Assembly: GCF_028473605.1 (NCBI RefSeq)
Contig: NZ_CP097267.1
Location: 4,828,501-4,892,500, forward strand
Reading direction: 5' to 3'
Source: Acidovorax sp. NCPPB 3576
GTDB lineage: Bacteria; Pseudomonadota; Gammaproteobacteria; Burkholderiales; Burkholderiaceae_C
Length of the DNA stretch: 64,000 nt
Part shown: positions 1 to 64,000 of the stretch, piece after piece
Layout: each line of letters begins with the position of its first letter
Position numbering within the stretch: the first letter of the stretch is position 1
Made by a program: the position numbers and the translations under genes
Notes under the pieces: generated by a model
The model's input: only the letters and a program-made list of their open reading frames with translations
The model's database searches: none
What the model was told of the DNA's origin: nothing

Positions 1-1008
1 CTGGTCATCCTCGTCGCCGTATTCCGTGTGGAACGACTGCGCATCCAGCCCCTGCTCGCACAGCCATCGCACCAGCACGGCCACGCTGCCGTGGGTCACG
101 AAAACGCGTTCGGCCCCGGTGGCCCCGATCGCCCGCTGCAGGCCGGGCCAATCCGCGTGGTCCGACATCACGAACCCGCGGTCCACGCCCCGGCGGCGGC
201 GCGTGCCGCGCAACTGCATCCAGCCGCTGGCGAACGCATCGGCATGGCGGGCGAAGCGGCGCATCCAGGGCGTGCCCTGGGCAGACGGCGGGGCCAGCAC
301 GAGCGCGGTCTTGAGCATCTGCGCGTCCACGCCCGGGTCGGTCACGCGGAAGGTGGGCGGAAGATCCACGCCCGCCGCGCGGTACACCGCATTGAGCGGC
401 TCCACCGCACCATGCACCACGATCGGGCCGATGCTCCGGTCCACGCCGTGCAGGATGCGCTGGGCCTTGCCGAAGGCGTAGCACAGCAGCACCGAAGGCC
501 GGCCCTGCGCGGCATTGGCGCGCCACCAGGCGTCGATGTCGGCGAACAGCACGGGCTGCGTGGGCCAGCGGTAGATGGGCAGGCCGAAAGTGGATTCGGT
601 GATGAAGGTGTCGCAGCGCACCGGCTCGAACGGGACGCAGGTGCCATCGGCCTCGGTCTTGTAGTCGCCTGACGCGACCCAAACCCGTCCGCCGTGTTCC
701 AGCCGCACCTGGGCGGACCCCAGCACATGGCCCGCAGGGTGCAGCGACAGACGCACGCCGTGGTGTTCGATGGCTTCGCCATAAGCCAATGTCTGCAAGG
801 CGATGTCGGCGCCCAGCCGGGCCCGAAGCACGCCCTCGCTGTCGGTGTGGGCCAGGTAGTGGGCGTGGCCCACGCGCGCATGGTCCGAATGACCGTGCGT
901 GATGACCGCCCGCTCCACCGGCCGCCAGGGATCGATGTAGAAATCGCCCGCCGTGCAATAAAGGCCTTCGGGGCGCGCGACGATCAGATCGACCTCACCG
1001 CGCGCCAT
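1..1008 (-). CDS. Ligase-associated DNA exonuclease, metallo-beta-lactamase fold (3' end missing)
   Basis: The reading frame opens at an ATG (1008) and stays open to the window edge, so 336 codons are visible and the stop is outside. Residues near 35-45 read VITHGHSDHAR, the HxHxDH metal site of the metallo-beta-lactamase fold, and further His/Asp positions (HPAGHVLGSA, SGDYKTE) match the beta-CASP/mRNA 3'-processing-like subgroup. The family is usually encoded beside an ATP-dependent DNA ligase and a Lhr-like helicase and is thought to act in DNA repair. Those partners would lie beyond position 1 and cannot be checked. The annotated protein is normally about 330-350 aa, so only a few residues are missing. 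Confidence 0.8.
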   Translation of the reverse strand, partial: MARGEVDLIVARPEGLYCTAGDFYIDPWRPVERAVITHGHSDHARVGHAHYLAHTDSEGVLRARLGADIALQTLAYGEAIEHHGVRLSLHPAGHVLGSAQVRLEHGGRVWVASGDYKTEADGTCVPFEPVRCDTFITESTFGLPIYRWPTQPVLFADIDAWWRANAAQGRPSVLLCYAFGKAQRILHGVDRSIGPIVVHGAVEPLNAVYRAAGVDLPPTFRVTDPGVDAQMLKTALVLAPPSAQGTPWMRRFARHADAFASGWMQLRGTRRRRGVDRGFVMSDHADWPGLQRAIGATGAERVFVTHGSVAVLVRWLCEQGLDAQSFHTEYGDEDDQ

Positions 1009-1230
1009 GTCCGGTGTCTTTCGCGAAAGGAGAGAAGCGCCGACGAGCGACCTGTCTGACCCCGCCGCCCAATGCGCCGTGCGTAGAAGGAAGTGCTGTG
1101 TGCGCTTGCATGCCGAATGCTATCGCCCACCCTTCTTTCGCCCGGGTGCGGAACGCCGCATGCCTGTGTCAGCCGGCGCCTACCGTGCGTCTTGCCGCGT
1201 CCAGCTCCACCTCCAGAGCCCCCTGCAACC

Positions 1231-1270
1231 GTGTCGCCGTGTCGCCGTGTCGCCGTGTCGCCGTGTCGCC
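1231..1270. repeat. Five perfect tandem copies of an 8-bp unit (gtgtcgcc)
   Basis: Forty bases consist of five exact head-to-tail copies of gtgtcgcc. They lie in the 340-bp gene-free stretch (1009-1348) between the exonuclease start and the atpC stop. Apart from this microsatellite and the atp terminator, nothing else is recognisable in that stretch. An octamer is not a multiple of three, so copy-number change would shift any frame, but no gene convincingly covers it. Confidence 0.9.
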
Positions 1271-1292
1271 AGCTTCATTTCAGCCGCCCATG

Positions 1293-1316
1293 AAAAAAGC
1301 CGCCCGAAGGCGGCTT
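1293..1316 (-). terminator. Rho-independent terminator of the atp operon
   Basis: Reading the minus strand, AAGCCGCC, loop TTCG, GGCGGCTT and then a run of six T. The stem (1299-1304 with 1309-1314, extended by two A-T pairs) has the stable UUCG tetraloop and lies 33 bp past the atpC stop. It is a textbook intrinsic terminator for the leftward operon. Confidence 0.9.
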
Positions 1317-1348
1317 GTCACAGAAGGAACGGAGAGCCGTTCAATCGA

Positions 1349-1765
1349 TCAGCGCTTTTGGCGGAACTTGCGCAGCGCAGCGATCTGCGCGGCCATCACG
1401 GCCAGTTCCGATTGCGCCTTGGCCAGGTCCAGTTCGCTCTTGGCGTTCTTGACGGCCTCTTCGGCAGCAGCCTTGGCCTGGTTGGCCTTCTCGTCATCCA
1501 GGTCCTTGCCGCGCACTGCGGTATCGGACAGCACCGTCACGCGGTGGGGCTGCACTTCCAGAATGCCACCGGCCACGAAGACGAACTCTTCGCCGCCGTC
1601 GGCCATCTCGATGCGCACCGAGCCGGGCTTGATGCGCGTGATCAGCGGGGTGTGGCGGGGATAGATGCCCAGCTCACCGGCTTCGCCGGGCAGAGCGACG
1701 AACCGCGCTTCGCCGGAGAAGATGGATTCTTCGGCGCTGACGACATCGACGTGAATGGTGTTCAT
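1349..1765 (-). CDS. atpC: F1Fo ATP synthase, epsilon subunit
   Basis: This 138-aa protein begins [18 protein letters not shown], matching proteobacterial epsilon subunits, and ends in the usual alpha-helical hairpin (residues about 90-135, rich in Ala/Lys/Glu). Epsilon is part of the central stalk, couples rotation to the c-ring and can inhibit ATP hydrolysis. The ATG at 1765 is preferred to an in-frame ATG five codons upstream because GGAAGG sits at good spacing before it and homologues start here. It is the last gene of the operon, 124 bp after atpD and followed by a terminator. Confidence 0.96.
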
Positions 1766-1889
1766 GGTGGTTCCTTCCAAAAGTCGGGAAAGCTAGGAAT
1801 CGGCAGCCCGGTCGGTTGGCGCGCCGCGGGTACTTTGAAGCACCTGCATGACACGCTCACCCATAGGGCGGGCAGCCGATTGCGCCGCC

Positions 1890-3332
<1,443 letters not shown>

Positions 3333-4199
3333 TTACACAGCAGCAGCGCCGGACACGATTTCCGAAAGCTCTTTCGTGATCGCTGCCTGGCGCGTTTTGT
3401 TGTAGACCAGCTTCAACTCGCCGATGACGCTGCCTGCGTTGTCGGTGGCGGCCTTCATGGCCACCATGCGCGCGGACTGCTCGGAGGCCATGTTTTCTGC
3501 CACGGCCTGGTAGATCAGGGATTCGACATAGCGCAACAGCAATTCGTCGATGACGCTCTGCGCATCGGGCTCATAGATGTAGTCCCAGCCGTGCTCGGTC
3601 TTCTCGGCTTCCATCTGCGAGGAAGACAGGGGGAGCAGACGCTCCACCACCGACTCCTGCCGCATGGTGTTGATGAACTTGGTGTACCCCAGGTACACCG
3701 CATTGATCTTGCCTTCGGCGTAAGCGTCGAGCAGCACCTTCACGGGGCCGATCAGCTTGTCCAGATGGGGCGTGTCGCCCAGGCCGGTGACATGCGAAAC
3801 CACCTTGGCACCGACGCGGTTCAGGAAACCCAGGCCCTTGTTGCCAATGGCCACGGCCTCGGTGGACACGCCAGCGGACTGCAACTCGCGCAGCTTGGTG
3901 GTCACGGCACGCAACACGTTGGTGTTCATGCCCCCACACAGACCCTTGTCGGTCGTCACCACGATGACACCGGCCACCTTGGCATCGTTTTCCTTCATGA
4001 AAGGATGAACGTATTCCGGGTTGGCCTTGCCGAGGTTGGCGGCGATGTTGCGGATCTTCTCGCTGTAAGGACGGGCCGAGCGCATCCGCTCCTGCGCCTT
4101 GCGCATCTTGGACGCGGCCACCATTTCCATGGCCTTGGTGATCTTCTTGGTGTTTTCCACCGATTTGATCTTGCCGCGTATTTCCTTGCCTGCTGCCAT
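3333..4199 (-). CDS. atpG: F1Fo ATP synthase, gamma subunit
   Basis: This 288-aa protein opens with [20 protein letters not shown], the conserved N-terminal helix of gamma, and ends with [18 protein letters not shown], the conserved C-terminal helix. These two helices form the coiled-coil rotor axle inside the alpha3beta3 head. The central DKGLCGGMN motif is intact. It is spaced 18 bp from atpA, consistent with one polycistronic message. Confidence 0.98.
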
Positions 4200-4217
4200 G
4201 ATGATTCCTCGTTCGGT

Positions 4218-5771
<1,554 letters not shown>

Positions 5772-5814
5772 GACTCTTTCCTTCTTTCTTTGGTTAGCCG
5801 AGACCTCAAGCCGC

Positions 5815-6357
5815 TTACGCAGTGAGGGCCGCTTTCATTTGTTCCAGACGGGCTTTGACGGAGGTGTCGAGCACCTCGTCTCCCACGACTACGCGAACGC
5901 CGCCGATCAGGGATTCGTCCACCTGTACCGAGACATTCAGCTTGCGGCCGAAGCGCTTTTCGAGCACTGCGTCCAGGCCGGCCAACGCGGCGGCGTCCAG
6001 TGCAAATGCGCTGAACACCACGGCATCGGAAGAGCCGTTGCGCCGATTCACCAGCGCGCGGAACTGGGCCGCCACTTCGGGAAGCGCGTCCACACGGCCG
6101 TTCTCGATGATGACGCGCAGGAAGTTGCGGGCCGCCTCGGGCAGCGCGCTACGAACCACGCCCGTGATGACGTCGAACACCTGTTCGGCGGTCACCTTGG
6201 GGTTGTCCGCCAACTGGCGCAGTTGGGGATTGGCGGCAATCGCCGCCACTTCTTCCACCCAGGCCACGGTGCCGTTCAGGTCGGCACCCGGCTGGGACGT
6301 GCTGGCCTTGAACAGGGCTTCCGCGTAAGGGCGGGCAATGGTGGCGAGTTCTGCCAT
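5815..6357 (-). CDS. atpH: F1Fo ATP synthase, delta subunit
   Basis: At 180 aa, starting [18 protein letters not shown], this is a standard OSCP/delta subunit that ties the top of F1 to the b-subunit peripheral stalk. The C-terminal signature [18 protein letters not shown] is the conserved delta motif. Only 12 bp separate it from atpF, typical of the operon. Confidence 0.97.
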
Positions 6358-6369
6358 GTGCGTCGCTCC

Positions 6370-6840
6370 TTACAGCTCGGTCTTCAGGCGGTTCAGCAGG
6401 TCGGCGTGGACGCCAGCGTTGACTTCCTTGCGGAGAATCTGCTCGGCGCCCTTGACGGCCAGCGCAGCGACCTGCTCGCGCAGGGCTTCACGGGCCTGGA
6501 TCGACTGCTGCTCGGCATCTGCGCGGGCAGCGGCGACGATCTTGTTGCCTTCCTCGGTCGCACGGGCCTTGGCCTCGTCGATGATGGCCTGAGCGCGGCG
6601 CTCGGCGTCCGCAATACGCGATGCCGTTTCGTTGCGCGTCTGGGCCAGTTCCTTCTCGACGCGCTGGTTCACAGCGGTCAATTCGGTTTTGGCACGGTCG
6701 GCGGCAGCGAGGCCATCGGCGATTTTCTGGGCTCGCTCGTCCAGGGCCTTCGCGATCGGGGGCCACACGAACTTCATCGTGAACAGCACCAGGATCAGAA
6801 AGACGATGGCCTGAACGAACAGGGTCGCGTTGATACTCAC
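6370..6840 (-). CDS. atpF: F1Fo ATP synthase, b subunit
   Basis: This 156-aa protein has one N-terminal membrane helix (residues about 5-25, [20 protein letters not shown]) followed by a long charged Ala/Glu/Arg-rich helix that dimerises as the peripheral stalk. Length and layout match the E. coli b subunit. It lies between atpE (34 bp) and atpH. Confidence 0.97.
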
Positions 6841-6874
6841 GGCAACACCTTTCTAGTTGGGCGTTGAACGGAGC

Positions 6875-7174
<300 letters not shown>

Positions 7175-8053
7175 TCAGTGAGATTCATGCGCCTGGCCGA
7201 GATAGATCAGCGCAAGCATCATGAAAATGAAGGCCTGCAGGGTGATCACCAGGATGTGGAAGATCGCCCAGATCGAGCCTGCAATGATGTGCCCCAGAGG
7301 GAGCAACACACCGGAAAGCGACATGGCAGCAGCACCGCCCATCAGGGCAATCAGCATGAACACCAACTCACCAGCGTACATGTTGCCGAACAGCCGCATG
7401 CCATGCGACACGGTCTTGGCAATGTATTCAATGATCTGCATAAGCAGATTGACCACGCCCAGGATCAGGGCGAAGACGGGATTCTTGCTGGTGCCGAACG
7501 GTGCGGTGACCAGTTCATGCGCCCAGCCGCCCAGGCCCTTGATCTTCACGCTGTAGTACAGGCAAAGCACCAGGATGGCGAACGACAGGCCGAGAGTGGT
7601 GGAAAGGTCGGCGGTGGGCACCACGCGCAGGTAGGCGTGATGCGGGTCGTGGCCGGCGGCACCGTAGATCTGGGCCCAGATGGCAGGCAGCAGATCGACC
7701 GGCAGCATGTCCATGGCATTCATCAGGAAGATCCAGACGAACACAGTCAGAGCCAGGGGCGCAATGAACTTGCGGCTTTCGGCGTTGTGGATATTGGCCT
7801 TGGCCTGGTTGTCCACCATCTCGACCAGGATTTCGACCGCGGCCTGGAAGCGGCCCGGCACGCCGGAGGTCGCCGTGCGCGCCGCACGCCAGAAAACAAA
7901 AAGTGCGATGAAACCGAGAACCAAACCCACGATCACGGAATCGAAGTTCACCACGGAGAAATCGACGATGGACTTCTGCTTGATGTTCTGGAGATGCTGC
8001 AAGTGGTGAACGATGTATTCACTGGCAGTCGGTGCATGCGCTTCTGCGGCCAT
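7175..8053 (-). CDS. atpB: F1Fo ATP synthase, a subunit
   Basis: This 292-aa multi-span membrane protein forms the proton half-channels next to the c-ring. The essential arginine helix is visible in GELVFMLIAL and its preceding SHGMRLFGNMYAGE segment, and the C terminus QAFIFMMLALIYLGQAHESH is typical. It starts MAAEAHAPTASEYIVHHLQ. It lies 22 bp after atpI and 51 bp before atpE. Confidence 0.97.
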   Translation of the reverse strand: MAAEAHAPTASEYIVHHLQHLQNIKQKSIVDFSVVNFDSVIVGLVLGFIALFVFWRAARTATSGVPGRFQAAVEILVEMVDNQAKANIHNAESRKFIAPLALTVFVWIFLMNAMDMLPVDLLPAIWAQIYGAAGHDPHHAYLRVVPTADLSTTLGLSFAILVLCLYYSVKIKGLGGWAHELVTAPFGTSKNPVFALILGVVNLLMQIIEYIAKTVSHGMRLFGNMYAGELVFMLIALMGGAAAMSLSGVLLPLGHIIAGSIWAIFHILVITLQAFIFMMLALIYLGQAHESH

Positions 8054-8074
8054 CGGACAACTCTTCTATCAATA

Positions 8075-8542
8075 TCAATCGGTTTTTCGGACACCGGGCC
8101 GCACCATGAGGGCGATCCAGTACGTTTTCATCGTCACTACCATGCCGGCCAGCAATGCCAGCCAACTCAGCCCCGGAACCAGCCGGGGCGCCGCCGCCAG
8201 CATGGCAACGGTCATTGCAACCTTGACCAACTCCCAGCCGAACAAGCCAGTCATCGCACTTCCTGCGGAAGTTTGATGCCGGGCCATTCCGCGAGCGAAC
8301 AGGGCAGCGGGAATTACCACAGCCAGTGCGCCATACCCCGTGGACCAAGCCACGGTGGGCTTGCCGGAAACCAGCCATGCCACCAGGGCAGCCAGCACTC
8401 CGACGAATGCCTGACCCCAGACGATTCGCCAAACGGAAATTCGCGGATGCCGCAAACGCCACTGAACAGCCTCTTCGGCTGACAGGGGCTTGAAGTCGGA
8501 ATCTTCAGCCTCAGTTTCGTGATCGGGAGCGTTTGTTTTCAT
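8075..8542 (-). CDS. atpI: ATP synthase-associated membrane protein, subunit I
   Basis: This 155-aa protein has a charged N-terminal tail of about 45 residues and then four predicted hydrophobic segments (for example VWGQAFVGVLAALVAWLVSG). AtpI is poorly conserved and is thought to help assemble the c-ring or support Mg2+ supply. Assignment rests mainly on its position as first gene of the atp operon, its size and its topology. The leftward promoter lies about 50 bp upstream of its ATG. Confidence 0.85.
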   Translation of the reverse strand: MKTNAPDHETEAEDSDFKPLSAEEAVQWRLRHPRISVWRIVWGQAFVGVLAALVAWLVSGKPTVAWSTGYGALAVVIPAALFARGMARHQTSAGSAMTGLFGWELVKVAMTVAMLAAAPRLVPGLSWLALLAGMVVTMKTYWIALMVRPGVRKTD

Positions 8543-8590
8543 CGAGGAATGACGCCCACTTTACAGACCGAAACTTTCACAAAGCCCCTG

Positions 8591-8621
8591 ATTATAAGTA
8601 GAAACCACTTTCATCCAGCAA
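8591..8621 (-). promoter_or_regulatory. Probable sigma-70 promoter of the atp operon
   Basis: On the minus strand a perfect TATAAT (8591-8596) is preceded by TTGCTG (8616-8621). The spacing is 19 bp, slightly long. It lies about 50 bp upstream of atpI in the intergenic region shared with the rightward lipoate genes. No clear rightward promoter is seen; a TTATAG close to the ybeD start is weak. Confidence 0.65.
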
Positions 8622-8778
8622 TGACCCTCTCAGGTCGGCATGAAAGCGGGCGCACGTTTGCTCCGTTGTGGTGATCGGCCAACGTGAGCCGCCCTGCCAA
8701 GGTGCATGCTTTAGGGAGTGCTCACAGCCCTGAACCCAATCAAAATGGCACAAAAGCCGCCATTTATAGACCATTGCA

Positions 8779-9093
8779 ATGACACAACCTCCTTCGACGC
8801 CCCCGCCAGACGACGAGTCCGCAACCGATCCACGAAGGGACTCCCTGATCGAGTACCCCTCGGCATTCCCCATCAAGGTCATGGGGCAGAAAGTAGATGG
8901 CTTCGTTCATGCAGTGACGGAATTGGCGCACCGCTTCGACCCGACGTTCGACGCATCGACCATCGAGTTGCGCGACAGCCGGGCCGGCAATTACCTGGGC
9001 GTGACCATCACAATCACCGCGACCAGCCGCAAACAGCTCGACGACCTGTACCGGGCCCTGTCCTCGCACCCCATGGTCAAGGTGGTGCTTTAA
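8779..9093 (+). CDS. DUF493 / YbeD-family protein
   Basis: This 104-aa protein carries the DUF493 core from residue about 27 (IEYPSAFPIKVMGQKVDGF) to the end (SSHPMVKVVL), after a Pro/Asp-rich N terminus. YbeD-like proteins have an ACT-like ferredoxin fold and lie next to lipB in many proteobacteria, hence a suspected regulatory role in lipoate or amino-acid metabolism. Here it directly precedes lipB with a 6-bp gap, supporting that link. No catalytic motif is visible. Confidence 0.9.
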   Translation: MTQPPSTPPPDDESATDPRRDSLIEYPSAFPIKVMGQKVDGFVHAVTELAHRFDPTFDASTIELRDSRAGNYLGVTITITATSRKQLDDLYRALSSHPMVKVVL

Positions 9094-9099
9094 GCCATC

Positions 9100-9792
9100 A
9101 TGGAGATTCGCCACCTGGGCCTTGTGGATTACGTCGAGACGTTGCATGGCATGCAGGCGTTTACCGAAGAGCGCACGGCCCAGACGCCCGATGTGCTGTG
9201 GATCTGCCAGCATTTTCCTCTCTACACGCAAGGGCTGGCCGGCAAAGCCGATCATGTTCTGGCCCCTGGAGCCATCCCGATCGTCTCCACCAACCGGGGC
9301 GGGCAGGTGACGTTCCATGGCCCGGGCCAGGTCGTGGCGTACCCGCTGCTGGACCTGCAGCGTGCCGGTTATTTCGTCAAGGAATACGTCTACCGCATCG
9401 AAGAATCGGTGATCCGGACGCTGGCCCATTTCGGCGTCACGGGGCACCGCGTGGGCGGGGCTCCAGGTATCTACGTGCGCTTGGAGGACCCGGCAGGCCA
9501 TGCCCAGTTACTGCAGCGCCCACGCAAGGCCGAGGGTCTGCCAGCCACAGAAACCCCTGACTTCACCGGGCTCGGTAAGATCGCCGCGCTGGGCATCAAG
9601 GTGTCGCGCCATTGCACCTATCACGGCGTGGCACTCAATGTGGACATGGATCTGGAACCCTTCTCGCGCATCAACCCTTGTGGGTACGCAGGGTTGCAAA
9701 CGGTGGACCTTTCTACAATCGGGGTCCAAACCACCTGGGAAGAAGCCGCCGACGTGCTGAGCCATCAACTCGCCATCCGACTGGCCCCCTGA
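9100..9792 (+). CDS. lipB: Octanoyl-ACP:protein N-octanoyltransferase LipB
   Basis: LipB moves octanoate from acyl-carrier protein to lipoyl domains of 2-oxoacid dehydrogenases and the glycine cleavage H protein. The 230-aa sequence has the signature [12 protein letters not shown] (66-77), the catalytic lysine in [10 protein letters not shown] (Lys160) and the catalytic cysteine in INPCGYAG (Cys194). Their 34-residue separation equals that of E. coli Lys135/Cys169. An insert of roughly 25 residues (130-155) makes it longer than E. coli LipB. lipA follows after 14 bp. Confidence 0.97.
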
Positions 9793-9806
9793 CCACTACC
9801 CCTGCC

Positions 9807-10787
9807 ATGAGCACTCCTGAAGTCGTGCGCGAAGCGCAAACCACCGCTGCCTACAACCCGCTGGCCAAGCAAAAGGCCGCCGCCAAGCTGTCGCGCATTC
9901 CGATCAAGGTCGAGCAGGGCGAAGTACTCAAGAAACCCGAGTGGATTCGCGTGAAGGCGGGCAGCCCCACCACGCGCTTCTACGAGATCAAGGACATCCT
10001 GCGCGAAAACAAGCTGCACACGGTGTGCGAGGAAGCCAGCTGCCCCAACATCGGAGAATGCTTCGGCAAGGGCACGGCCACGTTCATGATCATGGGCGAC
10101 AAATGCACGCGCCGCTGCCCGTTCTGCGACGTGGGACACGGCCGCCCCGACCCGCTGGACAAGGACGAGCCGCTGAACCTGGCAAAGACCATTGCGCAGC
10201 TGCGGCTGAAGTATGTGGTGATCACCAGCGTGGACCGCGACGATCTGCGCGATGGCGGCAGCGGGCACTTCGTGGAGTGCATTCAGCACATCCGCGCACT
10301 CTCCCCCACGACCCAGATCGAAATCCTCGTGCCGGACTTCCGCGGACGGGATGACCGGGCCCTGGAAATCCTCAAGGCGGCGCCACCCGACGTGATGAAC
10401 CACAACCTGGAAACCGCTCCGCGCCTGTACAAGGAAGCCAGGCCCGGCAGCGACTACCAGTTCAGCCTGAACCTGCTCAAGAAGTTCAAGGCACTGCATC
10501 CCGGCGTGCCGACCAAGAGCGGCATCATGGTGGGCCTTGGCGAAACGGACGAAGAGATCCTCCAGGTCATGGCCGATATGCGTGCGCATGACATCGACAT
10601 GCTGACCATCGGCCAGTACCTCTCTCCCTCGAACAGCCATTTGCCCGTGCGCCGCTATGTGCACCCGGACACCTTCAAGATGTTCGAGGAAAAAGCCTAC
10701 GAAATGGGCTTCAGCCATGCTGCCGTGGGTGCGATGGTTCGCTCCAGCTACCACGCGGACCAGCAAGCGCACGCGGCTGGCGTGTAG
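9807..10787 (+). CDS. lipA: Lipoyl synthase LipA (radical SAM)
   Basis: LipA inserts two sulfurs into protein-bound octanoate. The 326-aa protein shows the auxiliary cluster cysteines C74, C79, C85 ([12 protein letters not shown]) and the radical SAM cluster C100, C104, C107 (CTRRCPFC). The C-terminal RSSYHADQ contains the serine that ligates the auxiliary cluster. The ATG at 9807 is chosen over a longer open frame beginning inside lipB because it lies just after the lipB stop and gives normal length. With lipB it completes endogenous lipoate synthesis. Confidence 0.97.
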
Positions 10788-10820
10788 CGCCGAGCACTGA
10801 CCTCCCGTTGCCCCTATCAC

Positions 10821-12158
10821 TCAGGATGTTGCGGGCATTCCGACCGTTGATGCGCTGACGGTAAAGCCGATGCGCGTGACCTGTGCCGTGCTGCGCGCGA
10901 AGGTTCTTCCACCGTGCATTCGCGCGATCGCATCCACGATGGCCAAGCCAAGTCCGTGGTGCTGGTCCGAGCCATCACGGGCCGAAGCGGCACGGTAGAA
11001 ACGCTCGAACAGCCTGCAAAGTGCCTCCGGCGCGATGGTTGGCCCTTGGTTTTCCACAGCGATCTCCGCGCCGTCGCCCCATGCGCTGACGGTCACGACG
11101 ATGGTGGACTCCTTCGCCGCGTAGCGGATGGCATTGCCTACCAGATTGGAAAGGGCTCGGCGCACCAGCGGCACGTCCACCGGGGCCGTTGCTTCGCCCA
11201 CGACCGTTGCCCGCAATCCCGCCTCTTCCAACAAGGCTTCGTGAAATTCCAACACGGCACAGGCCTGCTCTGAAAGGCGGACTGGTTGGCGTGAGCGCAA
11301 GGACTCTCCCCGATCAGCGCGCGACAGAAACAACATGTCGGCCACGATGCCCGACAGCCGCCGAATCTCTTCGAGGTTGGACACCAGCAGCGACTGCATG
11401 TCTTCGGAAGAACGCGGTCGGGCCAACTCGACCTCTGCCGAGGCAATGAGATTCGCCAAGGGCGTGCGCAACTCGTGGGCCACATCGGCATTGAATGCCT
11501 TGGACTGCAAATAGGCCTGCTCGACCCGGGCCATGAGCGCGTTGAATTGCGCAATCCAGGGGCGGAGTTCCTGAGCGAATTCCAACGGGTCGATGGGCAC
11601 ACTGGAGGCGTCTGGTGCAATGCGGGCGGTCCGCTCCGCCAGCCTTCGCAGCGGCCGAAGGCCATGGCGCACAAGCAACGCCCCCGTCAGAGAAACCAGC
11701 AGCGTGCCCAGCAACACGGCCAGGGCCAGAGTCCCACCCAGCCGGCGCAGAAGGCGCGCGTCCTGCGTCGTGTCGACGCCGATGCGCACGTTAAAGGGTG
11801 GGCCGCTGTCCTGCGACATCACCCGATGATCGGCCCAGACCCACTCGCTCGAAGTGGCTGGGGTGGAACTGAACACCTGCGCGCCATCGCGCTCGATGGA
11901 CACGCTCACGTTGCCATGGGAGGAAAAGTAATCTTCCAGCTTGTGCTGCATGGACAGCGCCCCGCCCTCTTGGCCGCGCTCGTTCAGCAGATGGAATGTC
12001 AGACGGGCCTGCTGGTCCAATTCTTCCTGCGCCTTTTGCCGAAAATTCCACGCCGTGACCCCATAGACAGAGGCGCAAAGCACGCTGAGGCCGATCAACG
12101 TCTGCAGGGCCAGCCAAAGGGACAGCCGATGCTGTATCGATTGCGAAAACGGGCTCAT
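10821..12158 (-). CDS. Heavy-metal-type sensor histidine kinase (CusS/CzcS-like)
   Basis: This 445-aa inner-membrane kinase has a first transmembrane segment at about 15-35, a periplasmic domain at 36-140, a second segment at about 142-164 and then HAMP. The phosphoacceptor is His228 in [13 protein letters not shown], and the ATPase domain has the N box ([10 protein letters not shown]) and the HGLGLAIV G box. The start is ATG 12158, whose ATGA overlaps the regulator stop by 4 bp. A longer frame running back into the regulator gene is an artefact. Layout and the divergent czc genes suggest Cu, Zn, Cd or Co sensing; the ligand cannot be read from sequence. Confidence 0.88.
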
Positions 12159-12832
12159 GTCGCGCCTCGGTCCTCCAAGACATACCCCATTCCGCGCACC
12201 GTGTGCAGAAGGCGTCGCGCGAACGGGTCGTCCAGCTTGCTCCGCAGCCGCCGCACGGCCACTTCCACCACATTGGTCTCGCTGTCGAAGTTCATGTCCC
12301 ACACCTGCTCGGCGAGCGTGGTTCGAGACAGCACTCGCCCTTGGCGACGCATCAGCAAGGCAAGCAAGGCGAACTCCTTGGCAGTGAGGTCGATCCGGAC
12401 ACCTTCGCGGTGGCACCTGCGCGCGACCAGATCGAGTTCCAGGTCGGCCAGCCTCAGCACCGTGTGCTCCTGCAGCGGGCCCCTTCGCAGAAGGGCCTGC
12501 ACCCGCGCCAGCAGTTCGGAAAATGCAAAAGGCTTGACCAGATAGTCGTCGGCGCCCTGCTGCAGGCCACTGACACGGTCCTCGACCTGATCGCGTGCGG
12601 TCACCATCAGCACGGGCACGTCCTTGCCTTGCCGAATGGCGGCAAGCACGCCAAAACCATCCACCCCGGGCAGCATCACATCCAGCAGGATGGCCGAGTA
12701 ATCGCCCTGCGTGGCGAGGTATCGGCCCTGAATGCCATCCCTGGCAATGTCCACCACATATCCGTTTTCTTCCAATCCTTTTTTGACGTAGTCGCCCAGT
12801 TTGGGCTCGTCTTCGATGACCAGTATGCGCAT
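12155..12832 (-). CDS. OmpR-family response regulator (CusR/CzcR/IrlR-like)
   Basis: This 225-aa regulator has a receiver domain with phosphoacceptor Asp51 ([11 protein letters not shown]), Lys in VKPFAF, and an OmpR winged-helix domain at 130-220 ([22 protein letters not shown]). It is translationally coupled to the kinase by a 4-bp overlap. Its closest recognisable subgroup is the heavy-metal regulators CusR/CopR/IrlR/CzcR. It is divergent from the DUF4148 and czc genes, so it probably controls them and itself. Confidence 0.9.
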
Positions 12833-12868
12833 CGGGCCATCGTATCGCCCGGGGCAGATTGGAAGATT

Positions 12869-12878
12869 ACGAATTCGT
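12869..12878. promoter_or_regulatory. 10-bp palindrome in the regulator/DUF4148 divergent region
   Basis: The perfect palindrome acgaattcgt lies 37 bp upstream of the response-regulator ATG and about 120 bp upstream of the DUF4148 gene. It could be part of an operator for the metal regulator. That is based on position only; it does not obviously match the E. coli CusR box. Confidence 0.3.
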
Positions 12879-12996
12879 CATCTGACCGTCGGTGAATTGG
12901 CCGACTGGTTTTCTACAGTGACTTCACGCCGGCACACCGTTCGGCTGCATCCCGGTCCGGCGGTTCGGACCGGATGCCCAACCCAGGAGATTGACC

Positions 12997-13326
12997 ATGA
13001 CCCGTTCACCCGCTGTTTTTCTGCTCGCTGCCATGTCCGCTGCGCTGGTGCCCCTGAGCGCCTCTGCGGCAAGTACCATTCACAGCGCCCCGACCGAAGC
13101 CGGCTACACCGTGCATCCGCAGCACGCCGTCGAGGCGACATCGCGCGCAAAAGTCCTGTCGGAACTGGCCACCGCCCGCACCGACGGCACCCTGGTGGCC
13201 ATGCAGTGGGGATTGGTGCCACCCAGCAAGGACGCCAACGCCCAAAGCACGCTGACACGCGAGCAGGTGCGCACGGAGGCCGAGCGTGCCGCCAAGGGCA
13301 ATCTGCTGCGCTATGGCGACCATTGA
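12997..13326 (+). CDS. Small secreted DUF4148-type protein
   Basis: This 109-aa protein has a clear signal peptide (residues 1-24, cleavage likely after ASA in LSASAAS). Its C-terminal region with LTREQVRTEAERAAKGNLLRYGDH is typical of DUF4148 proteins, small secreted proteins abundant in Burkholderiales. AGGAGA at 12985-12990 gives good spacing to ATG 12997, so this start is preferred over a TTG two codons earlier. Function is unknown. It sits between the metal two-component pair and czcI and may share their regulation. Confidence 0.75.
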   Translation: MTRSPAVFLLAAMSAALVPLSASAASTIHSAPTEAGYTVHPQHAVEATSRAKVLSELATARTDGTLVAMQWGLVPPSKDANAQSTLTREQVRTEAERAAKGNLLRYGDH

Positions 13327-13434
13327 TCAAGCGAAGACACCCATGCAAACGCCAGGCGCCTGGCAACACGGTGGCCTCGGGCAATGCCCGGCCCCGTGCC
13401 AGGCCCTTACGGCCCACCGATATACTGCCGCCCG

Positions 13435-13800
13435 ATGCGCCGCTGGCTGATGATTCTCTTGCTTTTTGCGATGCCGTTCCAGCTGAGCTGGGCGGCTGCC
13501 GCAGGCTATTGCCAGCACGAAAGCAATGCCGGCGCCTCGCATTTCGGACATCACGAACACCACCATGTCGAGGCTGCCAGCGCATTGGAACAAGGCACCG
13601 ATACGCCTTCGGACCCTCTGCCGGGAAGTCAGGACAACGACTGCCTGGCCTGCCACACCTGCACAGTGCAGCCTTTGGCCGACACGGCCAGCATCGCGGC
13701 CACAGCCAGCCCCGCGGCCCGGCCGCAACCCTTTGCCGAGCCGTATCGCACCCACGTGGGTGGCGTTCCCACCCGCCCTGCCTGGTCCGCTTTCGCCTGA
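13435..13800 (+). CDS. czcI: CzcI-like periplasmic metal-resistance accessory protein
   Basis: This 121-aa protein begins MRRWLMILLLFAMPFQLSWAAAAGYCQHE, closely resembling CzcI openings: a signal peptide followed by YCQHE. It then has a histidine-rich stretch (HFGHHEHHHVE, residues about 38-48) and a CLACHTC motif near 67-73, all plausible metal ligands. CzcI precedes czcCBA in Cupriavidus-type operons and is thought to modulate the response. ATG 13435 is chosen because it begins the signal peptide. A TATACT element only 8 bp upstream could be a -10 site giving a very short leader, but no -35 match was found. Confidence 0.75.
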   Translation: MRRWLMILLLFAMPFQLSWAAAAGYCQHESNAGASHFGHHEHHHVEAASALEQGTDTPSDPLPGSQDNDCLACHTCTVQPLADTASIAATASPAARPQPFAEPYRTHVGGVPTRPAWSAFA

Positions 13801-13902
13801 TTCGGCGAGAGACGCGGCATGCCCTCTCTTTGATCACAGCCCTTCGCTGAGAACTCTCGCCGAATTCGTCCGCCCGTTGTTGTTGCAACCCAGGAGAATT
13901 CG

Positions 13903-15204
13903 ATGCACAGGCATTTCGTGTCGCTGGCCACCATGGCTTTGGCGGCATTTCCGGTCTTTTCACACAGCCAGACCGTTTCCTTTCCTTCCTCGTTCACGGC
14001 GCAACCACGCGCCGTTGAATCGTCCGAGCCCTTGAGCCTAGCCACTGCGGTGGCGCTGGCATGGCAAAACAATCCCGACCTGTCTGCAATGGCTCGAGGG
14101 CGCGACGCGGCGGACGCGGCCATCCAGCAGGCAGGCGCCCGGCCCAACCCCGTGCTGGAAGCCACGGTGGAAGACCTGCGGCAGGAACGCCGCACGACGA
14201 CCGTACAGATCAGCCAGCCCATCGAACTGGGGGGCAAGCGAACGGCCCGCATTGCCGCCGCCGAGCGGGCGCGGGACCAAGCCGCGGCCGCGGCCCTGGC
14301 TCGCCGAGCGGACCTTCGCGCTACCGTGATCACCGCCTTTTTCGAAGTCCTGGCCGCACAGGAACGCGTTCGCTTGGCCCAGGACTCCGTCACCCTCGCG
14401 CAGCGGGCGGTGCAAGCCGCGGCCAACCGGGTGACGGCAGGCAAGGTCTCGCCATTGGAAGAAACGAAGGCCAAAGTGGCCGAGTCCGGTGTGCAGGTGG
14501 AGCGCTTGCAGGCCGAAGGCGCGCTGCGGACGGCGAGGCAGCAATTGACCGCGCTGTGGGGCAACCCCAAGCCCGCCTTTGCGCACGCCGTGGGACAGCT
14601 CGATGCCCTGCCGACCCCACCGTCCAGTCTGGAGATCGAGCAGCGACTGCGCGATGCGCCAGCAATGGTTCAGGCACGGCTGGAAGTCGATCGGCGCAGC
14701 GCGCTGACCGCGCTGGAACAAGCCAAGCGGATGCCGGACATCGCCGTGACGCTGGGCAGCAAACGCAGCCCCGACGTGGGAGGAAGCCAGTGGATAGTGG
14801 GCGTGTCCATTCCGCTGCCCATTTTCGACACCAACCAAGGCAACCTGTCCGAAGCGTTGAGCCGAGAGGAGCAGGCGCGCGACGAGCTGCTGTCGGCCGA
14901 ATTGCGCACCGCCTCCGAAGCAGCGGCGGCACTGGAGACCATCCATTCGTCCCGCATCGAGGCCGAAACGCTGCAACGCGACGCCCTCCCCGGAGCGGAG
15001 AACGCCTACCAGGCCGCCACCAAGGGCTTCGAACTAGGCAAGTTCAGCTTTCTGGAAGCCCTCGATGCACAGCGCACGCTGCTGCAGGTGCGCACACAAA
15101 CGCTGCGTACCCTGGCCGCCACACACCGCGCCGCTAGCGATCTGGACCGCCTGCTGGGCCATGCCGGCGACGTCCTGCCCACTCCTACTTCTCCTGCCCG
15201 TTGA
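13903..15204 (+). CDS. czcC: CzcC-like outer membrane factor of a Co/Zn/Cd efflux pump
   Basis: This 433-aa protein has a signal peptide (about 1-22) and two TolC-type outer-membrane-efflux repeats. Motifs include LSLATAVALAWQNNPDLSA near the N terminus and QISQPIELGGKRTARI. It would form the outer-membrane channel for CzcBA. It is preceded by a near-consensus AGGAG site (cccaggagaattcgATG) and followed by czcB after 9 bp. Confidence 0.93.
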   Translation: MHRHFVSLATMALAAFPVFSHSQTVSFPSSFTAQPRAVESSEPLSLATAVALAWQNNPDLSAMARGRDAADAAIQQAGARPNPVLEATVEDLRQERRTTTVQISQPIELGGKRTARIAAAERARDQAAAAALARRADLRATVITAFFEVLAAQERVRLAQDSVTLAQRAVQAAANRVTAGKVSPLEETKAKVAESGVQVERLQAEGALRTARQQLTALWGNPKPAFAHAVGQLDALPTPPSSLEIEQRLRDAPAMVQARLEVDRRSALTALEQAKRMPDIAVTLGSKRSPDVGGSQWIVGVSIPLPIFDTNQGNLSEALSREEQARDELLSAELRTASEAAAALETIHSSRIEAETLQRDALPGAENAYQAATKGFELGKFSFLEALDAQRTLLQVRTQTLRTLAATHRAASDLDRLLGHAGDVLPTPTSPAR

Positions 15205-15213
15205 AAGCCCGCC

Positions 15214-16788
15214 ATGAGCAACACACTGAACAATTCGACCGGCAAGACCGGAAAGCGGCAATGGCTGGTGGTGGCGGCCATTCTGGTCATCACGCTGATC
15301 GCCGGCGCACTGATCCTGCGGGGCAATAGTGCACCCGTCCAAGGCGGCCATGCCGAAGCGGATTCCCATGCATCCCACGCGGAAGAAGCGTCCCATGGCT
15401 CCCACGATGAAAAAGGCGCGCCCCAGGAATCCCATGCAGGCGAAGAAGCGGCCAAAGGACCGAATGGAGGCCAGCTCTTCACTGAAGACGGCTTCGGCCT
15501 GGAAGCGAAAGTATCGGAAGACGGCGGCGCGCCGCACCTTGCAGTCTGGCTTTTCGAGCAGGGAAAGCCGCTGAAGGCGGATGCAACCCAGGTGTCCGCC
15601 ACGCTCACACGGCCGGGGGGTGAGCGGCAAACACTGTCGTTCGCCGCCGATGGCGCGGGACTGAAGAGCGTGCAGCCCGTCGAGGAACCGCACGTCTTCG
15701 AGATTACCCTCTCGGTGCAGAAGGATGGCCGCGCCCGTGCCTTCACGCTCCACCAGGAAGAGGGAAAGATTCCCCTCACGGAAGCGCAGGCCAAGGCCTC
15801 CGGCATTGCGATCGACACCGCAGGACCGGCGCGCCTCCGCGCCTCGCTGCAGTTGCCGGGCGAAATCAAATTCAACGAAGACCGCACCGCACACGTCGTG
15901 CCGCGGCTGGCAGGCGTGGTGGAGAGCGTCTCGGCCCAGCTCGGCCAACAGGTTCGCAAGGGGCAGGTGCTGGCCGTGCTGTCGAGCCCGGCCCTGTCCG
16001 AGCAACGCAGCGAACTGCAAACCGCCCAGCGCCGGGCTGAACTGGCCCGAACCACCTATGAGCGCGAGAAAAAGCTGTGGGAAGAAAAAATTTCTCCAGA
16101 ACAGGACTACCTGCAGGCACAGCAGTCCCTGCGCGAGGCGCAGATCGCGGTCGCCAATGCGCAGCAGAAGCTCTCTGCCATTGGCGCAACGCCTGCCTCA
16201 TCGGCTCTGGGCCGTTATGAACTGCGCGCCCCCTTCGACGGCATGGTGGTCGAAAAACACCTGTCGCTGGGCGAGTCGGTGAAGGAAGACGCCAACGTGT
16301 TCACCCTCTCCGACCTTTCCACCGTGTGGGCCGAAATCAGCGTGGCCGCGCAGCACTTGCCGTTGGTGCGTGGGGGTGAACGGGTGACCGTGCGCTCCAC
16401 GGCATTCGATGCGAAGGCGGAGGGAGAGGTCTCTTACGTCGGTGCCCTGATCGGCGCGCAGACGCGCATGGCAACGGCCCGCGTGGCGGTTCTGAATCCG
16501 CAAAAGGTCTGGCGGCCCGGGTTGTTCGTGGAGGTCGAACTGGTGTCGTCCGAGACGGCGGCACCAGTCACCGTGCTGACCGATGCGGTGCAGACCATCG
16601 ATGAAAAAACCGTGGTCTTCATTCGGGTCGAAGGCGGCTTCATCCCTCAGCCAGTGCAACTGGGCCGCACCGATGGCCAGCGGGTCGAGGTCGTCAAGGG
16701 GTTGGCGGCCGGTACAGCCTATGCCGCGGCCGGCAGCTTCGTCGTGAAATCGCAGCAGGGCAAAAGCTCGGCATCGCATTCGCACTGA
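15214..16788 (+). CDS. czcB: CzcB-like periplasmic adaptor of a Co/Zn/Cd efflux pump
   Basis: This 524-aa membrane-fusion protein has a single N-terminal transmembrane segment (about residues 16-33). A periplasmic His/Glu/Ser-rich stretch follows (about 42-75, with repeated H-A/S-E-E motifs), which could bind metal. Next come an extra N-terminal domain, a coiled-coil hairpin (about 275-325) and lipoyl/beta-barrel domains. The length is near that of Cupriavidus CzcB. It links CzcA to CzcC. Gaps of 9 bp on both sides indicate one operon. Confidence 0.93.
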   Translation: MSNTLNNSTGKTGKRQWLVVAAILVITLIAGALILRGNSAPVQGGHAEADSHASHAEEASHGSHDEKGAPQESHAGEEAAKGPNGGQLFTEDGFGLEAKVSEDGGAPHLAVWLFEQGKPLKADATQVSATLTRPGGERQTLSFAADGAGLKSVQPVEEPHVFEITLSVQKDGRARAFTLHQEEGKIPLTEAQAKASGIAIDTAGPARLRASLQLPGEIKFNEDRTAHVVPRLAGVVESVSAQLGQQVRKGQVLAVLSSPALSEQRSELQTAQRRAELARTTYEREKKLWEEKISPEQDYLQAQQSLREAQIAVANAQQKLSAIGATPASSALGRYELRAPFDGMVVEKHLSLGESVKEDANVFTLSDLSTVWAEISVAAQHLPLVRGGERVTVRSTAFDAKAEGEVSYVGALIGAQTRMATARVAVLNPQKVWRPGLFVEVELVSSETAAPVTVLTDAVQTIDEKTVVFIRVEGGFIPQPVQLGRTDGQRVEVVKGLAAGTAYAAAGSFVVKSQQGKSSASHSH

Positions 16789-16797
16789 AAGTGACCC

Positions 16798-19965
<3,168 letters not shown>

Positions 19966-19995
19966 CTTGCCTGACACGCCATGCCGCTGTCTGAG

Positions 19996-20043
19996 GCTGG
20001 CCCTCTGAATCACCGCAGTGAGCGGGAAAGACCGAGGGCCAGC
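19996..20043. terminator. Inverted repeat between convergent operons
   Basis: gctggccctc (19996-20005) is exactly complementary to gagggccagc (20034-20043). This gives a 10-bp stem around a 28-nt loop in the 96-bp gap where czcA meets the HExxH gene. There is no U-tract, so a two-way terminator role is inferred from position. Confidence 0.4.
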
Positions 20044-20061
20044 GCCTGCCGGGCGCCAAGG

Positions 20062-20928
20062 TCAGGCAAGGGTGTAGCCGTGGGCATCCAGCGCAGCGCG
20101 GCCATCATCCAGCACTTGACGGGACCAACGCATGAAGGGCTCGACAAAAGTCTGCCCGATCGAATCCGTTCTGAGGTGCAGGTCGATCTCCCGGTATCCG
20201 GCCTCCATCCGGATCACGTTGCGCGCCAGCAGCATCAGTATCTTGGTCCTTTCCAGCGGATCGCCGGCCTTCTCCAGCATGTACAGATCCAGCGCGGTCA
20301 CGTGCATGAAGGAATACTGCGCATGGAACACCGCCGTCATCGGTCTCGTTCGATCCTTGCGTATAGGGCTATCAAATCGCTGATCGGGCGAATTGGCGAT
20401 CAGCCGGTCTGCCGCTTCCACCGACACACCCATTGCACGCAGCTTGTGGTGCGCCATCTCGTGAAGCAAGGCCTGCGCCAGGCCCAGCGGGTCATCAACG
20501 GTCACCAGGATGCAGCCGAAGTCCGCCTCGTGCGAATGGCTCGATGATCCGAAAGCCCACTGGCCCAGCCGCACCTGCGCCAGATCGCAATAAGGATGCA
20601 CGGCTTCCACCAAGCGCTGAAACTGCGCGTGGGCCGCAGGCCATCGCGCAAGAAGTGCCGCAGCCTTGTCGAGATGCGGGTGGTCCAACGCAGCAGGCAC
20701 CATGCTGGCCGACCCAAGGCCCCGCTCCGGACCGGCGCGCACCGCCACCATGCCACCGCAAAAGGCATGCGAGCCTTCTGGCGGACGGCGCTGATATGGC
20801 GCAGGCCGCAGCGGAGAGGCCCCGCTGCCAGCCAGAGCCAGAATGGCATCGGTGTCGTAGCCGTCTGGCTGCGGCACCGCCATGCGCGACCAGTCAATGG
20901 CCGCCAGAATTTCATCGAATGGCTTCAC
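20062..20928 (-). CDS. HExxH-motif peptide-modification enzyme (putative peptide beta-hydroxylase)
   Basis: This 288-aa protein has His156-Glu157-x-x-His160 in ALLHEMAHHKL. A segment about 40 residues later, SPIRKDRTRPMTAVFHAQYSF (about 187-207), matches the R-P...H..Y/F pattern of the HExxH family found next to radical SAM peptide maturases. Members have been reported as Fe(II)/alpha-ketoglutarate peptide beta-hydroxylases rather than proteases, and that is the likely role here. GTG 20928 is preferred because GGAGGG precedes it directly; an ATG 11 codons upstream lacks such a site. It is the last gene of the His-x-Asp operon, 68 bp after the radical SAM gene. Confidence 0.8.
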   Translation of the reverse strand: MKPFDEILAAIDWSRMAVPQPDGYDTDAILALAGSGASPLRPAPYQRRPPEGSHAFCGGMVAVRAGPERGLGSASMVPAALDHPHLDKAAALLARWPAAHAQFQRLVEAVHPYCDLAQVRLGQWAFGSSSHSHEADFGCILVTVDDPLGLAQALLHEMAHHKLRAMGVSVEAADRLIANSPDQRFDSPIRKDRTRPMTAVFHAQYSFMHVTALDLYMLEKAGDPLERTKILMLLARNVIRMEAGYREIDLHLRTDSIGQTFVEPFMRWSRQVLDDGRAALDAHGYTLA

Positions 20929-20996
20929 GATCCCTCCAAGCCCATGACCACGTGGGGTCATGCGGCAGATGGTTGCGGCGGTTCAGCACAGTGCCG

Positions 20997-23045
20997 TCAA
21001 CCCGAATTCACGCAGGCTGCGGCACGGCGGCCATCGGCGTGCAGCGTGATCGTCTTGCGCGCCGGGACCGAAAACGGAAAACCCAGGCCCTGCGTCGCGA
21101 AAGCGACATGGCTGACGCCCTGCTTCAGGATCGCCATGTCTGCAGCCCCCGGTGGCGCGAGAAAGCACAGCTTGAATACGGGCGCCTTCACCTCGGTGAT
21201 GCCATGCCGGTCAGTCCATGAAATCGACCACGACATCATTTCCTGCAGCCAATCCACCTCGGTTCCATAACCGCCATCGAGTGCGGCCTGCCGCAGCGTC
21301 CGAGCCGCATCCAGCGCGTGCCGGCAACCGGGCTGGCACGGCGCCACCGGCAGCAGAGACAGACCCAGGGGAGCCAGCAGCGAGTGCGGCAAAAAGCCAT
21401 CGTCCAGATGCACTGTGGACGGCGCTTCTGCCGATGCGGCATGGCCTGCCAGGCAACATGGCGGAACCTCCAGCCGCGCCAGGAACGCGCCCCGATCGCC
21501 ATCGGCCCACGCGGCCTGGACAGAAGCCACGCTGGAGGGCTCGCCGCAGATCAGCAGCCCCGCGCGTTCTGCCCAGGGATCGGAAGGGATTGCATGGGTC
21601 AGCGCGGACGACGGCAGGAACGCATGCCCCACCTCCATTCGTCCCGCCAAGCCGGCCAGGCGTTCGAAACTGGACTCAGGAACCAACCGGACCGAGCAAC
21701 GCCCAGAATGCAGCCGGCCTGCATGGATGGTGACGTCTTCCAGCATCGTGCGCACTTGCTCCATGCGCGGCTGCCAGAAACTGCGAGCAGCGTTGCTGAC
21801 CCAGCTGATCCGGGGAATGCTGCCCGCACCGCTCTCGATTTCAGAGGATCGGGGCTCCGGTTCAGCCGCAGGCCCGGCAGGCAGCAGGCCCTGGTGAAAA
21901 TAGCCCAGGGTCTTGCTGATGGACGGATTGCGACCTTGTTTCCAGGCGGTGATCTGGAAACGCTCCAGTTCGATGCGCAAAGGCTGCAAGGTCAAGGGGA
22001 TTCTTCCCGCAAGAACCAATCGGGATTCGATCAACTGGAAGAGATGCTTCCATTCCTCGCAGTTTTCCGTGCGGTTGCGCCAGTCGCCCCCGACCGCCGT
22101 GCCGGGACACTGTCCCTTGCACATGAGAAAGAAGCGGCATCCAGAACAACCATGATCCGATTGAGGCGTGTTGAAAAGAGCCACATAGCGCTCGAATCCC
22201 GGTACCTGCGCCTTGATGAAATCGATGCCGTCCTTGTTGGTCCTTCCGCAGTTGCTCGACTGTCCATTTCCTTCCACGCCCTGCACCGCCTCCGTGGTGT
22301 AGGGATCGCAGGCGCGCCAGATGCAGCTGGCCTTGCCGTCCTTTCCCTCCAACAGGTTCTCGATATCGCGGAACAGATCGAAACGAATGTTGGTGAAGCG
22401 AGGCTCCGCCTGCGCAAAAGCCAACAACGCCGAAATGTTCTGCTGGGCTGAGAGCACCAGGCGCCCCCGCAACGATTCATCGTCGACTTCGAGCAGATGC
22501 AACCGGACATTCCGAATGCCCATCGTGTCCAGCCGGTGCATCCATTCGATCATTTCCGGAATCTTTTCACCGCTCGCGTTTCCACCGTGCAGCGTGACGA
22601 TCAGGCTGGGTACCTGGCGCGCGTCGCACAGTTGCGCAATCACGTCCTCCACCCGCGCAGTGGCCTGGCGTGTCTTTTCCAGGCTGCCGTTCCAGCGGGC
22701 GTCATTCATCGGTCCCGGTCCGTCGATCGAGATGCCCACGCTCACCTTGTATCGACGGAACAGGTCGATGTGCCGGCCTTCAATCAGCACGCCGTTGGTC
22801 TGGATGGTATTGGCGCCAAACCGCTCAAGCCCCCACGCAAACAGGTGCTCCAGGTCGTCGAACTTCATCAGCAGGGGCTCCCCGCCGAACAACGTGAAGG
22901 GTCCGCCGATGCGCTCGGCTTCCGCTTTGATCTTCTCCAGGTCGTAGGGCGTGCGGTGATTGCCGGCGTCCCGCTGCGGCTGCTGGTAGCAGTAGCTGCA
23001 CGCCAGATTGCATGCCACGCCCAGCGGGCGAAGTTCGATGGTCAT
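20997..23045 (-). CDS. Radical SAM/SPASM peptide maturase with a long C-terminal extension
   Basis: This 682-aa enzyme has the SAM cluster cysteines C12, C16, C19 (ACNLACSYCYQQ) and the GGEP motif at 54-57. Its SPASM domain follows the signature spacing exactly: C246-x14-G-x4-C266, then C300-x2-C303-x5-C309-x3-C313 and C329, enough for two auxiliary [4Fe-4S] clusters. The architecture is that of FxsB/anSME-like peptide-modifying maturases. Residues about 340-682 are not recognised; they may bind the substrate. It follows the His-x-Asp protein gene by 105 bp, so that protein is the likely substrate. A GGAG lies about 9 nt before ATG 23045. Confidence 0.88.
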   Translation of the reverse strand: MTIELRPLGVACNLACSYCYQQPQRDAGNHRTPYDLEKIKAEAERIGGPFTLFGGEPLLMKFDDLEHLFAWGLERFGANTIQTNGVLIEGRHIDLFRRYKVSVGISIDGPGPMNDARWNGSLEKTRQATARVEDVIAQLCDARQVPSLIVTLHGGNASGEKIPEMIEWMHRLDTMGIRNVRLHLLEVDDESLRGRLVLSAQQNISALLAFAQAEPRFTNIRFDLFRDIENLLEGKDGKASCIWRACDPYTTEAVQGVEGNGQSSNCGRTNKDGIDFIKAQVPGFERYVALFNTPQSDHGCSGCRFFLMCKGQCPGTAVGGDWRNRTENCEEWKHLFQLIESRLVLAGRIPLTLQPLRIELERFQITAWKQGRNPSISKTLGYFHQGLLPAGPAAEPEPRSSEIESGAGSIPRISWVSNAARSFWQPRMEQVRTMLEDVTIHAGRLHSGRCSVRLVPESSFERLAGLAGRMEVGHAFLPSSALTHAIPSDPWAERAGLLICGEPSSVASVQAAWADGDRGAFLARLEVPPCCLAGHAASAEAPSTVHLDDGFLPHSLLAPLGLSLLPVAPCQPGCRHALDAARTLRQAALDGGYGTEVDWLQEMMSWSISWTDRHGITEVKAPVFKLCFLAPPGAADMAILKQGVSHVAFATQGLGFPFSVPARKTITLHADGRRAAACVNSG

Positions 23046-23087
23046 TGCCTGGATCTCCAGTGGTCATCTTCTCGTGGACGGAACGCA

Positions 23088-23101
23088 GCATCCATGGATG
23101 C
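23088..23101. promoter_or_regulatory. Perfect 14-bp palindrome in the precursor/radical SAM gap
   Basis: gcatccatggatgc is its own reverse complement and lies 43 bp upstream of the radical SAM start. It could be an operator, or a weak hairpin setting the ratio of precursor to enzyme. Part of the element repeats immediately (tccatggatgcatgga). Function is inferred from position only. Confidence 0.4.
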
Positions 23102-23150
23102 ATGGACACCGCCAAGCTGCGCGGGCTGGCACATGGCCCCCGCGCAGCGG

Positions 23151-24116
23151 TCAGCACTGGCAGGCCAGGAATGGTGCGGGGATGGCCCCGTTGATGGCAT
23201 CCTCGGTCTCGGATGCGATGAAGCCATTGACCAGCGCAGTCACCGTCTTGAGCAACGCATTCCCCAGATTGAGGGCATCGGCATCGCTCAGGCCCACCGA
23301 GATCAGTGCACCCGCAATGCCACTCCAGTTGCTGTAGCTGCTGACATTCGTCGGCAACGTGACCGTGATGCTGTCGATCGATGCGTAGTAACCGGGGACC
23401 TTGTTCTCGGTATTGCCCGTGCAGTAGAGCGAGATGGCGCCGGCCATGGTGCCGGTCGTCCCTTTCACCGCCACGCTGGAATGGTCCGTGGCGGCTGGAA
23501 GCGGCGGAGCCTGTACGCTGATATCGAACGATGGCGTCAAGGCAGAGCCGAAAGAAACATCAGCCGAGAAGGGGAACGAATACCCTGTCGCGGGAGGCAT
23601 GGGAATGTCCACCGATGAAGGAATCACCAAGTTGCTGATCACCAGCGAACCGCAGCCGGTCAGCTGACTGAGCTTTGCCGTACAGATGATGCCGCCCACC
23701 GTGGTCGCCGGGGTGTCGTAATGCGCGGACGTATCGTCGTGCGGCAGCGAGGTATCGTCGTGTGGCGTGGACGTATCGTCGTGCGGCGTGGTGTCGGTAT
23801 GCGGTATGCCCAACGGCTTGTAGCCGGGAATATCGTCATGCACGAGCTTGGAATCGACATGGTTATTCGTGTCCACGTGATCGTTGGTGTCGACGTGGGC
23901 TCCTGTCGAATCCGCATGGGGAATGGTGGAACTGGAGCCATAGGTTTCTGTGACGCTTGCCGCATTGCAGAAGTACATGTTGTCCAGCACGGATGGCTTG
24001 CACCCCTGGGCGATCTCGAACGTGTAGTTTTGCGCCGCAGGTGACTGGATAGCGGTATTGATGGCGACGGTCAGGCTGGATGCGAGATCCGGTGGCAGCT
24101 GGATGGTTTGAGACAT
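23151..24116 (-). CDS. His-x-Asp repeat protein, likely substrate of the adjacent radical SAM and HExxH enzymes
   Basis: This 321-aa protein has no signal peptide and is not recognised outside its repeat region. Residues 67-134 hold ten His-x-Asp triplets (His at 67, 74, 80, 86, 93, 106, 112, 119, 126, 132), nine followed by Ser or Thr and mostly 6-7 residues apart. The 13-residue gap between 93 and 106 has Tyr99 where another His would fall. The remainder is Ser/Thr/Val-rich with seven Cys (39, 50, 145, 155, 232, 319, 321), ending CQC. A strong GGGAG site lies 6 nt before the ATG. It is the first gene before the maturase and HExxH genes, as expected for a RiPP-type precursor, although it is far longer than most. 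Confidence 0.8.
   Translation of the reverse strand: MSQTIQLPPDLASSLTVAINTAIQSPAAQNYTFEIAQGCKPSVLDNMYFCNAASVTETYGSSSTIPHADSTGAHVDTNDHVDTNNHVDSKLVHDDIPGYKPLGIPHTDTTPHDDTSTPHDDTSLPHDDTSAHYDTPATTVGGIICTAKLSQLTGCGSLVISNLVIPSSVDIPMPPATGYSFPFSADVSFGSALTPSFDISVQAPPLPAATDHSSVAVKGTTGTMAGAISLYCTGNTENKVPGYYASIDSITVTLPTNVSSYSNWSGIAGALISVGLSDADALNLGNALLKTVTALVNGFIASETEDAINGAIPAPFLACQC
23724..23786 (-). repeat. Three 21-bp tandem repeats encoding PHDDTS[T/L/A]
   Basis: Residues 111-131 of the His-x-Asp protein are three consecutive heptads, PHDDTST, PHDDTSL and PHDDTSA. The DNA copies share a gtatcgtcgtg core and differ at a few bases, consistent with in-frame tandem duplication. Confidence 0.9.
23844..23897 (-). 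repeat. Three 18-bp tandem repeats encoding HVD[T/S]-type hexads
   Basis: Residues 74-91 of the His-x-Asp protein are HVDTND, HVDTNN and HVDSKL. This is a second, independent array with a 6-residue period, separate from the downstream 7-residue array. Confidence 0.85.
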
Positions 24117-24754
24117 GGTTCACTCCCTTGGTTGAATTGGTTTTACCCATTGGCAAAAATCGCCGACATGGAACTTGCGTGCGGGTGGCATTTACCGGGG
24201 GGCACAGGGGTGATGCCGTCAGATGCAGAAGCTGGATTTCCGCTTCGATATTTCTCAGTGGATGAAGAAATGGATGGCCCCTCAATATGAAGACGCATCC
24301 ACACAACCATGCTTGGCATGCATATTGAAAATACATGCCGCACGAATATCAGTTCCACGGACAAGTACAGACAGGTCTCCATGCCCATGCACGGATGGCG
24401 GAAAATCAATGGAGTTGCGGACGAACGGCCTTGACCTCCATGCCCCGGCTTTGCAGACGGCTACATGAGCGCCATGGGCGGACCATGGAATAGCACGGCG
24501 CGTGATTCCATGAAAGGCCGCAGCAGCTTTTGACCTGCATTCATCAGAAATCCCTCCCTATTGGAAAGGCGGTATGTCATTAAGGAAAGATCCAACTGGA
24601 CCTGCCTTTGCATTCGCCTTTGATCTAGTTTTATTTTGATAAATCTGCAATGAATATAGCAGTGATTTTTTATCTTGGAGTCTGCAAGACGTAGCTGAAA
24701 ACACCGAGACAAAAATGCAACACTGCCATTGCAAATGCCGCCATGGCCGGTAAA
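24117..24754. other. 638-bp low-GC region upstream of the His-x-Asp operon
   Basis: This stretch is noticeably poorer in G+C than its surroundings, especially 24580-24720, which has several A/T runs. It separates the operon from kdpE, which also points leftward. It contains one short ORF with a good ribosome binding site (24461-24544, listed separately). No convincing -35/-10 pair was found. Composition and the isolated nature of the operon hint at horizontal acquisition, but no transposase, tRNA or direct-repeat boundary is visible. Confidence 0.5.
24461..24544 (-). CDS. Possible 27-codon small ORF in the operon leader
   Basis: ATG 24544 is preceded by a strong purine-rich site (GGGAGGGA, 6-7 nt upstream) and opens a 27-aa frame, MNAGQKLLRPFMESRAVLFH and a short tail ending GPPMALM. 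It precedes the His-x-Asp gene by about 345 bp on the same strand. It could be a leader peptide or a small precursor, or chance. It lacks the His-x-Asp motif and has no recognised relatives. Confidence 0.3.
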   Translation of the reverse strand: MNAGQKLLRPFMESRAVLFHGPPMALM

Positions 24755-25465
24755 TCACACCGCGAGCCGATACCCCACACCGGTCTCGGTCAACAGATGG
24801 CGCGGCTGGGCCGGGTCGGCCTCCAGTTTCTGGCGCAAGTGGCCCATGTAGATGCGCAGGTAGTGGTTCTGGTCGGAGCGCATGGGGCCCCACACCTCGC
24901 GCAGCAGCTGCCGCTGCGTGATCACGCGGCCGGCATTGGCCACCAGCACGGACAGCATGCGGTACTCGGTGGGCGTGAGGTGCACCTCGGCATGGCCACG
25001 CCGAACCACCCGGGCGTTCCGGTCCACCTCGATGTCGCCGAAGCGGAACACGGGCTCTTCGGCAACCGGGGTGAGCCCGTTGCCGCTGGCGGCGCGCGGG
25101 CGGCGCAGGTTGGCACGCACACGCGCCAGCAGCTCGCCGGTGCCGAACGGCTTGGTGAGGTAGTCATCGGCCCCCGCATCCAGGGCCGCGATCTTGTCGG
25201 CCTCGTCGGTGCGGGCCGACAGCACGATGATGGGCACCGCCGACCAGCTGCGCACGTCGCGGATCAGGCCCACGCCGTCGCCATCGGGCAGCCCCAGATC
25301 GAGCACCAGCAGGTCCGGCTGCCGCGTGCCGGCGGCAGACAGCCCCTCGCGCAGCGTGGCGGCCTCGTGCACCTGCCAGCCCTCGGCTTCGAGCGCGCTG
25401 CGCACGAAGCGGCGGATTTGCGGCTCGTCCTCGATCACGATCACCGTTCGCACAGCCAGGGTCAT
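24755..25465 (-). CDS. kdpE: KdpE, response regulator of potassium uptake
   Basis: This 236-aa OmpR-type regulator has receiver phosphoacceptor Asp56 (LLVLDLGLPDGDG) and a winged-helix DNA-binding domain ending in HLLTETGVGYRLAV, typical of KdpE. It activates the kdpFABC promoter when KdpD senses low K+ or turgor. Its start overlaps the kdpD stop by 4 bp, so the two are translationally coupled. It is the last gene of the kdp operon. Confidence 0.95.
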   Translation of the reverse strand: MTLAVRTVIVIEDEPQIRRFVRSALEAEGWQVHEAATLREGLSAAGTRQPDLLVLDLGLPDGDGVGLIRDVRSWSAVPIIVLSARTDEADKIAALDAGADDYLTKPFGTGELLARVRANLRRPRAASGNGLTPVAEEPVFRFGDIEVDRNARVVRRGHAEVHLTPTEYRMLSVLVANAGRVITQRQLLREVWGPMRSDQNHYLRIYMGHLRQKLEADPAQPRHLLTETGVGYRLAV

Positions 25466-28227
25466 GGCGTTCCCGGTGCACCACCGGGCTCCAGAGGTTC
25501 GTCCAGGGGAAGGGGGGGCTCATCCCGCCGCGGCAGGGTCACGGTGAATTCCGCACCGCCGCGTTCGGCGCTGGAGGCTGATATTTCGCCCCCATGCGCT
25601 TGCACGACGGCCTTGCAGATGGCCAGCCCCAGGCCCACGCCGGGCGTGGCCGACTCCGACTGGCCGCGGGTGAATTTCTCGAACAGCGTGTGCTCCTGCC
25701 CACGCAGCGCCAGCGGCAAGCCCGGGCCGTGGTCCCGCACGGTGAGCCGCAAGGCCGTGGGCGTGGTGGAGGCGGACACTTCGATGGGCGGCGCGCCGTA
25801 TTTGGCGGCATTTTCCAGCAGGTTGACCAGCACCCGCTCGATGAGCACGGCATCGAATTCCACCAGCGGAAGGTCCGCCGGCAGGTGCGTGACCACCGGC
25901 AAGCTCCCCAGCGCAGGGCGTGCCGCACGGATGGCGGTGCCCACCACCTCCTCGACCGATTGCCAGTCGCGCCGCAGGTTCACGCTGCCGCCGGCAATGC
26001 CGCTCTCCAGCCGCGCCATGTCGAGCAGGTTGCTCACCAGCGCATGCAGCTGGTGGGCCTGCGCCACGATGGCGCGGCCGGCTTCGGCCTGGCCTTCGGC
26101 CGACTGCGCGGGCAGCGACTCCGCCAGCGCGATCAGCGCGGTGAGCGGGGTGCGCACGTCGTGCGAAATGGCCCCCAGCAGGGCGTTTCGCAGGCGTTCG
26201 GATTCCATATCCACCACCGCGCGCTGCGCCACATCCACGTAGTGCACGCGCTCCAGGGCGATCGCGATCTGCCGCGCCAGCGTGTCGAGCTGCTGCGCCT
26301 GCTCGGGAATCAGCAGCCAGCGCGGCTGCGCGGGTTCCAGCGCCAGCACGCCGCGCACGCGCATGGGGGCGGTGAGCGGCACATAGCGCCAGCTCTGCGC
26401 GGCGAGCGTGGCCGTGGCCAGGCCGGCGCTCTGGCCCTGGCGCAGCGTCCAGTCGGCCACGTTCGCATCGAATCCAGGCGGCAGCCCCTCGGGCATGGCC
26501 AGGCGGTCGCTCTCGTCCAGCGCGAGCACCGCCGCGCGCCCGCCGAAGTGCTTTTGCACCGCGGCGGCGCCGATGGCGGTGATCTGCTCCACCTGCAGCG
26601 CGGCGGACAACTCGCGCGTGAGGTCGAACAAAGACTGCGCACGCCGCTCGCGGCTCGCCGACACGCCCGCCGCAAAGCGCAGCCCCGCGGTGAGCTGCCC
26701 CACCAGCAGCCCCACCATGAGCATGACCCCGAAGGTGACCAGGTACTGCACGTCGCTCACGGCGAACGACATGCGCGGCGAGACGAAGAAGAAATCGAAC
26801 GCCAGCACGTTGACCAGCGCCGCGAGGGCCGCGGGCGCCCTGCCGAAACGCATGGCCACACCCACCACCCCGAGCAGGTACAGCATGACGATGTTGGCCA
26901 GCTCGAACACCCCGGACAGCAGGTGGGTGAGCAGGGTGACGGCCACGCTCACGGCCAGCGACCACACGAAGCCCGGCCAGCGGGCCGGCTGGCGCTCTTC
27001 GCTGTCCAGCGCATCGCCGCCCGGCCGGCCCCAGTCCGCCTGCGCCAGGCGCCGTGAACTCCCGGCGCGCCCCGCCTCCACGATGTCGAGCGCAGGTGCG
27101 GCAACGGCCAGGGCCTGCGCCACCGGACGCGCCCGCCACCAGCGCTGCCAGCTGGCCGCCGGAGCGGGGCGGCCGACCACCAGCGTGGCGCAGTTGAGGC
27201 GGTGCGCATGCTCCGCCAGCACCGGGGCGACCTCGCCACCGGTCAGCACGGCAGTTTCCGCACCCAGGCCCTCGGCCAGTTGAAGCACGGCCAGCACGCG
27301 GTCGCGGCGGCGGGCGTCGAGCCGCTGCAGCCGCGGCGTTTCCACATAGGCGGCATGCCAGCGGACATTGAGCTGCCCCGCCAGGCGCGCCGCGGTGCGC
27401 ACCGTCTGGGCCGCGTCCTCGCTCGGCCCCACGCAGGCGAGCAATGCGCCGGACGTGTTCCAGGCCGGGGGAACGCGGTCGCCGCCCGCGCCCGACTGCT
27501 CCACGCGCCAGCCGCGCACGTCGTCCTCGACGTGCTCTGCCGTGCGCCGCAGTGCGATCTCCCGCAGCGCGATCAGGTTGCCCTTGCGAAAGAAGTTCTG
27601 CGCGGCCCGTTCGGCCTGGTGCGGCAGATAGACCTTGCCCGCCGCCAGGCGCGCGGCCAGTTCGTCCGGTGTGGCATCGACCAGCACCACCTCGTCGGCT
27701 TCGTCCAGCACCGTGTCGGGCACGGTCTCGTGCACGCGCACGCCGGTGATGGCGCCGACGGTGCCGTTCAGGCTTTCCAGGTGCTGAACGTTGAGCGCGG
27801 TCCACACCTCGATCCCGGCGGCAAGCAGTTCCTGCACGTCCTGCCAGCGTTTGGCGTGCCGGGAGCCGGGCGCATTGGAGTGGGCCAGTTCGTCCACGAG
27901 CAGCACGGAAGGCTGGCGCGCCAGTGCACCATCCAGGTCGAACTCGGTGCGCTGGCGTCCCCGGTAGTCCAGGCTGCGCAGCGGCAGCACGGGCAGGCCT
28001 TCGACCAGTGCAGCGGTCTCGCTGCGGCCATGGGTTTCGACCACCCCGATGAGCACGTCGCGCCCGGCCTTGCGCTCGCGCTGCGCCGCGCTCAGCATCG
28101 ACCAGGTCTTGCCCACGCCGGCGTTGGCACCGAAATAGATGCGCAGCTTGCCGCGCTGGGTGCGCTCTTCCTCCGCGCGCATCTGGGCGATGAGCGCGTC
28201 GGGGTCCGGGCGGGCGATGTCAGGCAT
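25462..28227 (-). CDS. kdpD: KdpD, potassium-sensing histidine kinase
   Basis: This 921-aa sensor has the N-terminal KdpD domain with P-loop GANAGVGKT (33-41) and DELAHSNAPGSRHAKRWQDV, a UspA-like domain, four closely spaced transmembrane helices (about 430-520) and a GAF-like region. The kinase core follows, with HisKA motif SHDVRTPLTALIALAES and HATPase boxes. Slightly longer than E. coli KdpD (894 aa). It controls KdpE. It lies 68 bp after kdpC, so structural and regulatory genes are probably co-transcribed. Confidence 0.96.
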   Translation of the reverse strand: MPDIARPDPDALIAQMRAEEERTQRGKLRIYFGANAGVGKTWSMLSAAQRERKAGRDVLIGVVETHGRSETAALVEGLPVLPLRSLDYRGRQRTEFDLDGALARQPSVLLVDELAHSNAPGSRHAKRWQDVQELLAAGIEVWTALNVQHLESLNGTVGAITGVRVHETVPDTVLDEADEVVLVDATPDELAARLAAGKVYLPHQAERAAQNFFRKGNLIALREIALRRTAEHVEDDVRGWRVEQSGAGGDRVPPAWNTSGALLACVGPSEDAAQTVRTAARLAGQLNVRWHAAYVETPRLQRLDARRRDRVLAVLQLAEGLGAETAVLTGGEVAPVLAEHAHRLNCATLVVGRPAPAASWQRWWRARPVAQALAVAAPALDIVEAGRAGSSRRLAQADWGRPGGDALDSEERQPARWPGFVWSLAVSVAVTLLTHLLSGVFELANIVMLYLLGVVGVAMRFGRAPAALAALVNVLAFDFFFVSPRMSFAVSDVQYLVTFGVMLMVGLLVGQLTAGLRFAAGVSASRERRAQSLFDLTRELSAALQVEQITAIGAAAVQKHFGGRAAVLALDESDRLAMPEGLPPGFDANVADWTLRQGQSAGLATATLAAQSWRYVPLTAPMRVRGVLALEPAQPRWLLIPEQAQQLDTLARQIAIALERVHYVDVAQRAVVDMESERLRNALLGAISHDVRTPLTALIALAESLPAQSAEGQAEAGRAIVAQAHQLHALVSNLLDMARLESGIAGGSVNLRRDWQSVEEVVGTAIRAARPALGSLPVVTHLPADLPLVEFDAVLIERVLVNLLENAAKYGAPPIEVSASTTPTALRLTVRDHGPGLPLALRGQEHTLFEKFTRGQSESATPGVGLGLAICKAVVQAHGGEISASSAERGGAEFTVTLPRRDEPPLPLDEPLEPGGAPGTP

Positions 28228-28295
28228 GGGCGATGGAATGTGCGGGCCCTATTGTGGCCGGCACCGTGCCGGGATCGGCGTGCAAAGCAAGCGGC

Positions 28296-28868
28296 TCATC
28301 GCGCCGCGTCAAGCGCGAGGTTCAAAGCGAGCACGTTCACGCCCGGATCGCCCAGCAGGCCCATGAACGGGGCATCGGTGTGCTTGTCGATCAGTGCCTG
28401 CACACGCTCCACCGGCCACCCGCGCGCCTTGGCCACGCGGGTGGCCTGGTAGCGCGCGGCGGCGGGGCTGATGTGCGGGTCGAGCCCGCTCGCTGAGGCC
28501 GTGACCAAGTCCACGGGCACCGGCGCGGCATTGCCGGGATCGGCCTCGCGCAGCGCCTGGACGCGCGCGGTGACGGCCTCCGTGAGGGCGGGGTTCAGCG
28601 GCCCCAGGTTGGAGCCGCCTGACGCGCTGGCGTTGTAGGGCATGGGCGCGGTGGCCGAGGGGCGGCCCCAGAAGTGCTTCGGGTCGGTGAAGTTCTGCCC
28701 GATCAGGGACGAACCTACGGCCTGCCCGCCGCGCAATACCAGGCTGCCCGCCGCCTGCTGCGGGAACGCGGCCTGCGCCACGCCGGTGACGATGAGCGGA
28801 TAGACGATGCCCGTGATCGCGCTCAGCAGCACGAAGAGGGCCAGCGCGGGGCGGAGGATTTTGATCAT
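28296..28868 (-). CDS. kdpC: KdpC, accessory subunit of K+-transporting ATPase
   Basis: This 190-aa protein has one N-terminal membrane helix ([25 protein letters not shown]) and a periplasmic domain with the conserved [17 protein letters not shown] and [12 protein letters not shown] motifs. KdpC increases ATP affinity of the KdpFABC complex. The start is ATG 28868 (MIKILRP), five codons inside the longest frame, matching homologues. It follows kdpB by 18 bp. Confidence 0.96.
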
Positions 28869-28886
28869 GTCGGTTCCTTGCACGGT

Positions 28887-30983
<2,097 letters not shown>

Positions 30984-30984
30984 G

Positions 30985-32799
30985 TCAGGGCCTCACTGGG
31001 GTCCACAGCATCAGGTGTTCCACGACGGGACCGAGCGCCAGGGACGGAACGTAATTGAGCAGGCCCACCAGCAGCACGGTGGCGATCAGCAGGGCAACGA
31101 ACAGCGGCCCGTGCGTGGGCAGCGTGCCGGAGGTGGCAGGCAGCCGCTTCTTGGCCGCGAGCGAACCCGCGATGGCCAGCACCGGCACGATCACGCCGAA
31201 GCGCCCGAACCACATGGCCAGTCCCAGCAGCACGTTGTAGAACGGCGTGTTGGCCGACAGGCCCGCGAAGGCGCTGCCGTTGTTGTTGCCCGCCGACGTG
31301 AGGGCGTAGAGGATCTCTGAAAAGCCATGGGCGCCCGGGTTGGCGATGCCGGCTTGGCCCGCCTGCGCGATCACGGCGACCGCTGCGCCCACCAGCACCA
31401 GGATCGGGGTGACCAGGATGGCCACCGAAGTGAGCTTCATCTCGCGCACTTCGATCTTCTTGCCCAGGTACTCCGGCGTGCGGCCGATCATCAGCCCCGC
31501 CATGAACACTGCGAGGATGGCGAACACCAGCATGCCGTACAGGCCCGTGCCCACGCCGCCGAAGACCACCTCGCCCAATTGCATCAGCACCATCGGCACC
31601 AGCCCGCCCAACGGGGTGAACGAGTCGTGCATTGCGTTCACCGCGCCGCACGAGGCGGCCGTCGTCACGGCGGCGAACAACGCCGATGCGGTGATGCCGA
31701 AGCGCACCTCCTTGCCCTCCATGTTGCCGCCGGACTGCAGCGCCGTCGCCGCCTGGTCCACCCCCAGGGCGGCGATGCGCGGGTTGCCGGCCTGCTCGGC
31801 GGGAATGACCACGGCCACCGCCACGGCGAACATCACGGTCATGGCCGCCAGGATCGCCAGCCCCTGGCGCTGGTCGCCCACCACCCGGCCGAACGTGAAG
31901 CACAGGGCGGCGGGGATCAGGAAGATCGCCAGCATCTGCACGAAGTTGGTCAGCGGCGTGGGGTTCTCGTACGGATGGGCCGAGTTGGCATTGAAGAAGC
32001 CCCCGCCATTGGTTCCCAGCATCTTGATGGCCTCCTGCGATGCCACCGGCCCCATGGCCAGCGTTTGCGTGGCGGTGCTCGCGCTCTCCGTCACCGGGTT
32101 GCCGGCCGCGTCTTTCTCGGGCTGCCCGTCGGTCCCCAGCTTCGGGTTCTGGTAGGCCGTGGCCTCCAGCGTGGCAACTTCCTTGGAGGGAGAGAAGTTC
32201 TGGATCACGCCCTGCCCCACCAGAAACACGGCGATCACCAGAGACACCGGCACCAGCACCCAGGCGTTGATGCGCACCATGTCGGCCCAGAAGTTGCCCA
32301 CCAGCCCCTGGCCGTCCGTGCGGCGAGCGGCAAAGCCCCGGGCCAGCGCGAAAGCAACAGCGATGCCCGTGGCCGCCGACAGGAAGTTCTGCACCGACAA
32401 CCCCAGCATCTGCGTGAGGTAGCCCATGGTGCCCTCGCCCGCATAGCCTTGCCAGTTGGTATTGGAGACGAAGCTGATGGCGGTGTTGAAGGCCGAGTCG
32501 GGCGACACGGCCGCCATTGCCTGCGGATTGAGCGGCAACGCGCCCTGCAGACGCTGCAGGCCGTACACCACCACGGCACCGATGGCATTGAAGGCCAGCA
32601 GCGCCAGCGCATAGTGGCGCCAATGCATGCTCTCTTCGGGCCGAACGCCGGCGATGCGGTACAGCGGCGACTCGGCACGGTGCATCCAGCGCGGCAACCG
32701 GCCATCGCAGATCGCAGCCAGCCATTGACCGAGGGGCCAGGCCAGTCCAAAGAGCACGAGGAGAAACAGGGCCAGCAGGCCCCAGGCGGATGCGTCCAT
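30985..32799 (-). CDS. kdpA: KdpA, potassium-translocating subunit
   Basis: This 604-aa protein is a superfamily-of-K-transporters channel-like subunit with about ten transmembrane helices and four pore-loop repeats, visible as [34 protein letters not shown] and [13 protein letters not shown]. It selects and conducts K+. ATG 32799 ([15 protein letters not shown]) is chosen over an ATG 20 codons upstream that overlaps kdpF. Slightly longer than E. coli KdpA (557 aa). Confidence 0.96.
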
Positions 32800-32800
32800 C

Positions 32801-32899
32801 TCAGAACTCCTCGGCGCAGATGAGCGCAAATACCAAGTACGCGAACAGGACCACGGCAACGATGGCGCCGAAGCCGTAGAGCACTTCGAGCGCGATCAC
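32801..32899 (-). CDS. kdpF: KdpF, small stabilising subunit of K+-transporting ATPase
   Basis: This very short single-span membrane protein (32 aa from GTG 32899) contains [26 protein letters not shown], matching the KdpF pattern of one helix ending Y-L-x-x-A-L-x-x-A-E-x-F. It lies directly before kdpA with a 1-bp gap. The GTG start overlaps the stop of the preceding 34-codon ORF (GTGA), suggesting coupling. A GTG five codons later would give 27 aa. Confidence 0.85.
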
Positions 32900-33000
32900 C
32901 GCGATGCTCCCTTGGGGCCGTCGAACCGGCCCAGCAGCACCACGGCTTCTGCCATGGCCACCCACAGCACCACCAGCGCTGCAATCCACACGATGTCCAT
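32896..33000 (-). CDS. 34-aa predicted membrane micro-protein heading the kdp operon
   Basis: ATG 33000 opens a 34-codon frame, MDIVWIAALVVLWVAMAEAV plus a short tail with [11 protein letters not shown], a single hydrophobic helix with a basic end. GGAGTGAGAG upstream is a good ribosome binding site, and its TGA overlaps the kdpF GTG by 4 bp. Coupling and topology suggest a real translated product, perhaps an accessory KdpF-like subunit or a leader. No family is recognised. Confidence 0.55.
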   Translation of the reverse strand: MDIVWIAALVVLWVAMAEAVVLLGRFDGPKGASR

Positions 33001-33046
33001 CTCTCACTCCTGCATCAAAACGATGGAATCGATTCTCGGAAGGCGC

Positions 33047-33169
33047 CCGTAAAAAGGGTGCACAGACTGGGGGGGCGGGCGTAAACGCGCCGTAAAAATG
33101 CGCGGCAAGGCGGGACGCCGCTACCGATTCTTGATGGGCAGCCCCGTGCTTTTGACACCGTTTTTACGG
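33047..33169. promoter_or_regulatory. Triplicated 9-mer ccgtaaaaa upstream of the kdp operon
   Basis: ccgtaaaaa occurs at 33047-33055 and 33090-33098 and inverted (tttttacgg) at 33161-33169. All lie within the 212-bp region between the leftward kdp operon and the rightward TorF-like gene. Such repetition in a divergent promoter region is what a multi-site operator would look like, KdpE being the obvious candidate. Binding is inferred from position only. Confidence 0.4.
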
Positions 33170-33212
33170 GGGCCTGCCTACGCTTGCGCTTTTCCAACGA
33201 CCGCGTGAAGCC

Positions 33213-34014
33213 ATGACCCCTTTCTCCGTTTTCCGAGCCCTGCCCCTGGCCGCTGCCCTGTGCGCGGCGCTGCCGCTGCTGGCCCACGCCCAGTTCACGG
33301 GCAACATCGCCCTCACGTCGAACTACAAGTTCCGCGGACAGGACCAGGACATGCTCCGCTCGAACCAGTTCGCCAAGACCGGCGCTTTCAAGCCGGCGGT
33401 ACAGGGCGGCTTCGACTACGCCTTCGGCGACAGTGGCTGGTACCTCGGCAACTGGAACGCCAGCGTGAACTGGCTGCGCGGCAACCGCCTGGAGAGCGAC
33501 CTCTACGGCGGCTACAAATGGAAGGCCGGTGCCACCGACCTCGACGTGGGCGCCCTCGCCTACCTCTACCCTGGCAACCGCAGCGGCAACACCACCGAGC
33601 TGTATGCCAGCGCCACCCATGCCGACGAGGCCCTGGGCACGTTCACGCTCAAGTACTCGCACACCGTGTCGGACGACTATTTCGGCTATGCGGGCGGGCT
33701 CGGGCCTGTCGGGGCGCAACACGGGCTACGTGAATCTGGCGTACAGCCGCGCGCTGGGGCCGCAGCTCAGTTTGAAGGCCGCCATCGGCTATACGCGCAT
33801 GGCCGCGGACATCCGCCGCCTGGGATGGCCCAGCTACGTCGATTACCAGGTCGGTGCGGCCTACGACTTCGGCGGCGGACTCTCGCTCGCCGGGGCATTG
33901 CAGGGGGCCAACCGGCAGGCTGCCTATGCGGCCGCCACCGGCCCGGCAGCGGATGCAGCGCGCTACTCGCCCAACAAAGGGCGCCTCATCGTCACGCTGG
34001 CCCAGGTCTTCTGA
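33213..34014 (+). pseudogene. TorF-like putative outer-membrane protein, disrupted by a 1-base frameshift
   Basis: The first frame encodes a signal peptide (MTPFSVFRALPLAAALCAAL, cleavage near AHA/QF) and beta-strand-rich sequence, FTGNIALTSNYKFRGQDQDM, typical of the TorF/Gcw_chp family. After YFGYAGG the family-like sequence continues in another frame: SGLSGRNTGYVNLAYSRALG to the natural C terminus RLIVTLAQVF. Removing one G from the ggg at 33696-33698 restores a 266-aa protein. Without it the first frame runs to 34100 as nonsense. It is either a real frameshift mutation or a sequencing error. It is divergent from kdp. Confidence 0.75.
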
Positions 34015-34092
34015 CGGGAGCACCGCCAGCGGGGCCGGCGCAGCGGCATCTGGCCAAACAGGCCCGATGCCTTGAGATTCATTGCCCCTCTA

Positions 34093-34109
34093 GCTATTAA
34101 ATAAATAGC
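34093..34109. repeat. gctatt/aatagc hairpin repeat, copy A
   Basis: gctatt, five-base loop, aatagc, located between the convergent TorF-like gene and ptsI, immediately past the ptsI stop. It belongs to a small repeat family seen four times in the window and may help terminate transcription. Confidence 0.6.
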
Positions 34110-34112
34110 AAT

Positions 34113-35867
34113 CTACTCGGCCAGCAGCGCGGCCGGGTCTTCCGAGGCCAGCACGCCCTGCGCCCACGGCCCGAGCTTGCGGGTGTCGGCGCGCAGCACC
34201 TCCTGCTTGACCGCGAGGATCTGCGCCGGGTGCATGGAAAAGCTGCGCAGGCCCAGGCCCAGCAGCAGCCGCGTCATGGAGACGTCGCCCGCCGTCTCGC
34301 CGCACACGCACACGCTCTTGCCCTGGCGCTCGCCCTCGGCAATCACCTGGGCCACCAGCTGCAGCACGGCGGGGTGCAGGGGGTCGTAGAGGTGGGCCAC
34401 GGCCTCGTCGGCGCGGTCGATGGCCAGGGTGTACTGGATCAGGTCGTTGGTGCCGATCGACAGAAAATCGAAATACTTCAAAAAGCTGCGCACCATGAGC
34501 GCGGCGGCCGGCACTTCGATCATCGCTCCCAGTTGCACCGGCCCATGCGCCACGCCGCGCGCATCCAGTTCGGCCCGCGCCATCTCCACCTGGGCGAGGG
34601 TCTGCTGGATCTCGCTCACGTGTGCGAGCATCGGGAACAGCAGGTTCACCGGGCCGTGCACGGCCGCGCGCAGCACGGCGCGCAGCTGCGTGCGGAACAT
34701 GGCCGGATCGGCCAGGCTCCAGCGGATGGCGCGCAGGCCGAGCGCGGGGTTCAGGTAGCTGTCCTTGTAGCCCTTGTCGAGGGGCTTGTCGGCCCCCACG
34801 TCGATGGTGCGCAGCGTGACGGGCATGCCGTTCATGCCCTGTACCGCCTCGCGGTAGGCCTGGTACTGCTCTTCCTCGCCCGGCAGGTTGCCGTTGCGCC
34901 CCATGAACATGAATTCGCTGCGGAACAGGCCCACGCCCGCAGCGCCGCCGCGCAGCGCAGCGGCCGCGTCGGCTGGCTGCTCGATGTTGGCCAGCAGCTC
35001 GATCTTCTGCCCATCCAGCGTGACCGCCGGCGTATGGCGCAGGCGCGACAGGCGCTCGCGCTCCAGCGTGGTCTGGCGCTGGCGAAAGCCGTATTCGGCC
35101 AGGATGATGGGCGACGGGTCCACGATCATCACGCCGGCATCGCCGTCGATGATGACCCAGTCGTCCTGCCGCACCAGCTGGCTGGCGGCGCGCGCGCCCA
35201 CCACCGCGGGAATGTCCATGCTGCGCGCCACGATGGCCGTGTGCGAGGTCTTGCCGCCCACGTCCGTCACGAAGCCGGCGAACACGCTTTTCTTGAACTG
35301 CAGCATGTCGGCTGGCGACAGGTCGTGGGCCACCAGCACGAGGGGCACGTCCACCGTGTCGTCCAGCAGCAGGTCCTGCTGGTTGCTGCGGCGCGGGCTG
35401 CTGGGCGGCGGCGCCACGGGGCTGGCCACGCCTTTCATGTGGCGCAGGACGCGCTCGACCACCTGCTCCAGATCGGCCTTGCGCTCGCGCAGGTACTCGT
35501 CCTCCATCTCGTCGAACTGGCGTGCGATGACCTCCAGTTGGGTGGTCAGCGCCCATTCGGCGTTGTAGAGGCGGTCGGTGATCCAGTGCTTGACGCCGCT
35601 CACCAGCGCCTCGTCCTGCAGCAGCATCATGTGCACATCGAGCAGCGCCGCCAGTTCGGGGGGCGCATCGTGCGGCATTTCGGCCTGCAGGCGCTGCAGT
35701 TCCTCCACCACGGCGTTGCGGCCGTTGCGCACGCGCACGATCTCCGCGCCGACCTGGTCCGCCTCGATGAAATAGTGCGCCACGTCCACGCGGCTCGACG
35801 CGACCAGCACGGCGCGCCCGATGGCGATGCCGCGGGCAACCGCAAGACCGTGGACGGCGAACGTCAT
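34113..35867 (-). CDS. ptsI: PTS enzyme I (phosphoenolpyruvate-protein phosphotransferase)
   Basis: This 584-aa protein autophosphorylates from phosphoenolpyruvate on His209 (GGKTSHTAIVAR) and passes phosphate to HPr. The PEP-binding C-terminal domain has the GVGLFRSEFMFM and SIGTNDLIQYTLAIDR motifs. A Pro/Ser-rich insert (about 148-165, SPVAPPPSSPRR) is unusual. It follows ptsH by 78 bp. With the EIIA-Man protein upstream it forms a small PTS chain with no sugar permease nearby. Confidence 0.96.
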   Translation of the reverse strand: MTFAVHGLAVARGIAIGRAVLVASSRVDVAHYFIEADQVGAEIVRVRNGRNAVVEELQRLQAEMPHDAPPELAALLDVHMMLLQDEALVSGVKHWITDRLYNAEWALTTQLEVIARQFDEMEDEYLRERKADLEQVVERVLRHMKGVASPVAPPPSSPRRSNQQDLLLDDTVDVPLVLVAHDLSPADMLQFKKSVFAGFVTDVGGKTSHTAIVARSMDIPAVVGARAASQLVRQDDWVIIDGDAGVMIVDPSPIILAEYGFRQRQTTLERERLSRLRHTPAVTLDGQKIELLANIEQPADAAAALRGGAAGVGLFRSEFMFMGRNGNLPGEEEQYQAYREAVQGMNGMPVTLRTIDVGADKPLDKGYKDSYLNPALGLRAIRWSLADPAMFRTQLRAVLRAAVHGPVNLLFPMLAHVSEIQQTLAQVEMARAELDARGVAHGPVQLGAMIEVPAAALMVRSFLKYFDFLSIGTNDLIQYTLAIDRADEAVAHLYDPLHPAVLQLVAQVIAEGERQGKSVCVCGETAGDVSMTRLLLGLGLRSFSMHPAQILAVKQEVLRADTRKLGPWAQGVLASEDPAALLAE

Positions 35868-35945
35868 GGCGCTGGCGCTCCTGGACTGCCCGCGGCGCGC
35901 GCAGGCCTGCAGGCGGCGCGGCAGGCGATCAGCGCGGCCCGCACA

Positions 35946-36215
35946 TCACTCCCCTTCGCCGAACTTGCCGTCGATCAGGGCCCGAAGCGCATCCATGGCT
36001 TCCTGCTCCTGTGCGCCGTTGGTCTCCAACTCGACCGTCGAGCCCAGCCCGGCGGCCAGCATCATGACGCCCATGATGCTTTTGGCATTGATGCGCCTCT
36101 CGCCCTTGGCCAGCCAGACATCGCACGGAAAACTGCCTGCCAGCTTCGTGAGCTTGGCGGACGCCCGGGCATGCAGGCCCAGCTTATTGCTGATGGTGAT
36201 GGTCGTCTTGATCAT
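35946..36215 (-). CDS. ptsH: HPr phosphocarrier protein
   Basis: This 89-aa protein has the phospho-acceptor His15 in KLGLHARASAKL and the conserved Ser46 region INAKSIMGVMML, the site phosphorylated by HPr kinase where that enzyme exists. Phosphate flows from EI via HPr to EIIA. Its start lies inside the upstream EIIA gene (32-bp overlap), so its translation is probably coupled. The visible ribosome binding site is weak. Confidence 0.96.
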   Translation of the reverse strand: MIKTTITISNKLGLHARASAKLTKLAGSFPCDVWLAKGERRINAKSIMGVMMLAAGLGSTVELETNGAQEQEAMDALRALIDGKFGEGE

Positions 36216-36636
36216 GGTGGGAACGTCGTATCTGGTTCTGCGGGGCCGAGATCGCCACCTGCATCACGCCCTGGGTGCCGCCGACCACCGCGCGCGAGAC
36301 AAGCGCCTCCAGCGGTTCGTGCCGGTAGCTCACGGTGCGCAGCAGCATGGGCAGATTCACGCCGGTGACCAGCCGCGAATGCTCGCCATCCACCAGGCGC
36401 TGCGCGACGTTGCACGGCGTGGCGCCGAACACGTCGGTCAGCACCAGCGTGGGCGAATCGCCGTCGTGCGAAGCCAGCAGGATGCGGGCGGTGGCCAGGG
36501 TCTCTTCGGGCGGCGTGTTGGGGTGCACGTCGAACGCGAGCACTTCGTCGCCGCAGTCAGGAAAAACATGGAGAGCGCACTCACGCAGCGCATGGGCCAG
36601 CGGGGAGTGGGCAATGATGAGGATGCGCGTGCTCAT
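36184..36636 (-). CDS. PTS EIIA component, mannose family
   Basis: This 150-aa EIIA-Man-like protein has the acceptor His10 in ILIIAHSPLAHAL and TLVLTDVFGATPCNVAQRL. No EIIB, EIIC or EIID genes are in the window, so a regulatory role fits better than sugar transport, as described for incomplete PTS chains in other betaproteobacteria. The last 12 residues (SHHDQDDHHHQQ) are encoded by the sequence that also carries the ptsH start, so this His-rich tail looks like a by-product of gene overlap. Confidence 0.9.
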   Translation of the reverse strand: MSTRILIIAHSPLAHALRECALHVFPDCGDEVLAFDVHPNTPPEETLATARILLASHDGDSPTLVLTDVFGATPCNVAQRLVDGEHSRLVTGVNLPMLLRTVSYRHEPLEALVSRAVVGGTQGVMQVAISAPQNQIRRSHHDQDDHHHQQ

Positions 36637-36742
36637 GGGGCAATGGAGTGAACCGCATTATGGCGCCGCATGCACCGTGGAATGGCCACCGTCAGCCCTG
36701 CGCAGGCCCACCGCGGTCTGGCTCGATCCGGCCGGGGCACGC

Positions 36743-37294
36743 TCATGGCAGGACGAGCCCGGCAAAGAACGTGTCCGCAACCGCCGTTTGTGGGGTGGCC
36801 GTGTAGACCACCGCATGGTACAGGCGCGCCTGTTGCCCTTCCAGGCGGGCAAACCAGACGGCTTGTGCGGCCACCGGGCTGCCGTCGCTGCGCCGGCCCT
36901 GCGCCTGCAGCCGCAGGGACTGTGGCAAGGCCAACGCCCCGCTCGGCACGAAGGAGGAGGCTCCGGCCTCGGCCGCATCCGCATCCGTTGCCGTGGCCTG
37001 CATGCGCGCAAGCACCGCTACCCGCCACTGTGCCAAGCCAGCGCCTGCCTGCGAAGGATCTTCGACCACCAGGTGAGAGATGGCAAACGTTGCGCCCTCG
37101 GCCTCGCAGCCTGCCATGGCCAGGTCCGCAGCGCGACCACCGAAGTCCACCGAACGTGTGGCCTGATCGGGTTTGCACGGCAGTAGCACCGTGAGGCCGG
37201 CATTTTCCAGCGGCACGCTTCGCCAGTTCAACGCGGGGCTACAACCAGTCAGTAACAGGACCAAAGCAGTGGCAACAGTGATGGGGCGACGCAT
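36743..37294 (-). CDS. Putative lipoprotein of unknown function
   Basis: From ATG 37294 the 183-aa product starts MRRPITVATALVLLLTGCSP, a lipoprotein signal peptide with lipobox LTGC (Cys18). The mature part (WRSVPLENAGLTVLLPCKPD) resembles small periplasmic proteins of unknown role and has no recognised catalytic motif. The longest open frame extends far upstream, but that N terminus is not plausible. It lies 106 bp from the PTS genes and may be separate from them. Confidence 0.7.
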   Translation of the reverse strand: MRRPITVATALVLLLTGCSPALNWRSVPLENAGLTVLLPCKPDQATRSVDFGGRAADLAMAGCEAEGATFAISHLVVEDPSQAGAGLAQWRVAVLARMQATATDADAAEAGASSFVPSGALALPQSLRLQAQGRRSDGSPVAAQAVWFARLEGQQARLYHAVVYTATPQTAVADTFFAGLVLP

Positions 37295-37537
37295 CCGTGC
37301 ATTATCCGGAGTGCGGAAGCAGTCCTGCCATGGCGTTCCGGGCTTCGAGTCGCGCGCTCGGTCGCCGTAGTTCGTGGCGCGCCGCTTCAGGCGGCGTGTC
37401 TCACCGCCAGCTGCGTCGGGTTTTTGGCAGTCAGCGAACTTTCGCCGGGCCTTGCGCTCCATCACCCCGAAGATGGGGCCATCCGGCAAAATGTCGACAA
37501 CTGCGCGAACCGCGCAGACACAGGTGGAAAGAGCGCA

Positions 37538-38041
37538 ATGGGCATCAAGCATTGGTTGGGAGCGGCTGCAGTGGCGGCATTCGCAGGCATCGGCGCCTTT
37601 GTGTTTCTGAGCGCTGGCACATCCAAGGCACCACAATCGACTTTCGTCCTTCTGGACGGATCAAAGAAAACCACCGCTGATCTTCATGGCCAGGTCACCT
37701 TGGTCAATTTCTGGGCCACCAGTTGCGTCACTTGCGTGGCCGAAATGCCGGAAGTCGTAGCGACGTACCAAAAATACCGGGGTCAGGGCTTCGACACCCT
37801 GGCCGTCGCCATGAGCTACGACCCACCGAGCTATGTGGTGAATTTTGCTGAGACCCGCAAGCTGCCTTTCAAGGTTGCCATCGACAACACCGGAGCGGTC
37901 GCCCAGGCCTGGGGCGACGTTAAGCTCACCCCGTCCACTTTCATCGTCAATAAGCGCGGCGAGATCGTCAAAACCTACGTCGGTGCACCTGACTTCCCTG
38001 AACTCCACCGGCTCATCGAGCGACTGCTCGCCGAAACCTGA
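37538..38041 (+). CDS. TlpA/ResA-like membrane-anchored thioredoxin
   Basis: This 167-aa protein has an N-terminal signal anchor (about 5-25) and a thioredoxin fold with the redox pair Cys63/Cys66 in NFWATSCVTCVAEMPEV and a cis-proline loop (LTPSTFIVN). Such proteins reduce periplasmic disulfides, often for cytochrome c maturation or in oxidative stress. CVTC rather than CEPC/CPPC is the only notable variation. Start ATG 37538 begins the anchor; the open frame upstream has no sensible product. Confidence 0.85.
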   Translation: MGIKHWLGAAAVAAFAGIGAFVFLSAGTSKAPQSTFVLLDGSKKTTADLHGQVTLVNFWATSCVTCVAEMPEVVATYQKYRGQGFDTLAVAMSYDPPSYVVNFAETRKLPFKVAIDNTGAVAQAWGDVKLTPSTFIVNKRGEIVKTYVGAPDFPELHRLIERLLAET

Positions 38042-38141
38042 TTTCCGTTTGGCGCTCTGCGCCCATCGCAATCAGCTACCGGCGCGATGGGTTGGCCGGA
38101 GCCCGCTACACTGCCAAGTCCTTCGCTCCTAGCAACCGCCT

Positions 38142-38633
38142 GTGGACCAGCCTTCCGTGGCCCTGTTGACGCCGACTCTTCCGTCGGAGATGGACGCTGT
38201 GCGCGACATCTTCCGGGAATATGCCGACAGCCTGGGCATCGATCTTTATTTTCAGAACTTCGAGTCCGAACTGGCCACCCTGCCGGCAGACTACGCACCG
38301 CCGCGCGGCCAGATCCTGCTGGCGGAAGTGGACGGGGCCATTGCAGGCTGCTGTGCCTTGCGTCCCATGGACAACGCGGACTACCCCAATGCCAGCGAAA
38401 TGAAGCGCTTGTACGTGCGCAAGGCCTTCCGCGGCTTTGGCCTTGGCAGGCAACTGGCAGAGGCCATCCTCGATGCGGCGAGGCAGGCGGGGTATGCCTG
38501 CGTGCTGCTTGACACGCTCGATGGCATGGAATCGGCCCGCGCGCTGTACGCCGACTTGGGCTTCGAAGAAATCCCCCCTTACTACCACAACCCCATCGCG
38601 GGATCGCACTACCTCAAGGCGGATATCGATTAG
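38142..38633 (+). CDS. GNAT-family N-acetyltransferase
   Basis: This 163-aa protein has a GNAT fold with the acetyl-CoA-binding loop RKAFRGFGLGRQLAEAI (about 93-109) and the C-terminal ALYADLGFEEIPPYY motif. The substrate cannot be told from sequence. It probably starts at GTG 38142; internal ATGs would cut the first beta-strand. It stands alone, about 100 bp after the thioredoxin gene and convergent with the peroxiredoxin. The 231 bp after its stop show nothing recognisable. Confidence 0.82.
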   Translation: MDQPSVALLTPTLPSEMDAVRDIFREYADSLGIDLYFQNFESELATLPADYAPPRGQILLAEVDGAIAGCCALRPMDNADYPNASEMKRLYVRKAFRGFGLGRQLAEAILDAARQAGYACVLLDTLDGMESARALYADLGFEEIPPYYHNPIAGSHYLKADID

Positions 38634-38864
38634 GGGTGCCGATCAACCGCAATCGTGCCGAAGGGCGCCAGAACGAATCATCGCGCGCCTCTAACTAGCT
38701 ACGCCCATATCGGACTCTTGGTGGTTCGGCACCGCGGTCCGTCATGAAAAACCTGCGCGCATGGTGCTGACATCCGCCATGCCATGCCCGTGAACCCGAC
38801 GAACAAGGCCATTGCGCTGGCCGCGAGATATCTCTCCTCTCCCGAGCCAGCAGCATCCTCCAGT

Positions 38865-39371
38865 TCAGCCTTTGGCCTGTGCCAGCAGCGTCGCCGCGTC
38901 ACTCACCTCGAACTTGCCAGGCGCTTCGATATTGAGCGAAGCCACCTTGCCATCTCTCACCAGCATCGAATAACGATTGCTGCGCAGGCCAAGCCCTTTG
39001 CCGTTCAGATCCAGCGTCAGACCGGTGGCCTTGGCAAAGGCGGCATCGCCGTCGGCCAGCATGCGCACTTTGCCTTGGGTTTTCTGGTCACGTGCCCAGG
39101 CGCCCATCACGAACGCGTCATTCACGCTCACACACCAGATCTCGTCCACACCCGCTGCCTTGAAAGCCTCGGCCTGTTCCACATAGCCTGGAACGTGCTT
39201 GGCAGAACAGGTTGGCGTGAAAGCCCCTGGCACGGCAAACAGTGCGATGGTTTTGCCAGCGGTGGCTTGATCCACCACGACGGGATTGGGACCAAGGCTA
39301 CAACCTTCGCCTTCGACTTCCGAATACTCCATCAGGGTAATGGCAGGCAGACTCTCACCGACTTTGATCAT
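38865..39371 (-). CDS. Peroxiredoxin, Prx5-type
   Basis: This 168-aa thiol peroxidase has the peroxidatic Cys55 in PGAFTPTCSAKHVPG, the Prx5 signature, and another Cys80 in DEIWCVSVNDAFVM. It reduces hydrogen or organic peroxides with thiol donors. A GGAGAG site precedes ATG 39371. It is downstream of rpsQ on the same strand but beyond a strong terminator, so it is probably expressed separately. Confidence 0.92.
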   Translation of the reverse strand: MIKVGESLPAITLMEYSEVEGEGCSLGPNPVVVDQATAGKTIALFAVPGAFTPTCSAKHVPGYVEQAEAFKAAGVDEIWCVSVNDAFVMGAWARDQKTQGKVRMLADGDAAFAKATGLTLDLNGKGLGLRSNRYSMLVRDGKVASLNIEAPGKFEVSDAATLLAQAKG

Positions 39372-39420
39372 GCTGGGCTCTCCTATGGGTGGAATGGCGG
39401 CTCTGCAAAACGCAGGCCCA

Positions 39421-39454
39421 AAAAACAAAACGACCCAGCATTGTGGGTCGTTTT
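39421..39454 (-). terminator. Rho-independent terminator after rpsQ
   Basis: Minus-strand CGACCCA (44-50 side) pairs with TGGGTCG around a 6-nt loop (39431-39437 with 39444-39450), extended by A-T pairs and followed by a T-rich tract (TTTTGTTTTT). It lies about 50 bp beyond the rpsQ stop and ends the ribosomal-protein transcript. Confidence 0.88.
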
Positions 39455-39503
39455 GAGCGGCTTGACAGCCAACAAGCCCGAAGGACTTGTAAGGATCTTC
39501 CAA

Positions 39504-39773
39504 TTAGACCAAAGCGGCCTTTTGAACCAGACGGGTAGCAACCCAGTTCTTGGTCTTGGAGATAGGACGGCTTTCCGTGATCTCGATGGTGTCACCCAAC
39601 TTGTATTCGCCCTTTTCGTCATGGGCGTGGTACTTGCTGGATTTGGCCACGATCTTGCCGTAGAGCTCGTGCTTCACACGGCGCTCGACCAACACGGTCA
39701 CAGTCTTCGTACGCTTGTCGCTGACCACCTTGCCAACCAAGGTGCGCTTGAGGGATTTTTTAGCTTCCGTCAT
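39504..39773 (-). CDS. rpsQ: 30S ribosomal protein S17
   Basis: This 89-aa S17 has the conserved [20 protein letters not shown] core and [18 protein letters not shown]. It binds 16S rRNA early in 30S assembly. It is the last gene of the S10 operon here, 9 bp after rpmC, followed by a terminator rather than by rplN, so the usual spc continuation is absent from this locus. Confidence 0.97.
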
Positions 39774-39782
39774 GTGGGCTCC

Positions 39783-39980
39783 TTACTTGGCGGCTTGCTT
39801 TTCAGCAAGAATGGTCTTGGCACGAGCGATATCCCGACGGGTGATACGCAGCGTATTGGTGTTTGCCAGTTGTTGAGTGGCCTTCTGCATGCGCAGACCG
39901 AAATGGGCCTTTTGCAAGGACTTGATTTCGGTTTCGATGCCAGCGACGTCTTTTTGGCGCAGTTCAGCAGCTTTCGTCAT
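39783..39980 (-). CDS. rpmC: 50S ribosomal protein L29
   Basis: This 65-aa two-helix protein starts [20 protein letters not shown] and ends [14 protein letters not shown]29 sits near the polypeptide exit tunnel and helps dock trigger factor and SRP. ATG 39980 gives the normal length; a longer open frame upstream overlaps rplP and is ignored. It is spaced 16 bp from rplP. Confidence 0.96.
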
Positions 39981-39996
39981 TTCGATTCTCCTGAAT

Positions 39997-40413
39997 TTAA
40001 GCGCCAATTTGACGGGCCACGAACGTGGTGCGCAGCGGCAGCTTGGCAGCAGCCAGGCGGAACGCTTCACGGGCCAGTTCTTCAGGCACACCGACGATCT
40101 CGAAAACCACCTTGCCGGGCTGAATCTCAGCCACGTAATACTCGGGGTTGCCCTTACCGTTACCCATCCGAACTTCGGCGGGCTTGGTAGAGATCGGCTT
40201 GTCGGGGAACACGCGGATCCAGATACGGCCGCCACGCTTCACGTGACGGGAGATCGCACGGCGTGCGGCCTCGATCTGGCGGGCCGTCAGACGGCCCCGG
40301 TCCGTGCATTTCAGGCCGAAGTCACCGAAGGCCACCGAATTGCCACGGGTGGCAACGCCGGTGTTACGGCCCTTCTGCTCTTTGCGGTACTTGCGGCGAG
40401 CGGGTTGCAGCAT
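39997..40413 (-). CDS. rplP: 50S ribosomal protein L16
   Basis: This 138-aa L16 starts [19 protein letters not shown] and has the [16 protein letters not shown] core with [17 protein letters not shown]. It contacts the A-site region of 23S rRNA. The gene starts 2 bp after the rpsC stop. Confidence 0.97.
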
Positions 40414-40415
40414 CT

Positions 40416-41300
40416 TTATTCTCCTTTGCCGTCCGCTGCTGTAGCGGGCGCGTCAACCTTGCGAACGCGCTTAACGGCGGTGTTATCGGCGCCACCGGCA
40501 CCGGCGGGCTTGTCGCTACCGTCTGCAGGTGCCGCATTGGCACCGGCAGGACGACGCGGACCACCTCGGCCTGCACCGGGACGATCGCCACCTGGGCGGC
40601 CATCGCGACGCGGGCCACGGGGACGACGCTCTTCTTCTGGACGCGGTGTTTCCACTGCGGGCAGATCGTTGCGGCCCAGCGTATCGCCCTTGTAGACCCA
40701 GACCTTGACGCCGATGACGCCGTAGGTGGTCTTGGCTTCGGACGTGCCGTAGTCAATGTCGGCGCGCAGGGTGTGAAGCGGCACGCGACCTTCGCGGTAC
40801 CACTCGCAACGAGCGATTTCAATCCCATTCAGGCGGCCGGACGACATGATCTTGATGCCCTGGGCACCCAGACGCATGGCGTTTTGCATGGCGCGCTTCA
40901 TGGCGCGGCGGAACATGATCCGCTTTTCCAGCTGTTGGGTGATGCTGTCAGCAATCAGTTTGGCATCGATTTCGGGCTTGCGCACTTCTTCGATGTTCAC
41001 TGCGACAGGCACGCCCAAGCGGATAGCGAGTTCCTTCTTCAGGTTCTCGATGTCTTCGCCCTTCTTGCCGATCACCACGCCCGGACGTGCCGAGTAGATT
41101 GTGATGCGGGCATTCTTGGCGGGACGCTCGATCAAGATGCGCGAGACGGCAGCGTTCTTCAGCTTGGCCTTCAGGTACTCGCGAACCTTGATGTCTTCGG
41201 CCAACATGCCGGCGAAGTCACGGTTGCTCGCGTACCAACGGCTAGCCCAATTGCGGCTGACCGCGAGGCGAAAGCCGGTAGGATGGATTTTTTGTCCCAT
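40416..41300 (-). CDS. rpsC: 30S ribosomal protein S3
   Basis: This 294-aa S3 starts [20 protein letters not shown] and has the KH-domain sequence [20 protein letters not shown]. The tail beyond residue about 215 is long and rich in Arg, Gly, Pro and Ala, making it about 60 residues longer than E. coli S3; such tails are common in Burkholderiales. S3 lines the mRNA entry channel. ATG 41300 matches homologues. Confidence 0.97.
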
Positions 41301-41316
41301 AGTCTTCCTCGGGCCT

Positions 41317-41649
41317 TCAGTTGCCAACCGTCACGTACACATGGCACGTGGGCTTGCTGATGCGATTGCCGCGGCCTTTGGCGCGCGCGGTGAAACGCTT
41401 GAGCGTGGTGCCTTGCTCGACGTAGATGGTCTTGACCTTCAGTTCGTCGATGTCAGCGCCGTCGTTGTGCTCAGCGTTGGCGATAGCGGACTCAAGCACC
41501 TTCTTGACGATTCCTGCAGCTTTTTTCTGCGTGAACGTCAGGATGTTCAGAGCTTGGTCAACCTTCTTGCCGCGGATCAGATCAGCGACCAGACGGCCCT
41601 TGTCGACCGACAGACGGACGCCCCGGAGGACTGCACGTGTTTCAGACAT
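41317..41649 (-). CDS. rplV: 50S ribosomal protein L22
   Basis: This 110-aa L22 starts [20 protein letters not shown], and the end [12 protein letters not shown] forms its conserved base. Its beta-hairpin loop (about 80-100) lines the exit tunnel, where macrolide resistance changes can arise; no abnormality is obvious. 8 bp from rpsS. Confidence 0.97.
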
Positions 41650-41657
41650 GTCGTTCC

Positions 41658-41933
41658 TTACTTCTTGACTTTTTTGTCAGCAGGGTGACCCTTGAAGGTG
41701 CGCGTCAGGGCGAATTCGCCCAGCTTGTGGCCCACCATCTGGTCGGTGACATACACCGGTACGTGCTGCTTGCCGTTGTGCACGGCGATGGTCAGACCGA
41801 TGAAATCGGGCAGAACCATGGAGCGACGCGACCAGGTCTTGACTGGTTTCTTGTCCTTGGTAGCAACGGCCTTCTCGACCTTTGCCATCAAGTGGTGGTC
41901 AACAAACGGACCCTTTTTGAGAGAGCGAGTCAT
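41658..41933 (-). CDS. rpsS: 30S ribosomal protein S19
   Basis: This 91-aa S19 has [20 protein letters not shown] and the conserved [20 protein letters not shown]. It forms a complex with S13 in the 30S head. 10 bp from rplB. Confidence 0.97.
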
Positions 41934-41943
41934 TTGTTATCCC

Positions 41944-42768
41944 TTACTTCTTACGACGCGACACAATCATCACTTGTGTGCGCTTGTTGTTGCGGGTGCG
42001 ATAACCCTTGGTCAGATTGCCCCAAGGATCGACAGCATGGCGGCCTTCGCCGGTGCGGCCTTCGCCACCACCGTGAGGGTGATCCACCGGGTTCATGGCA
42101 ACGCCACGAACCGTTGGGCGAATACCCATCCAGCGCTTCACACCGGCCTTGCCGAGTTGGCGCAGGCTGTGCTCTTCGTTGGCGACTTCGCCAATCGTTG
42201 CACGGCATTCGATGTGGATCTTGCGCACTTCGCCAGAGCGCATACGCACCTGGGCATAAGTGCCTTCACGGGCCAGCAGCGTTGCGGAAGCGCCTGCCGA
42301 GCGTGCGATCTGCGCACCAGCACCGGGCTTGAGCTCGATGCAGTGAATGGTCGAACCCACGGGAATATTGCGGATCGGCAGCGTGTTACCTGCGCGGATC
42401 GGGGCTTCGGAGCCGCTCAGGAGCGTGCTGCCGACTTCCAGACCACGGGGGGCAATGATGTAACGGCGCTCACCGTCGGCATAGCACACCAAAGCGATGT
42501 GAGCCGTACGGTTCGGATCGTATTCAATGCGCTCGACCTTCGCGGGGATGCCGTCTTTGTTACGGACGAAATCCACCACGCGGTAGTGGTGCTTGTGGCC
42601 GCCGCCCTTGTGGCGGGTCGTGATGTGACCGTTGTTGTTGCGACCGGCCTTCTGGAACTGAGGCTCCAGCAGCGGCGCATACGCTTCACCCTTGTACAGG
42701 TGGTCACGGGTAACCTTCACCACGGCACGTTGGCCGGGCGAAGTAGGTTTCATTTTAATGACGGCCAT
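41944..42768 (-). CDS. rplB: 50S ribosomal protein L2
   Basis: This 274-aa L2 starts [20 protein letters not shown] and carries the [17 protein letters not shown] signature near the C terminus, close to the peptidyl-transferase centre. Length and motifs are complete. It lies 2 bp after rplW. Confidence 0.98.
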
Positions 42769-42770
42769 GA

Positions 42771-43085
42771 TTACGCGGCCTCCCCGGACAGGTTCAGCTC
42801 TTGACCTGGTTGCAGCGTGACATAAGCCTTGCGAACATTGTCGCGGCGGCCCATGGTCTTGCCAAAACGCTTGGCCTTGCCTTTGGTGTTCACCACAGAG
42901 ACGCCCTTGACCTCGACCTTGAACATCAATTCCACAGCGGCTTTGATTTCGGGCTTGGTTGCGTTCTGCAGCACCTTGAACGTCACAGCATTGGATTTCT
43001 CTGCAACCATGGTGGCCTTTTCGGACACGATGGGAGCGACCAACACTTGCATCAGACGACCTTCGTCAAACTTGGGCGTGCTCAT
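42771..43085 (-). CDS. rplW: 50S ribosomal protein L23
   Basis: This 104-aa L23 includes the tunnel-exit loop and the [20 protein letters not shown] segment. It is a docking site for trigger factor and SRP. Its start overlaps the rplD stop by 4 bp, indicating translational coupling. Confidence 0.97.
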
Positions 43086-43702
43086 GCGAACATCTCCTTG
43101 AGTTTGTCGATAGCGCCCTTGGTGACGAGCACTTTCTTGTAGTGCACCAGCGACACGGGATCTGCATAACGGGGTTCGACGATGAACACGTTCTTCAGAT
43201 TGCGCGAAGCAAGGTACAGGTTTTCGTCCACTTCATCGGCGATCACCATCACCGATTGCAGGTTCATCGCCTTGAACTTGTCGGCGAGCACCTTGGTCTT
43301 GGGGCTTTCCAGCGTCAGCGAGTCCACAACAGCCAGACGGCCTTCGCGAGCCAACTGCGAAAAGATCGCGGCCATGCCAGCGCGGTACATCTTCTTGTTG
43401 ATCTTCTGCGTGAAGTTTTCTTCAGGCAGATTCGGGAAGATGCGGCCACCGCCACGCCACAGAGGCGAGGAGGTCATACCGGCACGAGCACGGCCAGTGC
43501 CTTTTTGCTTGAACGGCTTCTTGGTGGAGTGCTTGACCTGCTCGCGGTCTTTTTGAGCGCGCGTGCCCTGGCGGGCATTGGCCTGGTAAGCCACCACGAT
43601 CTGGTGAACCAGATCTTCGTTGTATTCGCGACCGAACACGGTTTCGGGCGCATCGAATTTCGATGCGGCCTGGCCTTGGTCATTCAGGAGTTCGAGCTGC
43701 AT
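43082..43702 (-). CDS. rplD: 50S ribosomal protein L4
   Basis: This 206-aa L4 has the tunnel-lining loop [20 protein letters not shown]. In E. coli L4 also represses its own operon; whether that occurs here is unknown, but the 220-bp leader before rplC and its promoter would be the place to look. It overlaps both neighbours (1 bp with rplC, 4 bp with rplW). Confidence 0.97.
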
Positions 43703-44373
43703 TAGTTCGCTCCCTTGGAAGCTTTGGCCTTGACTGCCGGACGCACCGTCACGAACCCACCCTTGGAGCCCGGAATGGCGCCCTTGATCAAGAGCAGTTG
43801 ACGCGCTTCGTCGATGCGGATGACATCGAGGTTTTGCGTGGTCTTGGTGACATCGCCCAGATGGCCGGTCATGCGCTTACCGGGGAACACGCGACCGGGG
43901 TCTTGTGCCATACCGATGGAGCCAGGCACATTGTGCGAACGGCTGTTACCGTGCGATGCGCGCTGCGAAGCCATGTTGTGGCGCTTGATCGTGCCAGCGT
44001 AGCCCTTACCGATCGACGTGCCTTGAACGTCCACCTTCTGGCCCACGGTGAACAGCGTCACGGGGACGGTGGAACCGACGGCGTACTGGGCAGCGACGTC
44101 AGCGGTCACGCGGAATTCGCGGATCACTTCACCGGCTTCGACGCCGGCCTTCGCCAGATGGCCCGCTGCGGGCTTGGTCACGCGCGATGCCTTGCGCGAA
44201 CCGAACGTGACCTGCAAGGCCACGTAGCCATCATTCTCTTGGGTTTTAACCTGGGTCACACGGTTGTTGGACACATCCACCACCGTGACGGGCACTGCGT
44301 CCCCGTCATCGGTGAACAGACGCATCATGCCCACCTTGCGGCCCAGCAACCCTTGGGAGTTGCTTTGACTCAT
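43702..44373 (-). CDS. rplC: 50S ribosomal protein L3
   Basis: This 223-aa L3 starts [20 protein letters not shown] and has the [17 protein letters not shown] loop near the peptidyl-transferase centre, with the methylatable Gln in its usual context ([15 protein letters not shown]). It lies after a 219-bp gap from rpsJ, unusually large for this operon, with a likely promoter inside. Confidence 0.97.
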
Positions 44374-44511
44374 TGATTTTCTCCAAAACTTTCACCGCCT
44401 CGACTTCAATTGGCCAAAGCGTTTGCACAACGTTTGCACCGCCGTGCGCGAAAGAAGGTTGATAAAACTCCGCCGCCGTCACACAAAAGCGCAAAAAAGG
44501 CGAAGCCGCAA

Positions 44512-44540
44512 AGTATAACGCGGACTGCTTTTGCAAGCAA
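44512..44540 (-). promoter_or_regulatory. Probable internal promoter before rplC
   Basis: On the minus strand TTGCTT (44535-44540), a 17-bp spacer and TATACT (44512-44517) form a near-consensus sigma-70 promoter 139 bp upstream of rplC. An imperfect hairpin (gcggact with agtccgc, 44520-44546) overlaps the -35 region and may also act on readthrough from rpsJ. Confidence 0.6.
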
Positions 44541-44592
44541 GTCCGCGTTATGTGTTGGAGCGCAGCAATCGCCGCGCACCGGAGCTGGCAGA

Positions 44593-44904
44593 TTACTGCA
44601 GCTTGATTTCGACGTCCACGCCAGCCGGCAGGTCGAGCTTCATCAGTGCGTCCACCGTCTTGTCCGTCGGATCGACGATGTCCATCAGGCGCTGGTGCGT
44701 GCGGATTTCGAGCTGGTCACGGCTGGTCTTGTTGACGTGCGGTGAACGCAAGATGTCGAAACGCTTCATTCGCGTCGGCAAGGGCACGGGGCCCTTGACG
44801 ATGGCGCCAGTGCGCTTGGCCGTGTCAACGATCTCGGCAGCGGACTGGTCGATCAGCTTGTAATCAAACGCCTTCAGGCGGATGCGGATTTTTTGCTTGG
44901 ACAT
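44593..44904 (-). CDS. rpsJ: 30S ribosomal protein S10
   Basis: This 103-aa S10/NusE starts [20 protein letters not shown] and ends [13 protein letters not shown]. Besides its 30S role, S10 joins NusB in antitermination. It follows tuf by 24 bp, so it is probably read from the str transcript, while rplC onward also has its own promoter. Confidence 0.98.
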
Positions 44905-44928
44905 GGCAAGTTCCTTTGTGCCTGAGGC

Positions 44929-46119
<1,191 letters not shown>

Positions 46120-46235
46120 TTTGAATCTCCAAAGAGCAATGCCTGTGTCAGGGTTTAACGTCTGCACCCGATTGCTGAATCGTCCCGCACAGGGCAACAG
46201 GACGGCACCGGGTCGCAGATTGCAAGGATCTTGCT

Positions 46236-46283
46236 GCTATTTTTTTCATAGCTGCCATCGCTTATTCAATAAGCGATGGCAGC
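46236..46283. repeat. Hairpin repeat, copy B, with a 33-bp near-perfect palindrome
   Basis: gctat...atagc (46236-46240, 46248-46252) is followed by a 16-bp stem, 46251-46266 pairing perfectly with 46268-46283 around a single-base centre. It lies in the fusA-tuf gap. Palindromes of this form recur in intergenic DNA of Comamonadaceae (family knowledge, not searched). Confidence 0.8.
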
Positions 46284-46308
46284 CAATTCCATAAAACCAA
46301 CCGGAAGA

Positions 46309-46326
46309 GGCCTGCCGAAGCAGGCC
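46309..46326 (-). terminator. Hairpin after fusA (possible partial terminator)
   Basis: On the minus strand GGCCTGC, loop TTCG, GCAGGCC, 14 bp beyond the fusA stop. It is followed only by a weakly T-rich stretch. It may set a lower level of tuf readthrough or protect the 3' end. Confidence 0.6.
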
Positions 46327-46339
46327 CTTCGTGCGCCAA

Positions 46340-48442
46340 TTACTTGGCGCGGGCAGCCATGATGGCTTCCGACACGTTGCGAGGGGCTTCGCTGTAGTGC
46401 TTGAATTCCATCGAGTACGTGGCGCGGCCTTGCGTTGCGGAGCGCAGCGAGGTCGAGTAGCCGAACATTTCCGACAGGGGCACTTCGGCCTTGATGGCCT
46501 TGCCGCCGCCGACCATGTCGTCCATGCCCTGCACCATGCCACGGCGGGACGACAAGTCGCCCATCACCGTACCGGCGTAGTCTTCCGGCGTCTCGACTTC
46601 CACGGCCATCATGGGCTCGAGAATCACGGGGTTGGCCTTGCGGCAACCTTCCTTGAAACCGAAGATGGCAGCCATCTTGAACGCGAGTTCGTTCGAGTCC
46701 ACATCGTGGTACGAACCGAAGTGCAGCGTTACCTTGACGTCCACCACTGGGTAGCCGGCCAGCACGCCTTGCGTGACGGCTTCGTTGATGCCCTTTTCCA
46801 CCGCGGGGATGAATTCGCGAGGAACCACACCGCCCTTGATGGCGTCGACGAACTCGATGCCCTTGCCAGCTTCGTTCGGCTCGATCTTGAGCACGACGTG
46901 ACCGTACTGGCCCTTACCACCGGACTGGCGAACGAACTTGCCTTCGGCCTCTTCCACCGTCTTGCGGATGGTTTCGCGATAGGCCACCTGGGGCTTGCCC
47001 ACGTTGGCTTCCACGCCGAACTCGCGCTTCATGCGGTCCACGATGATTTCCAGGTGGAGTTCGCCCATGCCACCGATGATGGTCTGGCCGGATTCTTCGT
47101 CGGTGCTGACGCGGAAGGAAGGATCTTCGGCAGCCAGACGGCCCAGCGCGATACCCATCTTTTCCTGGTCAGCCTTCGACTTCGGTTCCACGGCCTGACG
47201 GATCACGGGCTCGGGGAACACCATGCGCTCCAGCGTCAGGATGGCCGATGGATCGCACAGCGTTTCGCCAGTCGTCACGTCCTTCAAGCCCACGCAGGCT
47301 GCGATGTCGCCGGCGCGGATTTCATCGACTTCTTCGCGATTGTTGGCGTGCATCTGCACGATACGGCCAATGCGTTCCTTTTTGCCGCGCACCGGGTTGT
47401 ATACCGTGTCGCCCTTGGACAGAACGCCGGAGTACACGCGCACGAACGTCAGCTGACCCACGAACGGGTCGGTCATCAGCTTGAACGCCAAGGCAGAGAA
47501 CTTCTCGGAGTCGTCGGCCCTGCGGCTCGTCGGCTGCTCATCGTCATCGGTACCGCCCACGGGAGGAATGTCCACTGGCGAGGGCATCAGTTCGATCACG
47601 GCGTCCAGCATGCGCTGCACACCCTTGTTCTTGAAGGCCGTGCCGCACAGCATCGGCTGAATTTCGCAAGCGATGGCGCGCGTACGCAGGCCGAGGGTGA
47701 TTTCCTCTTCGGAAAGATCACCTTCTTCCAGGTACTTGTTCATCAGCTCTTCGGAGGCCTCGGCCGCAGCCTCGACCATCTTCTCGCGCCATTCCTTGGC
47801 GGTTTCCAGCAATTCAGCGGGAATTTCTTCGAAGGTGAACTTCATGCCCTGCGAGGCTTCGTCCCAGATGATGGCCTTCATCTTGCGCAGGTCGACCACG
47901 CCCGTGAAGTTTTCTTCGGCGCCGATCGGGATCACGATCGGCACGGGGTTGGCCTTCAGGCGCAGTTTCATCTGCTCGACGACCTTGAAGAAGTTGGCAC
48001 CGGTACGGTCCATCTTGTTCACGAACGCGAGGCGAGGCACCTTGTACTTGTTCGCCTGGCGCCACACGGTTTCCGACTGGGGCTGCACGCCGCCCACGGC
48101 GCAGTACACCATGCAGGCGCCGTCCAGCACGCGCATGGAACGCTCCACTTCGATCGTGAAGTCCACGTGGCCGGGAGTGTCGATGATGTTGATGCGGTGC
48201 TCGGGGAACGAACGGTCCATGCCGCTCCAGAAGCAGGTGGTGGCAGCCGACGTGATCGTGATGCCACGCTCTTGCTCTTGCTCCATCCAGTCCATGGTGG
48301 CCGCGCCGTCATGCACTTCACCGATCTTGTGGTTCACACCGGTGTAGAAAAGAATCCGCTCGGTCGTCGTGGTCTTGCCAGCGTCGATGTGGGCCGAGAT
48401 ACCGATATTGCGGTAGCGCTCGATGGGGGTCTTGCGAGCCAT
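46340..48442 (-). CDS. fusA: Elongation factor G
   Basis: This 700-aa translocase starts [20 protein letters not shown] with G1 motif AHIDAGKT (17-24), DTPGHVDF and NKMDRTG. Domain IV carries the usual [10 protein letters not shown] region. It catalyses GTP-dependent ribosome translocation and recycling. ATG 48442 is chosen over a longer frame overlapping rpsG. It lies 151 bp after rpsG in the str operon. Confidence 0.98.
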
Positions 48443-48593
48443 GGTAAATCCTTGGTTGAACGTTGTGTTCGTTGTGATGGGCCACCCGCTTTTGCGACGC
48501 AGCACCACAATTTGCCGGCGACCTGAATCAAGATAAGGCCGCAGGCAGAAAATGCCAGCGGCCTTACGTTTGCACCGGAGAAAGCCAGAAGGC

Positions 48594-49067
48594 TTAGAAG
48601 CGGAAGTGGCTGAACGCCTTGTTGGCTTCTGCCATGCGGTGCACTTCGTCACGGCGCTTCATTGCGCCGCCACGGCCTTCCGTGGCTTCCAGCAGTTCGT
48701 TGGCCAAACGCTGCGCCATCGACTTTTCGCCACGCTTGCGGGCGGCTTCCTTGATCCAGCGCATCGAAAGCGCCAGACGGCGCACGGGGCGAACTTCCAC
48801 GGGAACTTGGTAGTTGGCACCGCCCACGCGGCGGGACTTCACTTCGACCATGGGCTTCACGTTGTTGATGGCAACGGTGAAGGCCTCCAGAGGGTCCTTG
48901 TCAGGGTGCTTCTTTTCGATCAGCTCCAGAGCGCCATAAATGATGCGCTCTGCCACTGCCTTTTTGCCGCCTTCCATGATCACGTTCATGAATTTGGACA
49001 GCTCTACATTGCCGAACTTGGGATCCGGCAGGATTTCACGTTTGGGGACTTCGCGACGACGTGGCAT
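48594..49067 (-). CDS. rpsG: 30S ribosomal protein S7
   Basis: This 157-aa S7 starts [20 protein letters not shown] and has [19 protein letters not shown]. It nucleates assembly of the 30S head. It lies between rpsL (168-bp gap) and fusA. The gap shows no feature beyond a possible leader. Confidence 0.97.
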
Positions 49068-49235
49068 TTTTTCACCTCATGATTGCTTCAGTTGGCATCT
49101 TTTCAGACACCGCGAGAGCCATTCAGGACTCCCACTTACTCGACCCACGCAAAACACTTGCGCTTGGGGTCACTACGCTGGATCACCGCGCCACGCGGGA
49201 AACAGCACCGGATATCTTGTGCAAAAGCGCAGGGC

Positions 49236-49613
49236 TTATTTGGCCTTGGGCTTCTTGGCACCGTACTTGGAGCGCGATTGCTTGCGGTCTTTCACGCCTT
49301 GCAAGTCGAGCGAGCCACGCACGATGTGATAACGCACACCAGGCAAGTCCTTGACACGACCGCCGCGAACCAGCACGACGCTGTGTTCTTGCAGGTTGTG
49401 GCCTTCGCCGCCGATGTAGGAAATGACTTCGAAACCGTTGGTCAGGCGAACCTTGGCGACCTTCCGCAGAGCGGAGTTAGGCTTCTTTGGCGTCGTGGTG
49501 TACACACGGGTGCACACGCCGCGGCGCTGAGGAGAGTTTTCCATCGCGGGGCTCTTCGACTTGATCTTTTCGACCTCGCGACCCTGACGGACCAGTTGAT
49601 TGATGGTTGGCAT
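49236..49613 (-). CDS. rpsL: 30S ribosomal protein S12
   Basis: This 125-aa S12 starts [20 protein letters not shown]. The streptomycin-sensitive wild-type lysine is present in [13 protein letters not shown]. It lies at the decoding centre. ATG 49613 is the homologue start. It is the first gene of the str operon, with a probable promoter about 80 bp upstream. Confidence 0.98.
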
Positions 49614-49689
49614 GAATACGTCCCTAAACGTGAAATGCTTCGTGAAAAACGAAAACGTGAATCCCTTCGGAAATTCCGAAAAGCCTTCT

Positions 49690-49718
49690 AATGTAGCAGG
49701 TTGGCGCTGCCAGGGCAA
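49690..49718 (-). promoter_or_regulatory. Probable promoter of the str operon
   Basis: On the minus strand TTGCCC (49713-49718), 17-bp spacer, TACATT (49690-49695), about 77 bp upstream of rpsL. The leader between contains a 7-bp inverted repeat (ttcggaa, one base, ttccgaa, around 49667-49681) and repeated cgtgaaa-like stretches. Confidence 0.6.
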
Positions 49719-49748
49719 TCGCGGGGCGGCCAGCCGGCCGCCGCCGCG

Positions 49749-50930
49749 TCACTTGATCCACAGGCGGATGGCATCCCAGGCGCGGCCGAAGATGCCGGCT
49801 TGCTCCACCGTTTCCAGCGCCACCAAAGGCACTTCGGCGATGGGCTGCTCGCCCAGCGACACCTTCAGCGTGCCGATCGACTGCCCCTTGGTGAACGGCG
49901 CCACCAGCGGATCGGTGCGCACGATCTGCGTCGTGACCTTGCCTGCGCTGCCCGAAGGCACGGTGACCACGATGGCGTCCGGACGGCCGATCTGGATGGT
50001 GTTTTGCTTGCCCTTCCAGACGGCCGGCGTGGCCGCGGGCTGACCGGCGTCGAACAGCTTGACGGCATCGAAGGCGGTATAGCCCCAGTTCAGGAGTTTC
50101 TGGCTTTCGTTGGCCCGGGCATTCTCGCTGGAGGCGCCCAGCACGATGGACAGCAGCCGGCGCTGGCCGACATTCGGAAAGTCACGCTTGGACGTGGCCA
50201 CCAGGCAGTAGCCAGCGGCGGCGGTGTGGCCGGTCTTGAGGCCGTCCACCGTGGGATCACGGAACAGCAGCGAATTGCGGTTGGTGCCGTTGGAGGGCGG
50301 CGTGCCGGGGTAAGCGTAGTGCTTGGTCGCGTAATAGTGCATGTACTCGGGGAATTCCTGCATCAGGCGGGTGGCCAGCACGCCCAGGTCGCGCGCGGTG
50401 GTCGTGTGGCCCGGCTCGGTCAGCCCTTCGGGGTTCTTGTACGCCGTGTTCTTCATTCCCAGGGCCTTGGCCTGGTCGTTCATGAGCTTGACGAAGTTCT
50501 CGGCCGTGCCACCCACGCCTTCGGCCAGGGCCATGGTGGCGTCGTTGCCCGACTGCACGATCATCCCCTTGATGAGGTCTTCCACCGGCACCTGCATCTT
50601 GGGATCGATGAACATGCGCGAGCCGGGCATCTTCCAGGCCAGCACGCTCACGGGCAGCTTCTGCTCCAGCGTGATCTTCTTGGCGCGCAGCGCATCGAAG
50701 ACCAGGTAGCCGGTCATGAGCTTGGTGAGCGATGCCTGCTCCACCGGCGCATCGATGTCTTTGGCGGCGAGCACCTGGCCTGCCGTCACGTCGAGCAGCA
50801 GGTAGTTGCGGGCGGCGATTTCAGGAGGCTGTGGCGCCTGCCCCTGCGCCCACAGGGCAACAGGAGCCAGCGCAGCGGCGAGAACGAAGGAACGCAGCGT
50901 GGAGAGGAAAGGCTTCATGGAAACAGGCAT
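49749..50930 (-). CDS. dacA: D-alanyl-D-alanine carboxypeptidase (penicillin-binding protein 5/6 family)
   Basis: This 393-aa secreted serine peptidase trims D-Ala from peptidoglycan pentapeptides. It has a signal peptide (about 1-28, ending WAQG), the SxxK motif SLTK (67-70), SGN (127-129) and KTG (232-234), plus the C-terminal PBP5 domain and an amphipathic anchor at the end (FGRAWDAIRLWIK). Start ATG 50930 or, four codons later, 50918; no strong ribosome site separates them. It is next to rpsL but on a separate transcript. Confidence 0.92.
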   Translation of the reverse strand: MPVSMKPFLSTLRSFVLAAALAPVALWAQGQAPQPPEIAARNYLLLDVTAGQVLAAKDIDAPVEQASLTKLMTGYLVFDALRAKKITLEQKLPVSVLAWKMPGSRMFIDPKMQVPVEDLIKGMIVQSGNDATMALAEGVGGTAENFVKLMNDQAKALGMKNTAYKNPEGLTEPGHTTTARDLGVLATRLMQEFPEYMHYYATKHYAYPGTPPSNGTNRNSLLFRDPTVDGLKTGHTAAAGYCLVATSKRDFPNVGQRRLLSIVLGASSENARANESQKLLNWGYTAFDAVKLFDAGQPAATPAVWKGKQNTIQIGRPDAIVVTVPSGSAGKVTTQIVRTDPLVAPFTKGQSIGTLKVSLGEQPIAEVPLVALETVEQAGIFGRAWDAIRLWIK

Positions 50931-51021
50931 TCGGGGCAAGGAAACAAACCAAACGGTCAAAAACGGCGGCGGGGCATGGCACGCCGTGCGGTGGCCGTTG
51001 AAGGAGGCGTCTGGGGGGTGG

Positions 51022-51663
51022 TCAGTTCCCCGCCAGCAAGTGGCGGGACACCAAGTTTTTCAGGAGCGGCAATTGTCCGTGAAAGAAATGCCCGCCGCCG
51101 GGCACGACTGTGACGGGGAGTATCTGCGGCCGCGCCCAGTCCATGACGGCCGATAGCGGCACGGTGTCGTCCTGCTCGCCGTGCACGACCAGCGTGCGCT
51201 CATGCGCCTCGGCCGGCACGGGCGCCACGGTGAAGCGGCTGGCGGCGGTGCCGACCAGCACCACCCGCTCGATGGCACGTTCGCCCCACAGGCGCTCCAG
51301 CGCATGGCTGGTGACGAAGGCGCCGAACGAGAAGCCCGCCAGGGCCAGCGGCCCCTCGGACGCCGTCTGGCGCACCACCTCCAGAAAGTCCTCCAGCTCG
51401 CCCTGGCCCGCGTCGTGCGTGCCGGCGCTGGCGCCCACGCCCCGGAAATTGAAGCGCACCGCGGTCCAGCCGCTGTGCACGAAGGCGCGCGCCAGGGTCT
51501 GCACCACCTTGTTGTCCATGGTGCCGCCGAACAGGGGGTGCGGATGGGCGATCACCGCCACGCCGCGGGAGGGCGCGCCGTCCTGCGCCTGGGCCGCATC
51601 GCGTGCCGCTTCGATGGCACCGGCAGCGCCGGCGAGGGTCAGGCGTTCAGTCTGGGCATTCAC
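51022..51663 (-). CDS. Alpha/beta hydrolase
   Basis: This 213-aa protein has the nucleophile elbow GFSFG, acid DDTVP and histidine GGGHFF, with HPHPLFGGTMDNKVVQ near the N terminus. This is the signature of a small family of cytoplasmic hydrolases (YfgG/CocE-like short forms) with unknown substrate. No signal peptide. A hairpin repeat (copy C) lies just upstream of its start. Confidence 0.85.
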   Translation of the reverse strand: MNAQTERLTLAGAAGAIEAARDAAQAQDGAPSRGVAVIAHPHPLFGGTMDNKVVQTLARAFVHSGWTAVRFNFRGVGASAGTHDAGQGELEDFLEVVRQTASEGPLALAGFSFGAFVTSHALERLWGERAIERVVLVGTAASRFTVAPVPAEAHERTLVVHGEQDDTVPLSAVMDWARPQILPVTVVPGGGHFFHGQLPLLKNLVSRHLLAGN

Positions 51664-51671
51664 TTGGATTT

Positions 51672-51719
51672 GCTATCAAATAAATAGCTGTCAGGGCAAT
51701 AAAATCTAGGGCAGACAGC
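51672..51719. repeat. Hairpin repeat, copy C
   Basis: gctat...atagc (51672-51676, 51684-51688) runs directly into gctgtc...gacagc (51687-51692, 51714-51719). It lies between the ferredoxin and hydrolase genes. Same two-hairpin plan as copy B. Confidence 0.7.
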
Positions 51720-51749
51720 CAAAAACACTTAAAACCGATCGCGCGGGGA

Positions 51750-52109
51750 TCAGCGCCCGAGTTCCGGCGGGGTGAGCAGGCGCTCGACGAACTGGCCGTT
51801 CTTCAGGTGCGATTCCACGATTTCGTCGATGTCGCTGCCATCCACGAAGGTGTACCAGGTGCCCTCGGGATAGACCACGGCGACGGGGCCGCCGGCGCAG
51901 CGGTCCAGGCAGCCGGCCTTGTTCACCCGCACCTTGCCGGGGCCGGACAGGCCCGCTGCCTTGACCTGGGACTTGCAGCGGTCGAACGCGGCTTGCGCAC
52001 CGTGGTGGGCGCAGCTGTCTTCGCCGTTGGTGCGGTCATTCAGGCAAAAGAAGATGTGGCGGGCGTAGTAGCCAGGCTGCGCGGCTGGCGGCGTGGGGGT
52101 GTCGTTCAT
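51750..52109 (-). CDS. Thioredoxin-like [2Fe-2S] ferredoxin
   Basis: This 119-aa protein has cysteines Cys22-x10-Cys33 and Cys67-x3-Cys71 (CLDRCAGGPVAVVYPEGTWY), the ligand spacing of thioredoxin-fold [2Fe-2S] ferredoxins related to the NuoE/Shethna type. An electron-transfer role is likely, partner unknown. It lies 9 bp downstream of the VanZ-like gene on the same strand. Confidence 0.85.
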   Translation of the reverse strand: MNDTPTPPAAQPGYYARHIFFCLNDRTNGEDSCAHHGAQAAFDRCKSQVKAAGLSGPGKVRVNKAGCLDRCAGGPVAVVYPEGTWYTFVDGSDIDEIVESHLKNGQFVERLLTPPELGR

Positions 52110-52118
52110 GCGGGCATT

Positions 52119-54843
<2,725 letters not shown>

Positions 54844-54849
54844 CGGCCA

Positions 54850-54885
54850 CCGGCGCTTAAAGCCCCCCTGCGGGGCAGGCGCCGG
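54850..54885 (+). terminator. Double-stem hairpin after hemB
   Basis: ccggcgc (54850-54856) pairs with gcgccgg (54879-54885), and inside it gcccc (54862-54866) pairs with ggggc (54872-54876). It lies 6 bp after the hemB stop. It is GC-rich but without a T-run, so termination may be only partial. Confidence 0.5.
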
Positions 54886-54913
54886 AGATTTCTCAGCCCC
54901 GCCCCAGGCCCCC

Positions 54914-56044
54914 ATGCGCATCTTTCACATCCACCAGGGCAACGCCACCGAGCTGGCCACCCTGCCTTCCCAGCCACCGGCCGCCGGCTTTTACTGGATC
55001 TCGTGCACCCGCGCGGCCTTCGGCGAGCAACTGGGCCTGCTGCAGGCCGCATTGCAGGCCACCACCGGCCTGCAGCTGGTGGACCTGCACGTGTCCGACC
55101 TGCTGAATGCGCAACTGCCATCGCACTACGACTACACCTCGCAGTACGACCTGCTGGTGTTCCGCCGCCTGGCGGCATCCAGCGCAGGAAACGCACCGGC
55201 CAGCCCGCCGTCCGCGCCACCCGAGCGCATGACAGGCCCGCCCGTGCTGCGCCGCATCGACACCAGCCCCGTGGGATTCGCCGTGTTCGACCAGGTGCTG
55301 CTATCGGTGCACCCGTCCGACTGCGCGGTGCGCGATGCCTACGCGGCGCGGCTGCTGGCCGCCGCCCGGGGCGATGCGCCGCGCGACCACCGGCCGCCGG
55401 GCTCCTCGCCCGTGGCGCGCCTGCCGACCTCGCCCGCCGATCTGATGATGCGCGTGGTCAACCTGATCGTGGACGGCTACCTGGACCTGCGCCGCGAGCT
55501 GAGCCGCCAGCTCGACCACTGGCAGGCCGAGCTGCTCAAGCCCCGCGCGCGTTTTGCCAACTGGAGCGCGCTGCTGGAGGCCCGGCTGGCGCTGCACCAG
55601 CTCGATGAAATCTGCGAAGACCAGAACACCGCCGTGCAGGACTGGATCGATGCGGTGGAGACCTGGCCCGAGCCCGAAACCCCGGCGCTGCAGCGCGAAC
55701 TGGACCTGCTCAAGGTGCGCAGCCGCGACGTGCTGGAGCACATCGAGCGCGTGGTGCACCACGTGCGCCGGCTGGAGCAGAGCACCGAGACGGCGGTGCA
55801 GATGCATTTCAGCGTGCAGAGCAACCGCACGAACGACATCATGCGCACGCTCACGGCGCTCACCGCCGTGTTCCTGCCGCTGAACCTCATCGCGGGCATC
55901 TTCGGCATGAACTTCGAGTTCATTCCGCTGGTGCACAAGCAGGACGGCTTCTGGTGGGCGATGGGTTCGATGATGGTGATCGCGGTGGCGCTGATCGCGC
56001 TGTTCTGGCGCAAGCGCTACCTGGCCCGCACCGGCAACCATTGA
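54914..56044 (+). CDS. corA: CorA-type Mg2+/Co2+ channel
   Basis: This 376-aa protein has a cytoplasmic N-terminal domain, a long coiled-coil region (about 180-300) and two C-terminal helices with the signature GMN in LIAGIFGMNFEFIPL. It carries an Ala/Pro/Ser-rich insert (about 88-112), making it longer than E. coli CorA (316 aa). It would pass Mg2+ and other divalent ions. The absence of a regulatory ion switch cannot be judged here. Confidence 0.92.
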   Translation: MRIFHIHQGNATELATLPSQPPAAGFYWISCTRAAFGEQLGLLQAALQATTGLQLVDLHVSDLLNAQLPSHYDYTSQYDLLVFRRLAASSAGNAPASPPSAPPERMTGPPVLRRIDTSPVGFAVFDQVLLSVHPSDCAVRDAYAARLLAAARGDAPRDHRPPGSSPVARLPTSPADLMMRVVNLIVDGYLDLRRELSRQLDHWQAELLKPRARFANWSALLEARLALHQLDEICEDQNTAVQDWIDAVETWPEPETPALQRELDLLKVRSRDVLEHIERVVHHVRRLEQSTETAVQMHFSVQSNRTNDIMRTLTALTAVFLPLNLIAGIFGMNFEFIPLVHKQDGFWWAMGSMMVIAVALIALFWRKRYLARTGNH

Positions 56045-56076
56045 CCGGGCACGGGGCGCTGCTTGCGACCGGCTGC

Positions 56077-56095
56077 GCGCCGATAGAATCGGCGC
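56077..56095. promoter_or_regulatory. Perfect 8-bp hairpin containing a TAGAAT element upstream of the ABC operon
   Basis: gcgccgat (56077-56084), loop aga, atcggcgc (56088-56095). The TAGAAT within it (56084-56089) may be a -10 box for the ABC exporter, whose ATG is 54 bp downstream; no good -35 at 17 bp. Alternatively it terminates corA. Confidence 0.45.
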
Positions 56096-56142
56096 CCCCT
56101 CGCACCTTCTGCCCGGCGTGCCCGCGCGGCGCCCTCTCCCCC

Positions 56143-57138
56143 ATGGCCCACATCCTCGTCGATCAGCTCGTCAAGACCTACCGCATCGCCGAGCGCGCGC
56201 CGGGCCTGGGCGGCGCGCTGCGCGGGCTGCTGCACCGGCGCACGCGCACCGTGGCGGCGCTGTCGGGGGTGTCGTTCACGCTGCAGCGCGGCGAGCTGCT
56301 GGGCTTCATCGGGCCGAACGGCGCGGGCAAATCGACCACCATCAAGATCCTGTCCGGCATCCTGCGGCCCGACGGCGGGCGCGTGGAGATCGACGGCCGC
56401 CACCCCAGCGACGACCGCGAGCGCCATGTCGCCCGCATCGGCGTGGTGTTCGGCCAGCGCACCCAGCTGTGGTGGGACCTGCCGGTGGGCGAGGGGTTCG
56501 ACCTGCTGCGCGACATCTACCGCGTGGACGAGCAGCGCTACCGCCGCGCACGCGACGAGCTGGTCGCGCTGCTGTCGCTGGAGGGCGTGCTGGCCCAGCC
56601 CGTGCGCCAGCTCTCGCTGGGCCAGCGCATGCGCGCCGAGATCGCGGCGGCGCTGCTGCACGAGCCCGACATCCTGTTCCTCGACGAGCCGACCATCGGG
56701 CTGGATGCGCCGTCCAAGCTCGCGGTGCGGGACTTCGTGCGCCGCGCCAACCGCGAGCGCGGCACCACCGTGCTGCTCACCACCCACGACATGCACGACA
56801 TCGAGGCGCTGGCCGAGCGCGTGATCGTGATCGGCCATGGCCGCGTGCTGGCCGACAGCCCGGTCGAGGCCCTGCGCCCCCAGGTGATGGCCGAGCGCCG
56901 CCTGGTGGTCGATTTCGGGCACGACGCGCCCGTGCTGGCGCCGCAGCCCGGCGTGTCGGTCCATGCGCGCGAGGGCCGCTCGCTGGTGCTGGGGTTCGAC
57001 CCGGCCGTCACCACGGCGCCCGCGCTCATCGCGCAGCTGGTGGCCGCGCACGCGGTGCAAGACATCCGCCTGGAGGGCCTGGCGATCGAGGAGGTCATCG
57101 CCCGCTTCTACGCGCTGCACGGCGCGGCCGAGGCATGA
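56143..57138 (+). CDS. ABC transporter ATP-binding protein
   Basis: This 331-aa ATPase has Walker A GPNGAGKST (57-65), signature LSLGQRMRAE, Walker B ILFLDEPTIGLD and the H-loop in TTHDMHDIEAL. ABC-2-type exporters with this arrangement and two permeases of the DUF990 family are known in many bacteria. ATG 56143 is preferred over an in-frame start overlapping corA. Its stop overlaps the next gene (ATGA). Confidence 0.92.
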   Translation: MAHILVDQLVKTYRIAERAPGLGGALRGLLHRRTRTVAALSGVSFTLQRGELLGFIGPNGAGKSTTIKILSGILRPDGGRVEIDGRHPSDDRERHVARIGVVFGQRTQLWWDLPVGEGFDLLRDIYRVDEQRYRRARDELVALLSLEGVLAQPVRQLSLGQRMRAEIAAALLHEPDILFLDEPTIGLDAPSKLAVRDFVRRANRERGTTVLLTTHDMHDIEALAERVIVIGHGRVLADSPVEALRPQVMAERRLVVDFGHDAPVLAPQPGVSVHAREGRSLVLGFDPAVTTAPALIAQLVAAHAVQDIRLEGLAIEEVIARFYALHGAAEA

Positions 57139-57971
57139 GGCCGCCGCTGGCGCTGCGGCCCTATACCGCCGCGTTCGTCTCGCGCTTCCTGCAGATGCTG
57201 CAGTACCGCACGGCGGCGCTCGCGGGCTTCGGCACGCAGTGCTGGTGGGGCGGCATCAAGGTGATGGTGCTGGCCGCGTTCTACGGGGGCGCCGGCGCCT
57301 CGGGCGTGCCCATGCCGCTGCAGCAGGCCATCACCTACACCTGGCTGGCGCAAGGGCTGCTGGCGCTGCTGCCGTGGTCGGGCGACCCGGAGGTGGCGCA
57401 GTCCGTGCGCACGGGCGCGGTGGCGTACGACCGGCTGCGGCCGGTGGACGCCTACGGCCTGTGGTTCGCGCGCAGCGCCGGCTGGATCGCCGCGCGGGTG
57501 CTGCCGCGCGTGGCGCTGATGGCGACCTTCGCCGCCGTGGTGCTGCCGCTGCTGGGCTGGCGCGAATGGGCCTGGCAGCCGCCGGCCAGCGCGGCGGCGG
57601 GGCTGGCGTTCGTGCTCTCGGCGTTGCTGGCCGTGCTGCTGTCCACCGCGCTGGTGATGCTGCTGAACGTGGCGGCCACGGCGGCGCTGAACGAGCGCGG
57701 CATCAACGCGCTGGCCGTGCCGGCGGTGGTGGTGCTGTCGGGCAACCTGCTGCCGCTGCCCCTGCTGCCCGATGCGTGGCAGTGGGCTCTGATCGCGCAG
57801 CCGCTGGCGGGGCTGCTGGACATCCCCTCGCGCATCCATTCCGGGCACTGGGCTGGCTGGCAGGCCGTGGGCGGGCTGGGCCTGCAGGCCTTCTGGATCG
57901 CCGTGCTGGTGGCGCTGGGCCGCCTGGCAATGCGGCGCACGCTGCGCCACCTCGAAATCCAGGGCGGCTGA
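57135..57971 (+). CDS. ABC-2-type permease (DUF990 family), first of two
   Basis: This 278-aa membrane protein starts at ATG 57135, overlapping the ATPase stop by 4 bp, and has about six hydrophobic helices (for example SAAAGLAFVLSALLAVLLST). The N-terminal FVSRFLQMLQYRTAALAGF is typical of DUF990/ABC-2 permeases. The exported substrate is unknown. Confidence 0.85.
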   Translation: MRPPLALRPYTAAFVSRFLQMLQYRTAALAGFGTQCWWGGIKVMVLAAFYGGAGASGVPMPLQQAITYTWLAQGLLALLPWSGDPEVAQSVRTGAVAYDRLRPVDAYGLWFARSAGWIAARVLPRVALMATFAAVVLPLLGWREWAWQPPASAAAGLAFVLSALLAVLLSTALVMLLNVAATAALNERGINALAVPAVVVLSGNLLPLPLLPDAWQWALIAQPLAGLLDIPSRIHSGHWAGWQAVGGLGLQAFWIAVLVALGRLAMRRTLRHLEIQGG

Positions 57972-57972
57972 G

Positions 57973-58776
57973 ATGGGATCGTTCGCGCTCTTCGTCCGCC
58001 TGGCCGGCGCCTCGCTGCATGCGCAGGCGCGATACCCCGCCTCCGCCATGCTGATGACACTGGGGCAGTTCCTCGCCACGGGCATCGAAGTGGTCGCGGT
58101 GTGGGCGCTGTTCCACCGCTTCGGCAGCGTGCAGGGCTGGAGCCTGGGCGAGGTGGCGCTGTTCTACGGCCTGGTGAACTGCATGTTCGCGGTGGCGGAT
58201 GCGCTGGGGCGCGGCTTCGACGTGCTGGGCACCGAGTTCCTGCGCACGGGCGCGTTCGACCGGCTGCTGCTGCGCCCGCGGCCGCTCGCGCTGCAGCTCA
58301 TGGGCCACGACCTGCGCCTGAGCCGGCTGGGGCGGCTGCTGCAGGGGCTGATGGTGGTGGCGTTCGCCACCGCGCAGGCGCCGATCGAATGGACACCGGC
58401 CACCGTCGCGCTGGCGGCGTGGGCGGTGGCCGGGGGCGTGGCCCTGTTCCTGGGCATCCTCGTGCTGCAGGGCACCCTGGCGTTCTGGACCGTGGAGAGC
58501 CTGGAGATCGCCAACGTACTCACCTACGGCGGCGTGCAGGCGGCGCAGTACCCGCTGGCGCTCTATGCGCAGTGGTTCCGCCGGCTGCTGACCTTCTCCG
58601 TGCCGCTGGCCTGCGTGGCGTATTACCCGGGCCTGGCGATCCTGTCGCACCCCGACCCGCTGGGCGCGCCCGCCTGGGTGGGCTGGGTGTCGCCCGCCGC
58701 CGGCTTCGCCTTCCTGGCCGCCGCGTTCGGGGCCTGGCGCCTGGGCCTGCGGCACTACGCCTCCACCGGAAGCTGA
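57973..58776 (+). CDS. ABC-2-type permease (DUF990 family), second of two
   Basis: This 267-aa membrane protein starts 1 bp after the previous permease and has the same six-helix plan with LALQLMGHDLRLSRLGRLLQG in the middle, a feature of this family. With the partner permease it should form the channel of one exporter. Confidence 0.85.
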   Translation: MGSFALFVRLAGASLHAQARYPASAMLMTLGQFLATGIEVVAVWALFHRFGSVQGWSLGEVALFYGLVNCMFAVADALGRGFDVLGTEFLRTGAFDRLLLRPRPLALQLMGHDLRLSRLGRLLQGLMVVAFATAQAPIEWTPATVALAAWAVAGGVALFLGILVLQGTLAFWTVESLEIANVLTYGGVQAAQYPLALYAQWFRRLLTFSVPLACVAYYPGLAILSHPDPLGAPAWVGWVSPAAGFAFLAAAFGAWRLGLRHYASTGS

Positions 58777-58807
58777 CCCCTTTTAACCCGACCTGGCAAA
58801 TAGAGAC

Positions 58808-58836
58808 TTGACATTGTTTGTCTAGTCAATTATTGT
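58808..58836 (+). promoter_or_regulatory. Consensus-like promoter with a MarR-type operator before the marR gene
   Basis: TTGACA (58808-58813), 17-bp spacer, TATTGT (58831-58836). In the spacer ttgtctagtcaa (58818-58829) is a 10-of-12 palindrome like MarR operators, so repressor binding would block polymerase. The -10 ends 8 bp before the ATG (58844), so the transcript would start about at the start codon. Confidence 0.7.
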
Positions 58837-58843
58837 TCAGGCC

Positions 58844-59374
58844 ATGATCGACGCCCAAAAACCCGATGCTTCCGGCTTGCCGCCCGCCCCGCTCACCGTG
58901 GCGGGCATTCCTTTTCTGGTGGAAGAAAGCATCGGCTACCAGATGCGCCGCATCGTGTGCATCGTCGCCAGCGAGATCGAGCGCCGCATGGAGCCCCTGG
59001 GCCTGACCGATGCGCAATGGAAGCCGCTGCTGCGCCTGTACCTGAACCACGAGAACACGGTCGCGGGCCTGGCGCGCCTGTGCCAGCTCGACGCCGGCGG
59101 CATGACCCGCCTGCTCGACCGGCTGGAGGCCAAGGGCCTGTGCTCCCGCACGCGCTCGGTGGAAGACCGCCGGGTCGTGCACATCGAACTCACGCCCGAA
59201 GGGCAAGCGGCGGCCGCGCAGATTCCCGACATCCTGGGCAACGTGCAGCAGGTGTGCGCCCAGGGCTTCCAGCCGGCCGAGTACCACCAGCTGCAGGATT
59301 TCCTCAAGCGCATCCACGGCAACCTGCAGACGCTGGGGGCGGCGGCCGACACCGCCGCGCCCCGCCATTCCTGA
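58844..59374 (+). CDS. MarR-family transcriptional regulator
   Basis: This 176-aa winged-helix regulator includes LTDAQWKPLLRLYLNHENTV, the recognition helix region LDAGGMTRLLDRLEAKGL and the wing SVEDRRVVHIELT. It resembles EmrR/SlyA-type repressors of multidrug efflux. It probably represses itself and the efflux genes 13 bp downstream, releasing when a small aromatic compound binds. No Shine-Dalgarno site is visible before its ATG. Confidence 0.9.
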   Translation: MIDAQKPDASGLPPAPLTVAGIPFLVEESIGYQMRRIVCIVASEIERRMEPLGLTDAQWKPLLRLYLNHENTVAGLARLCQLDAGGMTRLLDRLEAKGLCSRTRSVEDRRVVHIELTPEGQAAAAQIPDILGNVQQVCAQGFQPAEYHQLQDFLKRIHGNLQTLGAAADTAAPRHS

Positions 59375-59387
59375 GAGTCAGTCCACC

Positions 59388-60989
59388 ATGAACGCCACCT
59401 TTCCCTCCACGCCCGCCGCAGCCGACGCGGCCTTGGTCCGAGGCGCCGCGGCGCCCGACGCCCCCAGCCCGCTGCGCGGCGCGCTGCAGTACTTCGCCAC
59501 GCTGGCCATCGCGCTGGCAGCCCTGCCGGGCCTCACGGCCTGTGCCGACATGTCCGGCATCGCGCCGCACGCGCAGATGCGCGACGCCGCCTCGCTGGGC
59601 CTCGCGGCACCAGCGGCCGGCGCCGCGAGGCCCAGCGAGGCGGCTCAGAAGTCCTTCGCCGAAGCCACGCTGCCCACGGACTGGTGGCTGGGCTTCGGCG
59701 ACGGCCAACTCGATGCGCTCATCGACCGCGCCCTGGCCACCAACCCCAACCTGAAGCTCACGGAGGCGCGCATCGACCGCGCCCAGGCCTTCATCGAGAC
59801 CGCCCGCGCGGCCGACGGCCCGCAGCTCAACGGCAGCCTGGACGTGAACCGGCAGCTCTACAGTGCCAACGGCCCCTACCCGCCGCCGCTGGCCGGCAGC
59901 GTGCTCAACAGCGGCACGGCGCGCCTGTCGGGCAGCTGGGAGATCGACTTCTTCGGCAAGAACCGCGCCGCGCTCGAATCCGCCCTGGGCAGCGCCAATG
60001 CCGCGCAGGCCGACGCCCAGGCCGCGCGCCTGCTGCTGGCCAGCAACGTGGCGCGCAGCTATTTCCAACTGGCGCGCCTGAAGGCCCAGCTGGGCGTGGC
60101 CGAACGCACGCTGGCCCAGCGCAACGAAACGCTGCGCCTGGTGCGCGACCGCGTGGATGCGGGCCTGGACACCCAGCTGGAGCGGCGCCAGAGCGAAGGC
60201 GGCCTGCCCGAGGCGCGCCAGCAGATCGAGGCGATCCAGGAGCAGATCGCCCTCACCCGCAATGCCCTGGGCGCGCTGGTGGGTCAGCCAAATGCCGCGA
60301 ACGCCCTAGACTTTCCTGCCCTGGATGCTATTCATTCGATAGCAATTCCCGGTACGCTGCCGGCCGACCTGCTGGGCCGACGGCCCGACGTGGCCGCCGC
60401 GCGCTGGCGCGTGGAGGCCGCCACCCAGGACGTGGCCGTGGCCAAGGCGCAGTTCTATCCGAACGTGAACCTGACGGCCTTCCTGGGCCTGTCGTCGATC
60501 GGGCTGGACCGCTTCGCCGAGGCCGGCAGCAAGGAATGGGGCATCGGCCCGGCGATCCGCCTGCCGATCTTCGACTCGGGCCGCCTGCGCGCCAACCTGC
60601 GCGGCAAGGCCGCCGACGTGGATGCGGCGGTCGAGAGCTACAACGCCGCGCTGCTGGATGCCGTGCATGACGCGGCCGACCAGCTCGCCTCGGCACGCTC
60701 CATCGACCGCCAGCAGGCCGAGCAGCGCCATGCCCAGGAGGCCGCCGAGGCCGCCTATGACATCGCCCGCCAGCGCTACCAGGCGGGCCTGGGCAACTAC
60801 CTGAACGTGCTCACCGCCGAGACGGCCGTGCTGCTGCAGCGCCGCCAGGCCGTGGACCTGGAGGCCCGCCGCCTGGACACCCAGGTCGCGCTGATCCGCG
60901 CCCTGGGTGGTGGCTACGCCGCCACCACGCCCGGTGCCGCGGGTGCCGTGGCCACGGCGGCACCTGCCGCCGCTACCGCCGCGCACTGA
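59388..60989 (+). CDS. NodT-family outer-membrane efflux lipoprotein
   Basis: This 533-aa TolC-like channel has an unusually long N terminus before the hydrophobic stretch (ATLAIALAALPGLTACADMS) with lipobox LTAC at about residue 52. NodT-type motifs (DWWLGFGDGQLDALIDRAL and GRRPDVAAARWRVEAATQDV) follow. The segment ALDFPALDAIHSIAIPG (about 304-320) looks derived from a hairpin repeat inserted in the gene (copy D). It should pair with EmrAB. Confidence 0.9.
   Translation: MNATFPSTPAAADAALVRGAAAPDAPSPLRGALQYFATLAIALAALPGLTACADMSGIAPHAQMRDAASLGLAAPAAGAARPSEAAQKSFAEATLPTDWWLGFGDGQLDALIDRALATNPNLKLTEARIDRAQAFIETARAADGPQLNGSLDVNRQLYSANGPYPPPLAGSVLNSGTARLSGSWEIDFFGKNRAALESALGSANAAQADAQAARLLLASNVARSYFQLARLKAQLGVAERTLAQRNETLRLVRDRVDAGLDTQLERRQSEGGLPEARQQIEAIQEQIALTRNALGALVGQPNAANALDFPALDAIHSIAIPGTLPADLLGRRPDVAAARWRVEAATQDVAVAKAQFYPNVNLTAFLGLSSIGLDRFAEAGSKEWGIGPAIRLPIFDSGRLRANLRGKAADVDAAVESYNAALLDAVHDAADQLASARSIDRQQAEQRHAQEAAEAAYDIARQRYQAGLGNYLNVLTAETAVLLQRRQAVDLEARRLDTQVALIRALGGGYAATTPGAAGAVATAAPAAATAAH
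60326..60344. repeat. Hairpin repeat, copy D, inside a coding region
   Basis: tgctat (60326-60331) and atagca (60339-60344) form the same hairpin as copies A-C but inside the outer-membrane channel gene, in frame, encoding part of DAIHSIAI. It lies in a variable linker before the second conserved half. Confidence 0.55.
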
Positions 60990-61049
60990 GCCGCCCGCAA
61001 GCCCTTTTTACCGAACCGAACACCTTCCCGACCGCGAGGAGTCCTTTCC

Positions 61050-62351
61050 ATGAACGCACCGCAAACCCCCGCCACCGCGCCCGCAGACCCGGCCGCCGCC
61101 AAGGCCCGCCGCCGCAAGGCCCTGATCTCGCTCGCCGCCGTCGTGGTGGTCGCGGGCGGCGCCTGGGGCGTGTACGACTGGCTGGTGGCCAGCCACTACG
61201 AAGACACCGACAACGCCTACGTGCAGGGCAACGTCATCCAGATCACGCCGCAGACGGGCGGCACCGTGATGTCCATCCTGGCCGACGACACCGACTTCGT
61301 GAAGGCCGGGGCCCCGCTGGTCAAGCTCGATCCGGCGGATGCCAGCGTGGCGTTGGAGCAGGCCGAGGCGGGCCTGGCCCAGGCGGTGCGCCAGGCGCGC
61401 ACGCTGTATGCCAACAACGGCTCGCTCAACGCGCAGATCAGCCTGCGCCAGGCGGACGTGGCCAAGGCCCGCTCCGACATCGCCCGCGCCACCGACGACC
61501 TGCGCCGCCGCCAGGCCCTGTCGGGCAACGGCGCCGTGTCCAAGGAAGAGCTGAACCACGCCCAGAGCCAGCTGGATGCGGCCCGCACGGCGCTGGCCGC
61601 GGCCGAGGCCGGCGTGGTGTCGGCGCGCGAGCAGCTCGCCAGCAACCAGTCGCTCACCCAGGGCATCTCGGTGGACCAGAACCCGAACGTGCTGGCCGCT
61701 GCCGGCAAGGTGCGCGAGGCGTTCCTGGCCGCACGCCGCACCGACCTGCCCGCGCCCGTGGACGGCTACGTGGCGCGCCGCACCGTGCAACTGGGCCAGC
61801 GCGTGGCCGCCGGCACGCCGCTCATGACCGTGGTGCCGCTCAACCAGGTGTGGGTGGACGCCAACTTCAAGGAAAACCAGCTGCGCAACCTGCGCCTGGG
61901 CCAGCCCGCCAAGCTCACGGCCGACCTCTACGGCAAGAAGGTGGAATACACCGGCACCATCGCCGGCATGGGCGTGGGCACGGGCTCGGCCTTCGCGCTG
62001 CTGCCCGCGCAGAACGCCACCGGCAACTGGATCAAGGTGGTGCAGCGCGTGCCGGTGCGCATCGCGATCGATGCCGAGCAATTGCGCGCCCATCCGCTGC
62101 GCGTGGGGCTGTCCATGGACGTGACGGTGGACACGCAGGACCGCAGCGGCCACCTGCTGGCCGATGCGCCCCGCACCCAGGCCGTGGCGCAGACCGCCGT
62201 GTATGACGACCTGGACAAGGGCGCCGGCGCCGACGTGGCCCGCATCATCGCCGCCAATGCCGGCCCGGGCTACAAGCCCACGCTGGCGGCCGCGCCGGCC
62301 AAGGGCGCGGCGCAGGTCGCCATGGCGCCGGTCACGACCGCTTCGCACTGA
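61050..62351 (+). CDS. emrA: EmrA-like HlyD membrane-fusion protein
   Basis: This 433-aa adaptor has an N-terminal transmembrane helix (about 24-46, ALISLAAVVVVAGGAWGVYDW), the motif YEDTDNAYVQGNVIQITPQT at the start of its barrel domain, a coiled-coil (about 95-205) and the C-terminal barrel VWVDANFKENQL. It links EmrB to the outer-membrane channel. A clear gaggag-like site (cgaggagtcc) precedes ATG 61050. Confidence 0.94.
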   Translation: MNAPQTPATAPADPAAAKARRRKALISLAAVVVVAGGAWGVYDWLVASHYEDTDNAYVQGNVIQITPQTGGTVMSILADDTDFVKAGAPLVKLDPADASVALEQAEAGLAQAVRQARTLYANNGSLNAQISLRQADVAKARSDIARATDDLRRRQALSGNGAVSKEELNHAQSQLDAARTALAAAEAGVVSAREQLASNQSLTQGISVDQNPNVLAAAGKVREAFLAARRTDLPAPVDGYVARRTVQLGQRVAAGTPLMTVVPLNQVWVDANFKENQLRNLRLGQPAKLTADLYGKKVEYTGTIAGMGVGTGSAFALLPAQNATGNWIKVVQRVPVRIAIDAEQLRAHPLRVGLSMDVTVDTQDRSGHLLADAPRTQAVAQTAVYDDLDKGAGADVARIIAANAGPGYKPTLAAAPAKGAAQVAMAPVTTASH

Positions 62352-62459
62352 TCCTGCGCGGGCCGCGGCTCGCGCCACGCTCGCCCCTCCAAAAGACAGA
62401 CCCGCTGCGCACCGCCGCAGCGGGCCAGCCGTAGAACCACTCCCACAACACGCTGCCCC

Positions 62460-64000
62460 ATGTCTTCCCCCAACCCCCCTGCGCCCCAGGCGCCGCCGCC
62501 CCTCGAAGGCAGCGCGCGCATGTGGGGCACGCTGGCCCTGTCGGCCGCGACGTTCATGAACGTGCTGGACACGTCCATCGCCAACGTGTCCCTGCCCGCC
62601 ATCGCGGGCGACCTGGGCGTGAGCCCCACGCAAGGCACCTGGGTCATCACCAGCTTCGCGGTGGCCAATGCCATCGCGGTGCCGCTGACGGGCTGGCTGT
62701 CGCAGCGCTTCGGGCAGGTGCGCCTGTTCGTGGCCAGCGTGACGCTGTTCGTCCTCGCCTCGCTGCTGTGCGGCATCGCGCCCAACATGGCCACGCTGAT
62801 CGCCTTCCGCGCGCTGCAGGGCTTCGTGGCCGGGCCGATGATTCCGCTGTCGCAGTCGCTGCTGCTGTCCAGCTACCCGAAGGCGCTGGCCGGGCTGGCG
62901 ATGGCGATGTGGTCGATGACGACGCTCGTCGCGCCGGTGATGGGGCCGCTCCTGGGCGGCTGGATCACTGACAACATGAGCTGGCCGTGGATCTTCTACA
63001 TCAACGTGCCGGTGGGCATCATGGCCGTGCTGGTCACCTGGAGCATCTTCCACAAGCGCGAATCCGAGCGGCGGGCGCTGCCCATCGACTCCATCGGCCT
63101 GGCGCTGCTGGTGATCTGGGTCGCGGCCATGCAGGTGATGCTGGACATCGGCAAGGAGCACGACTGGTTCGCCTCGCCCTGGGTCGTGGCCTGCGGCGTG
63201 GTGGCGGTGGTGGGCTTCGCCGCCTTCATGATCTGGGAGCGCGGCGAGCCGCACCCGGTGGTGGACCTCACGCTGTTCCGTATCCGCAACTTCTGGGCCG
63301 GCGCGCTGGCCACGTCGGTGGGCTACGGTCTGTTCTTCGGCAACGTGGTGCTGCTGCCGCTGTGGCTGCAGCAGTACATGGGCTACACCGCCACGCAGGC
63401 CGGCGAGGTGCTGGCGCCGGTGGGGCTGCTGGCGCTGGTGCTGTCGCCCGTGGTGGGCAAGAACATCGCCAAGGTGGACCCGCGGCGCTTCGCCACCTTC
63501 GCGTTCCTGGTGTTCGCGCTGGTGCTGTGGATGCGCTCGCGGTTCAACACCCAGGCCGACCTGACCACGATCATGGTGCCCACGATCATCCAGGGCATCG
63601 CCATGGCGTTCTTCTTCATCCCGCTGGTGACGATCACGCTGTCGGAGATCGCACCCGCGCGCATTCCGTCGGCCTCGGGGCTGTCGAACTTCATGCGCAT
63701 CACGGCGGGGGCCATCGGCACCTCGGTCTCGACCACGCTGTGGGAGCGGCGCGCCACGCTGCACCATGCCCAGCTCACCGAAGGGCTGCAGCAGGGCGGC
63801 ATCGCCGTGACGCAGACGCTGCAGGGGCTGCAGGCGGGCGGCCTCACGCCCGAACAGGCGCTGGCGCAGGTGGAGCGCATGGTGAACCAGCAGGCCTTCA
63901 TGCTGGCTGCCAACGACATCTTCTATGCGTCGGCCGTGCTGTTCCTGCTGCTGATTCCGCTGGTCTGGCTGGCCCACCCGGTGCGCCCCAGCGCCGGCAG
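62460..64000 (+). CDS. emrB: EmrB-like drug/proton antiporter, DHA2 family (3' end missing)
   Basis: 513 codons are visible and the frame runs off the window. The N terminus is Pro-rich, then MWGTLALSAATFMNVLDTSI, motif C-like GPLLGGWITDNMSWPWIFYIN and other signatures of 14-helix major facilitator exporters. With EmrA and the NodT-type channel it forms a tripartite pump for hydrophobic compounds. Only the last few residues should be missing. Confidence 0.94.
   Translation, partial: MSSPNPPAPQAPPPLEGSARMWGTLALSAATFMNVLDTSIANVSLPAIAGDLGVSPTQGTWVITSFAVANAIAVPLTGWLSQRFGQVRLFVASVTLFVLASLLCGIAPNMATLIAFRALQGFVAGPMIPLSQSLLLSSYPKALAGLAMAMWSMTTLVAPVMGPLLGGWITDNMSWPWIFYINVPVGIMAVLVTWSIFHKRESERRALPIDSIGLALLVIWVAAMQVMLDIGKEHDWFASPWVVACGVVAVVGFAAFMIWERGEPHPVVDLTLFRIRNFWAGALATSVGYGLFFGNVVLLPLWLQQYMGYTATQAGEVLAPVGLLALVLSPVVGKNIAKVDPRRFATFAFLVFALVLWMRSRFNTQADLTTIMVPTIIQGIAMAFFFIPLVTITLSEIAPARIPSASGLSNFMRITAGAIGTSVSTTLWERRATLHHAQLTEGLQQGGIAVTQTLQGLQAGGLTPEQALAQVERMVNQQAFMLAANDIFYASAVLFLLLIPLVWLAHPVRPSAG

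Follow-up and report, generated by a model that had tools for sequence, protein, structure and literature searches.

A His-x-Asp protein and a putative radical SAM modification cassette in Acidovorax sp. NCPPB 3576, with relatives found mostly in tailed viruses

Within a 64,000-nucleotide stretch of DNA from Acidovorax sp. NCPPB 3576 (the whole of which is referred to here as the window), three open ORFs, all on the minus strand, encode a protein with a tract of His-x-Asp (HxD) motifs, a radical SAM/SPASM enzyme fused to a DUF483-like domain, and an HExxH enzyme. The locus is best explained as a copy, outside a viral context, of a system for modification, relatives of which were found mostly in tailed viruses. 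By comparison of loci, members of a single radical SAM/SPASM family occur, along with a DUF483-like protein (fused in the window), near proteins that carry tracts of His-x-Asp or, more broadly, of aromatic-x-Asp/Asn (His-x-Asn and Phe-x-Asn in some viruses), and the link between enzyme and substrate that these comparisons predict is a strong one. A preliminary description had reported here a same-strand repeat protein, a radical SAM protein with SPASM cysteines and an HExxH protein, and our analysis confirms these ORFs, at the same coordinates, and their motifs.

The cassette and its setting in Acidovorax

The putative substrate is a protein of 321 aa (23151..24116, minus strand) in which 10 HxD motifs stand between two orphan flanking regions. 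The motifs (HAD HVD HVD HVD HDD HTD HDD HDD HDD HYD) form a tract at residues 67–134 (23715..23918, minus strand) and take up 10 of the 11 His of the protein; shuffles of the same composition contain a mean of 0.87 HxD and at most 5, and none of 20,000 reached 10. Three ORFs of at least 60 aa in the window contain five or more HxD, and in density this one far exceeds the other two (3.1% of residues versus 1.0% and 0.9%). It matched no Pfam or NCBIfam family at E values up to 1; a search for relatives in 398 genomes of the phylum matched its own genome alone, and one in plasmids gave no match. The predicted structure of the protein is unusable (pLDDT 35.5).

The radical SAM/SPASM core forms residues 1–345 (22011..23045, minus strand) of an ORF of 682 aa (20997..23045, minus strand) and contains the CX3CX2C motif, at residues 12–19, and two sets of auxiliary-cluster cysteines. 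These are arranged as C246...G-x4-C266 and C300-x2-C303-x5-C309-x3-C313...C329, the standard SPASM spacing being Cx9-15Gx4C followed by CX2CX5CX3C...C, and Pfam PF04055 matches at 50.9 bits against a cut-off of 29.5. SPASM enzymes of the triceptide type join an aromatic ring to the Cβ of the residue two positions on, and maturases of this kind (the FxsB/GrrM/XyeB/AmcB/YhhB type) resemble the window enzyme in their SPASM architecture and in having an aromatic-x-residue substrate motif. The window enzyme nevertheless falls far below all of the curated cut-offs: none was reached among the 25 listed of 57 NCBIfam matches, the best being DynA (66.8 of 450 bits), and FxsB (TIGR04269) scored 40.3 bits against a cut-off of 370, so that membership of the FxsB family, to which the enzyme had been likened in the preliminary description, is unsupported. 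Sulfatase maturases are among the best NCBIfam matches, and solved relatives of the core include an anaerobic sulfatase maturase, the nearest (4k36; E 2.4e-22), and ChlB (9gm3; E 5.4e-20). An assignment to the prokaryotic viperins, which act in defence, was rejected (NCBIfam viperin, 36.5 bits against a cut-off of 180; PADLOC pVip, 39.5 bits).

The C-terminal part of the same ORF, which the preliminary description had overlooked, is a DUF483-like domain at residues ~412–665 (21051..21812, minus strand) with conserved PxCC and PCxxxC motifs. Aligned by hhalign against 19 viral or prophage proteins, it gave a probability of 99.9 and an E value of 5.4e-32. PF04467 (DUF483) itself has no match in the window protein at E values up to 1, and its cut-off is passed in four of the nine viral or prophage relatives scanned (L145, L158, L044 and L171); it is by this profile similarity and by the PxCC and PCxxxC cysteines that the domain is recognized as the DUF483-like partner of the cassette. 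The longer relatives, six of the nine, have a methyltransferase-like C-terminus (Pfam matches under the cut-off). A confident model of the L044 protein (pLDDT 90.9, pTM 0.87) gave no clear match in a structural search.

Downstream lies an enzyme of 299 aa (20062..20961, minus strand) that scores 73 bits against TIGR04267 (cut-off 40) and has the HExxH motif HEMAH at residues 167–171 (20449..20463, minus strand), in which H, E and H are invariant in all eight aligned sequences. αKG-HExxH enzymes β-hydroxylate peptides, and at the level of the family the earlier assignment to this kind holds. As a single query the enzyme found ChlH (8s5f) at an E value of only 0.73; the profile built from it and seven relatives found 22nu at 3.6e-6 and 8s5f at 0.0044. 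TIGR04267 is over its cut-off in the window, L151, L176 and L199, and short of it in L182 and L126.

The cassette occupies a variable segment (19932..24754) between ORFs that we take to be czcA-like and kdpDE-like. In three of five congeners (G1040, G1041 and G1044) the cassette is absent and the distance from the czcA-like to the kdpE-like gene is 1.4–1.5 kb, compared with 4.8 kb in the window; in the other two (G1033 and G190) the kdpE side alone was matched in the stretch fetched. The gap in G1041 and G1044 contains a gene that by eye looks pectate-lyase-like, and the kdpE-like protein is present in 17 of 17 genomes of the genus. There are no tail genes among the ORFs adjoining the cassette, both flanks being common to congeners that lack it. 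Where a classical RiPP cluster would carry a protease and/or exporter of its own next to the precursor, the neighbouring ORFs here look like czcA and kdpDE. The G+C content of the three cassette genes is 59.5–63.3%, against 65.2% for the window. The three-gene cassette was probably acquired horizontally, from elsewhere. No match to a sigma-70-like promoter was found, against 1.7 expected.

Relatives in viruses, a plasmid and other bacteria

Most of the relatives found are viral. Regions of tail genes contain them in Thermus phages, on a haloarchaeal plasmid, in a Bacillota genome and on at least 80 IMG/VR contigs. The radical SAM gene was searched for in 299 genomes of the family (E 1e-30) and in 398 of the phylum (E 1e-25); in each set it is present in one genome, the window's own. 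In the phage collection, the core is 52–54% identical to proteins of phiLo, phiMa and Cumys, for all of which T. thermophilus HB8 is the recorded host; the remaining 8 of the 11 records match weakly (E 5e-9 or worse). The order in phiMa and Cumys is tail genes, an HxD protein (53 and 54 HxD), the radical SAM gene and the gene for a DUF483-like protein. In Cumys the tail genes are annotated as baseplate and tail collar fibre, and the enzyme genes as 'rSAM protein' and 'DUF483-domain protein'. phiLo encodes three HxD proteins, with 72, 101 and 55 HxD (77, 108 and 66 aromatic-x-D), on the opposite strand at a distance of several kb. The Thermus phage cassettes thus resemble that of the window in their radical SAM enzyme, their DUF483-like partner and their HxD proteins with dozens of motifs, but their DUF483 gene is separate, no relative of the window HExxH enzyme was detected in the phage collection at an E value of 1e-5, and they lie in a tail context, whereas the window cassette has no adjacent tail genes.

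On a Halomicrococcus plasmid, a virus-like haloarchaeal element, a baseplate J gene (51.8 bits, over the cut-off) precedes the set. A gp25-like gene that scores just below its cut-off (26.7 against 27.2 bits) is also ahead of the set, as is a long ORF without a Pfam match that we take for a candidate fibre. The best 80 of 218 IMG/VR contigs all score inside the core family and are 36–56% identical. PHROGs tail families were matched by 6 of 18 viral or prophage neighbours or HxD-locus proteins: four of nine in one set (tape measure, host-specificity tail protein, baseplate hub and tail tube) and two of nine in another (tail fibre, in L004 and L044). The HxD proteins themselves matched no PHROGs family in four of four queried, and one of the six scanned, from the viral locus L131, is collagen-like (PF01391).

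A search of genome contigs gave two family members among the best 80 loci listed, L043 and L044; since the count rests on those 80 loci, bacterial occurrence is a lower bound. In L043, from an acidobacterial (Bryobacterales) MAG, the core is 71% identical to that of the window, the radical SAM::DUF483 fusion is the same and the full three-gene set is present, with the HExxH gene interrupted in the assembly by an ambiguous base and a frame change. A search of genomes for the same triad, as proposed in the preliminary description, therefore finds it again in another phylum. The suggestion made there, that the product is a modified protein rather than a small peptide, fits the large substrates in viral tail regions and fits less well the two HxD ORFs of L043, one of 87 aa with 7 HxD and one of 69 aa with 11. 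Two of 347 genomes of that phylum are positive, L043's own and G1032, which has an HxD ORF, a radical SAM gene and a separate DUF483 gene; the 13 kb read from it gave no match for HExxH. A quick tree joins the window to L043 at 100 and the two of them to G1032 at 91% SH-aLRT; its root gives no direction of gene movement. The window itself displays the viral-cassette pattern of a radical SAM core, a DUF483 partner and an HxD-rich protein on one strand, at a tract density of 3.1% that is below the 4% used for viral ORFs.

Co-occurrence and conservation of the motif

We compared 'strong' loci, which score more than 150 bits against a profile of the core (lowest 238.8), with 'weak' controls, other radical SAM loci from the same scans (highest 125.3). 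A strict test, requiring an ORF on the same strand within 6 kb with at least 6 aromatic-x-D making up more than 4% of residues, was positive in 77 of 93 strong loci (a number that includes duplicate records and the window, which itself fails on density) and in 1 of 105 weak loci, where the lone positive, in L077, is a Trp/Asp-rich ORF and not HxD. For a non-redundant set, 94 sequences, 92 of them with a long enough core, were clustered at 90% identity into 60 clusters, from which the window and G1032 were removed to leave 58 loci. By a laxer test, applied to both sets (at least 5 H-x-D/N, more than 3%, anywhere in the fetched stretch), an H-x-D/N-dense ORF is present in 49 of the 58 loci and in 0 of the 105 controls. 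The preliminary description had held that its reading would fail if the enzymes' homologues always lay beside an unrelated precursor, and these counts indicate otherwise. A DUF483-like ORF accompanies 54 of the 58 (8 of which gave rows to that profile) and none of the controls, at similar median stretch lengths of 18.8 kb for the 58 loci and 20.4 kb for the controls. Several of the nine loci without a dense ORF are on short contigs, three hold sparser tracts (L133, L147 and L163, with 48, 10 and 9 aromatic-x-D), and L002 (Halorussus) has none in 13 kb.

Searches started from the partner genes lead back to the radical SAM gene: it is present at all 16 viral loci reached through DUF483, 14 of which lie on contigs already known, and at all 5 reached through the HExxH profile, each on a known contig. 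HxD motifs also occur in the radical SAM protein, whose final 90 residues contain three or more of them in 49 of 94 strong records, counting duplicates, and in 0 of 105 weak ones. The HExxH enzyme is an optional component of the cassette, found in 6 of the 58 loci (L043, L151, L176, L182, L195 and L199) and in none of the 105 controls, and the viral gene is scattered over several parts of the tree (L151, L176, L199, L182/L192/L195 and L126/L128, some via a cluster representative).

Across 73 non-redundant HxD ORFs, His is followed by Asp at +2 in 2003 cases against 343 expected, an excess that is partly built in because the ORFs were chosen for dense aromatic-x-D. H–D pairs are below expectation at spacings of 1, 3, 4 and 5, and are 1.4 times expected at 6. 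The residue at +2 after His is Asp or Asn in 2380 of 2582 cases, with Asn, whose share was not selected for, in 377. Also independent of the selection are the absence of HxS and HxT from dense tracts, where ~192 of each were expected, and the enrichment there of FxN, at 5.1 times expected. The other ratios to expectation in dense tracts are 1.3 for FxD, 1.5 for YxD, 2.0 for YxN, 0.87 for HxN and 2.2 for the non-aromatic TxN; because FxD, YxD and HxN are weak and TxN behaves like YxN, the main basis for a general 'aromatic' rule is His together with Phe-x-Asn. In 10 orthologue pairs picked by hand, with motifs defined in the first member of each pair, His was kept in 353 of 369 and Asp/Asn in 352 of 370 positions (95–96%), compared with 248 of 369 for the intervening residue and 621 of 963 for other residues of the tract (64–67%), so that a His (or Phe) is maintained jointly with the Asp/Asn at +2 and the intervening sequence drifts. 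An aromatic first residue and an Asp/Asn third is the pattern of known three-residue cyclophane enzymes, and the corresponding aromatic-x-X3 core motif is found both in the 10 HxD of the window and in the family-wide statistics.

Proposed modification, alternatives and meaning

From these sequence patterns we judge it somewhat likely that the radical SAM and DUF483 part crosslinks the aromatic ring to the Asp/Asn at +2, with the HExxH enzyme adding a β-hydroxyl. The radical SAM enzyme would take a β-hydrogen from Asp/Asn, and the resulting carbon would be joined to the aromatic ring two positions before it, so that three-residue His-Asp cyclophanes would follow one another as a chain down the tract. 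The DUF483-like part may present the tract or add a cysteine- or metal-dependent step, and the HExxH enzyme, here and in a minority of relatives, may β-hydroxylate the Asp or His of the same tract. The outcome would be a stiff, protease-resistant, metal-binding rod, which in phages could be part of a tail fibre and in the window protein a spacer linking the two flanking regions or domains. More tentatively, and as something that falls a little short of likely, we propose that many tailed viruses of bacteria and archaea build a part of the tail from giant aromatic-x-Asp/Asn proteins that a radical SAM enzyme and a DUF483 protein, sometimes with an αKG oxygenase, would turn into a continuous chain of cyclophanes, the window being a bacterial version with all of the enzyme functions in one operon.

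Two further known systems come close to this one. ChlB/ChlH-type pairs (TIGR04267; PDB 8s5f, 9gm3 and 22nu), in which a radical SAM and an HExxH enzyme act on motifs with an aromatic residue, share the HExxH family and the radical SAM partner; the window differs from them in its separate HExxH gene, its DUF483-like fusion, its HxD motif and its relatives in viral tail clusters. The His-Xaa-Ser (Hxs) system likewise combines a His-containing tripeptide repeat with radical SAM chemistry, but the repeat here is HxD/HxN, with HxS absent from the dense tracts of relatives; HxsB reaches 35.2 of 370 bits in L003 and is absent among the 25 listed matches of the window protein; and no second radical SAM gene was seen among the ORFs listed.

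A non-crosslinking reaction is possible, because the core matches 4k36 slightly better than ChlB. That the radical SAM enzyme carries out some other reaction on the motif Asp/Asn or His (oxidation like that of sulfatase maturases, epimerisation or an inter-chain bond in a trimer) and forms no cyclophane within the motif seems to us unlikely. Its nearest solved relatives and some of its best NCBIfam matches are indeed sulfatase maturases, and the collagen-like HxD protein of L131 suggests oligomeric fibres with possible inter-chain bonds; yet oxidation or epimerisation of Asp alone requires neither a His exactly two positions before it nor a Phe before Asn, both of which pairings are seen, and both ends of the motif are conserved. 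It is improbable that the functional modification in the window is mainly hydroxylation, with the radical SAM step minor or lost: the HExxH enzyme does exceed its curated cut-off, and the radical SAM Fe-S cysteines are present, with activity being a prediction, but the window core retains both its SAM and its SPASM cysteines, and across loci it is the radical SAM and DUF483 genes that are constant and HExxH that is optional (54 versus 6 of 58).

Because His and Asp are metal ligands and a putative czcA-like efflux gene is next door, the HxD tract might be read as chiefly a metal-binding repeat with enzymes as incidental neighbours. We consider this very improbable, given the pairing in 49 of 58 loci versus 0 of 105 controls, the enrichment of Phe-x-Asn although Phe is no metal ligand, and the presence of the czcA-like gene in congeners without the cassette. 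It is improbable, too, that the cassette is a decayed remnant, unexpressed or inactive. The restriction of the radical SAM gene to the window's own genome within its family and phylum and the lack of a sigma-70-like promoter match would fit such a remnant, but the three frames are open, the motif residues are retained and another phylum has the same set, its core 71% identical.

Most of what is known of radical SAM chemistry on peptides comes from small peptides that are secreted. Enzymes of the kind described here instead accompany long repeat proteins, both in tail regions of diverse viruses and in a few bacterial chromosomes. Provided that the tracts are crosslinked, DUF483 would gain a role, about 100 modifications would be possible on one protein, and viruses, including those of Thermus and haloarchaeal hosts, would be using radical enzymes to make unusually stiff or heat- or salt-stable tail parts. 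Should the reading of these proteins as virion components be true, they would constitute a radical-SAM-made structural polymer in the virion.

Variable occupancy of the czcA-kdpE gap

The gap between the czcA-like and kdpE-like genes (19932-24754 in the window) is a variable site in the genus: in the window it holds the three-gene cassette, and in two congeners (L228, L229) it is occupied by a pectate-lyase-like gene, named by eye.

Candidate substrate proteins at other loci

Reading of the ORFs at the locus of Thermus phage phiLo (L040) revealed three giant His-x-Asp (HxD) proteins in succession at 17807-23663, on the strand opposite to that of the radical SAM gene; by motif count these proteins, of 474, 782 and 675 aa, contain 77, 108 and 66 aromatic-x-Asp motifs, respectively. 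At a viral locus (L131, 6510-8186), an HxD/His-x-Asn protein carries a collagen-like repeat (PF01391, 84.9 bits). We note that, as judged by eye, L139 82-1785 resembles this protein. On a Halorussus plasmid (L002, 6001-8206) a radical SAM gene is accompanied by a DUF483-like gene, and no HxD-dense ORF was found within the 13 kb fetched; the pair may be an orphan or a remnant.

Modifying enzymes

Directly upstream of the HxD genes of L044 lie two tandem ORFs (7164-8599). By eye they appear 2-oxoglutarate oxygenase-like, with HxD...H; a Pfam search returned no match backing this identity. Possibly they represent another oxygenase that substitutes for the HExxH enzyme. One ORF of L004 (11232-12587) combines a DUF483-like domain with a methyltransferase-like domain, a fusion also present in other long DUF483-like ORFs (Pfam matches below cut-off), hinting at an additional modification.

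About half of the radical SAM family sequences scoring high to the core profile (49 of 94 records, duplicates included) have an HxD-rich C-terminus, as exemplified by a viral ORF at L041 12001-13251. It is as if enzymes with such C-termini modify or mimic their own substrate. At another viral locus (L195, 103-3492) the first of two adjoining radical SAM paralogues bears 24 HxD motifs.
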